The position numbers and the translations under genes were made by a program. Below the pieces are notes generated by a model. That model ran no database searches and had not been told where the DNA came from. It was given only the letters and a program-made list of their open reading frames with translations. From the NCBI RefSeq assembly GCF_025502585.1, contig NZ_CP106679.1:601001-665000 (forward strand): DNA of 64,000 nucleotides. The letters are read 5' to 3'. This stretch comes from Reichenbachiella agarivorans (lineage in GTDB: Bacteria; Bacteroidota; Bacteroidia; Cytophagales; Cyclobacteriaceae). Positions 1 to 64,000 of this stretch are shown one piece after another; within the stretch, counting starts at the first letter, position 1; every line of letters begins with the position of its first letter.

Positions 1-459
1 TACCTTATCCAACTCTTTCTTCAGCTCCTCAATAGATTGATACTCTGAGGAGATGATAGCATTCATAGCACCCTTGTTTCTGATCTGCTTGACAATACTG
101 CGGGTATCCAAGTTGGATATCCCCACTATACCATGCTGTGACAAATATTCATCTAGCGTAGACTCACCATCCTGTCTACTATGGATTTCAGAATACTCAT
201 TGACTACTAGGCCATTGATTTTTGGTCTGTCTGATTCTTGTTCTAGATCAACCGCGCCATAGTTTCCTATATGCGAATTGGTATTGACAATGATTTGACC
301 AAAATAAGATGGGTCTGTATAGACCTCCTGGTATCCAGTCATACCAGTATTGAAGCATATTTCACCTCCACTCGTTCCTTTACTACCTATTGAAAGTCCT
401 TCAAAGTAGCTACCGTCTTCTAAAAGTAAAAATGCTTTTTCTCTTTGTTTTAATTTCAT
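1..459 (-). CDS. carA: Carbamoyl-phosphate synthase small subunit (partial)
   Basis: N-terminal 153 residues of the glutaminase subunit of carbamoyl-phosphate synthase. The family hydrolyses glutamine and passes ammonia to CarB; the product feeds arginine and pyrimidine synthesis. The translation starts MKLKQREKAFLLLEDG and shows the small-subunit signature FNTGMTGYQEVYTDPSYF, then NTNSHIGNYG and VVNEYSEIHS. The class I amidotransferase domain with its catalytic Cys lies beyond the window edge (normal length is about 360-380 residues). The ATG at 459 is the first in frame. It lies downstream of rplQ and its terminator and has its own candidate promoter. Confidence 0.93.
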   Translation of the reverse strand, partial: MKLKQREKAFLLLEDGSYFEGLSIGSKGTSGGEICFNTGMTGYQEVYTDPSYFGQIIVNTNSHIGNYGAVDLEQESDRPKINGLVVNEYSEIHSRQDGESTLDEYLSQHGIVGISNLDTRSIVKQIRNKGAMNAIISSEYQSIEELKKELDKV

Positions 460-490
460 ACGAGCTATTATCTGGGTGAATAAATCACCG

Positions 491-520
491 CAAATCTGAC
501 CATTTTTTTTCCATAAAAAA
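491..520 (-). promoter_or_regulatory. Candidate carA promoter
   Basis: On the minus strand CAGATTTG (498..491) differs in one base from the Bacteroidota -7 consensus TAnnTTTG. A TTT triplet lies 19 nt upstream (520..518) where TTG would be expected. It is about 30 nt from the carA start. The match is imperfect, so this is a candidate only. Confidence 0.35.
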
Positions 521-550
521 AGCCATCTCGAAACTTATCGAGATGGCTTT
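513..550 (-). terminator. Terminator after rplQ
   Basis: A perfect 12-bp stem (519-530 with 539-550, arm AAAGCCATCTCG) and an 8-nt loop is followed on the minus strand by a run of T. It lies 22 nt beyond the rplQ stop codon and marks the end of the long ribosomal protein cluster. Confidence 0.88.
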
Positions 551-572
551 CATATGATTATATCCTTTTCAA

Positions 573-1127
573 TTATTCTTTGTCTTCTTTATCAGAATCC
601 TCAGCAGAGGCCTCATTGGCAGAAGAATCATCTGCTTTTGCTTCTGGAGCAACCTCTTCAGCCTTCGCTTCTACTGCTGGAGCAGCTGCAGCTTCTGTTG
701 ATTCACCTTTTCCTCTTCTGCTTCTTCTTGTCTTAGCTTTAGCAGGTGCAGCCTCTTGTAGCAACAGTTCGTTGTAATCAACCAACTCCATGATACACAT
801 ATCAGCATTGTCACCCAATCTATTTCCAGTTTTGAAAATACGAGTATATCCACCTGGTCTGTTGGCTACTTTGTCAGCCACTCCACCAAACAATTCTTTG
901 ACAGACTCTTTATTTTGCAAGTAAGAGAAAACCACTCTTCTTGAATGAGTTGTATCATCTTTCGCTCTTGTGATGATCGGCTCTACATACTTTCTTAAAG
1001 CTTTTGCTTTTGCAACAGTAGTTGTAATTCTCTTGTGCAAAATCAAAGAAGAAGCCATGTTAGATAACATCGCGCCTCTGTGCGATGCATTTCTACCTAA
1101 ATGATTAAATTTCTTCCCGTGTCTCAT
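573..1127 (-). CDS. rplQ: 50S ribosomal protein L17
   Basis: Large-subunit protein near the exit tunnel. The core (residues 1-120) has the family start [20 protein letters not shown] and the [17 protein letters not shown] segment. At 184 residues it is longer than the roughly 127 of E. coli L17. The extra C-terminus begins with a basic patch (TRRSRRGKG) and ends in an Ala/Glu/Asp-rich tail, a form seen in other Bacteroidota. It is the last gene of the alpha-type operon, 2 nt after rpoA, and is followed by a strong terminator. Confidence 0.97.
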
Positions 1128-1129
1128 TT

Positions 1130-2119
1130 TTAATCCTCGTCTAATTTATATTTTGACAAATCCATGCCAAAAGTTAAGTTCTTATCAGCTACTAGTTGCT
1201 CTAGTTCAGCTAGTGATTTCTTACCAAAGTTTCTGAACTTCATCATGTCAGAAATCTCTAGTCTTACCAAGTCTCCCAATGATCTCACATCAGCAGCCTT
1301 CAAGCAATTGTATGCTCTAACTGACAGATCCAAATCATTCAAGCCTGTTTTAAGAAGCTTTCTCATGTGAAGCATTTCTTCATCCACAGCCTCAGGTTCA
1401 CCTGCATCATGTGTATCCAAGATCATAGTCTGATCTGAGAACAACATGAAATGTTGAATCAAAATGTTAGCAGCACCTTTCAATGCATTCTCAGGGTGAA
1501 TAGAACCATCCGTTTCGATATCCAGTATCAACTGTTCGTAATCGGTTTTTTGCTCTACCCTCGTATTTTCTACAGAGAACTTTACATTTTTGATTGGTGT
1601 GAAGATAGCATCGATTGGAATATAACCAAACACTTGCTCGCCAGGTCTATTCTCATCTGCAGCTACATAACCTCTACCTTTGTCGATTGACAATTCAATC
1701 TCAAATTTCACACTTTCATCCATATTGCAGATCACATGATCTGGATTTAGGATTTCGAATGCGTCAGTAGCGCTATTGATATCACCTGCCTTGAATTCCT
1801 TCTTGCCAGATAAACTTACTACAATCTTACTATCCGCTACGTCTCCAGTCTTTTTAAACCTAACCATTTTTAGGTTCAAAATGATTTCAGACACGTCTTC
1901 TACTACACCTTCTATTGTAGAAAATTCATGCAATACTCCAGGGATTTTAATTCCAGTTATAGCGTAACCTTCCAATGAAGACAATAAGATTCTTCTCAAT
2001 GCATTACCGACTGTTACACCATAGCCCTGCTCAAGTGGTTTGAAAGTAAATAAGCCATGAAAATCATCAGCTTTCTCCATTACCACTTTCTCAGGCATTT
2101 GAAATGCTAGTATTGACAT
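1130..2119 (-). CDS. rpoA: RNA polymerase alpha subunit
   Basis: Alpha subunit, 329 residues, which dimerises to nucleate assembly of the beta and beta-prime subunits. The N-terminal domain (about 1-230) shows [20 protein letters not shown], the dimerisation region. The C-terminal domain (about 255-329) has the helix-hairpin-helix segment of the DNA and activator contact face ([20 protein letters not shown], then [11 protein letters not shown]). It lies between rpsD and rplQ in the usual alpha-operon order, with spacing that suggests one transcript. Confidence 0.98.
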
Positions 2120-2151
2120 AATTATTTCTTGCTTAAATATTAATGAATATA

Positions 2152-2757
2152 TTATTTAGAGTACAATTCGACGATCAACTGCTCCTTGATATTCTCAGGG
2201 ATCTCTTCTCTCGTAGGCACTACCATAAACTTACCACTCAATTCAGAAGTATTCCACTCTAACCAAGGGTACTTAGTAGCACTTCCTCTTGAAAGGCTAT
2301 AAGTAATTGCCTCCAAAGATTTAGACTTCTCTCTCACGGCGATCACATCACCTATTTTCACAGAGTAAGAAGGTATGTTTAGAACGTCTCCATTGACTGT
2401 CACATGCTTGTGCAGAACCAATTGTCTAGCTGCATTTCTTGTAGGAGCTATTCCTAATCTGAATACAACGTTATCCAATCTAGATTCCAAAAGTTGCAAT
2501 AGTATTTCACCTGTGATACCACTTTTTCTTGAAGCGTGATCAAACAAATTAGAGAATTGCTTCTCCAACAAGCCATAGGTGTATTTAGCTTTTTGCTTTT
2601 CAGCCAACTGAATCGCATATTCTGACTGCTTCTTTCTTCTACCTCTACCGTGTTGTCCAGGAGGGTAGTTCTTTTTAGCTAAAGTCTTGTCTGGCCCATA
2701 GATTGCGTCGTTAAACTTTCTCGCAATTTTTGTTTTTGGTCCTCTATATCTTGCCAT
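2152..2757 (-). CDS. rpsD: 30S ribosomal protein S4
   Basis: Primary 16S rRNA-binding protein of the small-subunit body, 201 residues, the normal length. The start [21 protein letters not shown] and the central S4 RNA-binding domain ([13 protein letters not shown], then [13 protein letters not shown]) are clear. The N-terminal region has no Cys cluster, so this is the zinc-free form. In E. coli S4 represses the alpha operon; no equivalent leader was recognised here. It lies between rpsK and rpoA. Confidence 0.97.
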
Positions 2758-2778
2758 TTCCTATTCTTCTAAATAATA

Positions 2779-3171
2779 TTAAACTCTTCTTCTTTTCGGA
2801 GGTCTACATCCATTGTGTGGTAATGGAGTAACATCTTTGATCATAGTTACTTCGATACCAGCGTTCTGGATAGTTCTAATTGCAGACTCTCTACCTGCAC
2901 CAGGACCTTTTACAAAGACCTCTACTTTTCTAAGACCAAGTTCGTAAGCAGTCTGTGCACATTCCTGAGCAGCTACCTGAGCAGCATATGGAGTGTTTTT
3001 CTTAGAACCCTTAAAGCCCATTTTACCAGCAGATGCCCATGATATCACTTGACCTGTTTGGTTGGTCAAAGAGATAATTATATTGTTGAACGATGCTTTG
3101 ATGTGCGCTTGCCCGATCGGCTCAACAACAACGACTCTTTTTCTACTTTTGTCTTTTCTTTTTTGTGCCAT
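2779..3171 (-). CDS. rpsK: 30S ribosomal protein S11
   Basis: Platform protein of the 30S subunit, close to the E-site codon. The translation [18 protein letters not shown] and the C-terminal [17 protein letters not shown] are diagnostic. The ATG at 3171 (130 residues) is preferred over an in-frame TTG two codons upstream, because S11 proteins start close to MAxK and the ATG leaves a 9-nt gap to rpsM. It sits in the rpsM-rpsK-rpsD-rpoA order. Confidence 0.97.
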
Positions 3172-3180
3172 TGTCAATTA

Positions 3181-3558
3181 TTATTTAGTAGCCTTCTTCT
3201 TATTGGCAACAGTTTTTCTTTTACCCTTTCTAGTTCTAGCATTGTTTTTAGTATGCTGACCTCTTACTGGAAGACCTCTTCTGTGTCTCAATCCTCTATA
3301 ACAACCAATGTCAAGCAATCTCTTGATGTTGAGCTGAATCTCTGATTTAAGAACACCCTCTACTTTAAAGTTTTCACTAATGATAGTTCTAACTTTTCCA
3401 GCTTCGTCTTCTGTCCATTCAGAAACTTTTTTGCTCCAATCAACACCCGCCTCAGTCAAAATTTTCTGAGCTGAGCTACGACCTAGTCCAAAAATATAAG
3501 TAAGTGAAACTTCACCTCTCTTGTTATCTGGAATATCTACTCCTGAAATCCTAGCCAT
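3181..3558 (-). CDS. rpsM: 30S ribosomal protein S13
   Basis: Head protein of the 30S subunit that forms bridges to the 50S subunit and contacts the P-site tRNA. 125 residues starting [20 protein letters not shown], with the helix-two-turn-helix segment and the basic tail [20 protein letters not shown]. It lies 2 nt after rpmJ and 9 nt before rpsK. Confidence 0.97.
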
Positions 3559-3560
3559 AA

Positions 3561-3677
3561 TTATCCTTGTCTTTGCTTGAACCTTGGGTTCTTTTTGTTA
3601 ATAACGTATACCTTTCCGTTTCTACGAATGACTTTGCAGTCAGCGCTTCTTTTCTTGACGGATGCTCTAACCTTCAT
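3561..3677 (-). CDS. rpmJ: 50S ribosomal protein L36
   Basis: A 38-residue gene read directly from the sequence: [19 protein letters not shown] and on to RFKQRQG. The classical zinc-binding L36 has ligands near positions 11, 14, 27 and 32; here only the Cys at 14 remains (11 is Ser, 27 is Asn, 32 is Phe), so this is a zinc-independent form. The ATG is 6 nt after the infA stop codon and the stop is 2 nt from the rpsM start, the expected infA-rpmJ-rpsM order. Confidence 0.95.
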
Positions 3678-3683
3678 AATTTT

Positions 3684-3902
3684 CTATTTATAGCGATAAA
3701 CTATTCTTCCTTTACTTAAATCATATGGAGACATCTCCATTTTGACTTTATCTCCTGGTAAAATTTTGATATAATGCATTCTCATTTTACCAGATATATG
3801 GGCAATAACCTCATGTCCATTTTCTAATTCCACACGGAACATTGCATTTGACAATGCTTCCTTAATTGTACCGTCTTGCTCTATAGAAGCTTGCTTAGCC
3901 AT
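3684..3902 (-). CDS. infA: Translation initiation factor IF-1
   Basis: IF-1 binds the ribosomal A site during initiation. 72 residues, a single S1/OB fold with the family segments [21 protein letters not shown] and [15 protein letters not shown]. It lies 12 nt after secY and 6 nt before rpmJ. In several Bacteroidota a methionine aminopeptidase gene (map) sits between secY and infA; none fits here. Confidence 0.97.
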
Positions 3903-3914
3903 AATAATATTTAG

Positions 3915-5234
3915 TTAAGCTACTGCTATGTTTTCAGATCTTCCTTTCAGCTTACCAGACTTCATCATTCCCTCATAATGTCTCATGAGTAGATAGCTCT
4001 CTATTTGCTGCAGCGTGTCCAAAATAACACCTACCATAATCAAAAGAGAAGTCCCTCCAAAAAACTGAGCAAAGTTGGTACTTACTCCAGCCATCTGCGC
4101 GAAAGCTGGCATGACAGCTACCATCGCCAAGAACAAAGATCCAGGCAATGTCACTCTAGTCAATACAGTATCTATGAATTCTGAAGTTGCCGATCCTGGC
4201 TTAACACCCGGAATGAAACCTCCATTTCTCTTCATGTCGTCAGCAATCTGATTAGGATTGACCGATATAGCAGTATAGAAAAATGTAAACAATACAATCA
4301 TTATCCCAAAGGTCAAATTATATTGCCATGACTGAAAATTAGAGAAAGTAGCACCAATGTACTGTGCCACGTCACTAGAGTCAGCAAAATAACTTGCAAT
4401 CATTGCAGGCAAAAACATCAATGATTGAGCGAAGATAATTGGCATGACACCAGCTGAATTCACTTTCAAAGGAATGTACTGGCGTTGACCACCATACACC
4501 TTGTTGCCTACTACTTGCTTCGCGTACTGCACAGGTATTCTTCTCACCGCTTGAGTCAAAAGAACCACTGCCATCACGACAAAGAACAATGCGATTAATT
4601 CTAACAAGAAGAACAATGCTTCACTCATACCACGAGTGATTGCTTCTTGTAATAAGCTACCAGGAAAACGTGATATAATACCGATCATAATCAGCATTGA
4701 TATACCATTCCCAATACCTTTATCAGTTATTTTTTCACCCAGCCACATACAGAAAATTGTACCAGATGTCAAAATCACAAGTGCTGAAAAGGTAAACATT
4801 ACCTTATTTTCTAATACGATAGCTTCTGCTGGAATGGCACCTGCTAAGTACGCACTACCTTGAGCAAAAGTGATCGCGATAGTTAATACTCTGGTGATCT
4901 GATTGATCTTCTTTCTACCACTATCACCTTCCTTTTGCAACTTTTGGAAATATGGCACTGCCATAGTCAAAAGTTGAATCACGATAGATGCAGAAATGTA
5001 AGGCATAATACCAAGACCAAAGATGGAAGCATTGTTGAATGCACCACCCAAGAATGTATCGAGTAAGCCAAATATTCCTTCAGCCTTGTCAGCCAATTTG
5101 GAAGGATCAATACCAGGCAAAACAACAAAAGTTCCTAATCTGAAAATGATCAAAAACCCTATTGTATTCAGAATCCTGACTCTGAGATCCTCAATAGAAA
5201 AAATATTCCTTATCGTACTAAAAAACTTTTTCAT
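3915..5234 (-). CDS. secY: Protein translocase subunit SecY
   Basis: Central pore of the Sec translocon in the inner membrane. 439 residues with the expected pattern of about ten membrane helices. Family landmarks are GLGIMPYISASIVIQLL (plug and TM2 region), GIGNGISMLI and the cytosolic loop NPNQIADDMKRNGGFIPGVK. The gene lies 3 nt after rplO, the standard spc-operon position. Its partner secE is also in this window, at 29.3 kb. Confidence 0.98.
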   Translation of the reverse strand: MKKFFSTIRNIFSIEDLRVRILNTIGFLIIFRLGTFVVLPGIDPSKLADKAEGIFGLLDTFLGGAFNNASIFGLGIMPYISASIVIQLLTMAVPYFQKLQKEGDSGRKKINQITRVLTIAITFAQGSAYLAGAIPAEAIVLENKVMFTFSALVILTSGTIFCMWLGEKITDKGIGNGISMLIMIGIISRFPGSLLQEAITRGMSEALFFLLELIALFFVVMAVVLLTQAVRRIPVQYAKQVVGNKVYGGQRQYIPLKVNSAGVMPIIFAQSLMFLPAMIASYFADSSDVAQYIGATFSNFQSWQYNLTFGIMIVLFTFFYTAISVNPNQIADDMKRNGGFIPGVKPGSATSEFIDTVLTRVTLPGSLFLAMVAVMPAFAQMAGVSTNFAQFFGGTSLLIMVGVILDTLQQIESYLLMRHYEGMMKSGKLKGRSENIAVA

Positions 5235-5237
5235 ATA

Positions 5238-5684
5238 TTATAGCGTAGTTGCTTTTCCACCTGCTTTCTCGATTGCCTCGATAGCAGATTTAGAAAATGA
5301 GTGAGCAGAAACATCAATTTTAGCTGTCAATGCTCCTCTACCTAATACTTTTACCACATCATTCTTTCCTGCAAGACCATTGTCCATCAGAACTTCAAAA
5401 GTCAAAGCTGACAAACCAGTTTTGGTAGCCAACTCTTGAATGGTATCAAGATTAATAGGTTTGGTTTCAACTCTGTTAGGAGATTTAAAACCAAATTTTG
5501 GCACTCTTCTATACAAAGGCATTTGTCCACCTTCGAAACCAGCCTTTCTAGAATAACCAGATCTAGACTTAGCTCCTTTGTGACCTTTTGTAGAAGTCCC
5601 CCCTCTACCAGATCCTTGACCTCTGCCTATTCTTCTGTCAGATTTTGTTGATCCTTCTGCAGGCTTTAAAGTATTTAATTTCAT
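5238..5684 (-). CDS. rplO: 50S ribosomal protein L15
   Basis: Late-assembly 50S protein, 148 residues. The Gly-rich N-terminal extension ([20 protein letters not shown]) that threads into 23S rRNA is clear, followed by [15 protein letters not shown]. It sits between rpmD and secY as in most bacteria. Confidence 0.97.
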
Positions 5685-5715
5685 CTCTTTAATATTTCAG
5701 AAATAAGTCCTAAAA

Positions 5716-5895
5716 CTATTTATTCTCTACAGACACCAAGTGTGCCACCTTTCTAATCATTCCCTCTATTTGAGGAGTCAAGTCTTTCTCAACTGATCTA
5801 TTCATCTTGCCTAGACCCAAAGCCTTCATAGTCAACTTTTGATCATTTGGTCTTTTGATAAGACTTCTTACTTGTGTAATTACTACTTTCGCCAT
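5716..5895 (-). CDS. rpmD: 50S ribosomal protein L30
   Basis: Small 50S protein, 59 residues, starting MAKVVITQVRSLIKRPNDQK and containing LGLGKMNRSV, the L30 core. The reading frame stays open upstream, but the ATG at 5895 gives the family's normal length and leaves a 4-nt gap to rpsE, so it is the better start. Confidence 0.95.
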   Translation of the reverse strand: MAKVVITQVRSLIKRPNDQKLTMKALGLGKMNRSVEKDLTPQIEGMIRKVAHLVSVENK

Positions 5896-5899
5896 CTTC

Positions 5900-6418
5900 T
5901 TATCCGTTAAAAACTTTAGATAATTCCACACCTCTTTGTTGAGCTACCGCCAATGGATCTCTCATCTTATTCAGTGCATCGAAAGTCGCTTTTACCACGT
6001 TATGTGGGTTAGAAGAACCTTTAGATTTAGCTAGTACATCGTGTACACCAGCACTTTCCAATACAGCTCTCATTGCACCACCAGCAATTACACCAGTACC
6101 TTGAGCCGCAGGCTTCAACAATACGAATCCACCACCAAACTTACCAATTGCATCATGAGGAACGGTTCCTTTGAATACTGGCACTCTTACCAAATTCTTC
6201 TTAGCGTCATCGATTCCTTTAGTGATAGAATCAGTTACCTCATTGGCTTTACCCAAACCATAACCTACTACACCATTACCATCTCCAACCACAACGATTG
6301 CAGAGAAACTAAATCTTCTACCGCCTTTCACCACCTTGGCAACTCTTTTGATAGCCACTACTTTTTCTTGTAGCTCCATCTCACTTGCCTTTATAGCTCT
6401 TAAGTTATTCTTAGACAT
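5900..6418 (-). CDS. rpsE: 30S ribosomal protein S5
   Basis: S5 lines the mRNA entrance and takes part in decoding accuracy. 172 residues, with the double-stranded RNA-binding-like N-terminal fold ([20 protein letters not shown]) and the C-terminal domain ([19 protein letters not shown]). The ATG at 6418 is chosen over an in-frame TTG two codons upstream. Order rplR-rpsE-rpmD is conserved. Confidence 0.97.
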
Positions 6419-6424
6419 AATCAA

Positions 6425-6772
6425 TTAAAATTTAAGGCCTCCTTCTCTAGCCCCTTCTGCCAAGGCTTTGATTTTACCGTGATATGGATATCCTCCTCTA
6501 TCAAAAACGACACTGCTGATACCACTACCTGCAGCCTTTTCAGCCAATTTCTTTCCAACTTCTTTAGAAGAAGTCATATTTACTGTACCAGCTCCCAACT
6601 CAGCAGAAGAACTTGCTACTAGTGTACTACCATTAGCATCATCAATCAACTGTGCATAGATTGCTTTGTTGCTTTTGAATACAGACAATCTTGGTCTTTC
6701 GGCAGTTCCGCTCACTTTGTTACGGATACCTCTTCTTATTCTAAGTCTTCTTTGTTCTTTAGTAATTGCCAT
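6425..6772 (-). CDS. rplR: 50S ribosomal protein L18
   Basis: 5S rRNA-binding protein of the central protuberance, 115 residues. Landmarks are the basic N-terminus ([20 protein letters not shown]), [18 protein letters not shown] and the C-terminal [20 protein letters not shown]. It lies between rplF and rpsE with short spacers. Confidence 0.97.
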
Positions 6773-6781
6773 GTCTATATC

Positions 6782-7333
6782 TTATTTAGAAGCAGTTTTA
6801 CCAGCTTTTCTTCTAACAATTTCACCAACAAATCTGATACCCTTTCCTTTATAAGGCTCGATCTTTCTGAGTGATCTAATCTTAGCGGCTACTTCACCTA
6901 CCAATTCTTTGTCAGTAGATTCCAATGTTACCACTGGGTTCTTACCCTTCAAAGTCTCAGCACCCACTTTAATTTCAGAAGGAATCTCCATGAAAATATT
7001 GTGAGAGTATCCCAAGTTCAATTCCAGAACTTGTCCTTGTACAGCTGCTTTGTATCCCACACCTACCAATTCCAAAGTTTTGACATATCCATCAGATACG
7101 CCAATAACCATATTGTTGATCAATGATCTATAAAGACCGTGCAACGCCTTGTGTCTTTTTTGGTCAGTTGGTCTCTTTACCGTAAGCGACCCCTCCTCTA
7201 GAGATAAGTCAAAGTCGCTATCGATTTCTCTTGTCAAGCTACCTTTTGCTCCTTTGACAATTACAGTAGACCCATCAATTTTAATATCGACTCCTTGTGG
7301 TACTGCTATTGCTTTGTTTCCTACTCGTGACAT
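6782..7333 (-). CDS. rplF: 50S ribosomal protein L6
   Basis: 50S protein near the factor-binding site, 183 residues with the two repeated L6 domains. The C-terminal signature is ESTDKELVGEVAAKIRSLRK followed by PYKGKGI. It starts MSRVGNKAIAVPQGVDIKID and is 10 nt after rpsH. Confidence 0.97.
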   Translation of the reverse strand: MSRVGNKAIAVPQGVDIKIDGSTVIVKGAKGSLTREIDSDFDLSLEEGSLTVKRPTDQKRHKALHGLYRSLINNMVIGVSDGYVKTLELVGVGYKAAVQGQVLELNLGYSHNIFMEIPSEIKVGAETLKGKNPVVTLESTDKELVGEVAAKIRSLRKIEPYKGKGIRFVGEIVRRKAGKTASK

Positions 7334-7343
7334 CTTAATCTAA

Positions 7344-7739
7344 TTAATAAACGTAACACAATACTTCTCCACCTACATTGAGTCCTTGTGCCTCTTTATT
7401 AGAGATCACACCCTTTGATGTAGATAAAATTGCAATACCAAGCCCATTTAAAACTCTAGGTAATGCGTCAGCTTGCGCGTACTTTCTCAAACCAGGCTTA
7501 GACACTCTTTCTAGGTGCACTATGGCCGATTCTTTGGTTTGAGCATTGTACTTCAATGCAATTCTGATTTTCCCCTGAACGCCATCATCTTCGAACTTAT
7601 AGTTGCGGATGAAACCCTTGTCCATCAACACTTTAGTGATCTCCTTCTTTACATTAGAAGCAGGGATCTCGACGATTCTATGATTCGCTTGGATAGCGTT
7701 TCTCAATCTTGTTAAATAATCTGCTATTGGATCTGTCAT
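7344..7739 (-). CDS. rpsH: 30S ribosomal protein S8
   Basis: Primary 16S rRNA-binding protein, 131 residues, starting [20 protein letters not shown] and ending GGEVLCYVY, with the signature [12 protein letters not shown]. In E. coli S8 represses the spc operon. The 73-nt gap before this gene is the largest inside the spc cluster and holds a consensus promoter and a hairpin, listed separately. Confidence 0.97.
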
Positions 7740-7752
7740 TACAGTATACTTT

Positions 7753-7775
7753 ACCCCTATTTTTTTAACAGGGGT
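7753..7775 (-). other. Hairpin just after the rpsH promoter
   Basis: ACCCCT (7753-7758) pairs with AGGGGT (7770-7775) across an 11-nt A/T-rich loop. On the minus strand it begins one base after the -7 element of the rpsH promoter. There is no T-run after it, so it is not a terminator. Its role is unknown. Confidence 0.5.
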
Positions 7776-7776
7776 G

Positions 7777-7784
7777 CAAAGTTA
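7777..7784 (-). promoter_or_regulatory. Internal promoter before rpsH
   Basis: TAACTTTG (7784..7777) matches the Bacteroidota -7 consensus TAnnTTTG. The upstream region is A/T-rich with no clear TTG at -33. It lies in the only sizeable gap of the spc cluster and could give rpsH and the genes after it an extra start. Confidence 0.6.
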
Positions 7785-7812
7785 GTTAATATTTTATATT
7801 TTAAAAACTCTT

Positions 7813-8082
7813 TTACCAGCTAGCTTTCGTTACACCAGGAATTTTTCCTGCGCTTGCCATTTCACGGAACGTAACCCTTGAAATACCAAACTTTCTCATG
7901 TAACCTTTTGGTCTACCAGTAAGCTTACATCTGTTGTGCAATCTTACTTTAGAAGAGTTTCTAGGTAGTTTATCCAAACCTTCGAAATCACCTGCTGCTT
8001 TTAGTTCTGCTCTTTTTGTAGCATACTTAGCGACTAGTCTTTCTCTTTTGCGCTCTCTGGCTTTTATTGATTCTCTTGCCAT
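7813..8082 (-). CDS. rpsN: 30S ribosomal protein S14
   Basis: Head protein of the 30S subunit, 89 residues, starting [20 protein letters not shown] and containing the S14 signature [20 protein letters not shown]. It is the long, zinc-free type, as the CxxC pairs of the short type are absent. The ATG at 8082 is used; the frame is open upstream but that would overlap rplE. Confidence 0.96.
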
Positions 8083-8083
8083 A

Positions 8084-8641
8084 TCAATTATTATTTTTTC
8101 CGGCGAATGGCATACCAAACGCTTTCAACAATTCGTAACTTTCTTCATCAGTGCTAGCAGTAGTCACGAAAGTGATGTCCATACCAGCGATTTTATTGAT
8201 CTTGTCAATCGAAATCTCAGGGAAAATAATTTGCTCCTTTACTCCAAGCGTATAATTACCTCTGCCGTCAAAACCTTTGTCCTTGATGCCTTTGAAATCT
8301 CTTACTCGTGGTAGAGCTACAGTCATCAATCTGTCAAGGAATTCGTACATTTTGTCACCTCTCAAAGTAACTCTAGCACCGATAGGCATGTCTTCTCTTA
8401 ACTTAAAGTTAGAGATCGCCTTTTTAGACAAAGTAGCAACTGCCTTTTGTCCAGTGATTTGAGTCAACTCAGCAACACCATGGTCTACTAGTTTCTTATC
8501 AGATACAGCATCACCAATACCTCTGTTGATCGATATTTTTTCGATCTTAGGTACTTGCATTACTGATTTGTATTGAAATTTCTCTTTCAATGCAGGAACA
8601 ATCTCCTCTGTGTATTTGGTTCTTAATCTAGGATTAGCCAT
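8084..8641 (-). CDS. rplE: 50S ribosomal protein L5
   Basis: 5S rRNA-binding protein of the central protuberance that touches the P-site tRNA. 185 residues with [19 protein letters not shown] and [20 protein letters not shown]. Its start overlaps the end of rplX by 8 nt, which suggests translational coupling. Confidence 0.97.
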
Positions 8642-8954
8642 TGATCACCTCCCCGGTTTTTTTTGATACTCTTACTAATTTCCCATCGTCACCTGCTTTT
8701 CTAGCTACTTTGGTAGCTTGTCCTGTAGCAGGGTCAACTAACATCAGATTACTGATGTGAATAGAAGCTTCAACTTTCTTGATGCCTCCTTCTGGATTCG
8801 TTGCAGAAGGTTTGGTGTGCTTAGTTACCATATTTACACCCTCTACTATCGCTCTATACTTGCTTGGATCTACCTCTAGTATAGCTCCAGTCTTCCCTTT
8901 GGAATTCCCAGATATAACCTTTACAGTGTCTCCTTTTTTTACGTGAAATTTCAT
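8634..8954 (-). CDS. rplX: 50S ribosomal protein L24
   Basis: Assembly-initiating 50S protein, 106 residues, with a KOW motif near the N-terminus ([20 protein letters not shown]) and [18 protein letters not shown]. Its 3' end overlaps rplE by 8 nt. Order rplN-rplX-rplE is conserved. Confidence 0.97.
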
Positions 8955-8987
8955 GTTCTAATATTTCTTCTAATTAGACTTCAATTC

Positions 8988-9356
8988 TTAAAGCACTTCT
9001 GGTGCCAATGAAACAATCTTCATGAATTGCTTCTCTCTTAATTCTCTAGCCACTGGCCCGAAAATCCTTGTTCCTCTTGGCTCGTCATTTCCACCTAGAA
9101 GTACCGCAGCGTTGTCTTCGAATCTGATATAAGATCCATCTTTTCTACGGATCTCCTTTTTGGTTCTAACAACTACTGCTTTTGAAACAGTACCTTTTTT
9201 AAGGTTACTAGAAGAAATTGCTGACTTCACCGAAACAACAATTTTATCTCCAACAGAAGCGTACCTTTTACCAGTACCTCCTAACACGCGGATGCAAAGC
9301 ACTTCTTTAGCACCACTATTATCCGCTACACTAAGTCTTGACTCTTGTTGTACCAT
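8988..9356 (-). CDS. rplN: 50S ribosomal protein L14
   Basis: 50S protein at the subunit interface, 122 residues, starting [20 protein letters not shown] and containing [14 protein letters not shown] and [15 protein letters not shown]. It lies 2 nt after rpsQ. Confidence 0.97.
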
Positions 9357-9358
9357 TG

Positions 9359-9616
9359 TTATTTAGCTCTTTCGATAATTTCTACTAATCTCCACCTTTT
9401 ATTTTTAGACAAAGGTCTTGTCTCCATGATCTTTACAGTATCACCTTCACCGCAATCATTGTTTTCATCATGAGCAGCAAACTTCTTAGTTGTGCTCATA
9501 AACTTACCGTATATTGGGTGCTTCACCTTACGTAGTACTTCAACAGTAATGGTCTTATCCATTTTGTTACTTACTACTTTTCCGATACGTTCTTTTCTTA
9601 AATTTCTGGTTTCCAT
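9359..9616 (-). CDS. rpsQ: 30S ribosomal protein S17
   Basis: Primary 16S rRNA-binding protein, 85 residues, an OB fold with [20 protein letters not shown] and a C-terminal [16 protein letters not shown]. The gene lies 7 nt after the conceptual end of rpmC. Confidence 0.97.
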
Positions 9617-9623
9617 CGTGAAC

Positions 9624-9822
9624 TTATTGTTGAGCCAATTGCTTAGCTCTGATTTCAGTGTTTAACCTTGCTACCAATTTCTTAGAGTCTTTCAACCTCA
9701 TTGGGTTTTCTATAGGGGTAATTGCATGAGCAAATTTTCAGCTTATCCAAGCTATCCTTCTCAGCTGCCACTTTAGATTTTAACTCCTCTAATGACAATC
9801 CTTTTATTTCAGAATTTTTCAT
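9624..9822 (-). pseudogene. rpmC: 50S ribosomal protein L29, frameshifted
   Basis: Between rplP and rpsQ, where L29 is expected, the ATG at 9822 opens MKNSEIKGLSLEELKSKVAA and runs to DKLK. The frame then changes: as written it reads ICSCNY and stops after 46 codons. One frame over, the usual L29 C-terminus continues (FAHAITPIENPMRLKDSK to LAQQ, stop at 9624). The whole region is 199 nt, one more than a multiple of three. The extra base falls in the T run 9735-9738. Because L29 is normally retained, a sequencing or assembly error is the likeliest cause; a recent mutation or ribosomal frameshifting is possible. Confidence 0.85.
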
Positions 9823-9853
9823 AGTTCTATAATTTAATCAGAGAGGTTAAACC

Positions 9854-10273
9854 TTATCCCTGAAAATCTCTTCTAACAACAAACTTTGTTCTAATCGGCA
9901 ACTTCTGCTGAGCTAATCTCAAAGCTTCTTGTGCCGTCTCTTGGCTTACACCTGCTGCTTCGAAAAGTAGTGTACCAGGTCTTACAGTAGCTACCCAGTA
10001 TTCTGGAGCTCCTTTACCTTTACCCATCCTTACTTCAGCAGGCTTCTTAGTGATCGGTTTGTCTGGGAAAATTCTAATCCAAACCTGACCTTCTCTTTTC
10101 ATCGCTCTAGTCATAGCAATCCTAGAAGCTTCTATTTGTCTACTGGTAATCCATCCTGGTTCCAAAGACTTGATACCAAAAGTACCGAAAGCCAGCGTAT
10201 GTCCTCTCTGAGCAATACCCTTAACTCTGCCTTTCTGTTTCTTTCTGAACTTGGTTCTTTTTGGTTGTAACAT
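9854..10273 (-). CDS. rplP: 50S ribosomal protein L16
   Basis: 50S protein at the A-site tRNA elbow, 139 residues, starting [20 protein letters not shown], with the signature [18 protein letters not shown]. Order rpsC-rplP-rpmC is conserved. Confidence 0.97.
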
Positions 10274-10316
10274 TTCTTAATTCTTTAATTCCAACTCAGT
10301 GGATAATTGAAAAAAA

Positions 10317-11057
10317 TTATTTTCTATTTCGTCTAGGAGCCCCAGCTGCAGGTCTGTTAGGTTTACGGCTATTACTGTTGCCACCAGTTGACTGCTGACT
10401 TGCCGCGCCTATGTTTGGAGACAAGTCTCTTTTGCCATAGACTTCACCTTTGAAGATCCATACTTTGATTCCGATTTTACCGTAGATGGTATCAGCCTCA
10501 GATATAGCATAATCAATATCTGCTCTGAGTGTATGAAGTGGCACTCTGCCTTCTTTGTACTGCTCAGATCTTGCCATCTCTGCTCCTCCTAATCTTCCAG
10601 AACACTTGATCTTGATTCCTTCGGCTCCTACTCTCATTGTAGCGGCAATTGCTTGCTTCATAGCTCTTCTAAAAGAGATTCTAGCTTTCAACTGCTGAGC
10701 GATTGATTGACCAACTAATACTGCGTCTAACTCTGGTCTTTTGATTTCAAATATGTTGATTTGAAGATCTTTACCGGTTAGCTTCTTAAGCTCTTCTTTG
10801 ATACGATCAACTTCAGATCCTCCTTTACCGATCACAACGCCTGGTCTGGCAGTATGAATAGTCAAAGTGATTCTTTTGATTGTTCTTTCAATTACAACTT
10901 TAGAAATTCCTCCTTTAGGAATACGCACATCGATGTAGTTTCTGATTTTGGTATCTTCTACCAATTTATCTGGAAACGTCTTGCCACCATACCAGTTGGA
11001 ATCCCAACCTTTAACGATTCCTAATCTAAGTCCTACAGGGTTTACTTTTTGTCCCAT
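10317..11057 (-). CDS. rpsC: 30S ribosomal protein S3
   Basis: S3 lines the mRNA entry channel. 246 residues with a type-2 KH domain ([20 protein letters not shown]; GxxG loop GKGG) and the C-terminal S3 domain ([20 protein letters not shown]). The tail after residue 215 is rich in Gln, Asn, Ser and Arg and looks disordered. It starts [20 protein letters not shown]. Confidence 0.97.
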
Positions 11058-11062
11058 TTGTA

Positions 11063-11452
11063 TTAGTTTTCTGAATTTTCAGTGTTACTTTCTTGCTTAC
11101 CTTCTGAAGCTTTGAAGCTATCAACGATCACTGTTACGTGATTTGATCTCTTTCTGATTCTATGAGCTCTACCTTGCGGAGCAGGTCTCAATCTCTTCAA
11201 GATTCTGCCACTATCTACGAAGATTGACTTCACATATAGATCGGCCTCTTCTAGCTTGGCATCTTCATTCTTAATCTCCCAATTTGAGATCGCAGAAAGT
11301 AATAATTTCTCTATTCTATCAGCACCTTGCTTAGCTTCAAACTTCAATATATTCAAAGCGTTGTTCACTCTTTGGCCTCTTACCAAATCAGCTACTACCC
11401 TCATTTTTCGAGGCGAAGTTGGTACATTATTTAATTTTGCTACAGCTTCCAT
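11063..11452 (-). CDS. rplV: 50S ribosomal protein L22
   Basis: L22 sends a beta-hairpin into the exit tunnel. 129 residues with [20 protein letters not shown] at the N-terminus and the hairpin segment [20 protein letters not shown]. The tail after about residue 110 is polar and acidic and extends past the typical 110 residues. It lies 11 nt after rpsS. Confidence 0.97.
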
Positions 11453-11463
11453 AGTTTCGCTAA

Positions 11464-11739
11464 TTATCTCTTTTTATCCTTCTTGTTGATGTGACCTCTG
11501 AAGTTACGCGTTGGAGCGAATTCACCCAATTTGTGTCCTACCATGTTCTCTGTCACAAATACAGGGATAAATTTGTTCCCATTGTGCACAGCGAAAGTGT
11601 GTCCTACAAAGTCTGGAGATATCATAGATCTTCTAGACCAAGTCTTGATTACGGCCTTCTTGCCAGAATCATTCATCGTATCGACCTTACTTTCCAGTCT
11701 AAAATCTATATAAGGTCCTTTTTTTAATGATCTTCCCAT
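11464..11739 (-). CDS. rpsS: 30S ribosomal protein S19
   Basis: Head protein of the 30S subunit that partners S13. 91 residues starting [20 protein letters not shown] and carrying [20 protein letters not shown]. It lies 3 nt after rplB. Confidence 0.97.
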
Positions 11740-11742
11740 TGC

Positions 11743-12564
11743 TTATTTGTTTTTACCAATGATGAACTTGTTAGAATATTTCTTAGGTGTTCTAGTTTTT
11801 TGACCTTTTGCAAAAATGCCATTTCTAGATCTTGGATGACCTCCTGAAGACTTACCTTCACCACCACCCATTGGGTGATCTACTGGGTTCATCGCCACAC
11901 CTCTTACTCTTGGTCTTCTACCCAACCATCTGTTTCTACCAGCCTTACCCAATACGACGTTCATATGATCGCCATTAGATACTGTACCGACAGTAGCCAA
12001 ACAAACTACTAAGACCATTCTCATTTCACCTGAAGGAAGTTTTACTGTTGCATATTTTCCTTCTCTAGCCAACAGCTGAACATAAGTTCCAGCACTTCTA
12101 GCCATTGCCGCACCTCTACCTGGTTTCAACTCTACGTTGTGAATGATCGTACCTAGTGGAATATCAGACAACGGAAGTGTGTTACCTACTTCAGGAGCGA
12201 TACCTGGTCCAGACAACAAGGTCTGACCTACCTTCACACCATTTGGCGCGATGATGTATCTCTTTTCTCCATCAGCATAGTAAAGCAAAGCAATTCTAGC
12301 AGTTCTCATCGGATCGTACTCCACAGACTTCACTACAGCAGGAATGCCATGCTTGTCTCTTTTGAAATCGATCTCTCTGTATTTTCTTTTGTGACCACCA
12401 CCAACATTTCTAATAGTCATACGACCACTATTGTTTCTGCCGCCCGTGCGGTGTGTTGATTTCGTCAACGATTTTTCCGGAGTAGATGTAGTTATCTCCT
12501 CAAATACAGGTGCTACTCTATATCTGGTACCCGGAGTTATTGGTTTTAATTTTCTTACAGCCAT
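11743..12564 (-). CDS. rplB: 50S ribosomal protein L2
   Basis: L2 supports the peptidyl-transferase centre. 273 residues, the normal length, with [20 protein letters not shown] near the N-terminus and the conserved [18 protein letters not shown] loop that holds the family's critical His. It lies between rplW and rpsS. Confidence 0.98.
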
Positions 12565-12575
12565 TTTTTAACTAT

Positions 12576-12863
12576 TTATACTCCTCCGTAAAAATCAATT
12601 ATATCTCCTTCAGCTACCTGTACAATCGCCTTCTTGTAAGAATTAGTTCTTCCAGAAACAACTTTTGACTTGGTATACTTTGTTTTCGCTTTGCCAGGGT
12701 AAACCATTGTGTTTACACTCTCTACAGTCACACCGTAAACTTTCTCTACTTCCTTCTTGATTTCGACTTTGTTGGCATCTTTATCTACCACGAAACCATA
12801 TCTCCCACTCTCGTTCAAAGCAGAAACTTTCTCTGTAACTATCGGTTTTTTTAATATACTCAT
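12576..12863 (-). CDS. rplW: 50S ribosomal protein L23
   Basis: L23 sits at the tunnel exit and docks trigger factor and SRP. 95 residues, starting MSILKKPIVTEKVSALNESG, with KKEVEKVYGVTVESVNTMVY. It lies 4 nt after rplD. Confidence 0.96.
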   Translation of the reverse strand: MSILKKPIVTEKVSALNESGRYGFVVDKDANKVEIKKEVEKVYGVTVESVNTMVYPGKAKTKYTKSKVVSGRTNSYKKAIVQVAEGDIIDFYGGV

Positions 12864-12867
12864 CTTC

Positions 12868-13497
12868 TTATTTCGTTAATAAGTTCTGAATCTTCTCAAT
12901 TGAACCTTCCAAAAGGATCAAGTTATCAGCATTCAACAAATCATAAGTATTGATTTGCGCAGCGGTTGTAACTTGTGCTTTTCTCAAGTTTCTTGATGAC
13001 AACAAGACGTTCTTGTCATCTTCTGATAATACCAACAAGGTCTTCTTGTTAGATACAGCAAGGCCATCCAATAGAGCGACGTAATCCTTTGTTCTAGCAG
13101 TTTCAAATGTGAAATCTTCTAAAACTGAAATACACTTCTCAGTCGCCTTGTAAGACAAAGCAGACTTTCTAGCCAAAACTTTCAATTTCTTATTCAAATC
13201 GATGCTGTAGTTTCTTGGCTTAGGACCAAAAACTCTACCTCCACCTCTAAACACAGGAGACTTGATGCTACCAGCTCTTGCTGTACCAGTTCCCTTTTGT
13301 TTTTTGATTTTTCTTGTAGAACCAGCGATTTCCGCTCTTTCTTTAGATTTATGCGTTCCTTGTCTTTGGTTAGCCAAATACTGCTTTACATCTAGATATA
13401 TAGCATGATCATTTGGTTCGATACCAAAAACATCCTTAGACAAATCTACCTCTCTCCCGGTATTTTCACCAGTTTTAGTTAATACGGATACTTTCAT
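12868..13497 (-). CDS. rplD: 50S ribosomal protein L4
   Basis: L4 extends a loop into the exit tunnel. 209 residues with the loop region [20 protein letters not shown] and [17 protein letters not shown]. In E. coli L4 also represses the S10 operon; no matching leader was recognised, although a hairpin follows the rplC promoter. It lies 2 nt after rplC. Confidence 0.97.
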
Positions 13498-13499
13498 GA

Positions 13500-14132
13500 C
13501 TATTTCTCTAGAATTACTGTACCATTCTTAGGACCTGGAATAGATCCACTTACCAAAATAAGGTTCTTCTCTGGGATGATTTTCATCACCTGCAAGTTTG
13601 TCACCTTTACTCTATCGTTACCTGTACGTCCGGCCATTCTCATGCCCTTGAATACTCTCGCTGGGTAAGATGCTCCACCAACTGATCCTGGTGCTCTTAG
13701 TCTGTTGTGCTGACCGTGAGTTGCTTGACCTACACCACCGAAGCTATGTCTTTTCACAACCCCTTGGAAACCTTTACCTTTAGAGTTTGCGATTACATCG
13801 ACAAAATCCTCCACTTGGAAAACATCTGCAACATTGATTGCTTGACCCAATTCCACTCCTCCTTCAAATTCTACTCTGAAGTCTCTGAACTCAATCAAAT
13901 GTTGCTTAGGAGTAGTCTTCGCTTTTGCGAAGTGACCTTTCAAGGCTTTCGTTGTGCGCTTTTCTTTACGTTCTCCGTAACCCAATTGCACAGCTGTATA
14001 CCCGTCAGTCTCTTCATTCTTTACTTGCGTTACCACGCAAGGACCAGCTTCTATCAACGTGCATGCGACATTACGTCCATCGGCACTAAAGATGCTAGTC
14101 ATCCCAATTTTTTTTCCTATTATACCTGACAT
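13500..14132 (-). CDS. rplC: 50S ribosomal protein L3
   Basis: Early-assembly 50S protein whose extension reaches the peptidyl-transferase centre. 210 residues with [18 protein letters not shown] and [19 protein letters not shown]. It is the first gene of the S10-spc-alpha supercluster here, as a terminator and a new promoter separate it from rpsJ. Confidence 0.97.
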
Positions 14133-14162
14133 TACAGTATTAAATTTCTATAAACTTATTGT

Positions 14163-14190
14163 GTCCTTTCACTCAAATCGGCAAAAGGAC
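14163..14190 (-). other. Leader hairpin before rplC
   Basis: GTCCTTT (14163-14169) pairs with AAAGGAC (14184-14190), a 7-bp stem with a 14-nt loop. On the minus strand it begins two bases after the -7 element of the rplC promoter, so it would lie at or near the 5' end of the mRNA. It could be an mRNA-stabilising or regulatory structure; no known r-protein leader was recognised. Confidence 0.5.
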
Positions 14191-14192
14191 TG

Positions 14193-14222
14193 CAAAGATA
14201 GTAAATATATTTTCTATCTCAA
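14193..14222 (-). promoter_or_regulatory. Promoter of the rplC (S10) operon
   Basis: TTG (14222..14220), a 19-nt spacer and TATCTTTG (14200..14193) match the Bacteroidota consensus TTG-N19-TAnnTTTG exactly. It is about 60 nt upstream of the rplC ATG and downstream of the rpsJ terminator. Confidence 0.85.
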
Positions 14223-14240
14223 ATAATAAAACATAAATAT

Positions 14241-14256
14241 TCGCTACACGTAGCGA
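14241..14256. repeat. Small palindrome between rpsJ terminator and rplC promoter
   Basis: TCGCTAC and GTAGCGA flank a 2-nt centre. It lies between the rpsJ terminator's T run and the rplC -33 element. It could be a protein-binding site or a second stem. Nothing else supports a role. Confidence 0.4.
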
Positions 14257-14291
14257 CAAAAAAAGAACCAGCAAACGAATGCTGGTTCTTT
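14255..14291 (-). terminator. Terminator after rpsJ
   Basis: A perfect 12-bp stem (14262-14273 with 14280-14291, arm AAAGAACCAGCA), a 6-nt loop and a T run of about seven on the minus strand, 22 nt after the rpsJ stop codon. It separates the str cluster from the rplC operon. Confidence 0.88.
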
Positions 14292-14312
14292 AGTATCTAC
14301 CAGTCTAAAAAG

Positions 14313-14618
14313 TTAGACCTTGATTTCTACATCAACACCACTTGGCAATTCAAGCTTCATCAAAGCATCAACAGTTTTTGCACTATTAGAGTAGATATCT
14401 ACCAATCTCTTGTAAGTACAAAGCTGGAATTGCTCTCTTGCTTTTTTGTTAACGTGTGGTGACTTCAAAACTGTGAATTTCTCTTTTACAGTAGGAAGTG
14501 GAATTGGTCCGCTTACTATTGCGCCAGTAGTTTTCACCGCTCTTACGATTTTCTCAGACGACTTGTCAACCAAGTTATGATCGTAAGACTTTAGCTTTAT
14601 TCTAATTTTCTGATTCAT
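14313..14618 (-). CDS. rpsJ: 30S ribosomal protein S10
   Basis: Head protein of the 30S subunit, which in other bacteria also pairs with NusB in antitermination. 101 residues with [20 protein letters not shown] and [20 protein letters not shown]. It is grouped with fusA (18-nt gap) and ends at a strong terminator, so it belongs to the str unit rather than to the S10 operon that bears its name in E. coli. Confidence 0.97.
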
Positions 14619-14636
14619 ATCAATAATTATTACGGA

Positions 14637-16736
14637 CTATTCGCCTTTTTCTTTCTTTATAACAGTCTCAGCAATGTTACGCGGAACTGGATCATAGTGA
14701 GAGAATGTCAAGGAAGCAGTTGCTCTACCTGAAGTCATCGTTCTCAAATCAGTTACATAACCAAACAACTCAGACAAAGGAACATCAGCTTTCACTACTT
14801 GAGAATTTCCTCTTACGTCCATTCCTTTCATGATACCTCTTCTTCTGTTCAAGTCACCAGTCACAGATCCTGTGTACTCGTCTGGAGTCAAGATTTCCAC
14901 GCCCATCACAGGCTCAAGCAATACTGGACTAGCCTTCTTAGCAGCTGCTTTAAAGCCCATTCTAGCTGCAAGCTCAAATGATAGTGCATCTGAATCGACA
15001 TCATGGAACGAACCGTGATACAATTTGACTTTCATGCTATCCAATGGGAATCCAGCTAGTGGTCCATTCACCATGGCAGATGCAAAGCCTTTTTCGATGG
15101 CTGGAATAAATTCCTTAGGAATCACACCACCCACGATTGCATTTACAAACTGTAGTCCTACTTTGTTGAAGTCTTCATCCACTGGAGACAACTCAAACAC
15201 GATATCGGCAAATTTACCTTTACCCCCTGATTGCTTTTTGTAAACCTCTTTGTGATCAACTAAAGTTTGGATAGCTTCTTTGTAAGCTACTTGAGGAGCG
15301 CCTTGGTTGATTTCCACCTTGAACTCTCTCTTCATCCTATCGATGATGATATCTAGGTGAAGCTCACCCATACCTCTCAAGATAGTCTGTCCAGTGTCAT
15401 GATCAGTTTCTACTTGCAAAGTTGGATCTTCCTCTACCAACTTAGCGATAGCCATACCAAGTTTATCAACGTCAGCTTGAGTTTTAGGCTCAATAGCATA
15501 ACCGATAACTGGCTCTGGGAATACCATAGACTCAAGTACAATTTTGTGTTTTTCATCACAAAGTGTATCTCCAGTTTTGATATCCTTAAATCCTACTACC
15601 GCAGCAATATCTCCAGCATGGAACAAATCAATTTGATTTTGCTTGTTGGCATGCATTTGGAATATTCTAGATATTCTTTCTTTCTTGCCTGTTCTTGTGT
15701 TGAACACATAAGATCCAGAGCCTAAAGTACCTGCGTAAGCTCTTGCAAAACAAAGACGTCCAACAAATGGGTCAGTGGCGATCTTAAATGCTAAGGCTGT
15801 AAATGGCTCTTCAGCAGAAGGTTTTCTCAAGATAGGCTCATCCGTATCTGGATCGATACCTTCGATACCTTCTCTATCCATTGGAGATGGAAGCAATTCC
15901 ATCACGTAATCCAACATCGTCTGAACTCCCTTGTTCTTGAATGCAGATCCACAGAACATAGGTACGAAAGCCAAATCAATAGTAGCTTTTCTAGAAGCTG
16001 CTATGATCTCATCTCTTGTGATAGAATTTGGATCTTCGAAGTATTTCTCCATCAACCCCTCGTCGTATTCAGCGACAGCTTCTAGAAGCTTTTCTCTGTA
16101 TTCGTCGACTTCTTCTACCATATCCGCTGGAATTTCGATTTCTTGGAAAGTCATTCCCATATCCTCTTCATTCCAGATCATTGCTTTTCTTTCTACCAAG
16201 TCAACCACTCCTTTGAAAGTATCCTCATTACCTATTGGTAATTGGAACGGAACTGCCTTTGTTCCCAATCTCTCATTCACCTGAGCGCAAACTTTCAAGA
16301 AGTCCGATCCAGGTCTGTCCATTTTGTTGACAAATCCTAAACGAGCTACTTTGTAGTTGTCAGCTAGTCTCCAGTTAGTCTCTGATTGTGGTTCAACACC
16401 ATCCACAGCACTAAACAAGAAAACCAAACCGTCCAATACTCTCAAAGATCTGTTTACTTCAACTGTGAAGTCTACGTGACCAGGAGTATCAATTATATTA
16501 ATGTGGTATTGTTTCTCTTTGTAATTCCAAAAAACGGTAGTTGCAGCAGAAGTAATTGTAATACCTCTTTCCTGCTCCTGAGCCATCCAGTCCATGGTAG
16601 CAGCACCATCATGCACTTCACCAATTTTATGGCTGACACCAGTATAATATAGTATACGCTCAGTTGTTGTAGTTTTACCTGCATCAATGTGGGCAGCAAT
16701 ACCAATATTACGTGTCAAGCTAAGATCTCTTGCCAT
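14637..16736 (-). CDS. fusA: Elongation factor G
   Basis: GTPase that drives translocation of tRNA and mRNA. 699 residues. G1 is AHIDAGKTT near residue 17, G2 [12 protein letters not shown]3 DTPGHVDF and G4 NKMD; domains II-V follow, including the domain IV segment [15 protein letters not shown]. Length and motifs fit canonical EF-G rather than the variant EF-G2 forms. It lies between rpsG and rpsJ. Confidence 0.98.
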
Positions 16737-16748
16737 TATTTTGTTTGA

Positions 16749-17216
16749 TTAAAATCTAAAATGTGAAAATGCTTTGTTAGCGTCAGCCATTCTGTGCGTA
16801 TCATCTTTTTTCTTCACAGCTGCTCCTTCGCCTTTTGCTGCAGCGATGATCTCGCCAGCCAAACGCTCCTTCATTGTTTTCTCGCCTCTATTGCGTGCGT
16901 AAGAAATCATCCATTTGATTCCTAATGAAGTCTTCCTCAAAGGTCTTACCTCAATAGGAACTTGAAATGTAGCACCACCTACTCTTCTGCTTTTAACCTC
17001 AACAGAAGGCATAATGTTGTTAAGTGCCTTTTTCCAAGTTTCAAGACCATTCTCACTTGTTTTTTCTTCTACGATAGCTACTGCATCATAAAAGATAGAA
17101 TAAGCAATACTCTTCTTTCCGTCCACCATTAGATAGTTCACAAACTTAGATACGAGCGTATCTTTGAACTTAGGATCAGGAAGAATATATCTCTTCTTTG
17201 GTTTCGATTTTCTCAT
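16749..17216 (-). CDS. rpsG: 30S ribosomal protein S7
   Basis: Primary binder of the 16S 3' major domain, at the E site. 155 residues starting [20 protein letters not shown], with [20 protein letters not shown] and KMISY-like segment [16 protein letters not shown]. In E. coli S7 represses the str operon. It lies 16 nt after rpsL. Confidence 0.97.
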
Positions 17217-17232
17217 TTTATTTTATCAATTT

Positions 17233-17613
17233 TTACTTTTTATCCTTAGGTCTCTTCGCTCCATACTTAGATCGTCTCTGTGTACGGCCGTTTACACCAG
17301 CAGTATCCAATGCACCTCTAATAATATGGTATCTAACACCCGGTAAATCCTTTACTCTACCACCTCTGATCAAAACAATCGAGTGTTCTTGTAGATTGTG
17401 ACCCTCACCTGGAATATAGGCGTTCACTTCTTTACCATTCGTCAATCTTACCCTTGCTACCTTTCTCATTGCCGAGTTAGGTTTCTTAGGTGTAGTAGTA
17501 TAAACTCTGGTACAAACACCACGTCTTTGAGGACAAGAGTCCAAAGCCGGAGACTTTGATTTAGAAACCAATGTTTTTCTACCTTTTCTTACTAATTGTT
17601 GTATAGTAGGCAT
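17233..17613 (-). CDS. rpsL: 30S ribosomal protein S12
   Basis: Decoding-centre protein, 126 residues. The segment [20 protein letters not shown] has Lys at the position where streptomycin resistance mutations occur, and [20 protein letters not shown] covers the second resistance site, also wild type. It is the first gene of the str unit, with a candidate promoter about 45 nt upstream. Confidence 0.97.
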
Positions 17614-17640
17614 TTATCTTTCTTTTAAATTATTCTCTAC

Positions 17641-17666
17641 CGTTCATTTTTTGGAACGCAAAGATA
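17641..17666 (-). promoter_or_regulatory. Promoter of the rpsL (str) operon and adjacent hairpin
   Basis: TATCTTTG (17666..17659) matches the -7 consensus and is the same octamer as at rplC. The -33 position reads TTT rather than TTG. Directly after it, GAACG (17654-17658) and CGTTC (17641-17645) form a 5-bp inverted repeat, the same arrangement as at rplC, rpsH and tRNA-Trp. Confidence 0.65.
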
Positions 17667-17752
17667 GAAACAATAAAGTCTAATAAAAATATTGCTAATA
17701 AAAAAGTTCTGATTATCAGCATATTTTAATTTAAAATCCCTATCAAGCTTCC

Positions 17753-17783
17753 AAGAAAAAAGGAGTCCACTGGGAACTCCTTT
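17753..17783 (-). terminator. Terminator after the DUF3467 gene
   Basis: An 8-bp stem (17759-17766 with 17776-17783, arm AAAGGAGT) followed on the minus strand by a T run. It lies 22 nt after the stop codon of the DUF3467 gene and ends the rpoBC transcript. Confidence 0.82.
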
Positions 17784-17805
17784 CGTCTGTATTTTTAATA
17801 GACTC

Positions 17806-18141
17806 TTAGGCTTCTCCTACAGCTCCCCCAAAATTCATGGGAAACTTCGGTGAGTCCTCGACCTGTTTGATCGGCCCGAAAGTCTGTTCATATTTCACTA
17901 TGTTATCCTGAAGTGCCGCTTGCAATCTTTTGGCGTGCTCTGGTGTAATCACCACTCGCGATTTCACCTTTGCCTTAGGTACTCCTGGCATCAAACGAAT
18001 AAAATCAATGACAAACTCCGAGTTAGAATGTGCAATCATGGCCAAATTGGCATAAACTCCTTCGGCAATCTCCTCAGACAACTCTATGTTGATTTGGTTG
18101 CTTGGCACTTTCTTCTCTGGTTTATTTTCCATTTTACTCAT
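17806..18141 (-). CDS. DUF3467 family protein
   Basis: Conserved small protein of unknown function, 111 residues. After a short Lys-rich start come the family segments [40 protein letters not shown] and [19 protein letters not shown]. No signal peptide or membrane helix is visible, so it is probably cytoplasmic. The ATG at 18141 overlaps the end of rpoC by 8 nt; an ATG three codons later is also possible. Its place directly after rpoC recurs in Bacteroidota, which hints at co-expression with RNA polymerase, but its job is not known. Confidence 0.85.
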
Positions 18142-21100
18142 TTTCTTGGTATGCTCTAGATCTGTTTGCAAACTCTTCTTTCGAGCTGACCAAAGAATCA
18201 TATTCCTCTTGTGATCCTACGATCAAGTTTTGGAATGTTCTCTGTCCAGTACCTGCAGGAATCAAATGACCCACGATCACATTTTCCTTCAAGCCTTGCA
18301 ATGAATCTCTCTTGCCTCTGATAGAAGCCTCACTCAATACTTTGGTTGTTTCCTGGAAGGAAGCAGCCGAAATAAAGCTTTCAGTTCCCAAAGACGCTTG
18401 AGTAATACCTTGAAGTGTTGGCTTAGATACTGCAGGTTCTGCATTTCTCACCGTCACCAACTTCAAATCCTTACGCTTCAAGCTAGAGTTTTCATCTCTC
18501 AATTGTCTAGAAGTAATTATTTGACCTGGTCTTAAGTTTCCTGAATCTCCAGCATCAGACACTACTTTCATGTCCAAGATAGAATCATTCTCCTCCATGA
18601 ATTTGAACTTATCCACGATTTGGTTTGGAAGGAAACTAGTGTCTCCTGCATCAAGAATGATCACCTTTTGCATCATCTGTCTTACGATGGTTTCGATGTG
18701 CTTATCATTGATTTTCACACCTTGCAATCTGTACACCTCTTGAATCTCATTCACCAAGTACTCCTGTACAGCAGTAGGTCCTTTGATCGCCAAGATATCA
18801 GCTGGAGTAGTTGCTCCATCAGACAATGCATAACCCGCTCTCACAAAGTCATTGTCCTGTACGAGGATGTGCTTAGATAGAGACACCAAGTATCTCTTCA
18901 TGACACCATCTCTAGATTCAATGAAGATTTCTCTGTTACCTCTCTTGATACCACCATAAGTCACCACCCCGTCGATTTCTGAAACGACAGCTGGGTTAGA
19001 AGGATTTCTCGCCTCGAACAATTCTGTTACTCTCGGCAGACCTCCAGTAATATCTCTAGACTTACCCATTGATCTTGGGATTTTAGCAAGGATTTGACCA
19101 CCCTTGATTTGATCTCCAATTTCAACAGAAAGGTGAGCACCCACTGGGATGTTATACGTTCTATCTTCTTCACCGCTTCTAACAACGATCGCAGGGTTTT
19201 TGGTTTTATCCTTCGTATCGATAATTACCTTTTCTCTGTGACCTGTTTGCTCATCAGATTCTTCTTTATAAGTGATACCTTCTTCGATTGCCTCGAACTC
19301 AACAGTACCATCATATTCTGAAAGAATCACGGCGTTGTATGGATCCCAGCTACATAGCTGATCTCCTTTTTTAACTTTTTTCTTGTTCTTAACAGCTAAG
19401 AAAGAACCATACGGCACATGGTTACTGATCAACGTTTTTCCTGTTTCAGGATCGTTGATTTTGACCTCACCTGCTCTTGCCATGACGACATTCAATTCTT
19501 TGCCATCGTTGTTGACTGTTTTGATTGTTCTCAATTCTTCGAATTCAATCACACCGTCAAACTTAGCTACGATAGTTGCTTCAACAGCGATGTTAGAAGC
19601 AGTACCCCCTACGTGGAAAGTTCTCAAAGTCAACTGTGTACCAGGCTCACCGATTGATTGTGCTGCAATAACTCCTACTGCATCCCCAATCTGTGCCATC
19701 TGTCCAGAAGCCAAGTTTCTACCATAACAGTTAGAACAAACACCCTTTTTGGACTCACAAGTCAATACTGATCTGATTTCCACTTCCTCGATGGCAGATT
19801 CATCTACCTTGTTGGCCAGCTCCTCAGAAATCTCAATACCAGAAGGAATCAACAATTTGCCTGAAATAGGATCATACACATCATGTACAGATACTCTACC
19901 CAAGATTCTCTCTGACAAAGGTTCAACGATATCTTCGTTGTCCTTCAATGCAGAAACAACCAAACCTCTCAAAGTACCACAATCTGGCTCATTAACAACC
20001 ACATCTTGTGCTACGTCTACCAAACGTCTAGTCAAGTAACCCGCATCCGCAGTTTTCAAGGCAGTATCGGCAAGACCTTTACGTGCACCGTGGGTTGAAA
20101 TAAAGTACTCGATTACGTCCAGTCCTTCTTTAAAGTTAGACAAAATCGGGTTCTCGATGATTTCACCTACAGAACCTTGCAAGTTCTTTTGAGGCTTAGC
20201 CATCAAACCTCTCATCCCTCCCAACTGTCTGATTTGCTCTCTAGAACCTCTTGCTCCAGAGTGCATCATCATATAGATCGAGTTAAATCCTTGATTCTCT
20301 TCCTCCAATTGCTTCATCAATGTACCCGTCAACATTGAGTTGATTCGTGTCCAGATGTCAATTACTTGGTTATATCTTTCATTATCAGTGATGAGACCCA
20401 TTTGATAGTTGGCCCATACTGCTGCTACTTCTTCTTTTGCTTGCGCAACCAATTCATCCTTCTCAGCAGGGATGTTGATATCACCCAATCCCATAGACAA
20501 TCCGCCTTTGTATGCTGATTGGAAGCCTAGGTGCTTGATATCATCCAAGAAATTGGCAGTTCTTGCCATTCCTGAGATTTTGAATACGTGAGAAATGATC
20601 TGCTGCAGTTTTTTCTTAGTCAACAGTTCATCCACGAAACCTACTTCCTCTGGCACGAATTGATTGAACAATACTCTACCTGCTACAGTTTCGATGATTT
20701 TGGTGTCCAAGCCACCGTCTTCATTTCTAACTTTCGTTCTTACTTTGATGTAAGCATGTTTCGAAAGGCGCTCTTCGTTGATCGCAATGATTACTTCTTC
20801 TGCAGAGTAGAAAGTCATTCCTTCACCTTGGACCTTTTCAGTCTTGGTAGATCTTCTACCTTTGGTCACATAGTACAATCCCAAAACCATGTCCTGAGAT
20901 GGTACTGTAATAGGCGCACCATTTGCAGGGTTCAAGATGTTGTGAGATGCAAGCATCAACAAAGAAGCTTCCAAAATAGCCTCATGACCTAACGGTACGT
21001 GAACAGCCATCTGGTCACCATCAAAATCGGCGTTGAATGCCGTACATGCCAATGGGTGTAGCTGGATCGCTTTTCCTTCAATCAATTTTGGTTGGAAAGC

Positions 21101-22447
21101 TTGAATACCCAATCTGTGAAGCGTAGGGGCACGGTTAAGAAGAACTGGATGTCCTTTCAATACGTTCTCCAAAATATCCCAGATGACAGGATCCTTTCTA
21201 TCTACTATTTTTTTCGCAGACTTCACCGTTTTCACGATGCCTCTTTCGATCAACTTTCTAATGATAAAAGGCTTGAAAAGCTCAGCTGCCATTCCTTTTG
21301 GAAGTCCACACTCGTGCATTTTCAATTCTGGACCTACGACAATAACCGAACGACCAGAATAATCTACCCTTTTACCCAACAAGTTTTGACGGAATCTACC
21401 TTGCTTTCCTTTGAGCATATCACTCAAAGATTTCAAAGCTCTGTTTCCATCTGATCTTACTGCGTTTACTTTTCTAGAGTTATCGAACAATGAATCGACA
21501 GCTTCTTGAAGCATCCTTTTCTCATTTCTAAGAATAACTTCTGGTGCTTTGATGTCGATCAATCTCTTCAAACGGTTGTTTCTGATGATCACTCGTCTGT
21601 ACAAGTCATTCAAATCAGAAGTCGCGAATCTACCGCCATCTAATGGCACCAATGGACGCAATTCTGGAGGTATGACAGGTACCATCTTGATAATCATCCA
21701 CTCAGGCTTGTTCTCGATTCTAGTTTTCGCATCTCTAAATGCCTCAACTACTTTCAACCTTTTCAATGCTTCTGCCTTTCTCTGCTGAGAAGTATCAGTA
21801 GCTGCCTGGTGTCTCAAATCATAAGACAAAGTATCCAAGTCTATTCTTGACAAAGACATCTCTAGTGCATCCGCACCCATCTTTGCGATGAATTTGTTAG
21901 GATCTTCATCATCCAATAGTTGGTTTTCTCTTGGCAACTTATCCAAGATATCCAAATACTCATCTTCTGTCAAGAAGTCATTTCTATTGATTCCATCTTC
22001 TTCCTTGAGACCTGGTTGAATAACCAAGTATCGTTCGTAGTAGATGATTTGATCTAGTTTCTTGGTTGGGATACCCAAAAGATAACCGATCTTATTTGGT
22101 AGTGATTTGAAGTACCAGATATGAGCAACAGGAACCACCAATTCGATGTGTCCCATTCTCTCTCTTCTTACTTTCTTTTCAGTAACTTCCACACCACAAC
22201 GATCACAGATAATACCTTTGTATCTGATTCTCTTGTATTTACCGCAATGACATTCCCAATCTTTAACTGGTCCAAAAATTCTCTCACAGAACAAACCACC
22301 CATCTCTGGCTTGTATGTTCTATAATTGATTGTCTCTGGCTGTGTAACCTCACCATGTGAGCTTTCCAGAATAGATTCGGGAGAAGCTAAACTTACTGTT
22401 ACTCTCGAAAAGTCACTGCTTAGCTTTTTGCTTTTTCTGAATGCCAT
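18134..22447 (-). CDS. rpoC: RNA polymerase beta-prime subunit
   Basis: Catalytic subunit of RNA polymerase, 1437 residues, a normal length for Bacteroidota. The N-terminal zinc site is [20 protein letters not shown]. The active-site magnesium is held by [12 protein letters not shown], with Asp at 474, 476 and 478. The second Cys cluster ([19 protein letters not shown]) and the trigger-loop region ([20 protein letters not shown]) are intact. It lies 56 nt after rpoB and overlaps the DUF3467 gene at its 3' end. Confidence 0.99.
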
Positions 22448-22466
22448 AATTCAATTTATAAGTTAT

Positions 22467-22486
22467 GATCCCGAGTGACCGGGACC
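22467..22486 (-). other. Hairpin in the rpoB-rpoC spacer
   Basis: On the minus strand GGTCCCG and CGGGATC form a 7-bp stem (one G-U) with a 6-nt loop. There is no T run after it. It shares the core GGTCCC...GGGATC with the hairpin in the rplL-rpoB spacer. Confidence 0.5.
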
Positions 22487-22503
22487 GAGTTATCATTAAT
22501 AAA

Positions 22504-25500
22504 TTAGTCTAAAGTGATTTCAAGAGCCAAACCTCTCAATTCGTGAACCAATACGTTGAATGATTCTGGGATATTAGGTTTATTCATATTTTCACCTTTT
22601 ACAATCGCTTCATAAGCTTTTGCTCTACCGATCACGTCATCCGACTTGATAGTCAAGATCTCTTGCAGTACGTTGGCAGCACCAAATGCCTCCAATGCCC
22701 ATACTTCCATCTCTCCAAATCTCTGTCCACCAAACTGAGCCTTACCGCCCAATGGTTGCTGAGTAATCAATGAGTATGGTCCTATTGATCTTGCGTGCAT
22801 CTTGTCATCTACCAAGTGACCTAGTTTCAGCATGTATGCGATACCTACTGTAATCGGCTGATCGAATCTCTGTCCTGACAAACCGTCGTACAAATAAGAT
22901 CTGCCATACTCTGGCAAGCCAGCTTCTTTCAACTCTGCGGCCACTTCTTCCATAGTCGCACCATCAAAAATTGGTGTAGCATATCTTCTACCCAATTTAT
23001 GCCCCGCCCATGCAAGAACTGTTTCATAAATCTGTCCGATGTTCATCCTAGACGGTACACCAAGAGGGTTGAGACAAATATCCATTGGAGTTCCATCCTC
23101 TAGGAATGGCATGTCTTCTTCTCTTACCACTTTCGCGACAACCCCTTTGTTACCATGACGTCCAGCCATCTTATCACCTACTTTCAGCTTACGCTTCTTA
23201 GCAATATAAACTTTGGCCAATTTCACGATACCTGCAGGCAATTCATCTCCTACTTCTAGAGTGAATCTTTCTCTCTTGAAGATACCACCTATGTCATTTC
23301 TCTTCTTGTTGTAATTCTTCACAAGATCGAAAACCAAACCATTCACTGTTTCATCAGTCGTCCAGTTTTCCAAAATCAAGTCAGAAATCAAGTTAACCTC
23401 TTCGGCAACATGGTAACTGCTCTCATCACGGTAAACATTTCTCTCTGGGAACAAGTTTTCCTGAATGTTCTTGGCATTGAATTTCACGCCCTTAGACATG
23501 ATTTCTTCACCAAACTTATGCTTGATTCCTTGACAAGTTTTACCTCCAAGTAGTTGAACCAGTTTATCAATGATTAGATTTCTAAGGTCTCTCAATTCTT
23601 TAGAATAATTGGCCTTCAAAATCTCCACTTCTTTCTTAGACTTAGCTCGCAAGTCTTTGTCTTTCTTAGGTCTTGAGAATAATTTGGTATCGATTACTAC
23701 ACCTCTCAATGACGGAGACGCTTTCAAAGAAGCATCCTTTACATCGCCCGCCTTATCACCAAAGATTGCTCTCAAAAGCTTCTCTTCTGGAGTTGGATCA
23801 GTTTCTCCCTTTGGAGTAATTTTTCCTATCAGAATGTCGCCTTCTTTGATTTCAGCACCTACACGGATGACACCATTTTCATCCAAGTTTTTGACTGCTT
23901 CCTCACTCACGTTTGGAATCTCAGAAGTCAACTCTTCCTCTCCACGTTTAGTATCTCTCACTTCCAAATCATACTCATCAATATGAATAGAGGTGAATAT
24001 ATCTTCTCTTACAACTCTTTCAGAAATCACAATCGCATCCTCAAAGTTGTATCCCTGCCATGGCATGTAAGCCACCATCAGGTTTCTACCCAATGCCAAC
24101 TCACCATTTTGTGTTGCGAAACCTTCACACAAAGGCTGACCTGGTACTACTTTGTCTCCCTTGAAAACAATCGGCTTCAAGTTGATGCAAGTATCTTGGT
24201 TCGTTCTTCTGAACTTGATCAAATCGTAAGTAGTATGCTCGTCATTGAATGACACGATTTTATCGTTATCAGTCATGTCATACTTTACAACAATCTTAGT
24301 AGCATCAACATAGGAGATCACTCCAGTTTTCTCTGCCAAGATCAACGATCTTGAATCTAAAGCAACTCTCTTCTCCAAACCAGTACCTACAATCGGTGCT
24401 TCTGGTTTCAACAAAGGAACAGCTTGACGTTGCATGTTAGATCCCATCAAGGCACGGTTCGCATCATCATGCTCCAAGAAAGGAATCATAGATGCTGCAA
24501 CCGACACAATCTGGTTAGGCGCCACGTCCATGTACTTCAAATCTGTCGGCCCTACTACTGGGAAGTCTCCTTCGAATCTAGCCTTGACCGTATCATTGAT
24601 GAACTTGCCGTCATCAGTCAATGGAGCGTTGGCCTGTGCAATGTTGTAAGTATCTTCTTCTTCTGCAGTCAAATACTTCACATCACTTGACATATTAACT
24701 ACGCCATTTTCTACCTCTCTATAAGGAGTCTCTATGAATCCCATGCTGTTTACTTTCGCATGCACACATAGAGAAGAAATCAAACCAATGTTGGGTCCCT
24801 CAGGTGTCTCAATCGTACAAAGTCTACCGTAGTGAGTGTAGTGAACGTCACGAACCTCAAAACCTGCTCTTTCTCTAGAAAGACCTCCAGGTCCGAGTGC
24901 AGACATTCTTCTTTTGTGTGTCACCTCTGCCAATGGATTCGTTTGATCCATAAACTGTGACAACTGGTTGGTTCCAAAGAATGAGTTGATTACAGATGAC
25001 AAAGTCCTTGCATTGATCAAATCAATTGGCTTGAACTCTTCATTGTCTCTGACATTCATTCTTTCTTTGATAGTTCTTGCCATTCTAGACAATCCCACGC
25101 CAAACTGAGCGTAAAGCTGCTCACCGACAGTTCTTACACGTCTGTTGCTCAAGTGATCAATATCATCAACTACAGCCTTAGAGTTGATCAAACCAATCAA
25201 ATATTTTACAATCAAGATAATATCAACTTTCGTCAATACTCTTGAGTCGTTACTTAAATCGAGTTGAAGTTTTCGGTTGATTCTATATCTACCTACCTCA
25301 CCCAAATCATATCTCTTGTCACTAAAGAACAAGTTGTTGATGATATCTCTAGCAGTCTGCTCATCAGGTGCCTCAGTATTTCTCAACTGACGGTAGATTT
25401 GCTCTACGGCTTCCTTCTCAGAGTTAGAGTTATCTTTTTGTAGTGTATTGTAGATGATAGAGTAGTCCGTAATGTTTACATCCTTCTTGTGTAGGATAAT

Positions 25501-26376
25501 AGACTTTGAACCAGAGTCCAAGATAGTCTCCACATCCTCCTCTTCGATAACAGAATCTCTTTCAAGAACTACTTCATTTCGATCGATCGATACTACTTCA
25601 CCAGTATCCTCATCCACGAAATCTTCAGTCCAAGTTCTCAAGACTCTTGCCGCCAATTTTCTACCTACTACTTTGGCTAGATCTTTCTTGTTAGCTTCTA
25701 CCTCTTCAGATAGGCCAAACAAATCAAGTATATCTTTATCAGATCCATAACCAATTGATCTCAACAATGTGGTTACGGGGAATTTTTTCTTTCTATCGAT
25801 GTAAGCATACATGACGTTGTTTACATCGGTAGCAAATTCTATCCAAGAACCTTTAAAAGGAATGATTCTCGCAGAATAAAGCTTGGTACCATTGGTATGC
25901 TTACTTTGAGCAAAGAACACACCAGGCGATCTGTGAAGTTGGGATACAATCACACGCTCAGCACCATTGATAACAAACGAACCTTTGGCAGTCATATAAG
26001 GTATGTTGCCTAAGAAAACTTCCTGCTCGATCGTTTCGAAATCATCATTGTCATCGTCATTGCATGACAATCTCAACTTTGCTTTCAACGGAACAGAATA
26101 AGTCAACCCCCTGTCAATTGATTCATCCACATTGTACTTTGGAGGATCGACCAAATAGTCGATAAACTCAAGCACAAAATTCTCTCTAGAATCAGATATT
26201 GGGAAGTTTTCTGAAAACACTTTAAACAATCCTTCCTGAACTCTTTTTTCAGCTGGGGTTTCCAACTGGAAAAAATCTTCAAAAGATTGTAATTGAACCT
26301 TCAAAAAATCTGGGTAATCGATTACCGACTTTATTGAAGAGAAACTAATTCTTTCAGATTTATTTTTACTAGCCAA
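22504..26376 (-). CDS. rpoB: RNA polymerase beta subunit
   Basis: Beta subunit of RNA polymerase, 1290 residues. The rifampicin pocket is wild type: [20 protein letters not shown], then [20 protein letters not shown], with Asp, His and Ser at the usual resistance positions. The C-terminal region holds [20 protein letters not shown] and [20 protein letters not shown]. The start is a TTG at 26376 giving [12 protein letters not shown]; there is no in-frame ATG between it and the stop 15 nt upstream, and the product matches the N-terminus expected in this group. Confidence 0.98.
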
Positions 26377-26412
26377 GGCCGTATAATTTTATGTTACAAC
26401 AAATATGGAAAT

Positions 26413-26432
26413 GTTTCTGTGCAAGCAGAAAC
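26413..26432 (-). other. Second hairpin in the rplL-rpoB spacer
   Basis: GTTTCTG (26413-26419) pairs with CAGAAAC (26426-26432), a perfect 7-bp stem with a 6-nt loop. It lies between the terminator-like hairpin and the rpoB start and could act in RNA processing or antitermination. Confidence 0.45.
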
Positions 26433-26438
26433 AGGAAA

Positions 26439-26472
26439 AGACCTGATCCCAATTGTGGTCGGGACCAGGTCT
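26439..26472 (-). terminator. Terminator-like hairpin between rplL and rpoB
   Basis: A 12-bp stem with one G-U pair (26439-26450 with 26461-26472, minus-strand arm AGACCTGGTCCC) followed on the minus strand by TTTT. It lies 38 nt after the rplL stop inside an otherwise continuous operon. E. coli has a partial terminator (attenuator) in the same place; by analogy this may lower rpoBC relative to L7/L12. Confidence 0.65.
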
Positions 26473-26509
26473 AAATATTTAGACGTTTTTAAATAAAAAC
26501 TGTCAAATC

Positions 26510-26890
26510 TTACTTGAGCTCTACTTCAGCTCCAGCCTCTTCTAGTTGCTTCTTCAACCCTTCAGCTTCATCCTTAGCTACGCCTTCTTTGACTGGCTTA
26601 GGAGCACCATCCACTAATTCCTTAGCTTCTTTCAATCCTAGACCTGTCAATTCTTTTACCAATTTAACGATAGCCAATTTAGCTCCTCCTGGTGATTTCA
26701 AGATTACGTCGAAAGTGCTTTTTTCTTCAGCACCACCTTCTTCTCCTCCAGCAGCACCAGCTACCATAACAGGAGCAGCAGCAGCAGCTGGCTCAATTCC
26801 GTACTCATCTTTCAATATAGTAGCTAATTCATTTACTTCCTTAACAGTAAGGTTAACCAACTGTTCAGCGAATTCTTTTAAATCTGCCAT
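26510..26890 (-). CDS. rplL: 50S ribosomal protein L7/L12
   Basis: Stalk protein that recruits and stimulates the GTPase factors. 126 residues: N-terminal dimerisation helices (1-30), an Ala/Gly hinge (34-50) and the C-terminal domain with [20 protein letters not shown] and [13 protein letters not shown]. It lies 39 nt after rplJ and is followed by a terminator-like hairpin. Confidence 0.98.
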
Positions 26891-26929
26891 TTTCTTAAAT
26901 AATTAAATTTTTATGATTTGAAACCTAAA

Positions 26930-27460
26930 TTAACGTTCAGACAATGTTTTAAGCAACCCAGAAAGTGTCTGACCTCCACTCTGAAGTGAAGAAATAACAT
27001 TCTTGGCTGGAGATTGTAACAACCCAACAATTTCACCAATAAGCTCATTTTTAGATTTGAGCTCGGCAAGCGTATTGAGGTGCTGCTCTCCTATAAAGAG
27101 ATCGTATTCGATGGAAGCCCCTTTAAGTTTAAGCTTGTCTACTTTGTCTTCTTTTACAAATTTTTTGATAAGCTTAGCAGGTGCGTTTGCTGAATCTTGT
27201 CCAGTAAACATAACGCCTGAAAAACCCGTCAAAACTTCATCATTCAATGAAGAGAAATCAGCATCTACTGTTTCCAATGCTTTCTTAATCAAGGTATTCT
27301 TGATTACCCTGTATTCTATGCCACTTTCAAAGCATTTTCTTCTCAACTTATTAACCTGTGCTACGGTCATTCCTGCAGCACTGGTGAAGTAGAAATTTCC
27401 ACTTGCCTTAAACTTGTCAGAAAGTTCTGCTATGATTTTAGCTTTTTCTTCTCTTGTCAT
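26930..27460 (-). CDS. rplJ: 50S ribosomal protein L10
   Basis: Base of the L7/L12 stalk, 176 residues, starting MTREEKAKIIAELSDKFKAS, with the rRNA-binding N-terminal domain and a C-terminal helix that binds L7/L12 dimers. In other bacteria L10 represses its own operon; no L10 leader was recognised in the 54-nt gap after rplA. Confidence 0.96.
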   Translation of the reverse strand: MTREEKAKIIAELSDKFKASGNFYFTSAAGMTVAQVNKLRRKCFESGIEYRVIKNTLIKKALETVDADFSSLNDEVLTGFSGVMFTGQDSANAPAKLIKKFVKEDKVDKLKLKGASIEYDLFIGEQHLNTLAELKSKNELIGEIVGLLQSPAKNVISSLQSGGQTLSGLLKTLSER

Positions 27461-27514
27461 CTTAGTTCTTTTTAAATCTTACCCTGAATGGGTTTGAAAT
27501 AGTTAAAGCTAATT

Positions 27515-28213
27515 TTACAATCCAGTGATAGATCCCTTATCAACAGTGATACCTGGGCTCATGGTACTAGAAAGGCTAATTCCTTTCATGTAAGTACCTT
27601 TTGCACTTGCAGGCTTCAATTTTGACACGGTGTGAATCAATTCCAAAGCATTTTCTTTGATCATCTGAGGAGTGAAAGAAACCTTTCCAATACCTGCATG
27701 GATGATACCAAACTTATCTACTTTGAAGTCGATCTTACCAGATTTAACTTCTTTTACTGCTTTCGCCACATCAAGAGTAACTGTTCCAGATTTTGGGTTT
27801 GGCATCAAACCTCTTGGTCCCAATACTCTACCGATACGACCTACTTTGGCCATCACTGTAGGCATGGTAATGATTACATCAATATCCGTCCAACCGCCTT
27901 CGATTTTCTTGATATAGTCATCTAATCCGACGTGGTCTGCACCAGCATCCTTAGCTTCCTGCTCTTTGTCAGGTGTGCAAAGCACCAATACTCTTACGTC
28001 TTTACCAGTTCCATGAGGAAGCGCCACTACGCCTCTTACCATCTGGTCTGCCTTTCTTGGATCAACTCCTAGCCTAATGTCCACATCAACTGATGCATCG
28101 AACTTAGTTGTAGTAATTTCCTTCACTAGCTTAGCCGCTTCTTCAATGCCGTAGCTTTGAGTCTTGTCGTACTTTTCTGCAGCTAGTTTTTGATTTTTCG
28201 TCAATTTTGCCAT
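27515..28213 (-). CDS. rplA: 50S ribosomal protein L1
   Basis: L1 stalk protein that helps release E-site tRNA. 232 residues with the two-domain signature [20 protein letters not shown] and [17 protein letters not shown]. It lies 12 nt after rplK. Confidence 0.97.
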
Positions 28214-28225
28214 TTTAATTTTAAA

Positions 28226-28669
28226 TTAATTGGCCCAAGGGGCTTGTCCACTTACTTTGATTCCCATACTTCTAGCTGTACCTGCTACCAACTTCATTGC
28301 AGACTCTATTGTAAATGCATTCAAATCAGGCATTTTAGTTTCTGCAATTTCTTTGATTTGATCCCAAGAAACAGATCCTACTTTATCTCTATTAGATTCT
28401 GAAGAACCTTTTTTGATATTGGCAGCATTCAATAATAATACTGCGGCAGGAGATGTCTTGATTACAAAATCAAAAGATTTGTCAGTGTAGATAGTAATTA
28501 GAACAGGGAGTACCTGACCCGCTTTTTCCTGGGTTCTAGCATTAAATTGCTTACAGAAGTCCATGATATTAAGACCCTTACTACCCAACGCTGGTCCTAC
28601 TGGAGGAGACGGATTGGCAGCACCACCCTTAATCTGTAACTTTAAGTAACCACTAATTTCCTTAGCCAT
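28226..28669 (-). CDS. rplK: 50S ribosomal protein L11
   Basis: Part of the GTPase-associated centre, needed for RelA activation in other bacteria. 147 residues with [20 protein letters not shown] and the C-terminal RNA-binding domain ending in [14 protein letters not shown]. It lies 2 nt after nusG. Confidence 0.97.
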
Positions 28670-28671
28670 TT

Positions 28672-29229
28672 CTACTCTGTTTTTTCTACTTGAATATAAT
28701 TCAGTTCTACAGGCGTATTACGTCCAAAAATCTTAACCATAACATTAAGCTTTTTACGCTCTTCGAAGACTTCTTCGACACTACCTGTAAATCCATTAAA
28801 TGGACCGTCCATTACTTTAACTGTCTCACCTACAATAAATGGCGTATCAAGCTGTTCTTCTTGCTCTTCTGCTTCATCTACTTTACCCAAAATTCGGTTT
28901 ACCTCATTTTGACGTAGGGCTACAGGAGTCTTAGATGGTCCTCCATCATTGGCTCCTAAAAATCCTATTACACCTGGAATATTGGTGATGGTGTGTTGTA
29001 CTTCACCATGATTGATGTCAGCAGAAATAAGAATATATCCTGGAAAGAAGTTTCTTTCACGGACTCTCTTTTTCCCATTTCTCATTTCATACACCTTTTC
29101 TGCAGGTATCATGACTTGAGGAATGAATTCCTCCAGACCCATTCTGGTAATTTCAGTTTCAAGATAAGACTTTACTTTCTTCTCCTGCCCACTGACAGCA
29201 CGAACGACGTACCATTTTAATTCACTCAT
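28672..29229 (-). CDS. nusG: Transcription antitermination factor NusG
   Basis: RNA polymerase processivity factor, 185 residues. The NGN domain (1-110) begins [20 protein letters not shown] and contains [16 protein letters not shown] and IPGVIGFLG. The KOW domain (about 130-180) has [19 protein letters not shown]. It lies between secE and rplK as in most bacteria. Confidence 0.97.
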
Positions 29230-29250
29230 TATATCTAGGGCTTTAGGCTT

Positions 29251-29442
29251 TTATAGATTATGATAATACCAGTCTAATAAGTTCTCAAAGCTGAGATCTA
29301 TCAAACCTATGAACAACGCAAAGATCAGGGAAGCGACTAGAACTAATACTGAACTACTCTGTAATTCTGAATATTTGGACCATGTAACCTTGTGGACCAT
29401 CTCATCATACGACTCCTTAAAAAAATTAATCAGTTTCGTCAT
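29251..29442 (-). CDS. secE: Protein translocase subunit SecE
   Basis: Clamp of the SecYEG translocon, 63 residues, one membrane helix (about 30-52, SVLVLVASLIFALFIGLIDL), preceded by the conserved amphipathic segment ESYDEMVHKVTWSKYSELQ. The ATG at 29442 is chosen; the frame is open upstream but would run into tRNA-Trp. It lies between tRNA-Trp and nusG. Confidence 0.94.
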   Translation of the reverse strand: MTKLINFFKESYDEMVHKVTWSKYSELQSSSVLVLVASLIFALFIGLIDLSFENLLDWYYHNL

Positions 29443-29469
29443 AGTACAAACCTTTGGTGTTAAACATTG

Positions 29470-29542
29470 CACGGGTGGAGAGACTCGAACTCCCAACCAA
29501 TGGTTTTGGAGACCACTACTCTGCCAATTGAGCTACACCCGT
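29470..29542 (-). tRNA. tRNA-Trp(CCA)
   Basis: A 73-nt cloverleaf. The acceptor ACGGGTG pairs with CACCCGT, discriminator G. The anticodon loop CTCCAAA gives anticodon CCA, and the T arm GGGAGTTCGAGTCTC... is intact. The 3' CCA is not encoded. It lies between tuf and secE, a conserved Bacteroidota arrangement. Confidence 0.95.
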
Positions 29543-29547
29543 GTATT

Positions 29548-29568
29548 CAGTTCCTTTAAAAAGGACTG
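29548..29568 (-). other. Hairpin just after the tRNA-Trp promoter
   Basis: CAGTTCCTTT and AAAGGACTG pair around a 2-nt loop with one bulged T. On the minus strand it begins directly after TTTG of the -7 element and precedes the mature tRNA, so it would be removed in tRNA processing. Confidence 0.45.
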
Positions 29569-29599
29569 CAAAATTAGGTAAAATAATTTGTATAAACAA
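29569..29599 (-). promoter_or_regulatory. Promoter of the tRNA-Trp-secE-nusG-rplK operon
   Basis: TTG (29599..29597), a 20-nt spacer and TAATTTTG (29576..29569) match the Bacteroidota consensus. It is 27 nt upstream of the tRNA-Trp 5' end and downstream of the tuf terminator. Confidence 0.78.
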
Positions 29600-29628
29600 A
29601 TGCGCTTCATCGTAAAATGAAGCGCATT
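29599..29628 (-). terminator. Terminator after tuf
   Basis: A perfect 12-bp stem (29599-29610 with 29617-29628, arm AATGCGCTTCAT) with a 6-nt loop, followed on the minus strand by a T-rich stretch. It lies 25 nt after the tuf stop codon and abuts the next promoter. Confidence 0.8.
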
Positions 29629-29653
29629 GTTATTATTTTATACGTTTTAGACC

Positions 29654-30841
29654 TTAGTCTAAGATTTCAGTTACTTGTCCTGATCCAACAGTTCTACCGC
29701 CTTCTCTGATCGCAAATCTCAATCCTTTTTCCATTGCGATTTTGTTGATCAAAGTAACTTCGATAGTCACGTTATCACCTGGCATAACCATTTCTACTCC
29801 TTCTGGAAGCATGATTTCACCTGTAACGTCAGTTGTTCTTACGTAAAACTGTGGTCTGTATTTGTTAAAGAAAGGAGTGTGTCTTCCACCTTCTTCTTTT
29901 GACAATACGTAGATTTCAGCTTTGAACTTAGCATGAGGATTAACTGATTTTGGCTTACAGATAATCATTCCTCTCTTGATTTGAGATTTTTCAATACCTC
30001 TTAGCAAAAGACCAACGTTATCACCAGCTTCACCTCTGTCCAATATTTTTCTAAACATTTCAACTCCAGTAACTGTAGATGTCATGTTTTCTGCACCCAT
30101 ACCGATGATATCGACAGCATCACCTGTGTTGGTAACACCTCTTTCGATTCTACCAGTTGCAACAGTACCTCTACCTGTGATAGAGAATACGTCCTCTACT
30201 GGCATTAAGAAGTCTTTGTCAACTGCTCTTTCTGGTAATGGAATGAAGTTATCAACTGCATCCATCAACTCTTCTACTTTAGCAACCCACTCAGGCTCGC
30301 CATTCAAAGCTCCAAGAGCAGAACCAGCAATTACAGGAATATCATCACCTGGGAAGTCATAAGCTGAAAGCAATTCTCTTACTTCCATCTCAACTAGCTC
30401 AAGCAATTCTGGATCGTCAACCAAATCCACTTTGTTCATGAACACAACCAAAGCTGGAACACCAACCTGACGAGAAAGCAAGATGTGCTCTCTAGTTTGT
30501 GGCATTGGTCCATCAGTAGCAGCAACCACGATAATAGCACCATCCATTTGAGCCGCACCAGTAATCATGTTTTTCACATAATCGGCGTGACCTGGACAAT
30601 CCACGTGAGCATAGTGTCTTGTTGCAGTTTGATATTCGATGTGAGAAGTATTGATAGTAATACCTCTTTCTTTTTCTTCTGGAGCGTTATCAATAGAAGA
30701 AAAATCTTTTATCTGCGCTAGACCCTTCGATGCAAGAACTGAAGAGATCGCAGCAGTCAAAGTTGTCTTTCCGTGATCCACGTGACCAATTGTACCAATA
30801 TTCACGTGTGGTTTCGAACGGTCAAAGGTTTCTTTAGCCAT
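29654..30841 (-). CDS. tuf: Elongation factor Tu
   Basis: GTPase that delivers aminoacyl-tRNA to the ribosome. 395 residues with G1 GHVDHGKTT, the switch I region [15 protein letters not shown]3 DCPGHADYV and G4 NKVD, plus domains II and III ending [15 protein letters not shown]. It is the only tuf copy here and lies outside the str cluster, among tRNA genes. Confidence 0.98.
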
Positions 30842-30967
30842 GTCTGAAAATTCCTATTTTAGTTAAAATTCTATTTAAATATAAAAATGCTACAACACTA
30901 CGTGCAGCAACAAATTATCGCCAATCAATACCCTTCCTTCTACAAAAGGATCACTCAGACTATCAAG

Positions 30968-31039
30968 AGCCAATGACGGGATTTGAACCCGTGACCTCTT
31001 CCTTACCAAGGAAGCACTCTACCCCTGAGCTACATCGGC
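30968..31039 (-). tRNA. tRNA-Thr(GGT)
   Basis: A 72-nt cloverleaf. The acceptor GCCGATG pairs with CATTGGC. The anticodon stem-loop CTTCC-TTGGTAA-GGAAG gives GGT (Thr). The T arm is ACGGG-TTCAAAT-CCCGT. No encoded CCA. It is the last of three tRNAs before tuf. Confidence 0.95.
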
Positions 31040-31053
31040 TGATTCAATAAATG

Positions 31054-31126
31054 AGCGGGAGACGAGGCTCGAACCCGCGACCTACAGCTTGGAAGGCTGT
31101 CGCTCTACCAACTGAGCTACTCCCGC
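31054..31126 (-). tRNA. tRNA-Gly(TCC)
   Basis: A 73-nt cloverleaf. The acceptor GCGGGAG pairs with CTCCCGC. The anticodon stem-loop ACAGC-CTTCCAA-GCTGT gives TCC (Gly). No encoded CCA. Confidence 0.95.
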
Positions 31127-31167
31127 TTATTACCTTTCTTCTCATGTATCCAACATGAGAAGGCCAA

Positions 31168-31253
31168 TGGTGGGGGGAACAGGATTCGAACCTGTGAAGA
31201 CATAAGTCAACGGAGTTACAGTCCGTCCCAGTTGGCCGCTTTGGTATCCCCCC
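31168..31253 (-). tRNA. tRNA-Tyr(GTA)
   Basis: A class II tRNA with a long variable arm. The acceptor GGGGGGA pairs with TCCCCCC, discriminator A. The anticodon stem-loop ACGGA-CTGTAAC-TCCGT gives GTA (Tyr). The 3' CCA is encoded (31170..31168), unlike in the other three tRNAs here. It is the first gene of the tRNA-tuf cluster. Confidence 0.95.
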
Positions 31254-31325
31254 TTTTGGTCATAAAATATAAGAACCATTCCCTTCAAGACTCAAAAGCA
31301 TTACTCTCTCGTTTTTTAGGAAGTG

Positions 31326-31355
31326 CAAAATTATATGCTTTTGATTCTTATTCAA
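31326..31355 (-). promoter_or_regulatory. Promoter of the tRNA-Tyr-Gly-Thr-tuf cluster
   Basis: TTG (31355..31353), a 19-nt spacer and TAATTTTG (31333..31326) match the Bacteroidota consensus exactly, 73 nt before the tRNA-Tyr 5' end. A second TAnnTTTG (TAGTTTTG, 31370..31363) lacks a TTG at the right distance. Confidence 0.82.
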
Positions 31356-31481
31356 ATTTTTGCAAAACTATTTTCGGTGGTTTTAAAACTTTTTCTGCTT
31401 TGCATTTTAAATCGCATTTAAACAGTGATTTTTGACACTTATTGCACATGGTATTTTCCAAAAAAATCATTTCAACATTTC

Positions 31482-33371
31482 ATGAAAACAAAAAACAACA
31501 TCCCCTCCCAACTCATTGCACTGATCCTAGCCATGACACTATTCAGTCAATGTAACTCTCACAAAGCTAACGAACCAATGAACACAGTAATCAAAGACAA
31601 TCACTCCTATGCCAATCCATCAGAATCCATAGTTACCCACCTTGATTGGACAGCTGAGCTCGATTTTGAAAAACACATTATAGCTGCAACTGCTAAACTG
31701 ACGTTAGACAATACGCCTCAGGTTAAACATGTCATCCTAGACACCAAAGGGTTGAACATTGTGGAAATTAAAAATCAAGATGGTGAAACACTAAACTATG
31801 AATTGAAGCCTGAAGACCCAATACTCGGTAGTGCCTTACTTATTGAGATAGATCCAGAGACGACAGAGGTGTCGATCACCTATCAAACCACACCCGAAGC
31901 GGAAGCCTTGCAGTGGCTCACTCCAGAGCAAACTCAAGGTAAGGTCAAGCCATTTTTGTTCTCTCAGTCTCAGGCCATCCTCGCTCGATCATGGATCCCC
32001 ATACAAGACTCTCCAGGGATTCGTTTTACCTACACTGCTGAAGTAACCGTCCCCAGGGATTTATTACCTCTGATGAGTGCTTCTAATCCCGTGGAGAAAA
32101 ACACTACTGGTACTTATCATTTTGAGATGAAGCAACCGATACCTGCTTATCTCATGGCGTTGACAGTTGGAGATATTGATTTTCTGCCCTTGGGTCAACG
32201 CAGTGGAGTCTATGCGGAACCCTCTATGCTAGAAAAATCAGCCGATGAATTTGAAGGGTTGGAAAATATGATTGCTGCTGCGGAAGAATTGTATGGTGCC
32301 TATCGCTGGGATCGATACGACATCATCGTGCTGCCTCCTAGTTTCCCATTCGGAGGGATGGAAAATCCAAGGTTGACTTTTGCTACACCGACGATCATCG
32401 CAGGGGACAAGTCGCTGATCTCTCTGGTGGCTCACGAACTCGCCCACTCTTGGTCTGGCAACCTGGTCACCAATGCTACATGGGATGACTTCTGGCTCAA
32501 TGAGGGATTTACCGTCTACTTCGAAAACAGGATCATGGAGTCCCTCTATGGCAGAGAGTATTCCGAAATGCTCGCCATGCTTTCGCTACAAGACCTAAAG
32601 GCGGAAATCATAGAAATCTCCGCGACAAATCCTGCCGACACGCATCTCAAACTAAATCTGGATGGAAGAAACCCTGATGATGGTCTGACCGCCATCGCCT
32701 ATGACAAAGGTTATTTCTTCCTAAGACTCATAGAAGAAACAGTTGGGAGAGAAAAGTGGGATGCTTTTGTCAAAAACTACTTCAACACCAATGCTTTCAA
32801 GGTAATGACCACCGAAGAGTTTGTCGAAATCTTGCAAAGGGATTTAATTGATGAGAATACGGTTGGGTTGGACAGCACCTTCTATCAGCAATGGATCTAT
32901 GGGCCTGAACTGCCAGCCAATTGCCCTCAGCCTGTCTCTAACAAGTTTGACAATGTAGAAAAAGCACTGTCCAACTGGCAAGAGAACCATGATACTGTAA
33001 CCCTTGATTCTAGCTATGGAAGTAGCCAATGGAGCACCCACGAATGGTTGCATTTCATCCGTCTGCTCCCAGAAAACTACGGGATCGAAGAAATGACCCT
33101 GCTGGATGATGCCTTCGATTTCACAAACAGTGGTAACAGCGAGATATTTGCGCTTTGGGCCGTCCAAATCATTTCGAATCAATATGAAGCAGGATATCCC
33201 AACTTAGAAAAGTTCCTAGTGCATACCGGCAGAAGGAAATTCCTCACCCCGCTCTACAAAGAGCTCATCAAAACTGAAGAAGGTACGGAGATGGCTCGAG
33301 CAATCTACCAGAAAGCACGCCCCAACTACCACTCTGTAGCATACAACTCCATCGATGCATTACTAAAATAA
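31482..33371 (+). CDS. M1-family aminopeptidase, lipoprotein
   Basis: Zinc aminopeptidase of the M1 family, 629 residues. The exopeptidase motif is GGMEN and the zinc site is HELAH (318-322) with Glu341 in LNEGF, all intact. The layout resembles the leukotriene A4 hydrolase/aminopeptidase group: an N-terminal beta domain, the catalytic domain and a helical C-terminal domain. The start MKTKNNIPSQLIALILAMTL followed by FSQC is a lipoprotein signal peptide, so the protein is probably membrane-anchored outside the cytoplasm. The ATG at 31482 is preferred to one 19 codons upstream because it places the signal peptide at the N-terminus. A strong hairpin follows the gene. Confidence 0.9.
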   Translation: MKTKNNIPSQLIALILAMTLFSQCNSHKANEPMNTVIKDNHSYANPSESIVTHLDWTAELDFEKHIIAATAKLTLDNTPQVKHVILDTKGLNIVEIKNQDGETLNYELKPEDPILGSALLIEIDPETTEVSITYQTTPEAEALQWLTPEQTQGKVKPFLFSQSQAILARSWIPIQDSPGIRFTYTAEVTVPRDLLPLMSASNPVEKNTTGTYHFEMKQPIPAYLMALTVGDIDFLPLGQRSGVYAEPSMLEKSADEFEGLENMIAAAEELYGAYRWDRYDIIVLPPSFPFGGMENPRLTFATPTIIAGDKSLISLVAHELAHSWSGNLVTNATWDDFWLNEGFTVYFENRIMESLYGREYSEMLAMLSLQDLKAEIIEISATNPADTHLKLNLDGRNPDDGLTAIAYDKGYFFLRLIEETVGREKWDAFVKNYFNTNAFKVMTTEEFVEILQRDLIDENTVGLDSTFYQQWIYGPELPANCPQPVSNKFDNVEKALSNWQENHDTVTLDSSYGSSQWSTHEWLHFIRLLPENYGIEEMTLLDDAFDFTNSGNSEIFALWAVQIISNQYEAGYPNLEKFLVHTGRRKFLTPLYKELIKTEEGTEMARAIYQKARPNYHSVAYNSIDALLK

Positions 33372-33378
33372 GACTATC

Positions 33379-33411
33379 AAACGGTACGAATGAGGACGAT
33401 TCGTACCGTTT
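33379..33411 (+). terminator. Terminator-like hairpin after the M1 peptidase
   Basis: A perfect 13-bp stem (33379-33391 with 33399-33411, arm AAACGGTACGAAT) with a 7-nt loop, 7 nt after the stop codon. Only a short T-rich end follows, so termination may be partial. Confidence 0.7.
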
Positions 33412-33552
33412 GTATTAACCCAACTGCTTGTTTCTTATTGATAATAATTTGGTAATCACTAATTCTTAAAATATGGCTAGATTTTTGATCAATTCCCATC
33501 TTGATTTTGATCGGCCTAATCCTGCTAGCAAATTATAGGAAATCAATATTTT

Positions 33553-35445
33553 ATGAAAACAATCTTATGCGCCATCCTGATCGGTATGGTGAGCACTTCT
33601 TGTTCTAATCTCACTGAACCCAAACAGTCCATACAAATTGCCTTCATGGCTGACGTGCACCTACATGATGTCTATGCAAAGTTTGACAATACAGATTATC
33701 AAGGGATTTTGAATCCCAAAAACAATCAACACGCCACCATCCGCACGATGGCGTCTCAATTGCACTCTACGAGGATATTCAACGAAAACTATTTTGCCTT
33801 TGTGGCGGCACTGGATGATGTGGTCGGGAGAGGAATCAAGTATGTCGTGATGCCAGGGGACTTCAGCGATGATGGACAGCCTATGAATATCCTTGCGCTG
33901 CAAAGCATCCTCCAGCAATACTCCAGCGAACATGGGATCACCTTCCTCCTAGCGACGGGGAACCATGATCCCGTCAGACCTTTTGACATGCCAGCTGGCA
34001 AAACGGATTTCCTCGGGATCGGTGGCCGGGAACAAGTGATCATGAGTCAAACAGGACTATACGAAGCTAGATCTGTAGAAGAACTGCCTACTGTCATCAC
34101 TCCTAGCGTCCAAAAGTCTGGCTATGAATCGATCATCCATAGCCTTTCAGATTTTGGGTTTTATCCCAAAAAACAAGACCTCTACTGGTCGACTCCCTTT
34201 GCTAGCTATGACTATGATGATTACGACTTTGATCTGGCACAGGAAGAGGCTCAACTCTCCCGACGAACCTTCCAAATCGGTGAGAAAGGTTTTGTCGTCC
34301 CAGACGTGAGTTACGTGACCGAACCAATCAAGGGCGTATGGTTCCTGTCAATAGATGGCAATGTGTACATCCCCAAAGAATCGGCACATGACAATTATTT
34401 GGATCCCAACAACTATGGTGACGCGAGTATCGGTTACAACGAAGTATTGACACACAAACAACATCTGATCGAGTGGGTGAAGAAGGTCAGTGATGAAGCC
34501 AAGAAACACAACAAGGTACTGATCCCGTTTAGTCACTTCCCCATGATCGACTTCAATGATGACGCGACTGCTGACATCAGGAACTTGTTTGGCGCGGACA
34601 AAATGCAACTCCACAGAGTCCCGCAAGAAGATGTGGCTATGATATTTGCGGATGCAGGATTGAAAGTCCACTTCGGTGGGCACATGCATATCAACGATAC
34701 GGGAAAACGGAAAACATCGCAGGGCAACTCATTGATCAATGTGCAGGTGCCTTCTCTGGCGGCATACATCCCAGCCTACAAAATCGCGACGATCCAAGAA
34801 GATGCTTTGGAAATCGAAACTGTGCCGCTGCACGATGTCCCTCGCTACAATGAGCTATTTGAGCTCTACCGAATGGAGCATGATTACTTGACCAGTCAAA
34901 ACGATCCCAATATCTGGAACAAGGAAATCTTGAAAGCCAAAAACTACCACGACTACACGCAGTGGCACCTCAAGGAACTGATTCGATTTCGCTTCCTAGA
35001 GGACTGGCCTGTGCAGCTCAAGCAGCAGCTGCTAGCACTGCGAGGAAGTGATTTGTTGTTTGCGTCACAGCAGGGAGACCCAAGGGAGTTTTCGCAAACG
35101 CTGGTCTCCAAAAACTACTCTGACGAATCCATAGAGCTGTCTATCCAAGTGGCGGCTGGCATAGGGATGACGATTCAAGATTTTGAGGCGTGGACGGGGT
35201 ATGATCTGATATTGGATTTTTACAGGCTGCATAGTGCGGATGAATTGGGCTTTGCAGACATCGGGGCTAAGCGTCTCAAACAATATGAGTTCCTGCTCAG
35301 CGTAATGCCTACGGATGCTACTGACCCACTCCAGCGACAAATCTACCAGACCTTCCACATCATTGATCTGTTTGCTCATGGTGCACCGGCGGATCATTTT
35401 ATGATTGACATGAAAGATGGAAATGTCACCCGAATCACAGAATAA
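33553..35445 (+). CDS. Calcineurin-like metallophosphoesterase, lipoprotein
   Basis: Predicted phosphoesterase, 630 residues. A lipoprotein signal peptide (MKTILCAILIGMVSTSC) leads into the metallophosphatase core: ADVHLHD near residue 34, GDFSDDG, GNHDP and, after a large insertion, HFGGHMH, which supply the two-metal site. The C-terminal 200 residues are helical and show no known domain. It is probably extracytoplasmic; the substrate is unknown. A Gram-negative lipid- or sugar-phosphate role is possible, but nothing nearby decides it. Codon use is like its neighbours. Confidence 0.85.
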   Translation: MKTILCAILIGMVSTSCSNLTEPKQSIQIAFMADVHLHDVYAKFDNTDYQGILNPKNNQHATIRTMASQLHSTRIFNENYFAFVAALDDVVGRGIKYVVMPGDFSDDGQPMNILALQSILQQYSSEHGITFLLATGNHDPVRPFDMPAGKTDFLGIGGREQVIMSQTGLYEARSVEELPTVITPSVQKSGYESIIHSLSDFGFYPKKQDLYWSTPFASYDYDDYDFDLAQEEAQLSRRTFQIGEKGFVVPDVSYVTEPIKGVWFLSIDGNVYIPKESAHDNYLDPNNYGDASIGYNEVLTHKQHLIEWVKKVSDEAKKHNKVLIPFSHFPMIDFNDDATADIRNLFGADKMQLHRVPQEDVAMIFADAGLKVHFGGHMHINDTGKRKTSQGNSLINVQVPSLAAYIPAYKIATIQEDALEIETVPLHDVPRYNELFELYRMEHDYLTSQNDPNIWNKEILKAKNYHDYTQWHLKELIRFRFLEDWPVQLKQQLLALRGSDLLFASQQGDPREFSQTLVSKNYSDESIELSIQVAAGIGMTIQDFEAWTGYDLILDFYRLHSADELGFADIGAKRLKQYEFLLSVMPTDATDPLQRQIYQTFHIIDLFAHGAPADHFMIDMKDGNVTRITE

Positions 35446-35626
35446 TGCCTTTGGGCGATTGGAAACTGATTTGGTCAAAATGAAAGCTGCACTGTGCCAG
35501 GCGGAACGAATAGCTATGTGACAAACAGTCTTAGGGTATTGATTACCAACATTCGTCTCTGCAGATTGGACTGATACTCTTGACTGAGGAAGAAAGTAAG
35601 CAAAGAAACTGACTCGCTGTATAAAT

Positions 35627-35689
35627 AAATTACAATTCCATATGGAAAAAGTGCAATTCCGTGTAAAGAAATTACAAACTCGTATAGAT
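35627..35689 (+). repeat. Three 21-nt imperfect direct repeats
   Basis: Three adjacent 21-nt units with consensus AAA-[TG]T[AG]-CAA-two variable codons-[AG]T[AG]-variable codon. In frame they read a heptad pattern K-[LV]-Q-[FT]-[HR]-[MVI]-[EKD], followed by KI and stop. Unit 1 contains the 12-bp palindrome TTCCATATGGAA. This could be a remnant of a coiled-coil coding sequence or an intergenic repeat family. Confidence 0.6.
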
Positions 35690-35998
35690 AAAATCTAATT
35701 TTGGAAGGATAAGAAGGATTTTAGTCCTGAATGAAGTTGTCCCAACATGCTCCATGCCTTACTCACCATGTAATAATCGTAATGCAACAGATCTAAGTCT
35801 AACTCATCACGCCAGTACCTTTGATGAAAAACGCATTTGCAAAATGCTGCTTTCTGCCTACCAATGATAATAAGACGAAGTGAATGCTAGGACTAGTGCT
35901 TTTTTATTCTACGTTTTGAGGAGGCGTTATAAATACCAAAGAAGATTTCTGGCGCAATGCAATTGCGTCCGAGCGGGGTTCCCATGATAGCAACACTT

Positions 35999-36014
35999 TT
36001 TACCAAATGATAAA
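35999..36014. promoter_or_regulatory. Operator A1, before the first Crp/Fnr gene
   Basis: TTTACCAAATGATAAA, an imperfect palindrome of two 7-nt half-sites around 2 bp. Its half-sites TTTACCA and TTTATCA match the perfect site A2 between this gene and the next. Its centre is 41.5 bp from the start codon of the regulator. Confidence 0.7.
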
Positions 36015-36047
36015 TCACTAATATTTAGTTTTCGCCAACTTGCTACT

Positions 36048-36614
36048 ATGAAAGAATTGATAGCCTACATACTGCAATTTGGAAATCTCAATCAACAGCA
36101 AATTGACCTGATATTAAGTAAGTCGACAGCACTGAATTTGCAAAAGCACGAATACTTTTCAGAAGCGGGACGAACGCCCAAACAGGTTGGATTTGTGGTC
36201 GAAGGTGTCCTCCGCGGTTGCTACTACAATAACAAAGGAGAAGAAATTACCCGTTGTTTTATCAGCGAAAATAGTTTGGTTGTTGATTATCTCAATTTTG
36301 AAGCAGGCACTTCTTCTTCGGAATACTTACAGGCCTGTACAAATTGTACGCTCCTTGTGTTTTCTAAACAGCATTGGGAAGAACTATCCAAAATCATAGT
36401 GGAGTGGGATCCAATTAAAAATAAGATGGTACAATTATGCATGTATCAAAAATCCAGAAAAGGACCGGTGATCTCACAAGACGCCACTTCTCGTTATCTG
36501 GAATTTATGGAAAACTATCCCTCACTTATTAATCGGATTCCGTTGGTTTACATTGCTTCTTATCTAGGAGTTACTCAACAATCATTGAGCAGGATCAGAA
36601 ACAACATCCGTTAA
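36048..36614 (+). CDS. Crp/Fnr-family transcriptional regulator (cassette A)
   Basis: 188 residues: an N-terminal cyclic-nucleotide-binding-like beta-roll (about 15-115; EYFSEAGRTPKQVGFVVEGV) and a C-terminal helix-turn-helix (about 150-188; YIASYLGVTQQSLSRIRNNI). The Glu/Arg pair that binds cAMP in Crp and the N-terminal Cys set of Fnr are not evident, so the signal is unknown. It is clearly paralogous to the protein at 46529-47098. It is followed by a short-chain dehydrogenase, with the operators A1 and A2 before each gene, which suggests autoregulation and control of the neighbour. Confidence 0.88.
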   Translation: MKELIAYILQFGNLNQQQIDLILSKSTALNLQKHEYFSEAGRTPKQVGFVVEGVLRGCYYNNKGEEITRCFISENSLVVDYLNFEAGTSSSEYLQACTNCTLLVFSKQHWEELSKIIVEWDPIKNKMVQLCMYQKSRKGPVISQDATSRYLEFMENYPSLINRIPLVYIASYLGVTQQSLSRIRNNIR

Positions 36615-36620
36615 TCGCTT

Positions 36621-36636
36621 TTTACCATTTGGTAAA
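36621..36636. promoter_or_regulatory. Operator A2, before the cassette A dehydrogenase
   Basis: TTTACCATTTGGTAAA: half-sites TTTACCA and TGGTAAA are exact inverse complements around 2 bp. It is 7 nt after the regulator's stop codon and its centre is 29.5 bp upstream of a -7-like element. Confidence 0.78.
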
Positions 36637-36657
36637 CCGTTTCATTTTTAAACATTA

Positions 36658-36665
36658 AACCTTTG
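36658..36665 (+). promoter_or_regulatory. Candidate -7 element of the cassette A dehydrogenase
   Basis: AACCTTTG fits TAnnTTTG in all but the first base. No TTG lies at -33; instead operator A2 is centred 29.5 bp upstream, near -42 if transcription starts about 12 bp after the first base. That is the geometry of an activator-dependent (class II) promoter. Confidence 0.45.
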
Positions 36666-36692
36666 CTTTATTAATTTTAATAACTGAAAAAA

Positions 36693-37430
36693 ATGAAAAA
36701 AGCATTAATCACAGGAGCCAATAAAGGCATAGGTTTTGAGACAGCTAAACAATTATTACAAAAAGGATTTTATGTTTATCTCGGAAGTCGAAACTTAAAA
36801 AAGGGTTTAGAAGCAGTTGAACAATTACGATCCGAAGGTTTGACCCATGTAGAAGTCGTAGAATTAGATGTGACAGATGAAAACTCTGTAAAAACTGCTC
36901 GTGAAACAATCAGCAAGAAAACAGAAGCTTTGGATGTGCTCATTAACAATGCAGGGATCAACGGAGGCAGCCCATATACAGCACTGGAATCAAGCTCAGA
37001 TCAATTGATGACAACATTTGATACCAATGTATTTGGTGTAGCAAGAGTCACTCGGGCTTTTATGGACTTATTACGTAAATCGCCACAACCACGGATTGTA
37101 AACGTCAGTACCAGTGTAGGTTCTCTTTCGTTGCAAAGTGACCCGAACTGGGCAGCATATGAATATGCAAAATATGCGGTATATGGTGCCTCAAAAGCAG
37201 CATTGAATATGTACACTATCCATTTGGCTTACGAATTGCGAGAAACGACCTTTAAAGTAAATGCGGTTTGTCCAGGTTATACAAGTACTGATTTCACGTT
37301 TCATCATGGAAGAGAAGTAGAGGTGGCGGGAAATCGAATTGTAAAGTATGCATTTATTGATCAAGACGGGCCAACAGGCAAGTTCTTTAGCGAAGAAACC
37401 AATCCAGAAACGGGTGAAATTCCTTGGTAA
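36693..37430 (+). CDS. Short-chain dehydrogenase/reductase (cassette A)
   Basis: Classical SDR, 245 residues: the nucleotide-binding motif TGANKGIG at the N-terminus, NNAG near residue 90, the catalytic Ser in NVSTSVGS and the catalytic Tyr164/Lys168 in YGASK. It resembles carbonyl-reductase-like SDRs that use NADPH (Arg in GSRNLKKG after beta-2). Substrate unknown. It follows the Crp/Fnr-type gene with operator A2 between them. It converges on the SusD gene, with a shared terminator region. Confidence 0.9.
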   Translation: MKKALITGANKGIGFETAKQLLQKGFYVYLGSRNLKKGLEAVEQLRSEGLTHVEVVELDVTDENSVKTARETISKKTEALDVLINNAGINGGSPYTALESSSDQLMTTFDTNVFGVARVTRAFMDLLRKSPQPRIVNVSTSVGSLSLQSDPNWAAYEYAKYAVYGASKAALNMYTIHLAYELRETTFKVNAVCPGYTSTDFTFHHGREVEVAGNRIVKYAFIDQDGPTGKFFSEETNPETGEIPW

Positions 37431-37499
37431 CCTATAATCCACAATCCTTGCGAGACTATAAGTCTCTTTTTCCATCTGGCAACTATACAGCTGAAGATA

Positions 37500-37532
37500 C
37501 AAAAAAGAAGCGCTACCCAAGGATAGCGCTTC
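37500..37532 (-). terminator. Terminator after the susD-like gene
   Basis: A perfect 9-bp stem (37507-37515 with 37524-37532, arm GAAGCGCTA) with an 8-nt loop and a run of six T on the minus strand, 23 nt after the susD stop codon. Confidence 0.85.
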
Positions 37533-37554
37533 ACTACAATGAAACAGAATATTA

Positions 37555-39303
37555 TCAATAATCTTTGTTCTGAACAAAATCTTTGTTTACATCTAGCTCT
37601 GATTGTGGGATCGCAAATATTCTTTGGTAGGGCTTAGAAACTGGCTTGGCAGTGTAGGCATCTTCAAAAGTCCCAAAGCGGATCATCTGCTGTCTTCTCT
37701 CTCCCTCCCAGTACAGCTCATAGCTGATCTCGTTGTATAGCGTCTCTTCGTCCATGGTTGCTATTTCAGTCCCAAAGAATTGATTGCCATCTATGTCTAT
37801 GCTCCAACGTGAGGTTCTCAGTAGATTGATGTCGGCCATTGCGCCAGTCACATCACCTTTTCTGAACTTAGCCTCGGCACGCATGGTGTAGATACCTCCC
37901 AATCTGAAGAGTGGGATATTCACACCACTGGTACCGCGTCCGTTTTCTGCATCGTATTCTTGTTTGAATACCCTCACACCACGGTTGATTTGATCCTGAG
38001 AGAAAGCTGCGTCTCCGTCCACGTCAAAGTTCAACTCAGGCGTGAAATCCATCAACAAATCTGGCGTCTTCTCTGTGTACAAGGCCTGAACCAATACTCT
38101 AGAATTATCCAATGGATCCATTTCGAAAGCACCATCTGTGATCTTAGGCGCATATTGCTGACCTGCCTGAAATCCGCGGTTGAAATGGAAGATCCCTCCA
38201 AAAGGCAAACTCCCATCCGTACCGTCATTTCTATAGACCTCTCCACCATTGTTGGTGGTGTGCTTGTGAAATCTTGGATCATTCCTGTTGGCATCCCAAG
38301 TCGCATAATAATCAGGTGTTGTACAAGATGCATTCGACCCTCTGTTGTCGTTAGGATTGGCCTTTTGGTTTCGTCCCATGGACAAATAGGTGAAATCGTT
38401 TCGACCTGTGTTTCCTCCAGTGTTGCTTTGGATATAGGCCAAGATATGCTCCGAGTTATTGTTGTTGCTCACATCAAAAATTTCGAAATAATCAGCCTCC
38501 AAAGAGAAAGTTCCTGAGTTGATCAATAGATCAGTGTATTGGATCACCTTGTCCATGTTACCACTCCCTACAAAATCGAAGCTAGACGTGGCATTGTACC
38601 TGTCTTCATAGACAGCCTTGTTCAAGTAGATTTTTGCCAAAAATGCATACGCTGCTTCTTTGGTGAATCTACCAGAATCTGCCCCTCTCGTGCCATAATC
38701 TGCCAAATCTGGAAGAACCTCCTCGATCGTCTCGATGCAAATCTTGATCGCCTCCGTGCTGGTCAAGATCTGTGGTGCGTCCGCAAAATTCAAATTCAAT
38801 GGATCTCTGTAAGGCACTTGCCCAAACAAATCGACCAAGTTGAAAGTGTACCATGCCCACAGGGCTCTGGCTTCTGCGAGATATAAACTTGCATTTTCCA
38901 CCTTGCTGTCTTTGATGACATCAATCGCACTGGCCGCTTGTGCTATGGCACCATTGATCGTCCTCCAATTACCCTCTGGCACTACGCTAGTAGCGCTAAA
39001 TTTGAATTCGTGCAGCTCTTTCCACTTGCCACCGTCTCTCCAGTCTTCACCACGGACTGGCAGGAGAGCCTCGTCTGTCGTGAATTCTTGCAAAGCCCAA
39101 GTGCCGCCATAGTTGGCAAACATGTCTTTTTCTTTCGCATAAGTCGCCGACAGCAGAGATGCCTCGATTCCAGGCACTGTCTCGATATCGTCGGGGACGA
39201 TTTCATCTATCACTTGCTCCTCCAAATCGGTACAACTCGTCACGACCATGAGGAATGTCAATGCCCAAAGGACACTTATTCTATATATTTCTTTAACCTT
39301 CAT
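37555..39303 (-). CDS. SusD/RagB-family outer membrane lipoprotein
   Basis: Substrate-binding lipoprotein that forms the lid of a SusC-type channel. 582 residues. Lipoprotein signal MKVKEIYRISVLWALTFLMV then VTSC; TPR-rich SusD fold with LYLAEARALWAWYTFNLVDL and the C-terminal MRAEAKFRKGDVTGAMADIN and ELYWEGERRQQMIRFG, both typical. The ATG at 39303 is chosen because it begins the signal peptide. It lies 4 nt after the SusC gene and must act with it. No glycoside hydrolase lies nearby, so the substrate cannot be named. Confidence 0.94.
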   Translation of the reverse strand: MKVKEIYRISVLWALTFLMVVTSCTDLEEQVIDEIVPDDIETVPGIEASLLSATYAKEKDMFANYGGTWALQEFTTDEALLPVRGEDWRDGGKWKELHEFKFSATSVVPEGNWRTINGAIAQAASAIDVIKDSKVENASLYLAEARALWAWYTFNLVDLFGQVPYRDPLNLNFADAPQILTSTEAIKICIETIEEVLPDLADYGTRGADSGRFTKEAAYAFLAKIYLNKAVYEDRYNATSSFDFVGSGNMDKVIQYTDLLINSGTFSLEADYFEIFDVSNNNNSEHILAYIQSNTGGNTGRNDFTYLSMGRNQKANPNDNRGSNASCTTPDYYATWDANRNDPRFHKHTTNNGGEVYRNDGTDGSLPFGGIFHFNRGFQAGQQYAPKITDGAFEMDPLDNSRVLVQALYTEKTPDLLMDFTPELNFDVDGDAAFSQDQINRGVRVFKQEYDAENGRGTSGVNIPLFRLGGIYTMRAEAKFRKGDVTGAMADINLLRTSRWSIDIDGNQFFGTEIATMDEETLYNEISYELYWEGERRQQMIRFGTFEDAYTAKPVSKPYQRIFAIPQSELDVNKDFVQNKDY

Positions 39304-39307
39304 TTTT

Positions 39308-42300
39308 TTAGAATTTAATAGTTGCACCTAATAAATAACTTCTTGAACTAGGATAGCTGGCATAGTCCATACCCAAAGAAGAGTTGCCTCCTACGTTTTT
39401 GGTGGTATTGACTGATGGATCGTATCCTGAGTAATCGGTGATGGTCAATAGGTTTTGACCCGTCGCATATATGGTGAGTTGCTTCAACCACTTCACGTTA
39501 CCAGTATTGACTGTGTAACCAATTCTTAGATTGTTTAACCTCAAATAATCCGAGCTCTCCAAGTAATAATCAGAGACTCTCAAGGCATCATTGACAGACT
39601 GTCCTGAGTTCAACTCGTCTTTGGTCACGTTCTTACTTGACAGGAAGTTGGACATGTGATCGGTAGCCAATTTGGTATTGTTGAACAAATAAGCTCCCGA
39701 TTGACCTACGATAGACAAAGACAGGTCGATGTTCTTGTAACGAAATTGGGTATTGAAACCATAAGTAAAAGTTGGCAAAGCACTTTCAATGATTTTCTTC
39801 TCATCCGAGTAAATAGAAACCCCATTTTCATCAAAGCCTTGGTGCTCAAACAAGTTGAAAGAGCCCGCAGCATAACCGTTTTTGTAGATATTCACCGTCT
39901 CGCCTGATACACCTGATCCAGATACATTGCCAGAAAGAATCTCGGTCACAGGGAGATTTTTCACTTCATTGTGCAGGGTAGCTCCGTTGAAATCTGCCGC
40001 CCAAGTGAAGTTGTCAGTTTCTATGATTCTACTACCCAACATGAACTCCACACCTGTATTGACGATCTCACCGTCCATGTTCGTCCAGACGCTAGAGAAA
40101 CTAGGCTGGATAGCAGGCAAAAGCAGAATGGCGTCTGTGGTGGTCTTGTTGTAATAATCCAAACTACCATAGATCAAGCCGTTGAACAATTCGAAATCAA
40201 ACCCTAGGTCAAACTGAGCAACTACCTCCCACTTCAAATCTGGATTGGCTGTACGCGTATAAGTCACGCCATTCACTAAACCAGCACTTTCACCATTTAG
40301 GTAATAACCATTGCCCGAAGTAGTAGAGTAAGTTTCTTGGGTCACTTTGTTGGGTACCTCTTGGTTACCTGTTTGTCCCCAGCTCGATCTCAGTTTCAGA
40401 TTGTTCAAGACATCTGATCCTGCTAGAAATCCTTCTTCAGAGATATTCCATCCCAAAGCAAATGATGGGAAATAGCCATACTTGTTATTCTCCCCAAAAC
40501 GAGTAGAACCATCCGCCCTCATAGAAGCCGTCACCAAGTACTTGCCTCTGTAAGCATAATTGATTCTACCGAAGTAGGATTGTAACTCATTCACCTCTGC
40601 AAAACCCTTGGTCTCGATGGCTTCTTGATTGCCACCTACACTTGGGTTATTGGCGGGATCCACACTGTTGTCGTCTAGCTCTCTCAGACCAAAAGAAGTG
40701 CCTGACCTGTTGAATTTCTGATAAGAGAATCCTCCCAAAACATCCAGCTTAGAATTGTCTCCCAAATAAGTGTATGTGAGATAATGCTCCAATACATGGT
40801 TGAGGTTTTCATAGTTCTGCTGGTAATAAGCACCCGTAGATTCGATCTCCGTGGTATTCGGATAGAAAGTCGTGTTTCTCTCTGAGACTGCACGATCTAC
40901 ACCGTAGTTGAATTGGTATTCTAGGCCTTCAAAAATCCTGAATTTCGCCTCTATATTCCCTAAAACTCTTAGTGTCTTAGTTTGATCCTCATGAAAATCT
41001 AGGATGTAAAGTGGGTTGTAACTCCCCTCTGTATCAAAATCATAAAAATCACCATTGGCATCATACACTGGTCTGGTCGGGTTGGCCTTGAGCATGTGCG
41101 TGATCAACTCACCAGTAGCACCCGCATTGGCACTAGATGGTATGGCATTGTCGGTGGTTTGCGATGCAGTCAGGTTCACCTTCACTTTGAGGCGCTGATT
41201 GTCTAGGAAAGATTCCGTCACGTTGATACGACCAGAGAGTCTTTCGAAATCACTCTCCTTGACCACACCCTCTTGATCCATGTGACTGATAGAAGCAAAG
41301 TAATTCCCTGTCTCAGTTCCTTTAGAAAAAGACAAATTGTTGCTAGTCGTCATGGCCGTTCTGAATACTTCGTCTTGCCAATCTGTGTCAACGTTTGGAT
41401 CAAACACTTTATCAGGATTGTTGGCCGCATACTCCTTGGCGTCCAATAAATCCAACTTTTTGGCCACTTTAGAAAAACCAACATAGGTGTCATAGGTCAA
41501 GTTGGCTTCATCCTTTTTGCCACGCTTGGTGGTGATAATCACCACTCCATTGGATCCTCTGGCACCATAGATTGCAGCAGCGGATGCATCTTTCAATACA
41601 GAGATGGATTCGATGTCTGATGGATTCAAAAAGTTGAGCGGGTTTCTTGCTCTTGAGCTACCAATGCCACTATCTGCACCTTCGGGGCTTACGTTGCTGT
41701 TGCTCAATGGTACACCATCGACTACAAATAGCGGAGAACTACCACTGCGAATAGAACCTGCACCTCTGATCATGACATCTACTCCCGCGCCTGGCTCACC
41801 ACTAGAGTTGATCACTCGTACCCCTGGAGCTTTTCCTTGCAATAAGAGTTCTGGAGACGTGTTAATTCCCTCTCTGAAATGATCACTGTCAATTTGGTCA
41901 AGCGAACCTGTAGCGTCGGCTTTGGTAGTGGTACCATATCCAATCACTACGACTTCTTGTAGACTTTCCAAACTTGGGAACAGCTGTACCTTCATGTTGT
42001 TAGTGGCTGTCACTTCTTCTGGATCATACCCTATAAATGTGATGAGCAAGGTTTGACTCACACCTGATAGGTTGATGCTAAACTCTCCCTTGGCATTGGT
42101 CACCACTCCATTGGTCGTCCCCTTTTCTATGACATTGGCACCTGGTAGGGGCTCATTGTTTTCGTCCATGACACTACCCGTCACGACCTCCAGTACACCT
42201 AGCTGCTTGGTGCTATTTTGATTCTTTCTGACCAAAACCAACTTGTCTGCAATGGTAAAACTAAAATTAGCGTCCTTTGATAACTGATCTAAGATCTCAT

Positions 42301-42553
42301 TGAGCTGCTTGTTTTTTTGGACCACAGAGTATTTATTCTGATCTGATATTACATTTTCTCCGTAGCTAAACTTGTAGTCAGTCTGATTACTCAATTGAGA
42401 AAAAATCGTAACCAGTGTTGCGTTCTTGATTTCTAGGCTCACGCCAGATGATTCCGCCTGTGCAGCAGATGGCCAGACCATTTGTATTACAATCAGCATG
42501 AATAACAAGCATGCTGTTGCTTTTGATTTATAAAAAATTATATTTGAATACAT
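39308..42553 (-). CDS. SusC/RagA-family TonB-dependent transporter with STN domain
   Basis: Outer membrane TonB-dependent importer, 1081 residues. In order: signal peptide (to about residue 34, AQA), an STN domain (about 40-95), a carboxypeptidase-like beta-sandwich (about 118-200, GSVMDENNEPLPGANVIEKG), the plug (about 205-320, with GAGSIRSGSSPLFVVDGVPL and AAIYGARGSNGVVIITTKRG) and the beta barrel. The STN domain is the part that contacts a FecR-type anti-sigma factor, and such a gene lies directly upstream. It pairs with the SusD gene 4 nt downstream. Confidence 0.95.
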   Translation of the reverse strand: MYSNIIFYKSKATACLLFMLIVIQMVWPSAAQAESSGVSLEIKNATLVTIFSQLSNQTDYKFSYGENVISDQNKYSVVQKNKQLNEILDQLSKDANFSFTIADKLVLVRKNQNSTKQLGVLEVVTGSVMDENNEPLPGANVIEKGTTNGVVTNAKGEFSINLSGVSQTLLITFIGYDPEEVTATNNMKVQLFPSLESLQEVVVIGYGTTTKADATGSLDQIDSDHFREGINTSPELLLQGKAPGVRVINSSGEPGAGVDVMIRGAGSIRSGSSPLFVVDGVPLSNSNVSPEGADSGIGSSRARNPLNFLNPSDIESISVLKDASAAAIYGARGSNGVVIITTKRGKKDEANLTYDTYVGFSKVAKKLDLLDAKEYAANNPDKVFDPNVDTDWQDEVFRTAMTTSNNLSFSKGTETGNYFASISHMDQEGVVKESDFERLSGRINVTESFLDNQRLKVKVNLTASQTTDNAIPSSANAGATGELITHMLKANPTRPVYDANGDFYDFDTEGSYNPLYILDFHEDQTKTLRVLGNIEAKFRIFEGLEYQFNYGVDRAVSERNTTFYPNTTEIESTGAYYQQNYENLNHVLEHYLTYTYLGDNSKLDVLGGFSYQKFNRSGTSFGLRELDDNSVDPANNPSVGGNQEAIETKGFAEVNELQSYFGRINYAYRGKYLVTASMRADGSTRFGENNKYGYFPSFALGWNISEEGFLAGSDVLNNLKLRSSWGQTGNQEVPNKVTQETYSTTSGNGYYLNGESAGLVNGVTYTRTANPDLKWEVVAQFDLGFDFELFNGLIYGSLDYYNKTTTDAILLLPAIQPSFSSVWTNMDGEIVNTGVEFMLGSRIIETDNFTWAADFNGATLHNEVKNLPVTEILSGNVSGSGVSGETVNIYKNGYAAGSFNLFEHQGFDENGVSIYSDEKKIIESALPTFTYGFNTQFRYKNIDLSLSIVGQSGAYLFNNTKLATDHMSNFLSSKNVTKDELNSGQSVNDALRVSDYYLESSDYLRLNNLRIGYTVNTGNVKWLKQLTIYATGQNLLTITDYSGYDPSVNTTKNVGGNSSLGMDYASYPSSRSYLLGATIKF

Positions 42554-42591
42554 TATCTTAAGTATTTGTTTTTACAATGCTTTGATTTGAT

Positions 42592-42617
42592 ACCGTAGTT
42601 GTTGCACCAACTGCGGT
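42592..42617 (+). terminator. Plus-oriented terminator-like hairpin between fecR and susC
   Basis: A 10-bp stem with one G-U pair (42592-42601 with 42608-42617, arm ACCGTAGTTG), followed on the plus strand by TTTTTT. Genes on both sides are on the minus strand, so it would stop antisense transcription, or act as an RNA structure in the fecR-susC spacer. Confidence 0.5.
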
Positions 42618-42627
42618 TTTTTCTTGT

Positions 42628-43563
42628 CTATTTGATTGTTATTCTTCCGCCATATATTTCTATTTTTAGATTGCTAGTGATGTAATTCAATTGCTCAATC
42701 ACGCTGGTTAGCGTGGCTTTGTCTTGGATAAATACCGTCACTCTGGTATCCAATATTTGCTGATCTATCTTAGTAGATTTCACTCCGAATTTGTAATCCA
42801 ACACCCGCAGTACCTGATCCAATCTCACGTCTTTGAGTTCCAAGTCCTTTTTGTACCACTGGGTCAACCAAGTCTCAGTGGCAGTTCTTTTGCGGAGGAT
42901 GGCTGTTTGGTTTGAAAAATAAGCTTCTTCGTTGGGGAGTAGGTCGACACTCTCAGAGCGAGAAGCTACGTTGACTTTGCCCGATCGGACAGTCACCAAA
43001 CAATGCTGCTCGTCCATCTGTATGTTGAATGAAGTACCCAAAACTGTCGTCTTGATATCTCCAGAGGTAATAACGAAAGGCTTGTCAGGATTTTTGGCGA
43101 CCTCAAAGAAAGCAGAACCTCTCAGTAGAGTAATCGGTCTGGATCTGTCATTGAAACCTTTGTCATATGCAAAAGCTGAGTTTGCTCCTAGGTAGATCAT
43201 AGAACCATCCGCCATGAACACCGAATCCATCTGCGACCCAGTCTCTACCAGCACTGTGCGATCGCTATTACCTAGGAATAAAAAAGTAAAAGTCAGCAGC
43301 AAGGCAAGGCTCGCTGCAATCGACACGGCATATTGCCAGTGGTAAAGTGGTTTCACCTTCTGATCCTGCTCGATCTCACGGGTGATGTTTTGGAAGATGC
43401 GCTCAGACAGCTCTTCTTTGTCCCCCATCGTTTCGCTGTCCCAACTGTAATCTTGGTCATAAGAAGACGCAAAATTATCTAGTAGCTTTTTCTCATCAAC
43501 CGAACTCTTCTTGCTAAAATACTTGTCTATTAGGCTAGCTAATATGTGAGACCTCTTCTTCAT
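42628..43563 (-). CDS. FecR-family anti-sigma factor
   Basis: Inner-membrane anti-sigma/sigma-regulator, 311 residues. The cytoplasmic N-terminal part (1-75) binds the sigma factor, one membrane helix follows (about 76-97, VSIAASLALLLTFTFLFLG), then the periplasmic FecR domain (SMIYLGANSAFAYDKGF, ITLLRGSAFFEVAKNPDKPF) and a C-terminal STN-contacting domain (LKDVRLDQVLRVLDYKFGVK). It lies between the ECF sigma gene and the STN-bearing SusC gene, so it most likely relays substrate occupancy of that transporter. Confidence 0.93.
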   Translation of the reverse strand: MKKRSHILASLIDKYFSKKSSVDEKKLLDNFASSYDQDYSWDSETMGDKEELSERIFQNITREIEQDQKVKPLYHWQYAVSIAASLALLLTFTFLFLGNSDRTVLVETGSQMDSVFMADGSMIYLGANSAFAYDKGFNDRSRPITLLRGSAFFEVAKNPDKPFVITSGDIKTTVLGTSFNIQMDEQHCLVTVRSGKVNVASRSESVDLLPNEEAYFSNQTAILRKRTATETWLTQWYKKDLELKDVRLDQVLRVLDYKFGVKSTKIDQQILDTRVTVFIQDKATLTSVIEQLNYITSNLKIEIYGGRITIK

Positions 43564-43679
43564 ATTAAATCACTTATTCGAAGGAGAGTACCCTAGATGG
43601 CTACTTCGTACTATTCGCCGATATTATCAAAAGATCAACGAATCATTACCAAACAATAGAGAAAAATGCTTTGATTGAA

Positions 43680-44210
43680 TCAGAGATCGTTGAGATCGAA
43701 GCGCAATTGCTTCAGGGCAGAACTGAGCTGGTTCTTCACAGTCTGCTGGGAGATTTCCAGTTCCGTGGCGATTTGGTCTATGCTCAGATCATGGAGTTTA
43801 TTCATCAGAAAGATCTCTTTGCGCTTCTCAGGCAGCTTGTTGATGGAATCAAATACAGATTGGGACAGATCTGGATCAGTGACGGTTGCTGGATTCTCAA
43901 AAACGAAATCTTCGAACCTAGATTCCAAAACTTCTTTGGACAGCTTTTGATCCCTGTAGCTTTTAAACACTTGGTATTTAACAGCTTGAAACAAATAGGT
44001 GTCGAGTGTCTCTATTTCGATATTATCGATTTTCTTCCAAAGACTGACAAATATATCTTGGACGATATTCTGAGAGAGGTCTCTGTCGGCAGACATTTTG
44101 AAAGCATAAGCATACAGCCGCTCCCAATACCTGCGATAGATTGCCTCGAACGCTTTTTTGCTATCCTTTTCTAATAATTCTAATAGGTGTTGATCACTAG
44201 GGTAGCCCAT
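43680..44210 (-). CDS. ECF RNA polymerase sigma factor
   Basis: Extracytoplasmic-function sigma factor, 176 residues, of the FecI-like kind common in Bacteroidota. Region 2 includes FEAIYRRYWERLYAYAFKMS and DIFVSLWKK; region 4 is KLPEKRKEIFLMNKLHDLS and IATELEISQQTVKNQLSSAL. It lies 116 nt upstream of the FecR gene on the same strand. A strong hairpin with a T run sits just before its start codon. Confidence 0.94.
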   Translation of the reverse strand: MGYPSDQHLLELLEKDSKKAFEAIYRRYWERLYAYAFKMSADRDLSQNIVQDIFVSLWKKIDNIEIETLDTYLFQAVKYQVFKSYRDQKLSKEVLESRFEDFVFENPATVTDPDLSQSVFDSINKLPEKRKEIFLMNKLHDLSIDQIATELEISQQTVKNQLSSALKQLRFDLNDL

Positions 44211-44214
44211 ATCT

Positions 44215-44264
44215 AAAAACAGAGTTCAGATAAAATGTTGTCTCACAAATTTATCTGGACTCTG
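44215..44264 (-). terminator. Terminator-like hairpin directly before the ECF sigma gene
   Basis: A 15-bp stem with one G-U pair (44220-44234 with 44250-44264, arm CAGAGTTCAGATAAA) with a 15-nt loop, followed on the minus strand by TTTTT. The T run ends within 10 nt of the sigma factor's start codon. It may end the upstream AraC transcript, or act as an attenuator on the sigma gene's own leader. Confidence 0.65.
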
Positions 44265-44354
44265 CTTCATGGCGTTTAAGCCAAAATTATGTTTACATGA
44301 AATTATATCTTCGTAATGATCTGTTCGCTAGTTCTGATCACTACATTTACATCA

Positions 44355-45164
44355 TTAAGAAGTAGGATTATATTGATCAAACCCCAACTCGTAAGCGATC
44401 TCCTTCAAACTATTGTTGGTACTGAGGATTGCTCTTTTTATTTCCAAAACCACATACTCGTCTATGAAATGTTTGGCAGTATTCAAGGTAAAATTTTGGA
44501 CGACCGCATTCAATTGCTTGGCAGAGACGGACATGTATTCCGCATAGTCCTTCACATTTCTCGTGTCCATGTACCTCTCTTCTACCAAGTTCTTGAATTG
44601 AAAGAACAGTGGGTACTGCTCTGTGTTACGTTTCGTAGAAATAGCTAAGTGCGACACCCTCTCCAATTTCAACAGATACAGCTCCAGCATTTTGGCTATT
44701 ATATTCCTTTGGGCATAGGTATTTTCATAATTCAGTTCCTGTGCGATCAGTGCCAAAAATGATTCATTGAAATTACTACCCTCCACCATTGGATCTGAAA
44801 TATGATAGTTGTAGAGGTGCGAAATAAAGTCAATGGTAGACTTAGAGAAAAACTTCAAAACAAAATCTTCTGTAAAAACGACAAGGTAACCGTCGTAGCT
44901 TAGATTTTCTTGAAAAGCATGCACTTGCCCTTTAGCGATTTTCAATACAGACCCTTTCTTTAGTAAGTAGTTCTCTAGATCGACTTGATGCATTCCCTCT
45001 CCTTCCGTAACAATCAACAAGGCAAAGAAGGTAATTCGGTGAGGTTTCAGTGGATCATGGTTAGGATTTTCTTCTACGCGCTCGAATAATTCAGATATCC
45101 TCAAAAATTCAATATCTGTGGTCTTTTCGCTACTATCGAATGATATGTTTGGGATATTATTCAC
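44355..45164 (-). CDS. AraC-family regulator, truncated at the C-terminus
   Basis: 269 residues. An N-terminal cupin-like sensing domain (about 1-165) is followed by the first helix-turn-helix (MSVSAKQLNAVVQNFTLNTA, then EIKRAILS) and the first helix of the second one (SLKEIAYELGFDQ). The protein then ends at YNPTS and stop, before the second recognition helix (usually YFSRFFKK) and the tail. The other two frames do not restore that segment. It may therefore be non-functional or altered in DNA binding. The start is a GTG. It lies upstream of the ECF sigma gene, but no link is shown. Confidence 0.8.
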   Translation of the reverse strand: MNNIPNISFDSSEKTTDIEFLRISELFERVEENPNHDPLKPHRITFFALLIVTEGEGMHQVDLENYLLKKGSVLKIAKGQVHAFQENLSYDGYLVVFTEDFVLKFFSKSTIDFISHLYNYHISDPMVEGSNFNESFLALIAQELNYENTYAQRNIIAKMLELYLLKLERVSHLAISTKRNTEQYPLFFQFKNLVEERYMDTRNVKDYAEYMSVSAKQLNAVVQNFTLNTAKHFIDEYVVLEIKRAILSTNNSLKEIAYELGFDQYNPTS

Positions 45165-45518
45165 TGACCTCTACTTGACCTTTTTTGCTCATCTCCAGTA
45201 CCCATAATTGCCCCCTATATTTGATTTACTATCTCCAATCACACTTAATACCAAATGAAAGCTGGTTGTTTTAAGTGTTCCTGCGGAACACTTAAAACAT
45301 TGCAATGAAAAACAATGTCTCAGGTACGGTTATGGCAGATCATTACTATATCCAACTAACCTTACAGTACAATTTATTGAACTACAAAAATACCTCAAGC
45401 TTTTAAAACCGCTCTTATGATTCTATTAGTCTTTCAGTTGTTTCAAATAATCAGATTACAAATCTTATGATAGTAGCACGACTTTGCGAAAGTCTAACAA
45501 CGAGATTTGTATCCTTAT
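45165..45518. other. Intergenic stretch with a long hairpin
   Basis: 354 nt between the truncated AraC gene and the cassette B dehydrogenase. It contains a perfect 15-bp hairpin (45267-45299), listed separately. No gene, promoter consensus or RNA gene was recognised in the rest. Confidence 0.5.
45267..45299. repeat. Perfect 15-bp inverted repeat with a 3-nt loop
   Basis: TGTTTTAAGTGTTCC and its exact inverse complement flank TGC. Neither side has a T run, so it is not a simple intrinsic terminator. It might be a MITE-like end, a protein site or a processing hairpin. Confidence 0.7.
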
Positions 45519-46454
45519 TTACCGCAGTACAATAGACATATCTTCTTGTCTCATATTGAGTAGTTCTAAAGAAGAATTCCAAAGCTCTGTCTGATACGAT
45601 TTGTTGTAAGAATCATCCGAAGAATTAATTGGCTTTTCACCTTCAAAGTATTTCCCTCTGATGCTTCTATACTTTTCGGAATAAGCAAGATTGGCCAGAC
45701 GCCTCCCTGAGTTTTTAGCGGTATTTACATTCGGCTTTAGGTAGGTAAGTATTGGAAAAATGTTCTTCCATAGGAATTGCATAAATGAAGGGTAAGTTCT
45801 TGCAAGACCTGTCCCTGGAACCATCCCTGGGTCAAATGCATTGATACGCATACTGGTCTCTGATAGCATTTCCTGTAGTTTATAAACTGTGAGAATATTA
45901 CAGAGTTTGGATGTGGAATACCTCCGTTCGCCATTGATTTTGTCAGTATCACCATTCTCCTTTGGGTAGGCTAGCGATTTGGCATTTTGAAAAATAGGTA
46001 GGGTGATGGGTGTTTTTTGTCTGGGATCGTGCACACCACTGGCTGTAAAAACAATACTTCCGTTTTTTTCAATAAAAGGCAAGAGCAATAGGCTTAGGTA
46101 AAGGGGTGCAATATGATTAACACCAAAAGTAATTTCAAACCCATCTTTTGTGTATTGCATCTTTCCGATATTCTGAATACCTGCATTGTTGATTAAAGCA
46201 ACAATTTCATTCGATTCAAGAGTTGAAAAGGCCGTTTTAAAATCTCTGATTGACTGTAAAGAAGCTAAGTCAAGTGACATACAAATTAGATTTTCATGAC
46301 CTGTTATTTGCTTGATCTTCCTGACAGTCTCATGTCCCGCATCTAGGCTTCTGCATGTCAGAATTATTTGCTCATGAGGGGCTATTTTGGCCATTTGGAT
46401 GGCACATTCATACCCGATACCGCTAGTCGCTCCTGTGATTATTATTGATTTCAT
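45519..46454 (-). CDS. Short-chain dehydrogenase/reductase (cassette B)
   Basis: SDR of 311 residues, of the retinol-dehydrogenase/WW-oxidoreductase-like type. It has TGATSGIG at residues 7-14, NNAG at 89-92, the catalytic Ser in FTASGVHD and the Tyr179/Lys183 pair in YSTSK. The C-terminal extension after 240 is typical of that subgroup. The substrate is unknown. It follows the cassette B Crp/Fnr-type gene on the minus strand with operator B2 between them. It is not a close copy of the cassette A dehydrogenase. Confidence 0.88.
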   Translation of the reverse strand: MKSIIITGATSGIGYECAIQMAKIAPHEQIILTCRSLDAGHETVRKIKQITGHENLICMSLDLASLQSIRDFKTAFSTLESNEIVALINNAGIQNIGKMQYTKDGFEITFGVNHIAPLYLSLLLLPFIEKNGSIVFTASGVHDPRQKTPITLPIFQNAKSLAYPKENGDTDKINGERRYSTSKLCNILTVYKLQEMLSETSMRINAFDPGMVPGTGLARTYPSFMQFLWKNIFPILTYLKPNVNTAKNSGRRLANLAYSEKYRSIRGKYFEGEKPINSSDDSYNKSYQTELWNSSLELLNMRQEDMSIVLR

Positions 46455-46476
46455 TTTTTTGTTTTTATGTATGCTA

Positions 46477-46484
46477 CAAACTTG
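46477..46484 (-). promoter_or_regulatory. Candidate -7 element of the cassette B dehydrogenase
   Basis: CAAGTTTG (46484..46477) fits TAnnTTTG in all but the first base, with no TTG at -33. Operator B2 is centred exactly 29.5 bp upstream, the same spacing as in cassette A. Confidence 0.45.
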
Positions 46485-46505
46485 TCACAGCGAAAAACAA
46501 AATCA

Positions 46506-46521
46506 CTTGTCATTTGGCAAA
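46506..46521. promoter_or_regulatory. Operator B2, before the cassette B dehydrogenase
   Basis: CTTGTCATTTGGCAAA: half-sites CTTGTCA and TTTGCCA around 2 bp. A further TTGTCA half-site occurs at 46482-46487. It lies between the regulator's stop codon and the dehydrogenase start. Confidence 0.65.
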
Positions 46522-46528
46522 TAGCACG

Positions 46529-47098
46529 CTACCTAATACTTCTTCTGATTCGACTCAAGGAAGACTGGGTAATACCTAAATAGGAAGCCAAGTAAGACAA
46601 TGGTACTTTATTAGCAAGGGCGGGGAATTTTTCAAGGAAAGCAAGATACTTGCTAGTAGCATCTTCGGATAGCATTGGACTTAATTTATTGACCTTTTCG
46701 ATAAGGGCTCTCTCTGTGATTTTAGCAATGATACCATCCCAAGGAATAATGGTAGATGAAAGCTCCTCCCAAGCTTCTGTCGTAAATATTAGAAGCTTAC
46801 AAGTTGATACGGCTTGGACATATTCGGATGAAGGAATTTTTTGATTGTAGCTATTGATGTCAACAGCAAAATTATGCTCCTCAATAAAATATTTTGTGAT
46901 CTCATCTCCCTTGCTGTTGTAATAACAGACGCGCAAAATGCCTTCGAGTATAAATGCAATTCGCTTAGGAGTTTTTCCAGCTTCGGAGAAATACTCATCC
47001 TTCTTCAACTCCAAGAAGGTTGTTTTCCTTGAAATTAAGTCAGCCTGCTGTTGATTGAGTTGACCAAACTGTAACAAATAATTGATTAGCGATTCCAT
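46529..47098 (-). CDS. Crp/Fnr-family transcriptional regulator (cassette B)
   Basis: 189 residues, clearly paralogous to the protein at 36048-36614: both have an N-terminal LLQFG/ILQFG segment, EYFSEAG[RK]TPK, ATS[RK]YL and SYLG[VI]TQ. The beta-roll spans about 15-115. The helix-turn-helix is SYLASYLGITQSSLSRIRRS. Its recognition helix reads TQSSLSRIRR where cassette A has TQQSLSRIRN. The ligand is unknown. The dehydrogenase follows, and the operators B1 and B2 precede the two genes. Confidence 0.88.
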   Translation of the reverse strand: MESLINYLLQFGQLNQQQADLISRKTTFLELKKDEYFSEAGKTPKRIAFILEGILRVCYYNSKGDEITKYFIEEHNFAVDINSYNQKIPSSEYVQAVSTCKLLIFTTEAWEELSSTIIPWDGIIAKITERALIEKVNKLSPMLSEDATSKYLAFLEKFPALANKVPLSYLASYLGITQSSLSRIRRSIR

Positions 47099-47103
47099 TG
47101 GAA

Positions 47104-47111
47104 CAAAAATG
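47104..47111 (-). promoter_or_regulatory. Candidate -7 element of the cassette B regulator
   Basis: CATTTTTG (47111..47104) fits TAnnTTTG in all but the first base. Operator B1 is centred 29.5 bp upstream, as at the two dehydrogenase genes. Only 5 nt separate it from the ATG, so the mRNA would be leaderless or nearly so. Confidence 0.4.
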
Positions 47112-47130
47112 TTTGTTAAAAATCAATGAT

Positions 47131-47150
47131 TTTTTGTCATATGACAAAAA
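47131..47150. promoter_or_regulatory. Operator B1, before the cassette B regulator
   Basis: TTTTTGTCATATGACAAAAA is a perfect 20-bp palindrome. Its core half-sites TTTGTCA match those of B2. Its centre is 42.5 bp from the regulator's ATG. Confidence 0.78.
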
Positions 47151-47234
47151 AAGCTGAATCTGGATTATATCTCTTCACCACAGCAGCAAAGGTATGAGCT
47201 AAAAGCTCGCACCAGCAAAGCGTAGCGCATTCAT

Positions 47235-49727
47235 TTAAAACTGCTCGTACAATTCTAGCAGCCTTTCGTCCTTCTCCTTCTCTTTTATTTCTTGAAGCAA
47301 CTGATCCACTCCTGCTACATCAGTGAGCAAAACAAGTCCCTGAAAGGCAGAAAGACGAACAAAATAGCTCGGATGATTCTGAGCGTAATTTGCATAAAAA
47401 TCGACTGCAGCTTTGCGCTTGTCATCTGGTGCATTGACGAGCTTCTCCGCATAGCTCTGCAAGAGGAAATACAGTCCCTCCTCATTTAAGTCTGGGGCTT
47501 TGTCCACAAACCACTGGTAAGATGCCTCGTCACCCTGTGTCAAATAATATTCAGACATAGCCAACACCATATTGACATTCGTCTCTTGAGAAAAAGATTG
47601 CAATTTTTCGGGAGTCAAAGGTTGTTGGTTTCTAAACCAATAGGTCAGTGCCGTGCTTTGTACCAAGAATGAAGGATCGTCCAGTGATTTTTTGATTCGC
47701 AGTATATTTTCCTCAAAATCCGTTTTGGCAAGATAAGCTACAACATAGCTGCGGACGTTAGACGACTCATGTACATAGGCCTTGTCTATCAGCTCTTGGT
47801 ATTTTTTTGGTTTGATCCCATTTTCCATCATGTAGTCTAGTGCAAACTGCTGAATGATATAATGTGAATCTTGTAGACCTTGTGTCAATATTGTTTGAAT
47901 TATTTTCTTGTCTTTGATATCTGGCAGTGCTTCCATCGCTTCCAGACGACTTTCAAAACTCTTGGAGTGTAGGATTTGGAAAGCATATTCCTCTGCTGAT
48001 TTGGCATGCATCACCTCTGCCAACAGCTGGCGCTCGCTATCAAAAACAACCAAATCTGGTTTCTTAGTCATAGGAAACTGATAGATCTCTACCGAATCCT
48101 CCAGTACAATCGGGTAGTTTTCGCTACTGCCATCTGACCATATCTCCATGAAAAGAGGCAGTCTGTACACAGGGGCTTCACTGCTTTGTACTTGCTGGAT
48201 GATCACACTCAAGGTGTCAGATTCGAACGTCTGACTCACGATGATCTCAGGATGCCCCGCAAAGAAGAACCACTGATCAAAAAACCAATTCAAATCCTCA
48301 CCTGAAACCTCTTCAAACGCCATTCTCAAATCAGCCAACTCAACTGACTTCAAAGCATTTGATGTTAGGTAATGATTCAATCCCACAAAAAACGCATCGT
48401 CACCCAGGTAGTTTCTCAACATGTGCAATACTGCGGCTCCCTTATTGTAGGAGTGACTGTCAAACATGTCTTCTTTGTCTTCATAATAAAACCGAATCAG
48501 GTCTTTGGCTTCTTCTGCGGCCTCTTCAAAATACTGGTCTCTGTCATTGAGCAGATTGAAATCAGCCTCGTCTATACCATATTTGTATTCATTCCACAGG
48601 TATTCGGAGTAGCTGGCAAAACCCTCGTTGAGTGTGAGGTTCGCCCAAGACTCGCAGGTCACATAGTCACCAAACCACTGGTGAAACAACTCATGGGCGA
48701 TGATGTCGTCCCAATTAAAATCCAACAATTCCTTCTCAGTGACTTGCAACCTCTCCATAAATACAGATGCAGTTGTGTTTTCCATCGCTCCTGAAACAAA
48801 ATCCCTCACGACTACTTGATCATATTTGGGCCAAGGGAAATCTACGCCTAGCTTTTCAGAAAAGAACTCCATCATCTCTGGTGTATTTCCAAATATTTTC
48901 TTTCCATCCTTTTCAAACCGCTTCTCTACGTGATAATTGACTGGAATATCTCTCCATGTATCATTGATCACTGCATATTCTCCTACTGACATCATGAACA
49001 GATACGGTGCATGTGGGATGTCCAATTTCCATGTATCTGTTCTCGTGCCGTCCGTATTATTTTTTTGATTGACCAATAGACCATTGGAAAGGGTGTTAAA
49101 CTTGTCTTCCACTGTGATCGAAATTTCCTGTGTGCAACGCTCGTTGGGCGCATCGATCGTAGGAAACCATACCGAACTTGCTTCTGTTTCGCCCTGTGTC
49201 CAGATCTGTTGAGGTTTCTTTGGGTCACCCCCATTCGCGTTGATGAAATACAAGCCTTTGTCTCCTGTGATCGCTTCACTACCTCCGGCTTCCAACTCAT
49301 TGGGTTTGGCAATGTATTCAATTACTATATCTAGCGTATCCTTTCTCTCGTAGACCTTGTCCAAGACAATATTCATTTCACGACCATCATATTCATACTT
49401 TAGGACTTTGAGTTTTCCTGATGACCCCAGCAATCCTACAGATTTAATCTCCATGCCCTTTGCATCCAGCGCCAATTCTGCTTGTGCATAGAAGTAAGGC
49501 TTCAATCTCAGCTGCGCCCTACCGATCAATTGCTCCTTTGCCCAATCAAACGACACATCCAATTGTGTATGAAGCAAATCAAAATACCGTGTTTTGGATG
49601 CTCGGTATTTGTACAATTCGACGGATTCACCCTCGAATTGGATCGAATCCTCAGTGCTTTGTGCTGAGGCAATCTGGTAAGACAATAAGGCGATCAGGGA
49701 TAAACCAAGGGCGAATAACTTTCTCAT
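47235..49727 (-). CDS. M1-family aminopeptidase, secreted
   Basis: Zinc aminopeptidase, 830 residues. A cleavable signal peptide (MRKLFALGLSLIALLSYQIA, then SAQ) is followed by the beta domain and the catalytic domain with GAMEN and HELFH (345-349) plus Glu368 in LNEGF. The C-terminal 270 residues are helical and HEAT-like (SFESRLEAMEALPDIKDKKI and later repeats). It is larger than, and distinct from, the lipoprotein M1 enzyme at 31.5 kb. It is probably periplasmic and involved in peptide breakdown. Confidence 0.93.
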   Translation of the reverse strand: MRKLFALGLSLIALLSYQIASAQSTEDSIQFEGESVELYKYRASKTRYFDLLHTQLDVSFDWAKEQLIGRAQLRLKPYFYAQAELALDAKGMEIKSVGLLGSSGKLKVLKYEYDGREMNIVLDKVYERKDTLDIVIEYIAKPNELEAGGSEAITGDKGLYFINANGGDPKKPQQIWTQGETEASSVWFPTIDAPNERCTQEISITVEDKFNTLSNGLLVNQKNNTDGTRTDTWKLDIPHAPYLFMMSVGEYAVINDTWRDIPVNYHVEKRFEKDGKKIFGNTPEMMEFFSEKLGVDFPWPKYDQVVVRDFVSGAMENTTASVFMERLQVTEKELLDFNWDDIIAHELFHQWFGDYVTCESWANLTLNEGFASYSEYLWNEYKYGIDEADFNLLNDRDQYFEEAAEEAKDLIRFYYEDKEDMFDSHSYNKGAAVLHMLRNYLGDDAFFVGLNHYLTSNALKSVELADLRMAFEEVSGEDLNWFFDQWFFFAGHPEIIVSQTFESDTLSVIIQQVQSSEAPVYRLPLFMEIWSDGSSENYPIVLEDSVEIYQFPMTKKPDLVVFDSERQLLAEVMHAKSAEEYAFQILHSKSFESRLEAMEALPDIKDKKIIQTILTQGLQDSHYIIQQFALDYMMENGIKPKKYQELIDKAYVHESSNVRSYVVAYLAKTDFEENILRIKKSLDDPSFLVQSTALTYWFRNQQPLTPEKLQSFSQETNVNMVLAMSEYYLTQGDEASYQWFVDKAPDLNEEGLYFLLQSYAEKLVNAPDDKRKAAVDFYANYAQNHPSYFVRLSAFQGLVLLTDVAGVDQLLQEIKEKEKDERLLELYEQF

Positions 49728-49860
49728 ATTTAATATGTTCGAGCCACAAAATGGCGTGATTAAATGTTGTCGGGGACGAATTTATATTATTCTGATCTAT
49801 CTACTGGAAGGATGAGTCAAGATAAAATTAGTACCGCGTCTTAGCGACAACAGAAGATAA

Positions 49861-49885
49861 GATCAAAGACGGGCAGTCTTTGATC
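49861..49885. other. Hairpin before the DUF2723 gene
   Basis: A perfect 10-bp stem (GATCAAAGAC with GTCTTTGATC) and a 5-nt loop, about 40 nt upstream of the start at 49924 and just before a -7-like TATTTTCG (49895-49902). It could be an operator-like palindrome or a leader structure. Confidence 0.4.
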
Positions 49886-49923
49886 AATAATTACTATTTT
49901 CGCCAGTCTAATTTTATAAATTC

Positions 49924-52872
49924 ATGATTGATTACAACAGACTTAACAACATAACCGGCTGGTTGATTTTCATAATAGCCACGACTGTTTATGCGCTTAC
50001 AGTAGAACCTACTGCCAGTTTCTGGGATTGCGGTGAGTTCATCGCTGTATCTTACAAACTCGAAGTACCTCACCCTCCAGGGGCACCTCTCTTCCTTTTG
50101 CTCGGCAGATTATTCTCCTTCTTTGCAGGTGGAGATGTCGAAAAAGTAGCCTACTGGATCAATATGGTCAGTGTATTGAGCAGTGGATTTACCATCCTAT
50201 TCTTGTTTTGGTCAATCACGCACATCGCGAAAAAACTAGTCCCATCAGAAGCCACGCTTACCAACTATCTCTTGATCATTGGTAGTGGTGTGATTGGAGC
50301 CCTTGCTTATACTTTTTCAGATTCTTTTTGGTTCTCAGCGGTTGAGGCAGAGGTATATGCGATGTCTTCGTTCTTCACGGCATTTGTTGTTTGGGCCATC
50401 CTCAAATGGGAAAACATCAAAGATCCTTCTGACGAAAACAGATGGATCATCATGATTGCCTACATGGTGGGTCTATCTATTGGAGTCCACTTGCTCAACT
50501 TGGTCACTTTGCCGGCTTTGGGTTTGATCTATTATTTCAAAAAGAGAGAAAAAGTAAGTACCAAAGGCATCATTGGTACATTGGCAGCAAGTGGAGCCAT
50601 TGTCATGATCATCATGAGTGGCGTGATTCCAGGATTACCAAGTATGGCCAGCGTTTTGGAGATTTTCTTTGTCAACAACCTTGGCTTACCATTTGGATCT
50701 GGTGTGGTTTTCTTTGCTCTTGTGTTCTTGGGAGGCCTTCTATATGGAATCATCTACTCTATCAAGCAAAACAAGTCGACACTCAATACCATTTTAGTGT
50801 CGTTTGCTTTCATTTTGATAGGTTATTCATCTTATTCACTGGTATTGATTCGATCCAACTACAACCCACCGATCGATGAAAACAACCCTGAGGACATCTT
50901 GAGTTACGTTTCTTACTTGAAGCGTGAACAATACGGCAGCAGACCATTGCTGCATGGTCAATACTTCACAGCAGAGCTGATCGGACAAGAAAAAGGTGAC
51001 GCTGTGTATAAAAAAGGTAAAGACAAATACGAAATCACGGATTACAAACTAGACTATGTCTATGATCCAGCTCAGACGACCATCCTGCCAAGAACCTACA
51101 GTTCTCAGCCAGGTCACGTACAGAAATACCGAGAGGTAATGGGACTGAAACAGGGAGAAAAACCGAGTTTCAGTGACAATATTTACTTTATGTTTAGGCA
51201 CCAACTCGGCACGATGTATTTCAGGTACTTCTTGTGGAATTTTGCAGGCCGTGCATCAGATATTCAAGGTGCCAATTGGTTAGGTATTGCAGATGCCCTC
51301 GAAAAGGTTCCTCAAACACTAGAAGAAAACAAAGGAAGAAACAAGTTCTTTATGATTCCCCTATTGCTAGGAGTGATTGGATTGATCTTCCAGTATTACA
51401 AAGACCCAAGGAACTTTGCTTTCGTGGCATTGCTCTTCTTCCTTACAGGGGCAGCCATTGTGCTCTATTTGAACTCCCCTCCGACCGAGCCTAGAGAGAG
51501 AGACTACATCTATGCGGGTTCCTATTATGCCTTTGCATTCTGGATTGGACTGGCAGTGATTCCGATCTTTAGTGGTCTATCTAAGGTAATCAAGGCTGGC
51601 AATGTTGCAGCAATTCTATCTATTCTGCTTTGCTTTTCTGCTCCAGCAATCATGGCTGCTGAAGGCTGGGATGATCACGACAGGTCAGACAGATATTTCT
51701 CAGTAGACTCAGCTAAGAACTTCTTGGCCTCATGCGAGGAAAACGCAGTGATATTCACAGGTGGAGACAATGATACTTTCCCTCTCTGGTATGTGCAGGA
51801 GGTCGAAGGTTTCCGTACAGACGTCAGAGTCATCGTACTCAGCTACTTCAACACTGACTGGTACATCGCACAAATGATGAGAGATGCTTACGAATCCAAG
51901 CCCTTGCCATTTGGTTTAACCTTGGACAACTATGCACAAGGTGGACTCAATGATTATTTACCTCTAGTGGAGAGACAAAATATCAAAGGTGGAATGATGA
52001 ACGCCGCGCAATTCTTGAACCTGATTTCGGATGAGCATCCTGCGCTACAGGTACCTACTTCGATCAGCAAGTACAACTCCGTACCAGCCAAGAATTTCTT
52101 CTTGGATGTGGATACTGCCAAAGTATTGGCCAACGGAATCGTACCAGAGCAATACAAAGATTTGCTCGTGGACAAGATGACTTGGAGTATGAAAGGTGGA
52201 GGATTGGAGAAAAAAGATTTGGCAATCCTTGACTTGATCGTCAACAACAACTGGGAGCGTCCGATCTATTTCAACAATACCTCAGCATCTAGTGTGAATT
52301 TCAATTTGAAGAAATACATGATGCAAGAAGGGAACGCCTTCCGTCTATTACCAGTAGAAAATCCCGCTGGTAACGAAATGCTCGTAGATACAGACAAGAT
52401 GTATGACAACATGATGAATAATTTCCACTGGAGAGAATTGAACAACCCAGAAGTATATTATTCTGAAGATTATAGAAATTTCATCCTCAATCACAGAGCG
52501 ACATTCAATACTTTGATCGACGCTTTACTCCTCGAAGGAGACAAAGAAAGAGCTAAAAGTGCCTTGATGAAATGTCTGGAAGTCATGCCAGATACGGCCA
52601 TCAGATACGATCACTTCAGTGTACAGCAGGTCAACTACCTGCTCGTCCTAGACGAAGAGGCGATGGCAATCGAAATGGCAGAAAAAATCGGGACTCGCTC
52701 AGACGAAATGCTAGCTTACATGTTTGAACACGGCATGAATGATCGATTCGAACTACAAAAGAATCTGATCTCACTCAGCGAGTTGGCAAGGACATTCAGA
52801 GCATCTGACAACAACGAGCTCGCGCAGAAATACGAAACTCTGTTCCGCAACTACTACGGAATGGTACAATAG
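49924..52872 (+). CDS. DUF2723-family membrane protein, predicted glycosyltransferase-like
   Basis: 982 residues. The N-terminal part carries the DUF2723 signature (EPTASFWDCGEFIAVSYKLE, then HPPGAPLFLLLGR) and about ten to twelve membrane helices up to residue 590. The C-terminal 390 residues are soluble and helical. The fold class resembles protein O-mannosyltransferases (GT-C type), with the conserved acidic motif DCGE near the first loop, so transfer of a lipid-linked sugar is possible but unproven. It stands alone, between divergent and convergent genes, and ends in a strong terminator. Confidence 0.85.
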   Translation: MIDYNRLNNITGWLIFIIATTVYALTVEPTASFWDCGEFIAVSYKLEVPHPPGAPLFLLLGRLFSFFAGGDVEKVAYWINMVSVLSSGFTILFLFWSITHIAKKLVPSEATLTNYLLIIGSGVIGALAYTFSDSFWFSAVEAEVYAMSSFFTAFVVWAILKWENIKDPSDENRWIIMIAYMVGLSIGVHLLNLVTLPALGLIYYFKKREKVSTKGIIGTLAASGAIVMIIMSGVIPGLPSMASVLEIFFVNNLGLPFGSGVVFFALVFLGGLLYGIIYSIKQNKSTLNTILVSFAFILIGYSSYSLVLIRSNYNPPIDENNPEDILSYVSYLKREQYGSRPLLHGQYFTAELIGQEKGDAVYKKGKDKYEITDYKLDYVYDPAQTTILPRTYSSQPGHVQKYREVMGLKQGEKPSFSDNIYFMFRHQLGTMYFRYFLWNFAGRASDIQGANWLGIADALEKVPQTLEENKGRNKFFMIPLLLGVIGLIFQYYKDPRNFAFVALLFFLTGAAIVLYLNSPPTEPRERDYIYAGSYYAFAFWIGLAVIPIFSGLSKVIKAGNVAAILSILLCFSAPAIMAAEGWDDHDRSDRYFSVDSAKNFLASCEENAVIFTGGDNDTFPLWYVQEVEGFRTDVRVIVLSYFNTDWYIAQMMRDAYESKPLPFGLTLDNYAQGGLNDYLPLVERQNIKGGMMNAAQFLNLISDEHPALQVPTSISKYNSVPAKNFFLDVDTAKVLANGIVPEQYKDLLVDKMTWSMKGGGLEKKDLAILDLIVNNNWERPIYFNNTSASSVNFNLKKYMMQEGNAFRLLPVENPAGNEMLVDTDKMYDNMMNNFHWRELNNPEVYYSEDYRNFILNHRATFNTLIDALLLEGDKERAKSALMKCLEVMPDTAIRYDHFSVQQVNYLLVLDEEAMAIEMAEKIGTRSDEMLAYMFEHGMNDRFELQKNLISLSELARTFRASDNNELAQKYETLFRNYYGMVQ

Positions 52873-52873
52873 A

Positions 52874-52917
52874 AAAAAGTCCATCGTCCATAGATCATGG
52901 ACGATGGACTTTTTCTT
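52874..52917 (+). terminator. Terminator after the DUF2723 gene
   Basis: An 18-bp stem (52874-52891 with 52897-52914, arm core GTCCATCGTCCAT) with a 5-nt loop ending in a T run on the plus strand, directly after the stop codon. The A run on the other side lets it serve the converging gene as well. Confidence 0.9.
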
Positions 52918-52994
52918 ATCTATATTAAAACTCCAGCCACAGCGGGAAGACTAATAACTTTCAAACTTTGTGCTTGACAAACTTTAAACTCTTC

Positions 52995-53387
52995 TTACTT
53001 TTTCAAGAATTTGTAGGCTTCTTTGAATTGGGATTGTTCATCCTCTATGATGAGAAAGTAGTATCCAGACGAAAAGGTTCTCAAATCTATTTTGTAGCGG
53101 TTCTTTCCCACTTCCTCGGCCTTCACATCTACGGTATTTCCTATCATGCTGTGAAGTTGAAAGACAACCTTCTTTAAAGTAGAATTGTCAATTTTTACAA
53201 TAATAAAATCTGTAGAGGGATTGGGGTAAACATCGATTTGATTGGTAACTTCAATGGCATCTGCAGCTACGTACATAGACGATTCGGATGCAGAAGCCAA
53301 GACTACTGCGTGATCAGCAACCTGTCCTTGTGTAACAAAGACAGTCGCATGTAGGATAAGACCTATTATGACTGCTTTTAACTCCAT
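52995..53387 (-). CDS. Small exported protein consisting mainly of a T9SS sorting domain
   Basis: 130 residues. A signal peptide (MELKAVIIGLILHATVFVTQ) is followed by about 30 linker residues and then a type A type IX secretion C-terminal domain (about 50-130): IDVYPNPSTDFIIVKI, GNTVDVKAEE, YKIDLRTFSSGYYFLIIED and a C-terminal basic end KFLKK. There is no other cargo domain. It may be a minimal T9SS substrate, a remnant of a larger protein or a regulator of the system. No T9SS gene lies nearby. Confidence 0.85.
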   Translation of the reverse strand: MELKAVIIGLILHATVFVTQGQVADHAVVLASASESSMYVAADAIEVTNQIDVYPNPSTDFIIVKIDNSTLKKVVFQLHSMIGNTVDVKAEEVGKNRYKIDLRTFSSGYYFLIIEDEQSQFKEAYKFLKK

Positions 53388-53528
53388 ATCGTTTACACCC
53401 TAAAAACACTGCTAAATCAACAACGAGAAAAAACTCGCTTTGGTTTGAATGAATATAATAATTAATTGTTAAAAACACGAAGTACTACTGAGCTAATTGG
53501 TCACAACATGCTAAAAAGCAAGTAATTA

Positions 53529-55055
53529 CTACCTGTTTTCAGGTATAGAACGGAGGGAAAAAGAAATATTGTCAATAATATCGGATGCAATCAACGATTG
53601 CTCCGCATGGGTACGAGCATAGATATCACCTGCCAATCCATGCACATAGCATGCTATCAAAACTGCCTCCAAACTGGAGTAGCCCTGACCCAAAAAGGAA
53701 GTAATCATTCCTGTCAATACATCACCACTACCTGCAGTCGCCATGCCTGGATTGCCTGTGCTATTGAAGAATACTGTACCATCAGGACAGGCAATTGTCG
53801 TATGAGCCCCTTTCACCAATACATAGATGCTGTATTGCTTGGCTAATGCTTTTTGTAAGTCCAATCTATGGTAATCATCCTGCCATTGACCTACCAGTCT
53901 TTTGAACTCTCCTGGATGTGGCGTGAGTACGCTATCCTTAGGGATGAATTCCAGCCAGCTAGGGTTTTGACTCAGGATATTGAGGGCATCTGCATCCAGT
54001 ACCATTGGTTGATTACTCGATTGGAGTACAGACAGCAAAGTCTCTGCTGTACTTGCATCCGTCCCAATACCAGGCCCTATACCAATAGCGTCAAAGGAAT
54101 CAATCGCTACATAACCCTCCATCCTTTCGTCTCCATCGCTGGTTATCACCAAAACCTCTGGCACACTGACTTGTACAATATCAACACCACAACGTGGAAC
54201 ACACATGGTCAGTAAGCCTGTCCCTGATCGCATACAAGCTTTAGCAGACAACACTGCCGCCCCCATCATCCCGTGACTACCTGCTACAATCAAACATCGA
54301 CCCGCCTCTCCCTTGTGTATATACTTACCTCGCGTACGTAATATGGACTGAATGAAACATCTGGTCAAAAAATAGGAATCTGAAGGTAGCCCAGCGATAA
54401 ATTGCCAATCCAAACCAATATCTACTATCTTTAATTCCCCTGTGAAAGTAGCATGGCTAGGTAACAATTGGGACAGTTTAGGAGACTGAAAAGTAATCGT
54501 ACGAGTGACCTGCATCACACTCCCTCCAATGAAAGTCTGACTGCAACCCAAACCCGATGCAATATCTACCGCAACAACCTCCTTTGCATCAGATTGATTG
54601 ATGTATTCTATTAGTTCCCCATAAAAACCGATAATTGGCCGAGAAAGTCCCGAACCAAAAATGGCATCTATGACCAGATCCTTCGACTCCAATACGGGAA
54701 AAGAAGCTGAATCTGTAAGGCTCCTAGGTGTCAATTGAGTTTGGACGAAACGATAGTTGATCGCAAAATCTGGTGATCCCTGATCTGGATCACCGATGAT
54801 GTAGACCTCAACCTGATAATTGTATGCAAGTAGCATTCTGGCGATTGCCAATCCATCTCCGCCATTGTTGCCTGTCCCACAAAAGACCTTGACAGGTCGA
54901 TCGACTCTGTATTTTGCCACAAACAAAGTGACAAAAGCCTCCGACGCACGCTCCATCAAATCAATAGAAGCAATCGGCTCAGACTGGATCGTACGCAAAT
55001 CAGCTTGACGGATTTGCTTAGCATCTAGGATTTTGAGGCAAAGATTGAGGTTCAT
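53529..55055 (-). CDS. nnr: Bifunctional NAD(P)H-hydrate epimerase / ADP-dependent NAD(P)HX dehydratase
   Basis: Repairs damaged NAD(P)H hydrates. 508 residues, two fused domains. The N-terminal epimerase (YjeF_N, about 1-220) shows VKVFCGTGNNGGDGLAIARM and DAIFGSGLSRP. The C-terminal dehydratase (about 230-500) has VAGSHGMMGAAVLSAKACMR, VLTPHPGEFKRLV and NPGMATAGSGDVLTGMITSF, the nucleotide-binding region. The fused form is the common bacterial type. It is monocistronic here. Confidence 0.95.
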   Translation of the reverse strand: MNLNLCLKILDAKQIRQADLRTIQSEPIASIDLMERASEAFVTLFVAKYRVDRPVKVFCGTGNNGGDGLAIARMLLAYNYQVEVYIIGDPDQGSPDFAINYRFVQTQLTPRSLTDSASFPVLESKDLVIDAIFGSGLSRPIIGFYGELIEYINQSDAKEVVAVDIASGLGCSQTFIGGSVMQVTRTITFQSPKLSQLLPSHATFTGELKIVDIGLDWQFIAGLPSDSYFLTRCFIQSILRTRGKYIHKGEAGRCLIVAGSHGMMGAAVLSAKACMRSGTGLLTMCVPRCGVDIVQVSVPEVLVITSDGDERMEGYVAIDSFDAIGIGPGIGTDASTAETLLSVLQSSNQPMVLDADALNILSQNPSWLEFIPKDSVLTPHPGEFKRLVGQWQDDYHRLDLQKALAKQYSIYVLVKGAHTTIACPDGTVFFNSTGNPGMATAGSGDVLTGMITSFLGQGYSSLEAVLIACYVHGLAGDIYARTHAEQSLIASDIIDNISFSLRSIPENR

Positions 55056-55229
55056 AGCGGGGTAACTTTTCAGAAACCAAGTTAGCGAAAATGAAGCTAT
55101 TAAATATTCTAATCAAGATCACATGTAATTAATGGTGATAACATGCGGTTCTTCCAATTCTTATTCATTAAAACACTTTAGTTATATTCACATTTCTCTA
55201 AATAGAATGACACTTAATTATCATAATAA

Positions 55230-55472
55230 ATGAGGATTCTTAATAAAAAATTGGCTCTCCTAGTTATAGTTATGGGAATGAGTTTTGGTGGTTTTTCTGT
55301 GTACAATCAGTCCTTGGCAGAAACTGATCAAGAAATAGAATGTATTGATGAAGCAGAATCAGAAAACATGGATTGTTGCAAAACCTGCAAAAAAGGAAAA
55401 GCCTGTGGAGACTCATGTATCAAGAAAGAATACACTTGTCACAAACCCAAAGGTTGTGCTTGCGATGGATAA
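55230..55472 (+). CDS. Small Cys-rich exported protein
   Basis: 80 residues. An N-terminal hydrophobic helix (about 8-25) acts as a signal peptide or anchor. The rest is acidic and then has nine Cys arranged as ECIDE, DCCKTCKKGKACGDSCI, TCHKPKGCACDG. The motif C-x2-C-x-KGKACGDSCI-...-GCAC recurs in short exported proteins of many Gram-negative bacteria; its role is unknown, with metal binding or disulfide packing possible. A long palindrome follows. Confidence 0.75.
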   Translation: MRILNKKLALLVIVMGMSFGGFSVYNQSLAETDQEIECIDEAESENMDCCKTCKKGKACGDSCIKKEYTCHKPKGCACDG

Positions 55473-55476
55473 CAAA

Positions 55477-55514
55477 TGTTTGATCGGATGGTGTTAACAC
55501 CATCCGATCAAACA
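55477..55514. terminator. Perfect 38-bp palindrome between convergent genes
   Basis: 19 bp and its exact inverse complement with no spacer (arm core GATCGGATGGTGTTA). It lies between the stop codon of the Cys-rich gene and that of nuoD, and probably serves as a bidirectional terminator, though neither side has a strong T run. Confidence 0.65.
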
Positions 55515-55524
55515 CTAAAATTCT

Positions 55525-56742
55525 TTAACGATCCACCTCTCCCATCACGAAATCGATGGAACCGATGATTGCGACTAGGTCTGCAATCATGTAGCCTCTG
55601 GAGATATCTGCCAATACAGATAGATTGGAGAAACTACAAGCACGGGCTTTGCACCTGACAGGGATATCTGATCTGCCGTCAGTACGGAAGAAGAAACCTA
55701 GTTCACCCTTGGGGTTTTCTGCTCTGACGTAAAAGTCCTGTGCTTTGGGTCTGATCTTTTTGGGCACCATGGCTCTCGGATCAAAATCCTTGGTTCGCTT
55801 GTGCTCCTTGGTCAGCTTTTCGATACATTGCTCGATGATCTTGACTGACTCCTTGACCTCCTGTACTCGGACGAAGGTTCTGTCCCAGCAGTCACCGACT
55901 TGACCCATCGCTCCAGTACCCACGGGGATATCAAAATCCAACTCTGGATAAACCGAATAACCATCCACTCGACGCAAGTCATATTTCAATCCTGAGCCTC
56001 TCAGCACTGGGCCAGTCACACCATAGTTGATGGCAAGGTTGCGAGACAGTACGCCAACATTGGCGGTACGCTCCACGAATATTTTGTTGTTGATCAAGAC
56101 ATCGTCCAGCTCTTTCAACTTTGGTTTGAGGTACTGAATAAACTCCGCACATTTTTCCTCAAAACCTACAGGCAGGTCATAAAACAATCCTCCCACCCAG
56201 ATGTAGTTGTATAGCATTCTAGCACCGCTGACCCACTCCAGCATTCGCATGATGTGCTCACGGTCACGCATCACCCATAGGAAGGGCGTAAATGCACCTA
56301 TGTCCAAGCCATAAGTCCCGATTGCTACAAAGTGCGATGCGATGCGATTCAGCTCTGCCACCAGTACCCGGATGTATTCTACTCGTTTGGGGATATCACC
56401 TTCTATGCCGAGCATCCGCTCAGCTCCCATCACGAAAGCATGTTCGGAGTTCATGGCTGCTACATAATCCATCCTGTCCACAAAAGGCAAGGCTTGGTTA
56501 AAAGGCACAGATTCGGCATGCTTCTCAAAGCATCGGTGCAGGTAGCCCATGTGCGGAATCACATCCACCACGATTTCGCCATCCGTCACCACTTCCAACC
56601 TCAACACACCATGTGTAGAAGGGTGCTGTGGTCCAATGTTCAGGATCATTTCTTCCCGCTTGAGGTCAGATTCTTTGTAGAGACCTGGTGCAGACTCATT
56701 GAGGTTTTCTGGACGGTATTTGTATTCTATGCGCTGGCTCAT
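55525..56742 (-). CDS. nuoD: NADH-quinone oxidoreductase subunit D
   Basis: 49-kDa-type subunit of complex I that helps form the quinone site. 405 residues with the family segments [40 protein letters not shown] and [19 protein letters not shown]. The C-terminus ends FVMGEVDR as expected. It overlaps nuoC by 4 nt. It is the last nuo gene here: a palindrome and an opposing gene follow instead of nuoE. Confidence 0.97.
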
Positions 56743-57241
56743 GATGGATCTCCCTCCTCTCTGATGGTTTTCATGCCACGGTATTCTTCTGGTTCGATGT
56801 AGTCTTTGCGCATGGGATACCCCACCCAGTCGGCTGGCATCAAAATTCTCCTCATATCAGGGTGACCTGAAAATTTCACACCAAATAGATCAAAAGCTTC
56901 ACGCTCATGCCAGTTGGCTGTCTTCCATATATCGCATACTGTCTCTAATTCAGGATTGTCTCTTGGGATGAAAGTCTTCAGCATCAAGGACTGCTCCAAG
57001 GGAATAGAGTACAGATTATATACCACCTCCATGGTATTGGCCTCTGGACCATTGTCGATAGCTGTCAGACAAGACAGCATATCAAAGTAGGATTGGTCAT
57101 TGTCACGCAAGTAAGCGCAAATATCTTTGATTTGATTGGCCGCTACGATCAATGCCTTGGGTGTAGCATTTTCGTCGATGGATAGGACTGCTGACTCTCC
57201 GAGTCTGTCCTGTACCAATAATTTAAACTCTGCTATCTCCA

Positions 57242-57242
<1 letters not shown>
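56739..57242 (-). CDS. nuoC: NADH-quinone oxidoreductase subunit C
   Basis: 30-kDa-type subunit of the peripheral arm, 167 residues. The signature is [20 protein letters not shown] followed by [20 protein letters not shown] and RKDY. It is separate from nuoD (not fused as in E. coli), overlapping both neighbours by a few bases. Confidence 0.96.
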
Positions 57243-57763
<521 letters not shown>

Positions 57764-57825
57764 TCCTTTTTCTTAGATGTTAGACCTTAGATTTTTAGAT
57801 ACTAGACTTAAAAAAAACTAGACCC

Positions 57826-58302
57826 TTATGATGCTTTGCTGTACTTGTCATTTAGTTGATCGTAAAGGCTGTCGGGAACGGCACTTTCGAGTTCTAGGGT
57901 TTTTACTTCTGGTTTTTCCCATTCGAGGAAACCTTTGGCCCAGACATACGCCAGTCCAAATGCCAAAACCAAGATAAACAAAGACATCTCTACAAAGGCC
58001 AAGATACTCCACTTGCCATCCGTCAGGGCATTCAATCCCTCATCGCCGAAGACAATTGCCCATGGAAACAAAAACAAAAGCTCGGTTTCAAACAGAACGA
58101 AAACCAAAGCAATGACATAGAAACGGATGTTAAACTTGCCCCATGCGGTTCCTGTTGGATCCTCACCACATTCGTAAGTCGTGAGTTTCTCCTCATTGGG
58201 ACGCCTAGGCCTCAGCAACCAACTAGCAGCCAATGAACCAAATATGGCTACAAACCCGCCTACAGCGAAGAGAAGTATGATTTGATAGTTGCTCAGTTCC
58301 AT
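57826..58302 (-). CDS. nuoA: NADH-quinone oxidoreductase subunit A
   Basis: Small membrane subunit at the arm junction. 158 residues with three membrane helices (about 9-29, 62-85, 103-122) and the conserved YECGEDPTGTAWGKFNIRFY. The tail after about 125 is longer than in E. coli. It is the first gene of the nuoABCD unit; 62 nt of A/T-rich repeats separate it from nuoB. Confidence 0.96.
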   Translation of the reverse strand: MELSNYQIILLFAVGGFVAIFGSLAASWLLRPRRPNEEKLTTYECGEDPTGTAWGKFNIRFYVIALVFVLFETELLFLFPWAIVFGDEGLNALTDGKWSILAFVEMSLFILVLAFGLAYVWAKGFLEWEKPEVKTLELESAVPDSLYDQLNDKYSKAS

Positions 58303-58416
58303 GTTTTGTTCTATTGGAGATGAAAATAGATTTTAATATGATTTAATATGGAAGTTTCTTTCACTTTCGAAAATTTCTAACATACTCTATCCTTTCGCCC
58401 TCAAGCCTGACTGGCT

Positions 58417-58554
58417 CGTACTTTTGCTTGATCAAAAGTACGCAAAAATCAAGGGCTGTGAATAAAATTGCTAAAATCTGATTGTCTTGCGGGAAAATTA
58501 TAAACTCCTCACTCGTACCTCGCTCGTCAAACAGTATAATTTTCTGATCCGCAA
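58417..58554. repeat. Palindrome-rich element, probably an intergenic repeat
   Basis: Two structures: CGTACTTTTG with CAAAAGTACG around CTTGAT (58417-58442), and TTGCGG-GAAAATTATA (58487-58502) with TATAATTTTC-tgat-CCGCAA (58535-58554) around a 32-nt centre. Similar structured blocks recur between genes in Bacteroidota genomes, so a dispersed repeat is likely. Confidence 0.5.
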
Positions 58555-58649
58555 ACCACTCAAATTTCTTTACGCATTTTCTTCAAGGCCCGTCCTTCAA
58601 ATTATGCGCTTACCTTTCACATAATTTCATAAAATCTTTAAATAGAACC

Positions 58650-58688
58650 AAGAACCAAGAAAATGTTGTTTCCTGACTCTTGGTTCTT
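58650..58688 (-). terminator. Probable terminator after icd
   Basis: An 11-bp stem (58650-58660 with 58678-58688, arm AAGAACCAAGA) with a 17-nt loop, 12 nt after the icd stop codon. The minus-strand side continues TTGGTTCTATTT, only weakly T-rich, and the block is a repetition of AAGAACC and TCTTG words. Confidence 0.5.
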
Positions 58689-58700
58689 AGCTCTTGATTC

Positions 58701-61319
<2,619 letters not shown>

Positions 61320-63368
61320 ATGTTGATTGATATTTGGTCTGACAAAATTACTGGTAAATTAAGCATGCTCAACAACCCAAAAACCAACACAGTGCACAAA
61401 AAAGAAGGGTTCAACCTATCTTATAGCTCTCTCCTGATAGGCTGTATCATCTCTCTTGGTTTGCTGATTCTGTTCGAAACCATGATGTATTATCGCCATG
61501 CGGAGATGGACAAAAATCAAGACTTGGAAGCCGTATCCTTTGGTAGTGAATTAATCCCTAGAATTGACCGTGAGCTCAACAAATTGATCTATCTCTCCTC
61601 AGGTTTGGAAGCCTATCTCAAAGTGTATCACAATGAAATAGAATCAGACAAGATCGAACAGGTTATGGAAGAGATCACCTACGAATCCAAATTCATCAAA
61701 AGTATAGGTCTGTCGATCGGTACCGTCATCCAATATGTAGCCCCATACGAAGGCAACCAAAAGGCCATAGGCTTGGACTACAGACTCAATGCAGAACAAT
61801 GGCCCGATGTGAAACAACTGATAGAAACAAGACAGGCGATTTTATCTGGCCCTGTCAATTTGGTACAGGGCGGTAGGTCTTTCATCTATCGCACTCCCAT
61901 TTTTGTACAAGACAAATTATTTGGCATCCTGTCCACTGTAGTAGATATCGACCCATTCTTTGAAACGGCTCTCATGGAACTAACCGACAGAGGTTATAAG
62001 GTTTCCATCAGACAAACATGGCAGGACAGTGTCTTACTTTATGGCAAGTCAGAACTCTTTGCTAGCGAACATGCTGTCAAATTGAACTCTGAAATATTGA
62101 ATCAAAAATGGGAGTATGCCATTGCCTCCACGAGAATTGACTCTCGTGTTTCTCTCATGGGTTATTTGCATCTATTTGGAAGGTGCTGCTGGCTAATTGT
62201 ATCTATGATCATCATCTATGCCCTACAAATCACCAAAACCAACATCACCAGCAAGCGGAAATATGATATATTGGCCAAGAACATCTCCGATTTCATCTGG
62301 ATACACAACTCCACCAAGGGGTATTTCACCTACATGAGTCCTTCACAGAACTTCTATTCAGGCTATAGCAGTGAAGAACTCCGAGATAAAAAATTGGGAG
62401 AAACATTGACCCGTGACTCACAGGTCATTTTGCACAATCGTATAGAGGAGGCACGTAAGGAAATAGAAAAAACAGGTCAGAGTGATGGCTTTTTTCTGGA
62501 ACTAGAACAGAATCACAAGGATGGACATACAATATGGATAGAAATATCTGCGAAGGTGAGAAAAAACAGCCAAGCTGAAATTGAAATACTCGGTATCAGT
62601 CGCAATGTGGACGACCGAAAAAGAGCCCAGATAGAACTCCATGACAGTGAGAAACAACTCATCGAACTAAATGCTACCAAAGACAGGTTTTTCTCCATCA
62701 TCGCCCATGACCTGAAGAGTCCATTTATATCCCTGACGAGCATGCTGGATCTGATGCTGGGCAGTTTTGACCAGATCAGCCACGAAGAAAAAATCAAATA
62801 CCTCAGCATGTGTCGTGATAGCACGGTCAACACAGCAAAACTCCTCGAAAACCTGCTCACCTGGGCCAGGTCACAATCAGGAGACCTAAATTTCAAACCC
62901 GTGCAAGTCAAGCTCTCTGACAGTATCTCCAAAACATTGGGAATATTTGAAATCACTGCCAGCAACAAGGAACAAAAAATAGTTTTTGAGAAGACAGATC
63001 AGTACAGCGTCTTTGCGGACAAATTTATGCTAGAAACCATCCTACGAAACCTCATATCTAACGCTCTCAAATTCACGCCTAGAGGTGGCAGAATCACCAT
63101 TGACTGTACGGCCAAAGAAGATTACGTCACTGTATCGATCATTGATACAGGGGTAGGGATGTCTAGTGAAGCCATGGACAACCTATTTGTAATAACCAAA
63201 AAGACAAGTACCCCTGGTACAGAAAATGAAAAAGGAACGGGATTGGGTCTACTTCTTTGTAAGGAATTGGTTGAAAAAAATGGGGGTAACCTGAGCGTAC
63301 AGAGTACCCAAGGTCAGGGTAGCATGTTCAGCTTTACTGTTCCTTTGGCAGTGGATTGGGAAGGTTGA
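61320..63368 (+). CDS. Sensor histidine kinase with CHASE and PAS domains
   Basis: 682 residues. Membrane helix 1 (about 36-58), an extracytoplasmic CHASE domain (about 75-215, with APYEGNQKAIGLDYRLN and LSGPVNLVQGGRSFIYRTPI), membrane helix 2 (about 285-305), PAS (about 320-435), HisKA with phospho-acceptor His463 in FFSIIAHDLKSPF, and HATPase (N box LRNLISNALKFTPRGG, G1 IIDTGVGM, G2 GTGLGLLLCKELVEKNGG). CHASE domains bind small extracellular ligands. No response regulator lies nearby, so it is an orphan kinase. A second ATG 15 codons in is also possible. Confidence 0.93.
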   Translation: MLIDIWSDKITGKLSMLNNPKTNTVHKKEGFNLSYSSLLIGCIISLGLLILFETMMYYRHAEMDKNQDLEAVSFGSELIPRIDRELNKLIYLSSGLEAYLKVYHNEIESDKIEQVMEEITYESKFIKSIGLSIGTVIQYVAPYEGNQKAIGLDYRLNAEQWPDVKQLIETRQAILSGPVNLVQGGRSFIYRTPIFVQDKLFGILSTVVDIDPFFETALMELTDRGYKVSIRQTWQDSVLLYGKSELFASEHAVKLNSEILNQKWEYAIASTRIDSRVSLMGYLHLFGRCCWLIVSMIIIYALQITKTNITSKRKYDILAKNISDFIWIHNSTKGYFTYMSPSQNFYSGYSSEELRDKKLGETLTRDSQVILHNRIEEARKEIEKTGQSDGFFLELEQNHKDGHTIWIEISAKVRKNSQAEIEILGISRNVDDRKRAQIELHDSEKQLIELNATKDRFFSIIAHDLKSPFISLTSMLDLMLGSFDQISHEEKIKYLSMCRDSTVNTAKLLENLLTWARSQSGDLNFKPVQVKLSDSISKTLGIFEITASNKEQKIVFEKTDQYSVFADKFMLETILRNLISNALKFTPRGGRITIDCTAKEDYVTVSIIDTGVGMSSEAMDNLFVITKKTSTPGTENEKGTGLGLLLCKELVEKNGGNLSVQSTQGQGSMFSFTVPLAVDWEG

Positions 63369-63465
63369 AGGTGAGAAAGTGAAAAAAATTGAAAAGCTGA
63401 GATTTCTTCTTAAACAATCCAAACCCAATTTTAACATTTCGTACGGACCGACTTCAACGAACAGA

Positions 63466-63496
63466 TACAAAAAAAGGACTACTCTCGTAGTCCTTT
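63466..63496 (-). terminator. Terminator after ornithine aminotransferase
   Basis: A perfect 10-bp stem (63473-63482 with 63487-63496, arm AAAGGACTAC) with a 4-nt loop, followed on the minus strand by a run of seven T. It lies 6 nt after the stop codon. Confidence 0.88.
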
Positions 63497-63502
63497 CAAT
63501 TA

Positions 63503-64000
63503 TTACTTTTTGAATGCTTTGATTGTGTCAATGATGATATCACAACACTCGTGCAGTTGCTCCTCTGTCATCACCAACGGCGGTGCAAATCGGATGATGT
63601 TGCCGTGGGTTGGCTTGGCGAGCAAACCATTCTCCTTCAATGCCACACAAATATCCCATGCGGTAGAGCTGTCCTCAGAATCGTTGATCACGATGGCGTT
63701 CAACAATCCCTTTCCTCTCACCAAAGAGACCACCTCGGTCGTCGCGATGAACTGATTGATTCGCTCTCTGAAGATCACACCCAATCGCTCTGCGTTCTCA
63801 GCTAGTTTCTCATCCTTGATCACATCCAGAGCAGCCATTGCTACCTTGGCAGCCAATGGATTCCCTCCGAAAGTAGACCCATGCTGGCCTGGTTTGATCA
63901 CGTGCATGATGTCATCATTCGCCAATACAACTGATACGGGATACACCCCTCCAGAAATCGCCTTGCCCAAGATCAACACGTCTGGTTTCACTCCCTCGTG
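63503..64000 (-). CDS. rocD: Ornithine aminotransferase (partial)
   Basis: C-terminal 165 residues of a class III PLP aminotransferase; the N-terminal part lies beyond the right edge. The PLP Lys is in [20 protein letters not shown], followed by [20 protein letters not shown] and the C-terminal [20 protein letters not shown], which best fits ornithine-oxo-acid transaminase (ornithine to glutamate semialdehyde). Acetylornithine aminotransferase is the main alternative; the sequence [11 protein letters not shown] and TFGGNP favour RocD. Confidence 0.85.

Follow-up and report, generated by a model that had tools for sequence, protein, structure and literature searches.

How do two related Crp/Fnr-type regulators in one genome come to be associated with different operators? 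The question is raised by a stretch of 64,000 nucleotides from Reichenbachiella agarivorans (hereafter the window), in which two regulator genes are each followed by a short-chain dehydrogenase (SDR) gene and each of the four genes is preceded by a 16-bp palindrome (Table 1). From the comparisons below, we consider it quite probable that the cassettes are closed activator circuits in which residue 178 of the regulator sets one operator base, and that regulators A and B are old paralogues, one on each side of a switch at that residue.

Two regulator-dehydrogenase cassettes

Both regulator-SDR pairs and all four palindromes of a preliminary description of this DNA were recovered at their positions, and the half-sites and recognition helices (TQQSLSRIR in A, TQSSLSRIR in B) match those it gave. 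The two dehydrogenases, which it had taken not to be close copies, share 24% identity, while the two regulators share 54%. The Rossmann domain model adh_short (PF00106) matches the SDRs with 156.2 and 71.5 bits (cut-off 26.6); the top NCBIfam matches of SDR B, oxidoreductase PRK06197 and protochlorophyllide reductase, both fall under their curated cut-offs.

Table 1. Features of the two cassettes, in window coordinates
Feature	Position	Strand	Description
Regulator A	36048..36614	+	Crp/Fnr-type, 188 aa, Gln178 in recognition helix
SDR A	36693..37430	+	short-chain dehydrogenase, 245 aa
Regulator B	46529..47098	-	Crp/Fnr-type, 189 aa; Ser where A has Gln178
SDR B	45519..46454	-	311 aa
Operator A1 TTTACCAAATGATAAA	35999..36014	+	predicted autoregulatory site, regulator A
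Operator A2 TTTACCATTTGGTAAA	36621..36636	+	precedes SDR A
Operator B1 TTTGTCATATGACAAA	47133..47148	-	predicted autoregulatory site, regulator B
Operator B2 TTTGCCAAATGACAAG (minus strand)	46506..46521	-	precedes SDR B
-7 box CAACTTGC, regulator A promoter	36036..36043	+	putative; placed after PMC9723704
-7 box AACCTTTG, SDR A promoter	36658..36665	+	putative
-7 box CATTTTTG, regulator B promoter	47104..47111	-	putative
-7 box CAAGTTTG, SDR B promoter	46477..46484	-	putative

Short regulators with the Crp/Fnr fold

The regulators carry the features of the Crp/Fnr superfamily, an N-terminal barrel found by Pfam and a C-terminal helix-turn-helix with a recognition helix seen in the structure model and by Foldseek. 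The cyclic-nucleotide-binding-type beta barrel model PF00027 matches the two with 30.3 and 31.9 bits (cut-off 27.5). The Pfam HTH_Crp models gave no match at E 0.1, which we count as a miss; the structure model of regulator A (mean pLDDT 92.3) has helices at 166-173 and 177-187, the latter being the last. Foldseek searches with this model matched CRP (4i02_D; E 2.7e-11, 188 columns), NtcA, 3dn7 and FNR. The cAMP-pocket pair Arg82-Ser83 of E. coli Crp is not kept, a profile alignment placing Ser-Ser opposite the Arg-Ser of CRP (TSSSEY in regulator A, IPSSEY in regulator B), and the Fnr-type N-terminal cysteine cluster is absent, with no cysteine in the first 55 residues of either regulator.

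E. coli Crp/CAP and Fnr have the same fold and operator register as these proteins, and would also share with them the reading of a base by recognition-helix residue 2 and the class II position. Unlike the E. coli proteins, the regulators here end directly after the recognition helix. The helix reads TQ[Q/S]SLSR rather than SRETVGR of E. coli Crp, and the half-site TTT[A/G]YCA rather than TGTGA. With the register aligned by eye, Gln178 of regulator A occupies the position of Crp Glu181, at which, as Ebright and co-workers reportedly found, substitutions shift preference at the same base position from G:C to A:T. Those altered-specificity mutants were made in the laboratory, whereas the switch here is natural, recurs and is matched by genomic operators.

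The closest solved sequence is 3dn7, a cyclic nucleotide binding regulatory protein of Cytophaga hutchinsonii (profile E 3.1e-31), which is also a close fold match but differs in its helix (TPEYLSEIR), with 26% of residues identical when Foldseek aligns its chain A. According to Krishnaswamy and Seshasayee 2025 (PMC12531629), Arg180, Glu181 and Arg185 make base-specific contacts in the Crp/Fnr DNA-binding domain and are highly conserved family-wide; in contrast to the conservation described there, the equivalents of Arg180 and Glu181 are replaced in the regulators here. The word 'bacteroid' is absent from the main text of that paper. Correlations between residues and bases across regulators and their sites are reported for GntR (PMC4494728), IclR (PMC8222616) and MerR (PMC5045206), which are other families with other folds.

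Operators at a predicted class II activator position

Promoters of relatives were aligned at the operators lying within -52 and +12, a range that takes in 113 of the 118 sites before regulators and 136 of the 142 before targets. In the 113 the operator starts 48-50 bases before the regulator ATG, the five left out lying farther away. The pattern '.A..TT' occurs at offset 37-42 in 108 of the 113 regulator promoters and 135 of the 136 target promoters, so that the distance from operator to box is constant, and the box resembles TAnnTTTG. The corresponding box of Flavobacterium psychrophilum is reported at -12 to -5 (PMC9723704). The constant distance then puts the operator centre at about -41.5 and the regulator ATG within 1 nt of +1; for regulator A, the predicted +1 coincides with the first base of its start codon, 36048 (+), and the predicted starts of the other promoters are 36670 (+) for SDR A, 47099 (-) for regulator B and 46472 (-) for SDR B. 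With starts borrowed in this way from another order of the phylum, the operator centre would fit the position of a class II activator.

Each cassette would thus be a closed circuit with two promoters, in which a short Crp/Fnr-fold regulator binds one type of 16-bp palindrome before its own gene and before the adjoining SDR gene. Since the operator centre precedes the predicted start by about 41.5 bp and so falls where a -33 element would lie, the regulator most likely activates both promoters in the class II manner, presumably when it senses a signal that is probably not cAMP.

The same circuit could be built from repressors that cover the promoter until a ligand releases them, as in many enzyme-regulator pairs. 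Autoregulation beside one target gene is common for repressors, the place of a -33 element is overlapped by the operator, and TTG occurs at -28 in 26 of the 136 target promoters, perhaps as a displaced -33 element. We regard repression as unlikely, though a serious alternative, given that hardly any promoter has TTG at exactly -33 (3/113 regulator and 1/136 target promoters) and that the spacing in both promoters fits class II activators.

One residue covaries with one operator base

The preliminary description proposed that DNA specificity had diverged at residue 178 and base 4 of the half-site, and suggested alignment of homologues as a check. Our 205 homologue records, drawn from overlapping genome samples, contained 191 distinct sequences, of which 169 were kept; the 22 dropped had less than 40% identity, misfitted the helix motif or were shorter than 180 aa. 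Loci were gathered with two peptide patterns, keeping 80 of 125. A palindromic operator accompanies 150 of the 169 regulators, and none was recognised for the other 19. Within the 150, Gln178 goes with A in 56/56 and Ser with G in 92/92, the remaining two being one Pro-A and one Thr-G. Mutual information peaks at residue 178, where it equals the entire operator entropy; of the 12 best columns listed, the remaining ones reach 144 correct predictions out of 150 at most. Under a looser site rule, Gln-type sites are AA in 97/97, and Ser-type sites are GG in 164/173 and AA in none, with A in one half in eight. The proposed divergence is thus strongly supported by covariation, which suggests that one amino acid of the regulator decides which DNA letter is read. 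A literature search of titles and abstract openings, with most subscription journals outside its range, returned no paper on such a residue-operator code.

In structural terms, residue 178, second in the recognition helix, would set the base that lies five positions away from the dyad. Gln178 would read A much as in the classical glutamine-adenine contact. Ser, and other residues in single cases, occurs with G, a base that may be read by Arg182, which is invariant and corresponds to Crp Arg185.

Outside the 169, L180 (44% identity), dropped because its helix misfits the motif, has Pro at the residue 178 position and TTTCACA half-sites, in contrast to the Pro-A pairing of L051. Distant paralogues with an operator pair Tyr with G in L292 and in L289, a locus also recorded as L207, and Ala with G in L291; in the other distant Tyr-type paralogues (L208, L290, L296) an operator was looked for and none was found. 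With so few operators, we do not extend the code to these paralogues. The Gln-type locus L125 has a second, distant site at -270, outside the counted range, with one G half.

Repeated changes at residue 178 and two old paralogues

A tree was built from 70 rows with operator after thinning, with the recognition helix left out of the alignment. Residue 178 changed eight times on this tree (bootstrap range 7-8), and four of the changes are forced by well-supported branches. The four corresponding independent pairs all show the operator changing in the same way as the residue, a number at which 0.05 is beyond the reach of a sign test. Residue and operator coincide in all 70 rows, so the other four changes are concordant too.

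If the A/G difference reflected shared ancestry alone, each clade would have inherited its residue and its operator with no causal link between them. The Gln and Ser rows are indeed clustered, with eight changes where shuffling gives about 23.5 on average, only four changes are forced, and three of the rows sit on very long branches. Yet the 200 bootstrap trees unite the Gln rows as one clade in 0% of cases, every pair is concordant in its operator, no other listed column predicts the base as well, and residue 178 lies at a base-contact position of Crp as given in PMC12531629; we therefore hold ancestry alone to be very improbable.

Regulators A and B themselves fall in different clades. The clade of A includes other orders (e.g. 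Tenacibaculum L040, Olivibacter L042) and that of B other families of the same order (L193 of G691, Dyadobacter L118). Two of seven same-genus genomes searched (G002, G007) carry both cassettes, separated by about 576 kb and about 152 kb. The distinct clades and these long distances in relatives led us to reject a recent local duplication. Of the duplicated autoregulatory unit proposed in the preliminary description, the sequences support paralogous cassettes, with a duplication that appears to be old and not local. One SDR family is found downstream of both regulator types (67 Ser, 28 Gln), and no downstream ORF was found for 10 of the 169 regulators.

Operator occurrence in the window and genome

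When two mismatches are allowed, the G-type pattern matches the window nine times (shuffled mean 1.78; reached in 0/100 shuffles) and the A-type pattern five times (shuffled mean 1.82). Five matches were reached in 4/100 shuffles, so for the A type the counts alone are only moderately out of the ordinary. The strong evidence lies in the placement of the sites, a constant spacing ahead of genes that is kept in relatives. Across the whole 4.47-Mb genome, the joint pattern occurs exactly at five places, three in the cassettes and two within other genes, which from their translations we take to be a susD-like gene and an arginyl-tRNA-synthetase-like gene. With up to one mismatch there are 34 places, compared with 12 for a reversed control pattern, and the -7 box is in phase at just four of them, the four cassette sites. 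A large regulon in R. agarivorans was therefore rejected at this threshold.

Binding of the palindromes by another, global factor, with an accidental link to these regulators, would accord with the single exact sites in the class, which mostly lack an adjacent regulator (within 1.5 kb in 5/30 loci listed, L013, L271, L279, L283 and L284; beside 9/18 in another listing), but is extremely unlikely given the in-phase sites of R. agarivorans and the 12 two-site loci (10 distinct places, the two sites separated by about 620-740 bp), all of which have a regulator between the sites and a site type agreeing with its residue, L219 and L283 having one mixed site. Single sites were rejected as a regulator marker, the majority of such matches in the class not being accompanied by a regulator. 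A scan with TTTYRCA, with a pyrimidine at position 4, gave many matches in some genomes, probably belonging to other factors, and was set aside.

Possible insulation of the circuits

The cassettes offer a natural test of how paralogues escape cross-talk, through one residue and one base per half-site in repeated switches, with operators readable from the genome at a constant distance. The operators of a group of Bacteroidota regulators become predictable from protein sequence, which opens a route to target annotation, and the cassettes may yield insulated parts for laboratory circuits.

Only tentatively do we read the data jointly as widespread orthogonal mini-circuits. A single regulator scaffold would serve swappable enzyme payloads, among them aldo/keto reductases, an HD-domain protein and SDRs from several families. 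The residue at helix position 2 would toggle repeatedly in evolution, together with a single base in each half-site, as selection insulates paralogues within a genome, and the regulator mRNA would be leaderless, its start codon set by the activator's own position.

Insulation of circuits A and B is plausible. The absence of cross-talk proposed in the preliminary description is consistent with the R. agarivorans genome, where in-phase sites with up to one mismatch lie only in the cassettes, but it does not hold universally, as the Ser-type sites with one A half and some other genomes indicate. Regulators with at least 45% identity were tabulated by hand for 64 genomes, two of which then had none. 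Among the 22 genomes with several regulators, 15 have exactly one Gln and one Ser type and one has QQST, while six have a single type, three with Gln only (two QQ, one QQQ) and three with Ser only (two SS, one SSS).

Residue 178 of the regulator predicts the operator base

Cassettes A and B each pair a short Crp/Fnr-type regulator gene with a short-chain dehydrogenase (SDR) gene (see table). The preliminary description placed a 16-bp palindrome before each of the four genes, with A at position 4 of all cassette A half-sites and G in those of cassette B, and both readings hold in the window. The two regulators share 54% identity and the two SDRs 24%.

Features of the two cassettes and the region between them
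Feature	Position	Strand
Cassette A, regulator gene then SDR gene (read in sequence)	35.999-37.430 kb	+
Cassette B, regulator gene then SDR gene (read in sequence)	47.148-45.519 kb	-
Putative -7 boxes, regulator promoters	36036-36043, 47104-47111	
Putative -7 boxes, target promoters	36658-36665, 46477-46484	
Predicted +1 of regulator A (A of ATG)	36048	
SusD-like, SusC/TonB-receptor-like, FecR-like and ECF-sigma-like genes between the cassettes (putative names, from reading the sequence)	37555-44210	-
AraC-type regulator adjoining cassette B (PF12833, PF02311)	44355-45164	-

Homologues were collected from 39 relatives, from a genome-contig scan (80 of 125 loci kept) and from genomes of the class (395), order (291) and phylum (395), sets that overlap in part, and additional stretches were also fetched. 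At the switch residue of the recognition helix (178 in regulator A numbering; Gln in A, Ser in B), the 169 distinct regulators kept have Ser (103), Gln (61), Tyr (2), Pro (1), His (1) or Thr (1). A palindromic operator was found for 150 of them and not for the other 19. The proposed covariation of this residue with the position-4 base was borne out in all 150: by majority base, Gln occurs with A (56), Ser with G (92), Pro with A (1) and Thr with G (1), with no exceptions. Under a looser rule that did not demand symmetry, Gln-type sites read AA in 97 of 97, and the 173 Ser-type sites read GG (164), AG (8) or GT (1), never AA. The A of the mixed Ser-type sites is in the upstream half in 8 of 8 (L036, L087, L109, L113, L114, L122, L123, L189). 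Residue 178 is the most informative column, capturing the entire 0.958-bit entropy of the operator base and predicting it in 150 of 150 regulators, and the other columns among the best 12 do so in at most 144.

The residue-base pair is a real and unusually clean specificity switch in a known family. The simple rule does not extend to L180 (44% identity, outside the counted set), whose helix KQPSLSRVR has Pro at the switch residue; its gene is followed by the palindrome TTTCACA-N2-TGTGAAA, which may mark a third specificity. Tyr and Ala at this residue are also seen with G, at TTTGCCAAAAGGCAAA (L289), TTTGCCATATGGCAAC (L292) and TTTGACATTTGTCAAA (L291).

Repeated switching and downstream enzymes

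A carefully built tree, thinned to 70 rows and made with the recognition helix left out, gives 8 changes of residue 178 (7-8 across bootstraps), or 4 when well-supported (starred) branches alone count; Gln-type rows grouped as a single clade in 0% of the 200 bootstrap trees. A quicker tree of every row put the number of changes at 7, with 2 on starred branches. Residue and operator base agree in 70 of 70 rows, and every independent pair therefore shows the operator changing together with the residue; 4 of these pairs are starred. The pairs number 4-8, a small count, and the branches of three rows are long and uncertain.

The enzyme does not account for the operator base, since one 245-aa SDR family follows Ser-type regulators in 67 cases and Gln-type regulators in 28. 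Among the other payload groups, a 287-aa SDR follows 22 Gln-type regulators and 1 with Pro, the cassette B SDR follows 10 of Ser type, aldo/keto reductases follow 8 of Ser and 2 of Gln type, and an HD-domain protein follows 4 of Ser type.

Structural context of the switch

The structure model of regulator A (mean pLDDT 92.3) ends in helix 177-187, and its best Foldseek matches include CRP, NtcA, 3dn7 and FNR. Aligned by eye with GCSRETVGR of Crp, GVTQQSLSR of regulator A places Gln178 at Crp Glu181 and Arg182 at Crp Arg185. The switch base is the fifth from the dyad axis, corresponding to G7 of the Crp half-site. Gln-adenine is a classical residue-base pairing, and Ser would leave G for Arg182 to read. 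Arg180, Glu181 and Arg185 are named as base-specific contacts of Crp in one account (PMC12531629). The cAMP-pocket Arg is not kept in the regulator in the alignment, which makes cAMP an unlikely signal.

Promoter geometry

Of 118 regulator promoters, 113 were used; in these, the distance from operator start to ATG is 48-50 bases, and it is 49 in 84. Exactly 37 bases past the operator start, an '.A..TT' box is found in 108 of these 113 and in 135 of 136 target promoters (136 used of 142). Target promoters carry '.A..TTTG' in 128 of 136, and the commonest regulator-promoter boxes are '.A..TTG[CT]' (46 of 113) and '.A..TTTC' (27). Hardly any promoter has TTG at exactly -33 (3/113 regulator and 1/136 target promoters); at -28 it occurs in 26 of 136 target promoters.

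Mapped starts in Flavobacterium psychrophilum place TAnnTTTG and its variant TAnnTTGY at -12 to -5 (PMC9723704), a box position from which the operator centre is predicted at -41.5. Transcription of regulator A would then start at the A of its ATG and that of regulator B 1 base before the ATG, so regulator mRNAs would be leaderless or nearly so, a class making up only 5.5% in F. psychrophilum (PMC9723704). The predicted operator position is that of class II activation; the regulator may instead act as a repressor from the same position. Most likely, the switch sits in autoregulated activator cassettes.

In relatives (249 sites), -7 boxes differ by promoter kind, mostly TAnCTT[TG]C for regulators versus.AnnTTTG for targets. 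The regulator-promoter box resembles F. psychrophilum motif SM5, TAnnTTGY (PMC9723704), and its distinctness perhaps reflects use of a different sigma factor or lower promoter strength.

Predicted targets and coexisting regulators

In the 4.47-Mb R. agarivorans genome, TTTRYCA-N2-TGRYAAA occurs exactly at 5 places, 3 in the cassettes and 2 within genes. With at most one mismatch there are 34 places versus 12 for the reversed control pattern, and 8 of the 34 lie in no reading frame of 110 aa or more. In this whole-genome scan, which the preliminary description had proposed, an in-phase '.A..TT' box, judged by eye on both strands, was present among the 34 at the four cassette sites only. With this mismatch limit and box requirement, the predicted regulon of each regulator has two members, its own gene and its SDR.

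When sites were the starting point, a regulator lay within 1.5 kb at 5 of 30 loci of one search and 9 of 18 of another, and each of the 12 loci holding a pair of exact sites has a regulator of matching type between the two. Exact matches to the joint pattern total 80 in 12 of the 15 genomes with Gln- and Ser-type regulators, versus 5 for the control (summed); some lie away from cassettes, so further targets may exist there.

At least two such regulators occur in 22 of 64 tabulated genomes: Gln+Ser in 15, Gln only in 3, Ser only in 3 and Q,Q,S,T in 1. The count leans towards mixed pairs, but pairs are inherited together, so it is not a test of insulation. Two Gln-type regulators that share a genome, as in G438, have similar operators, and there cross-talk is expected. 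Insulation of circuits is a plausible purpose of the switch.

Several loci in relatives are unusual. On contig C1 of G347, at least five exact matches to TTTGCCAAATGGCAAA lie away from the two regulators of that genome and may reflect a larger regulon or a repeat. Two Ser-type regulator genes lie head to tail in G211 (L122/L131). The regulator frame of L035 (G028), 74% identical to A over the first 160 residues, contains a stop codon and has A-type palindromes both before and after it. At L107, a 45-aa frame starting near 290, resembling a regulator start and with its own A-type palindrome, lies upstream of the full regulator gene.
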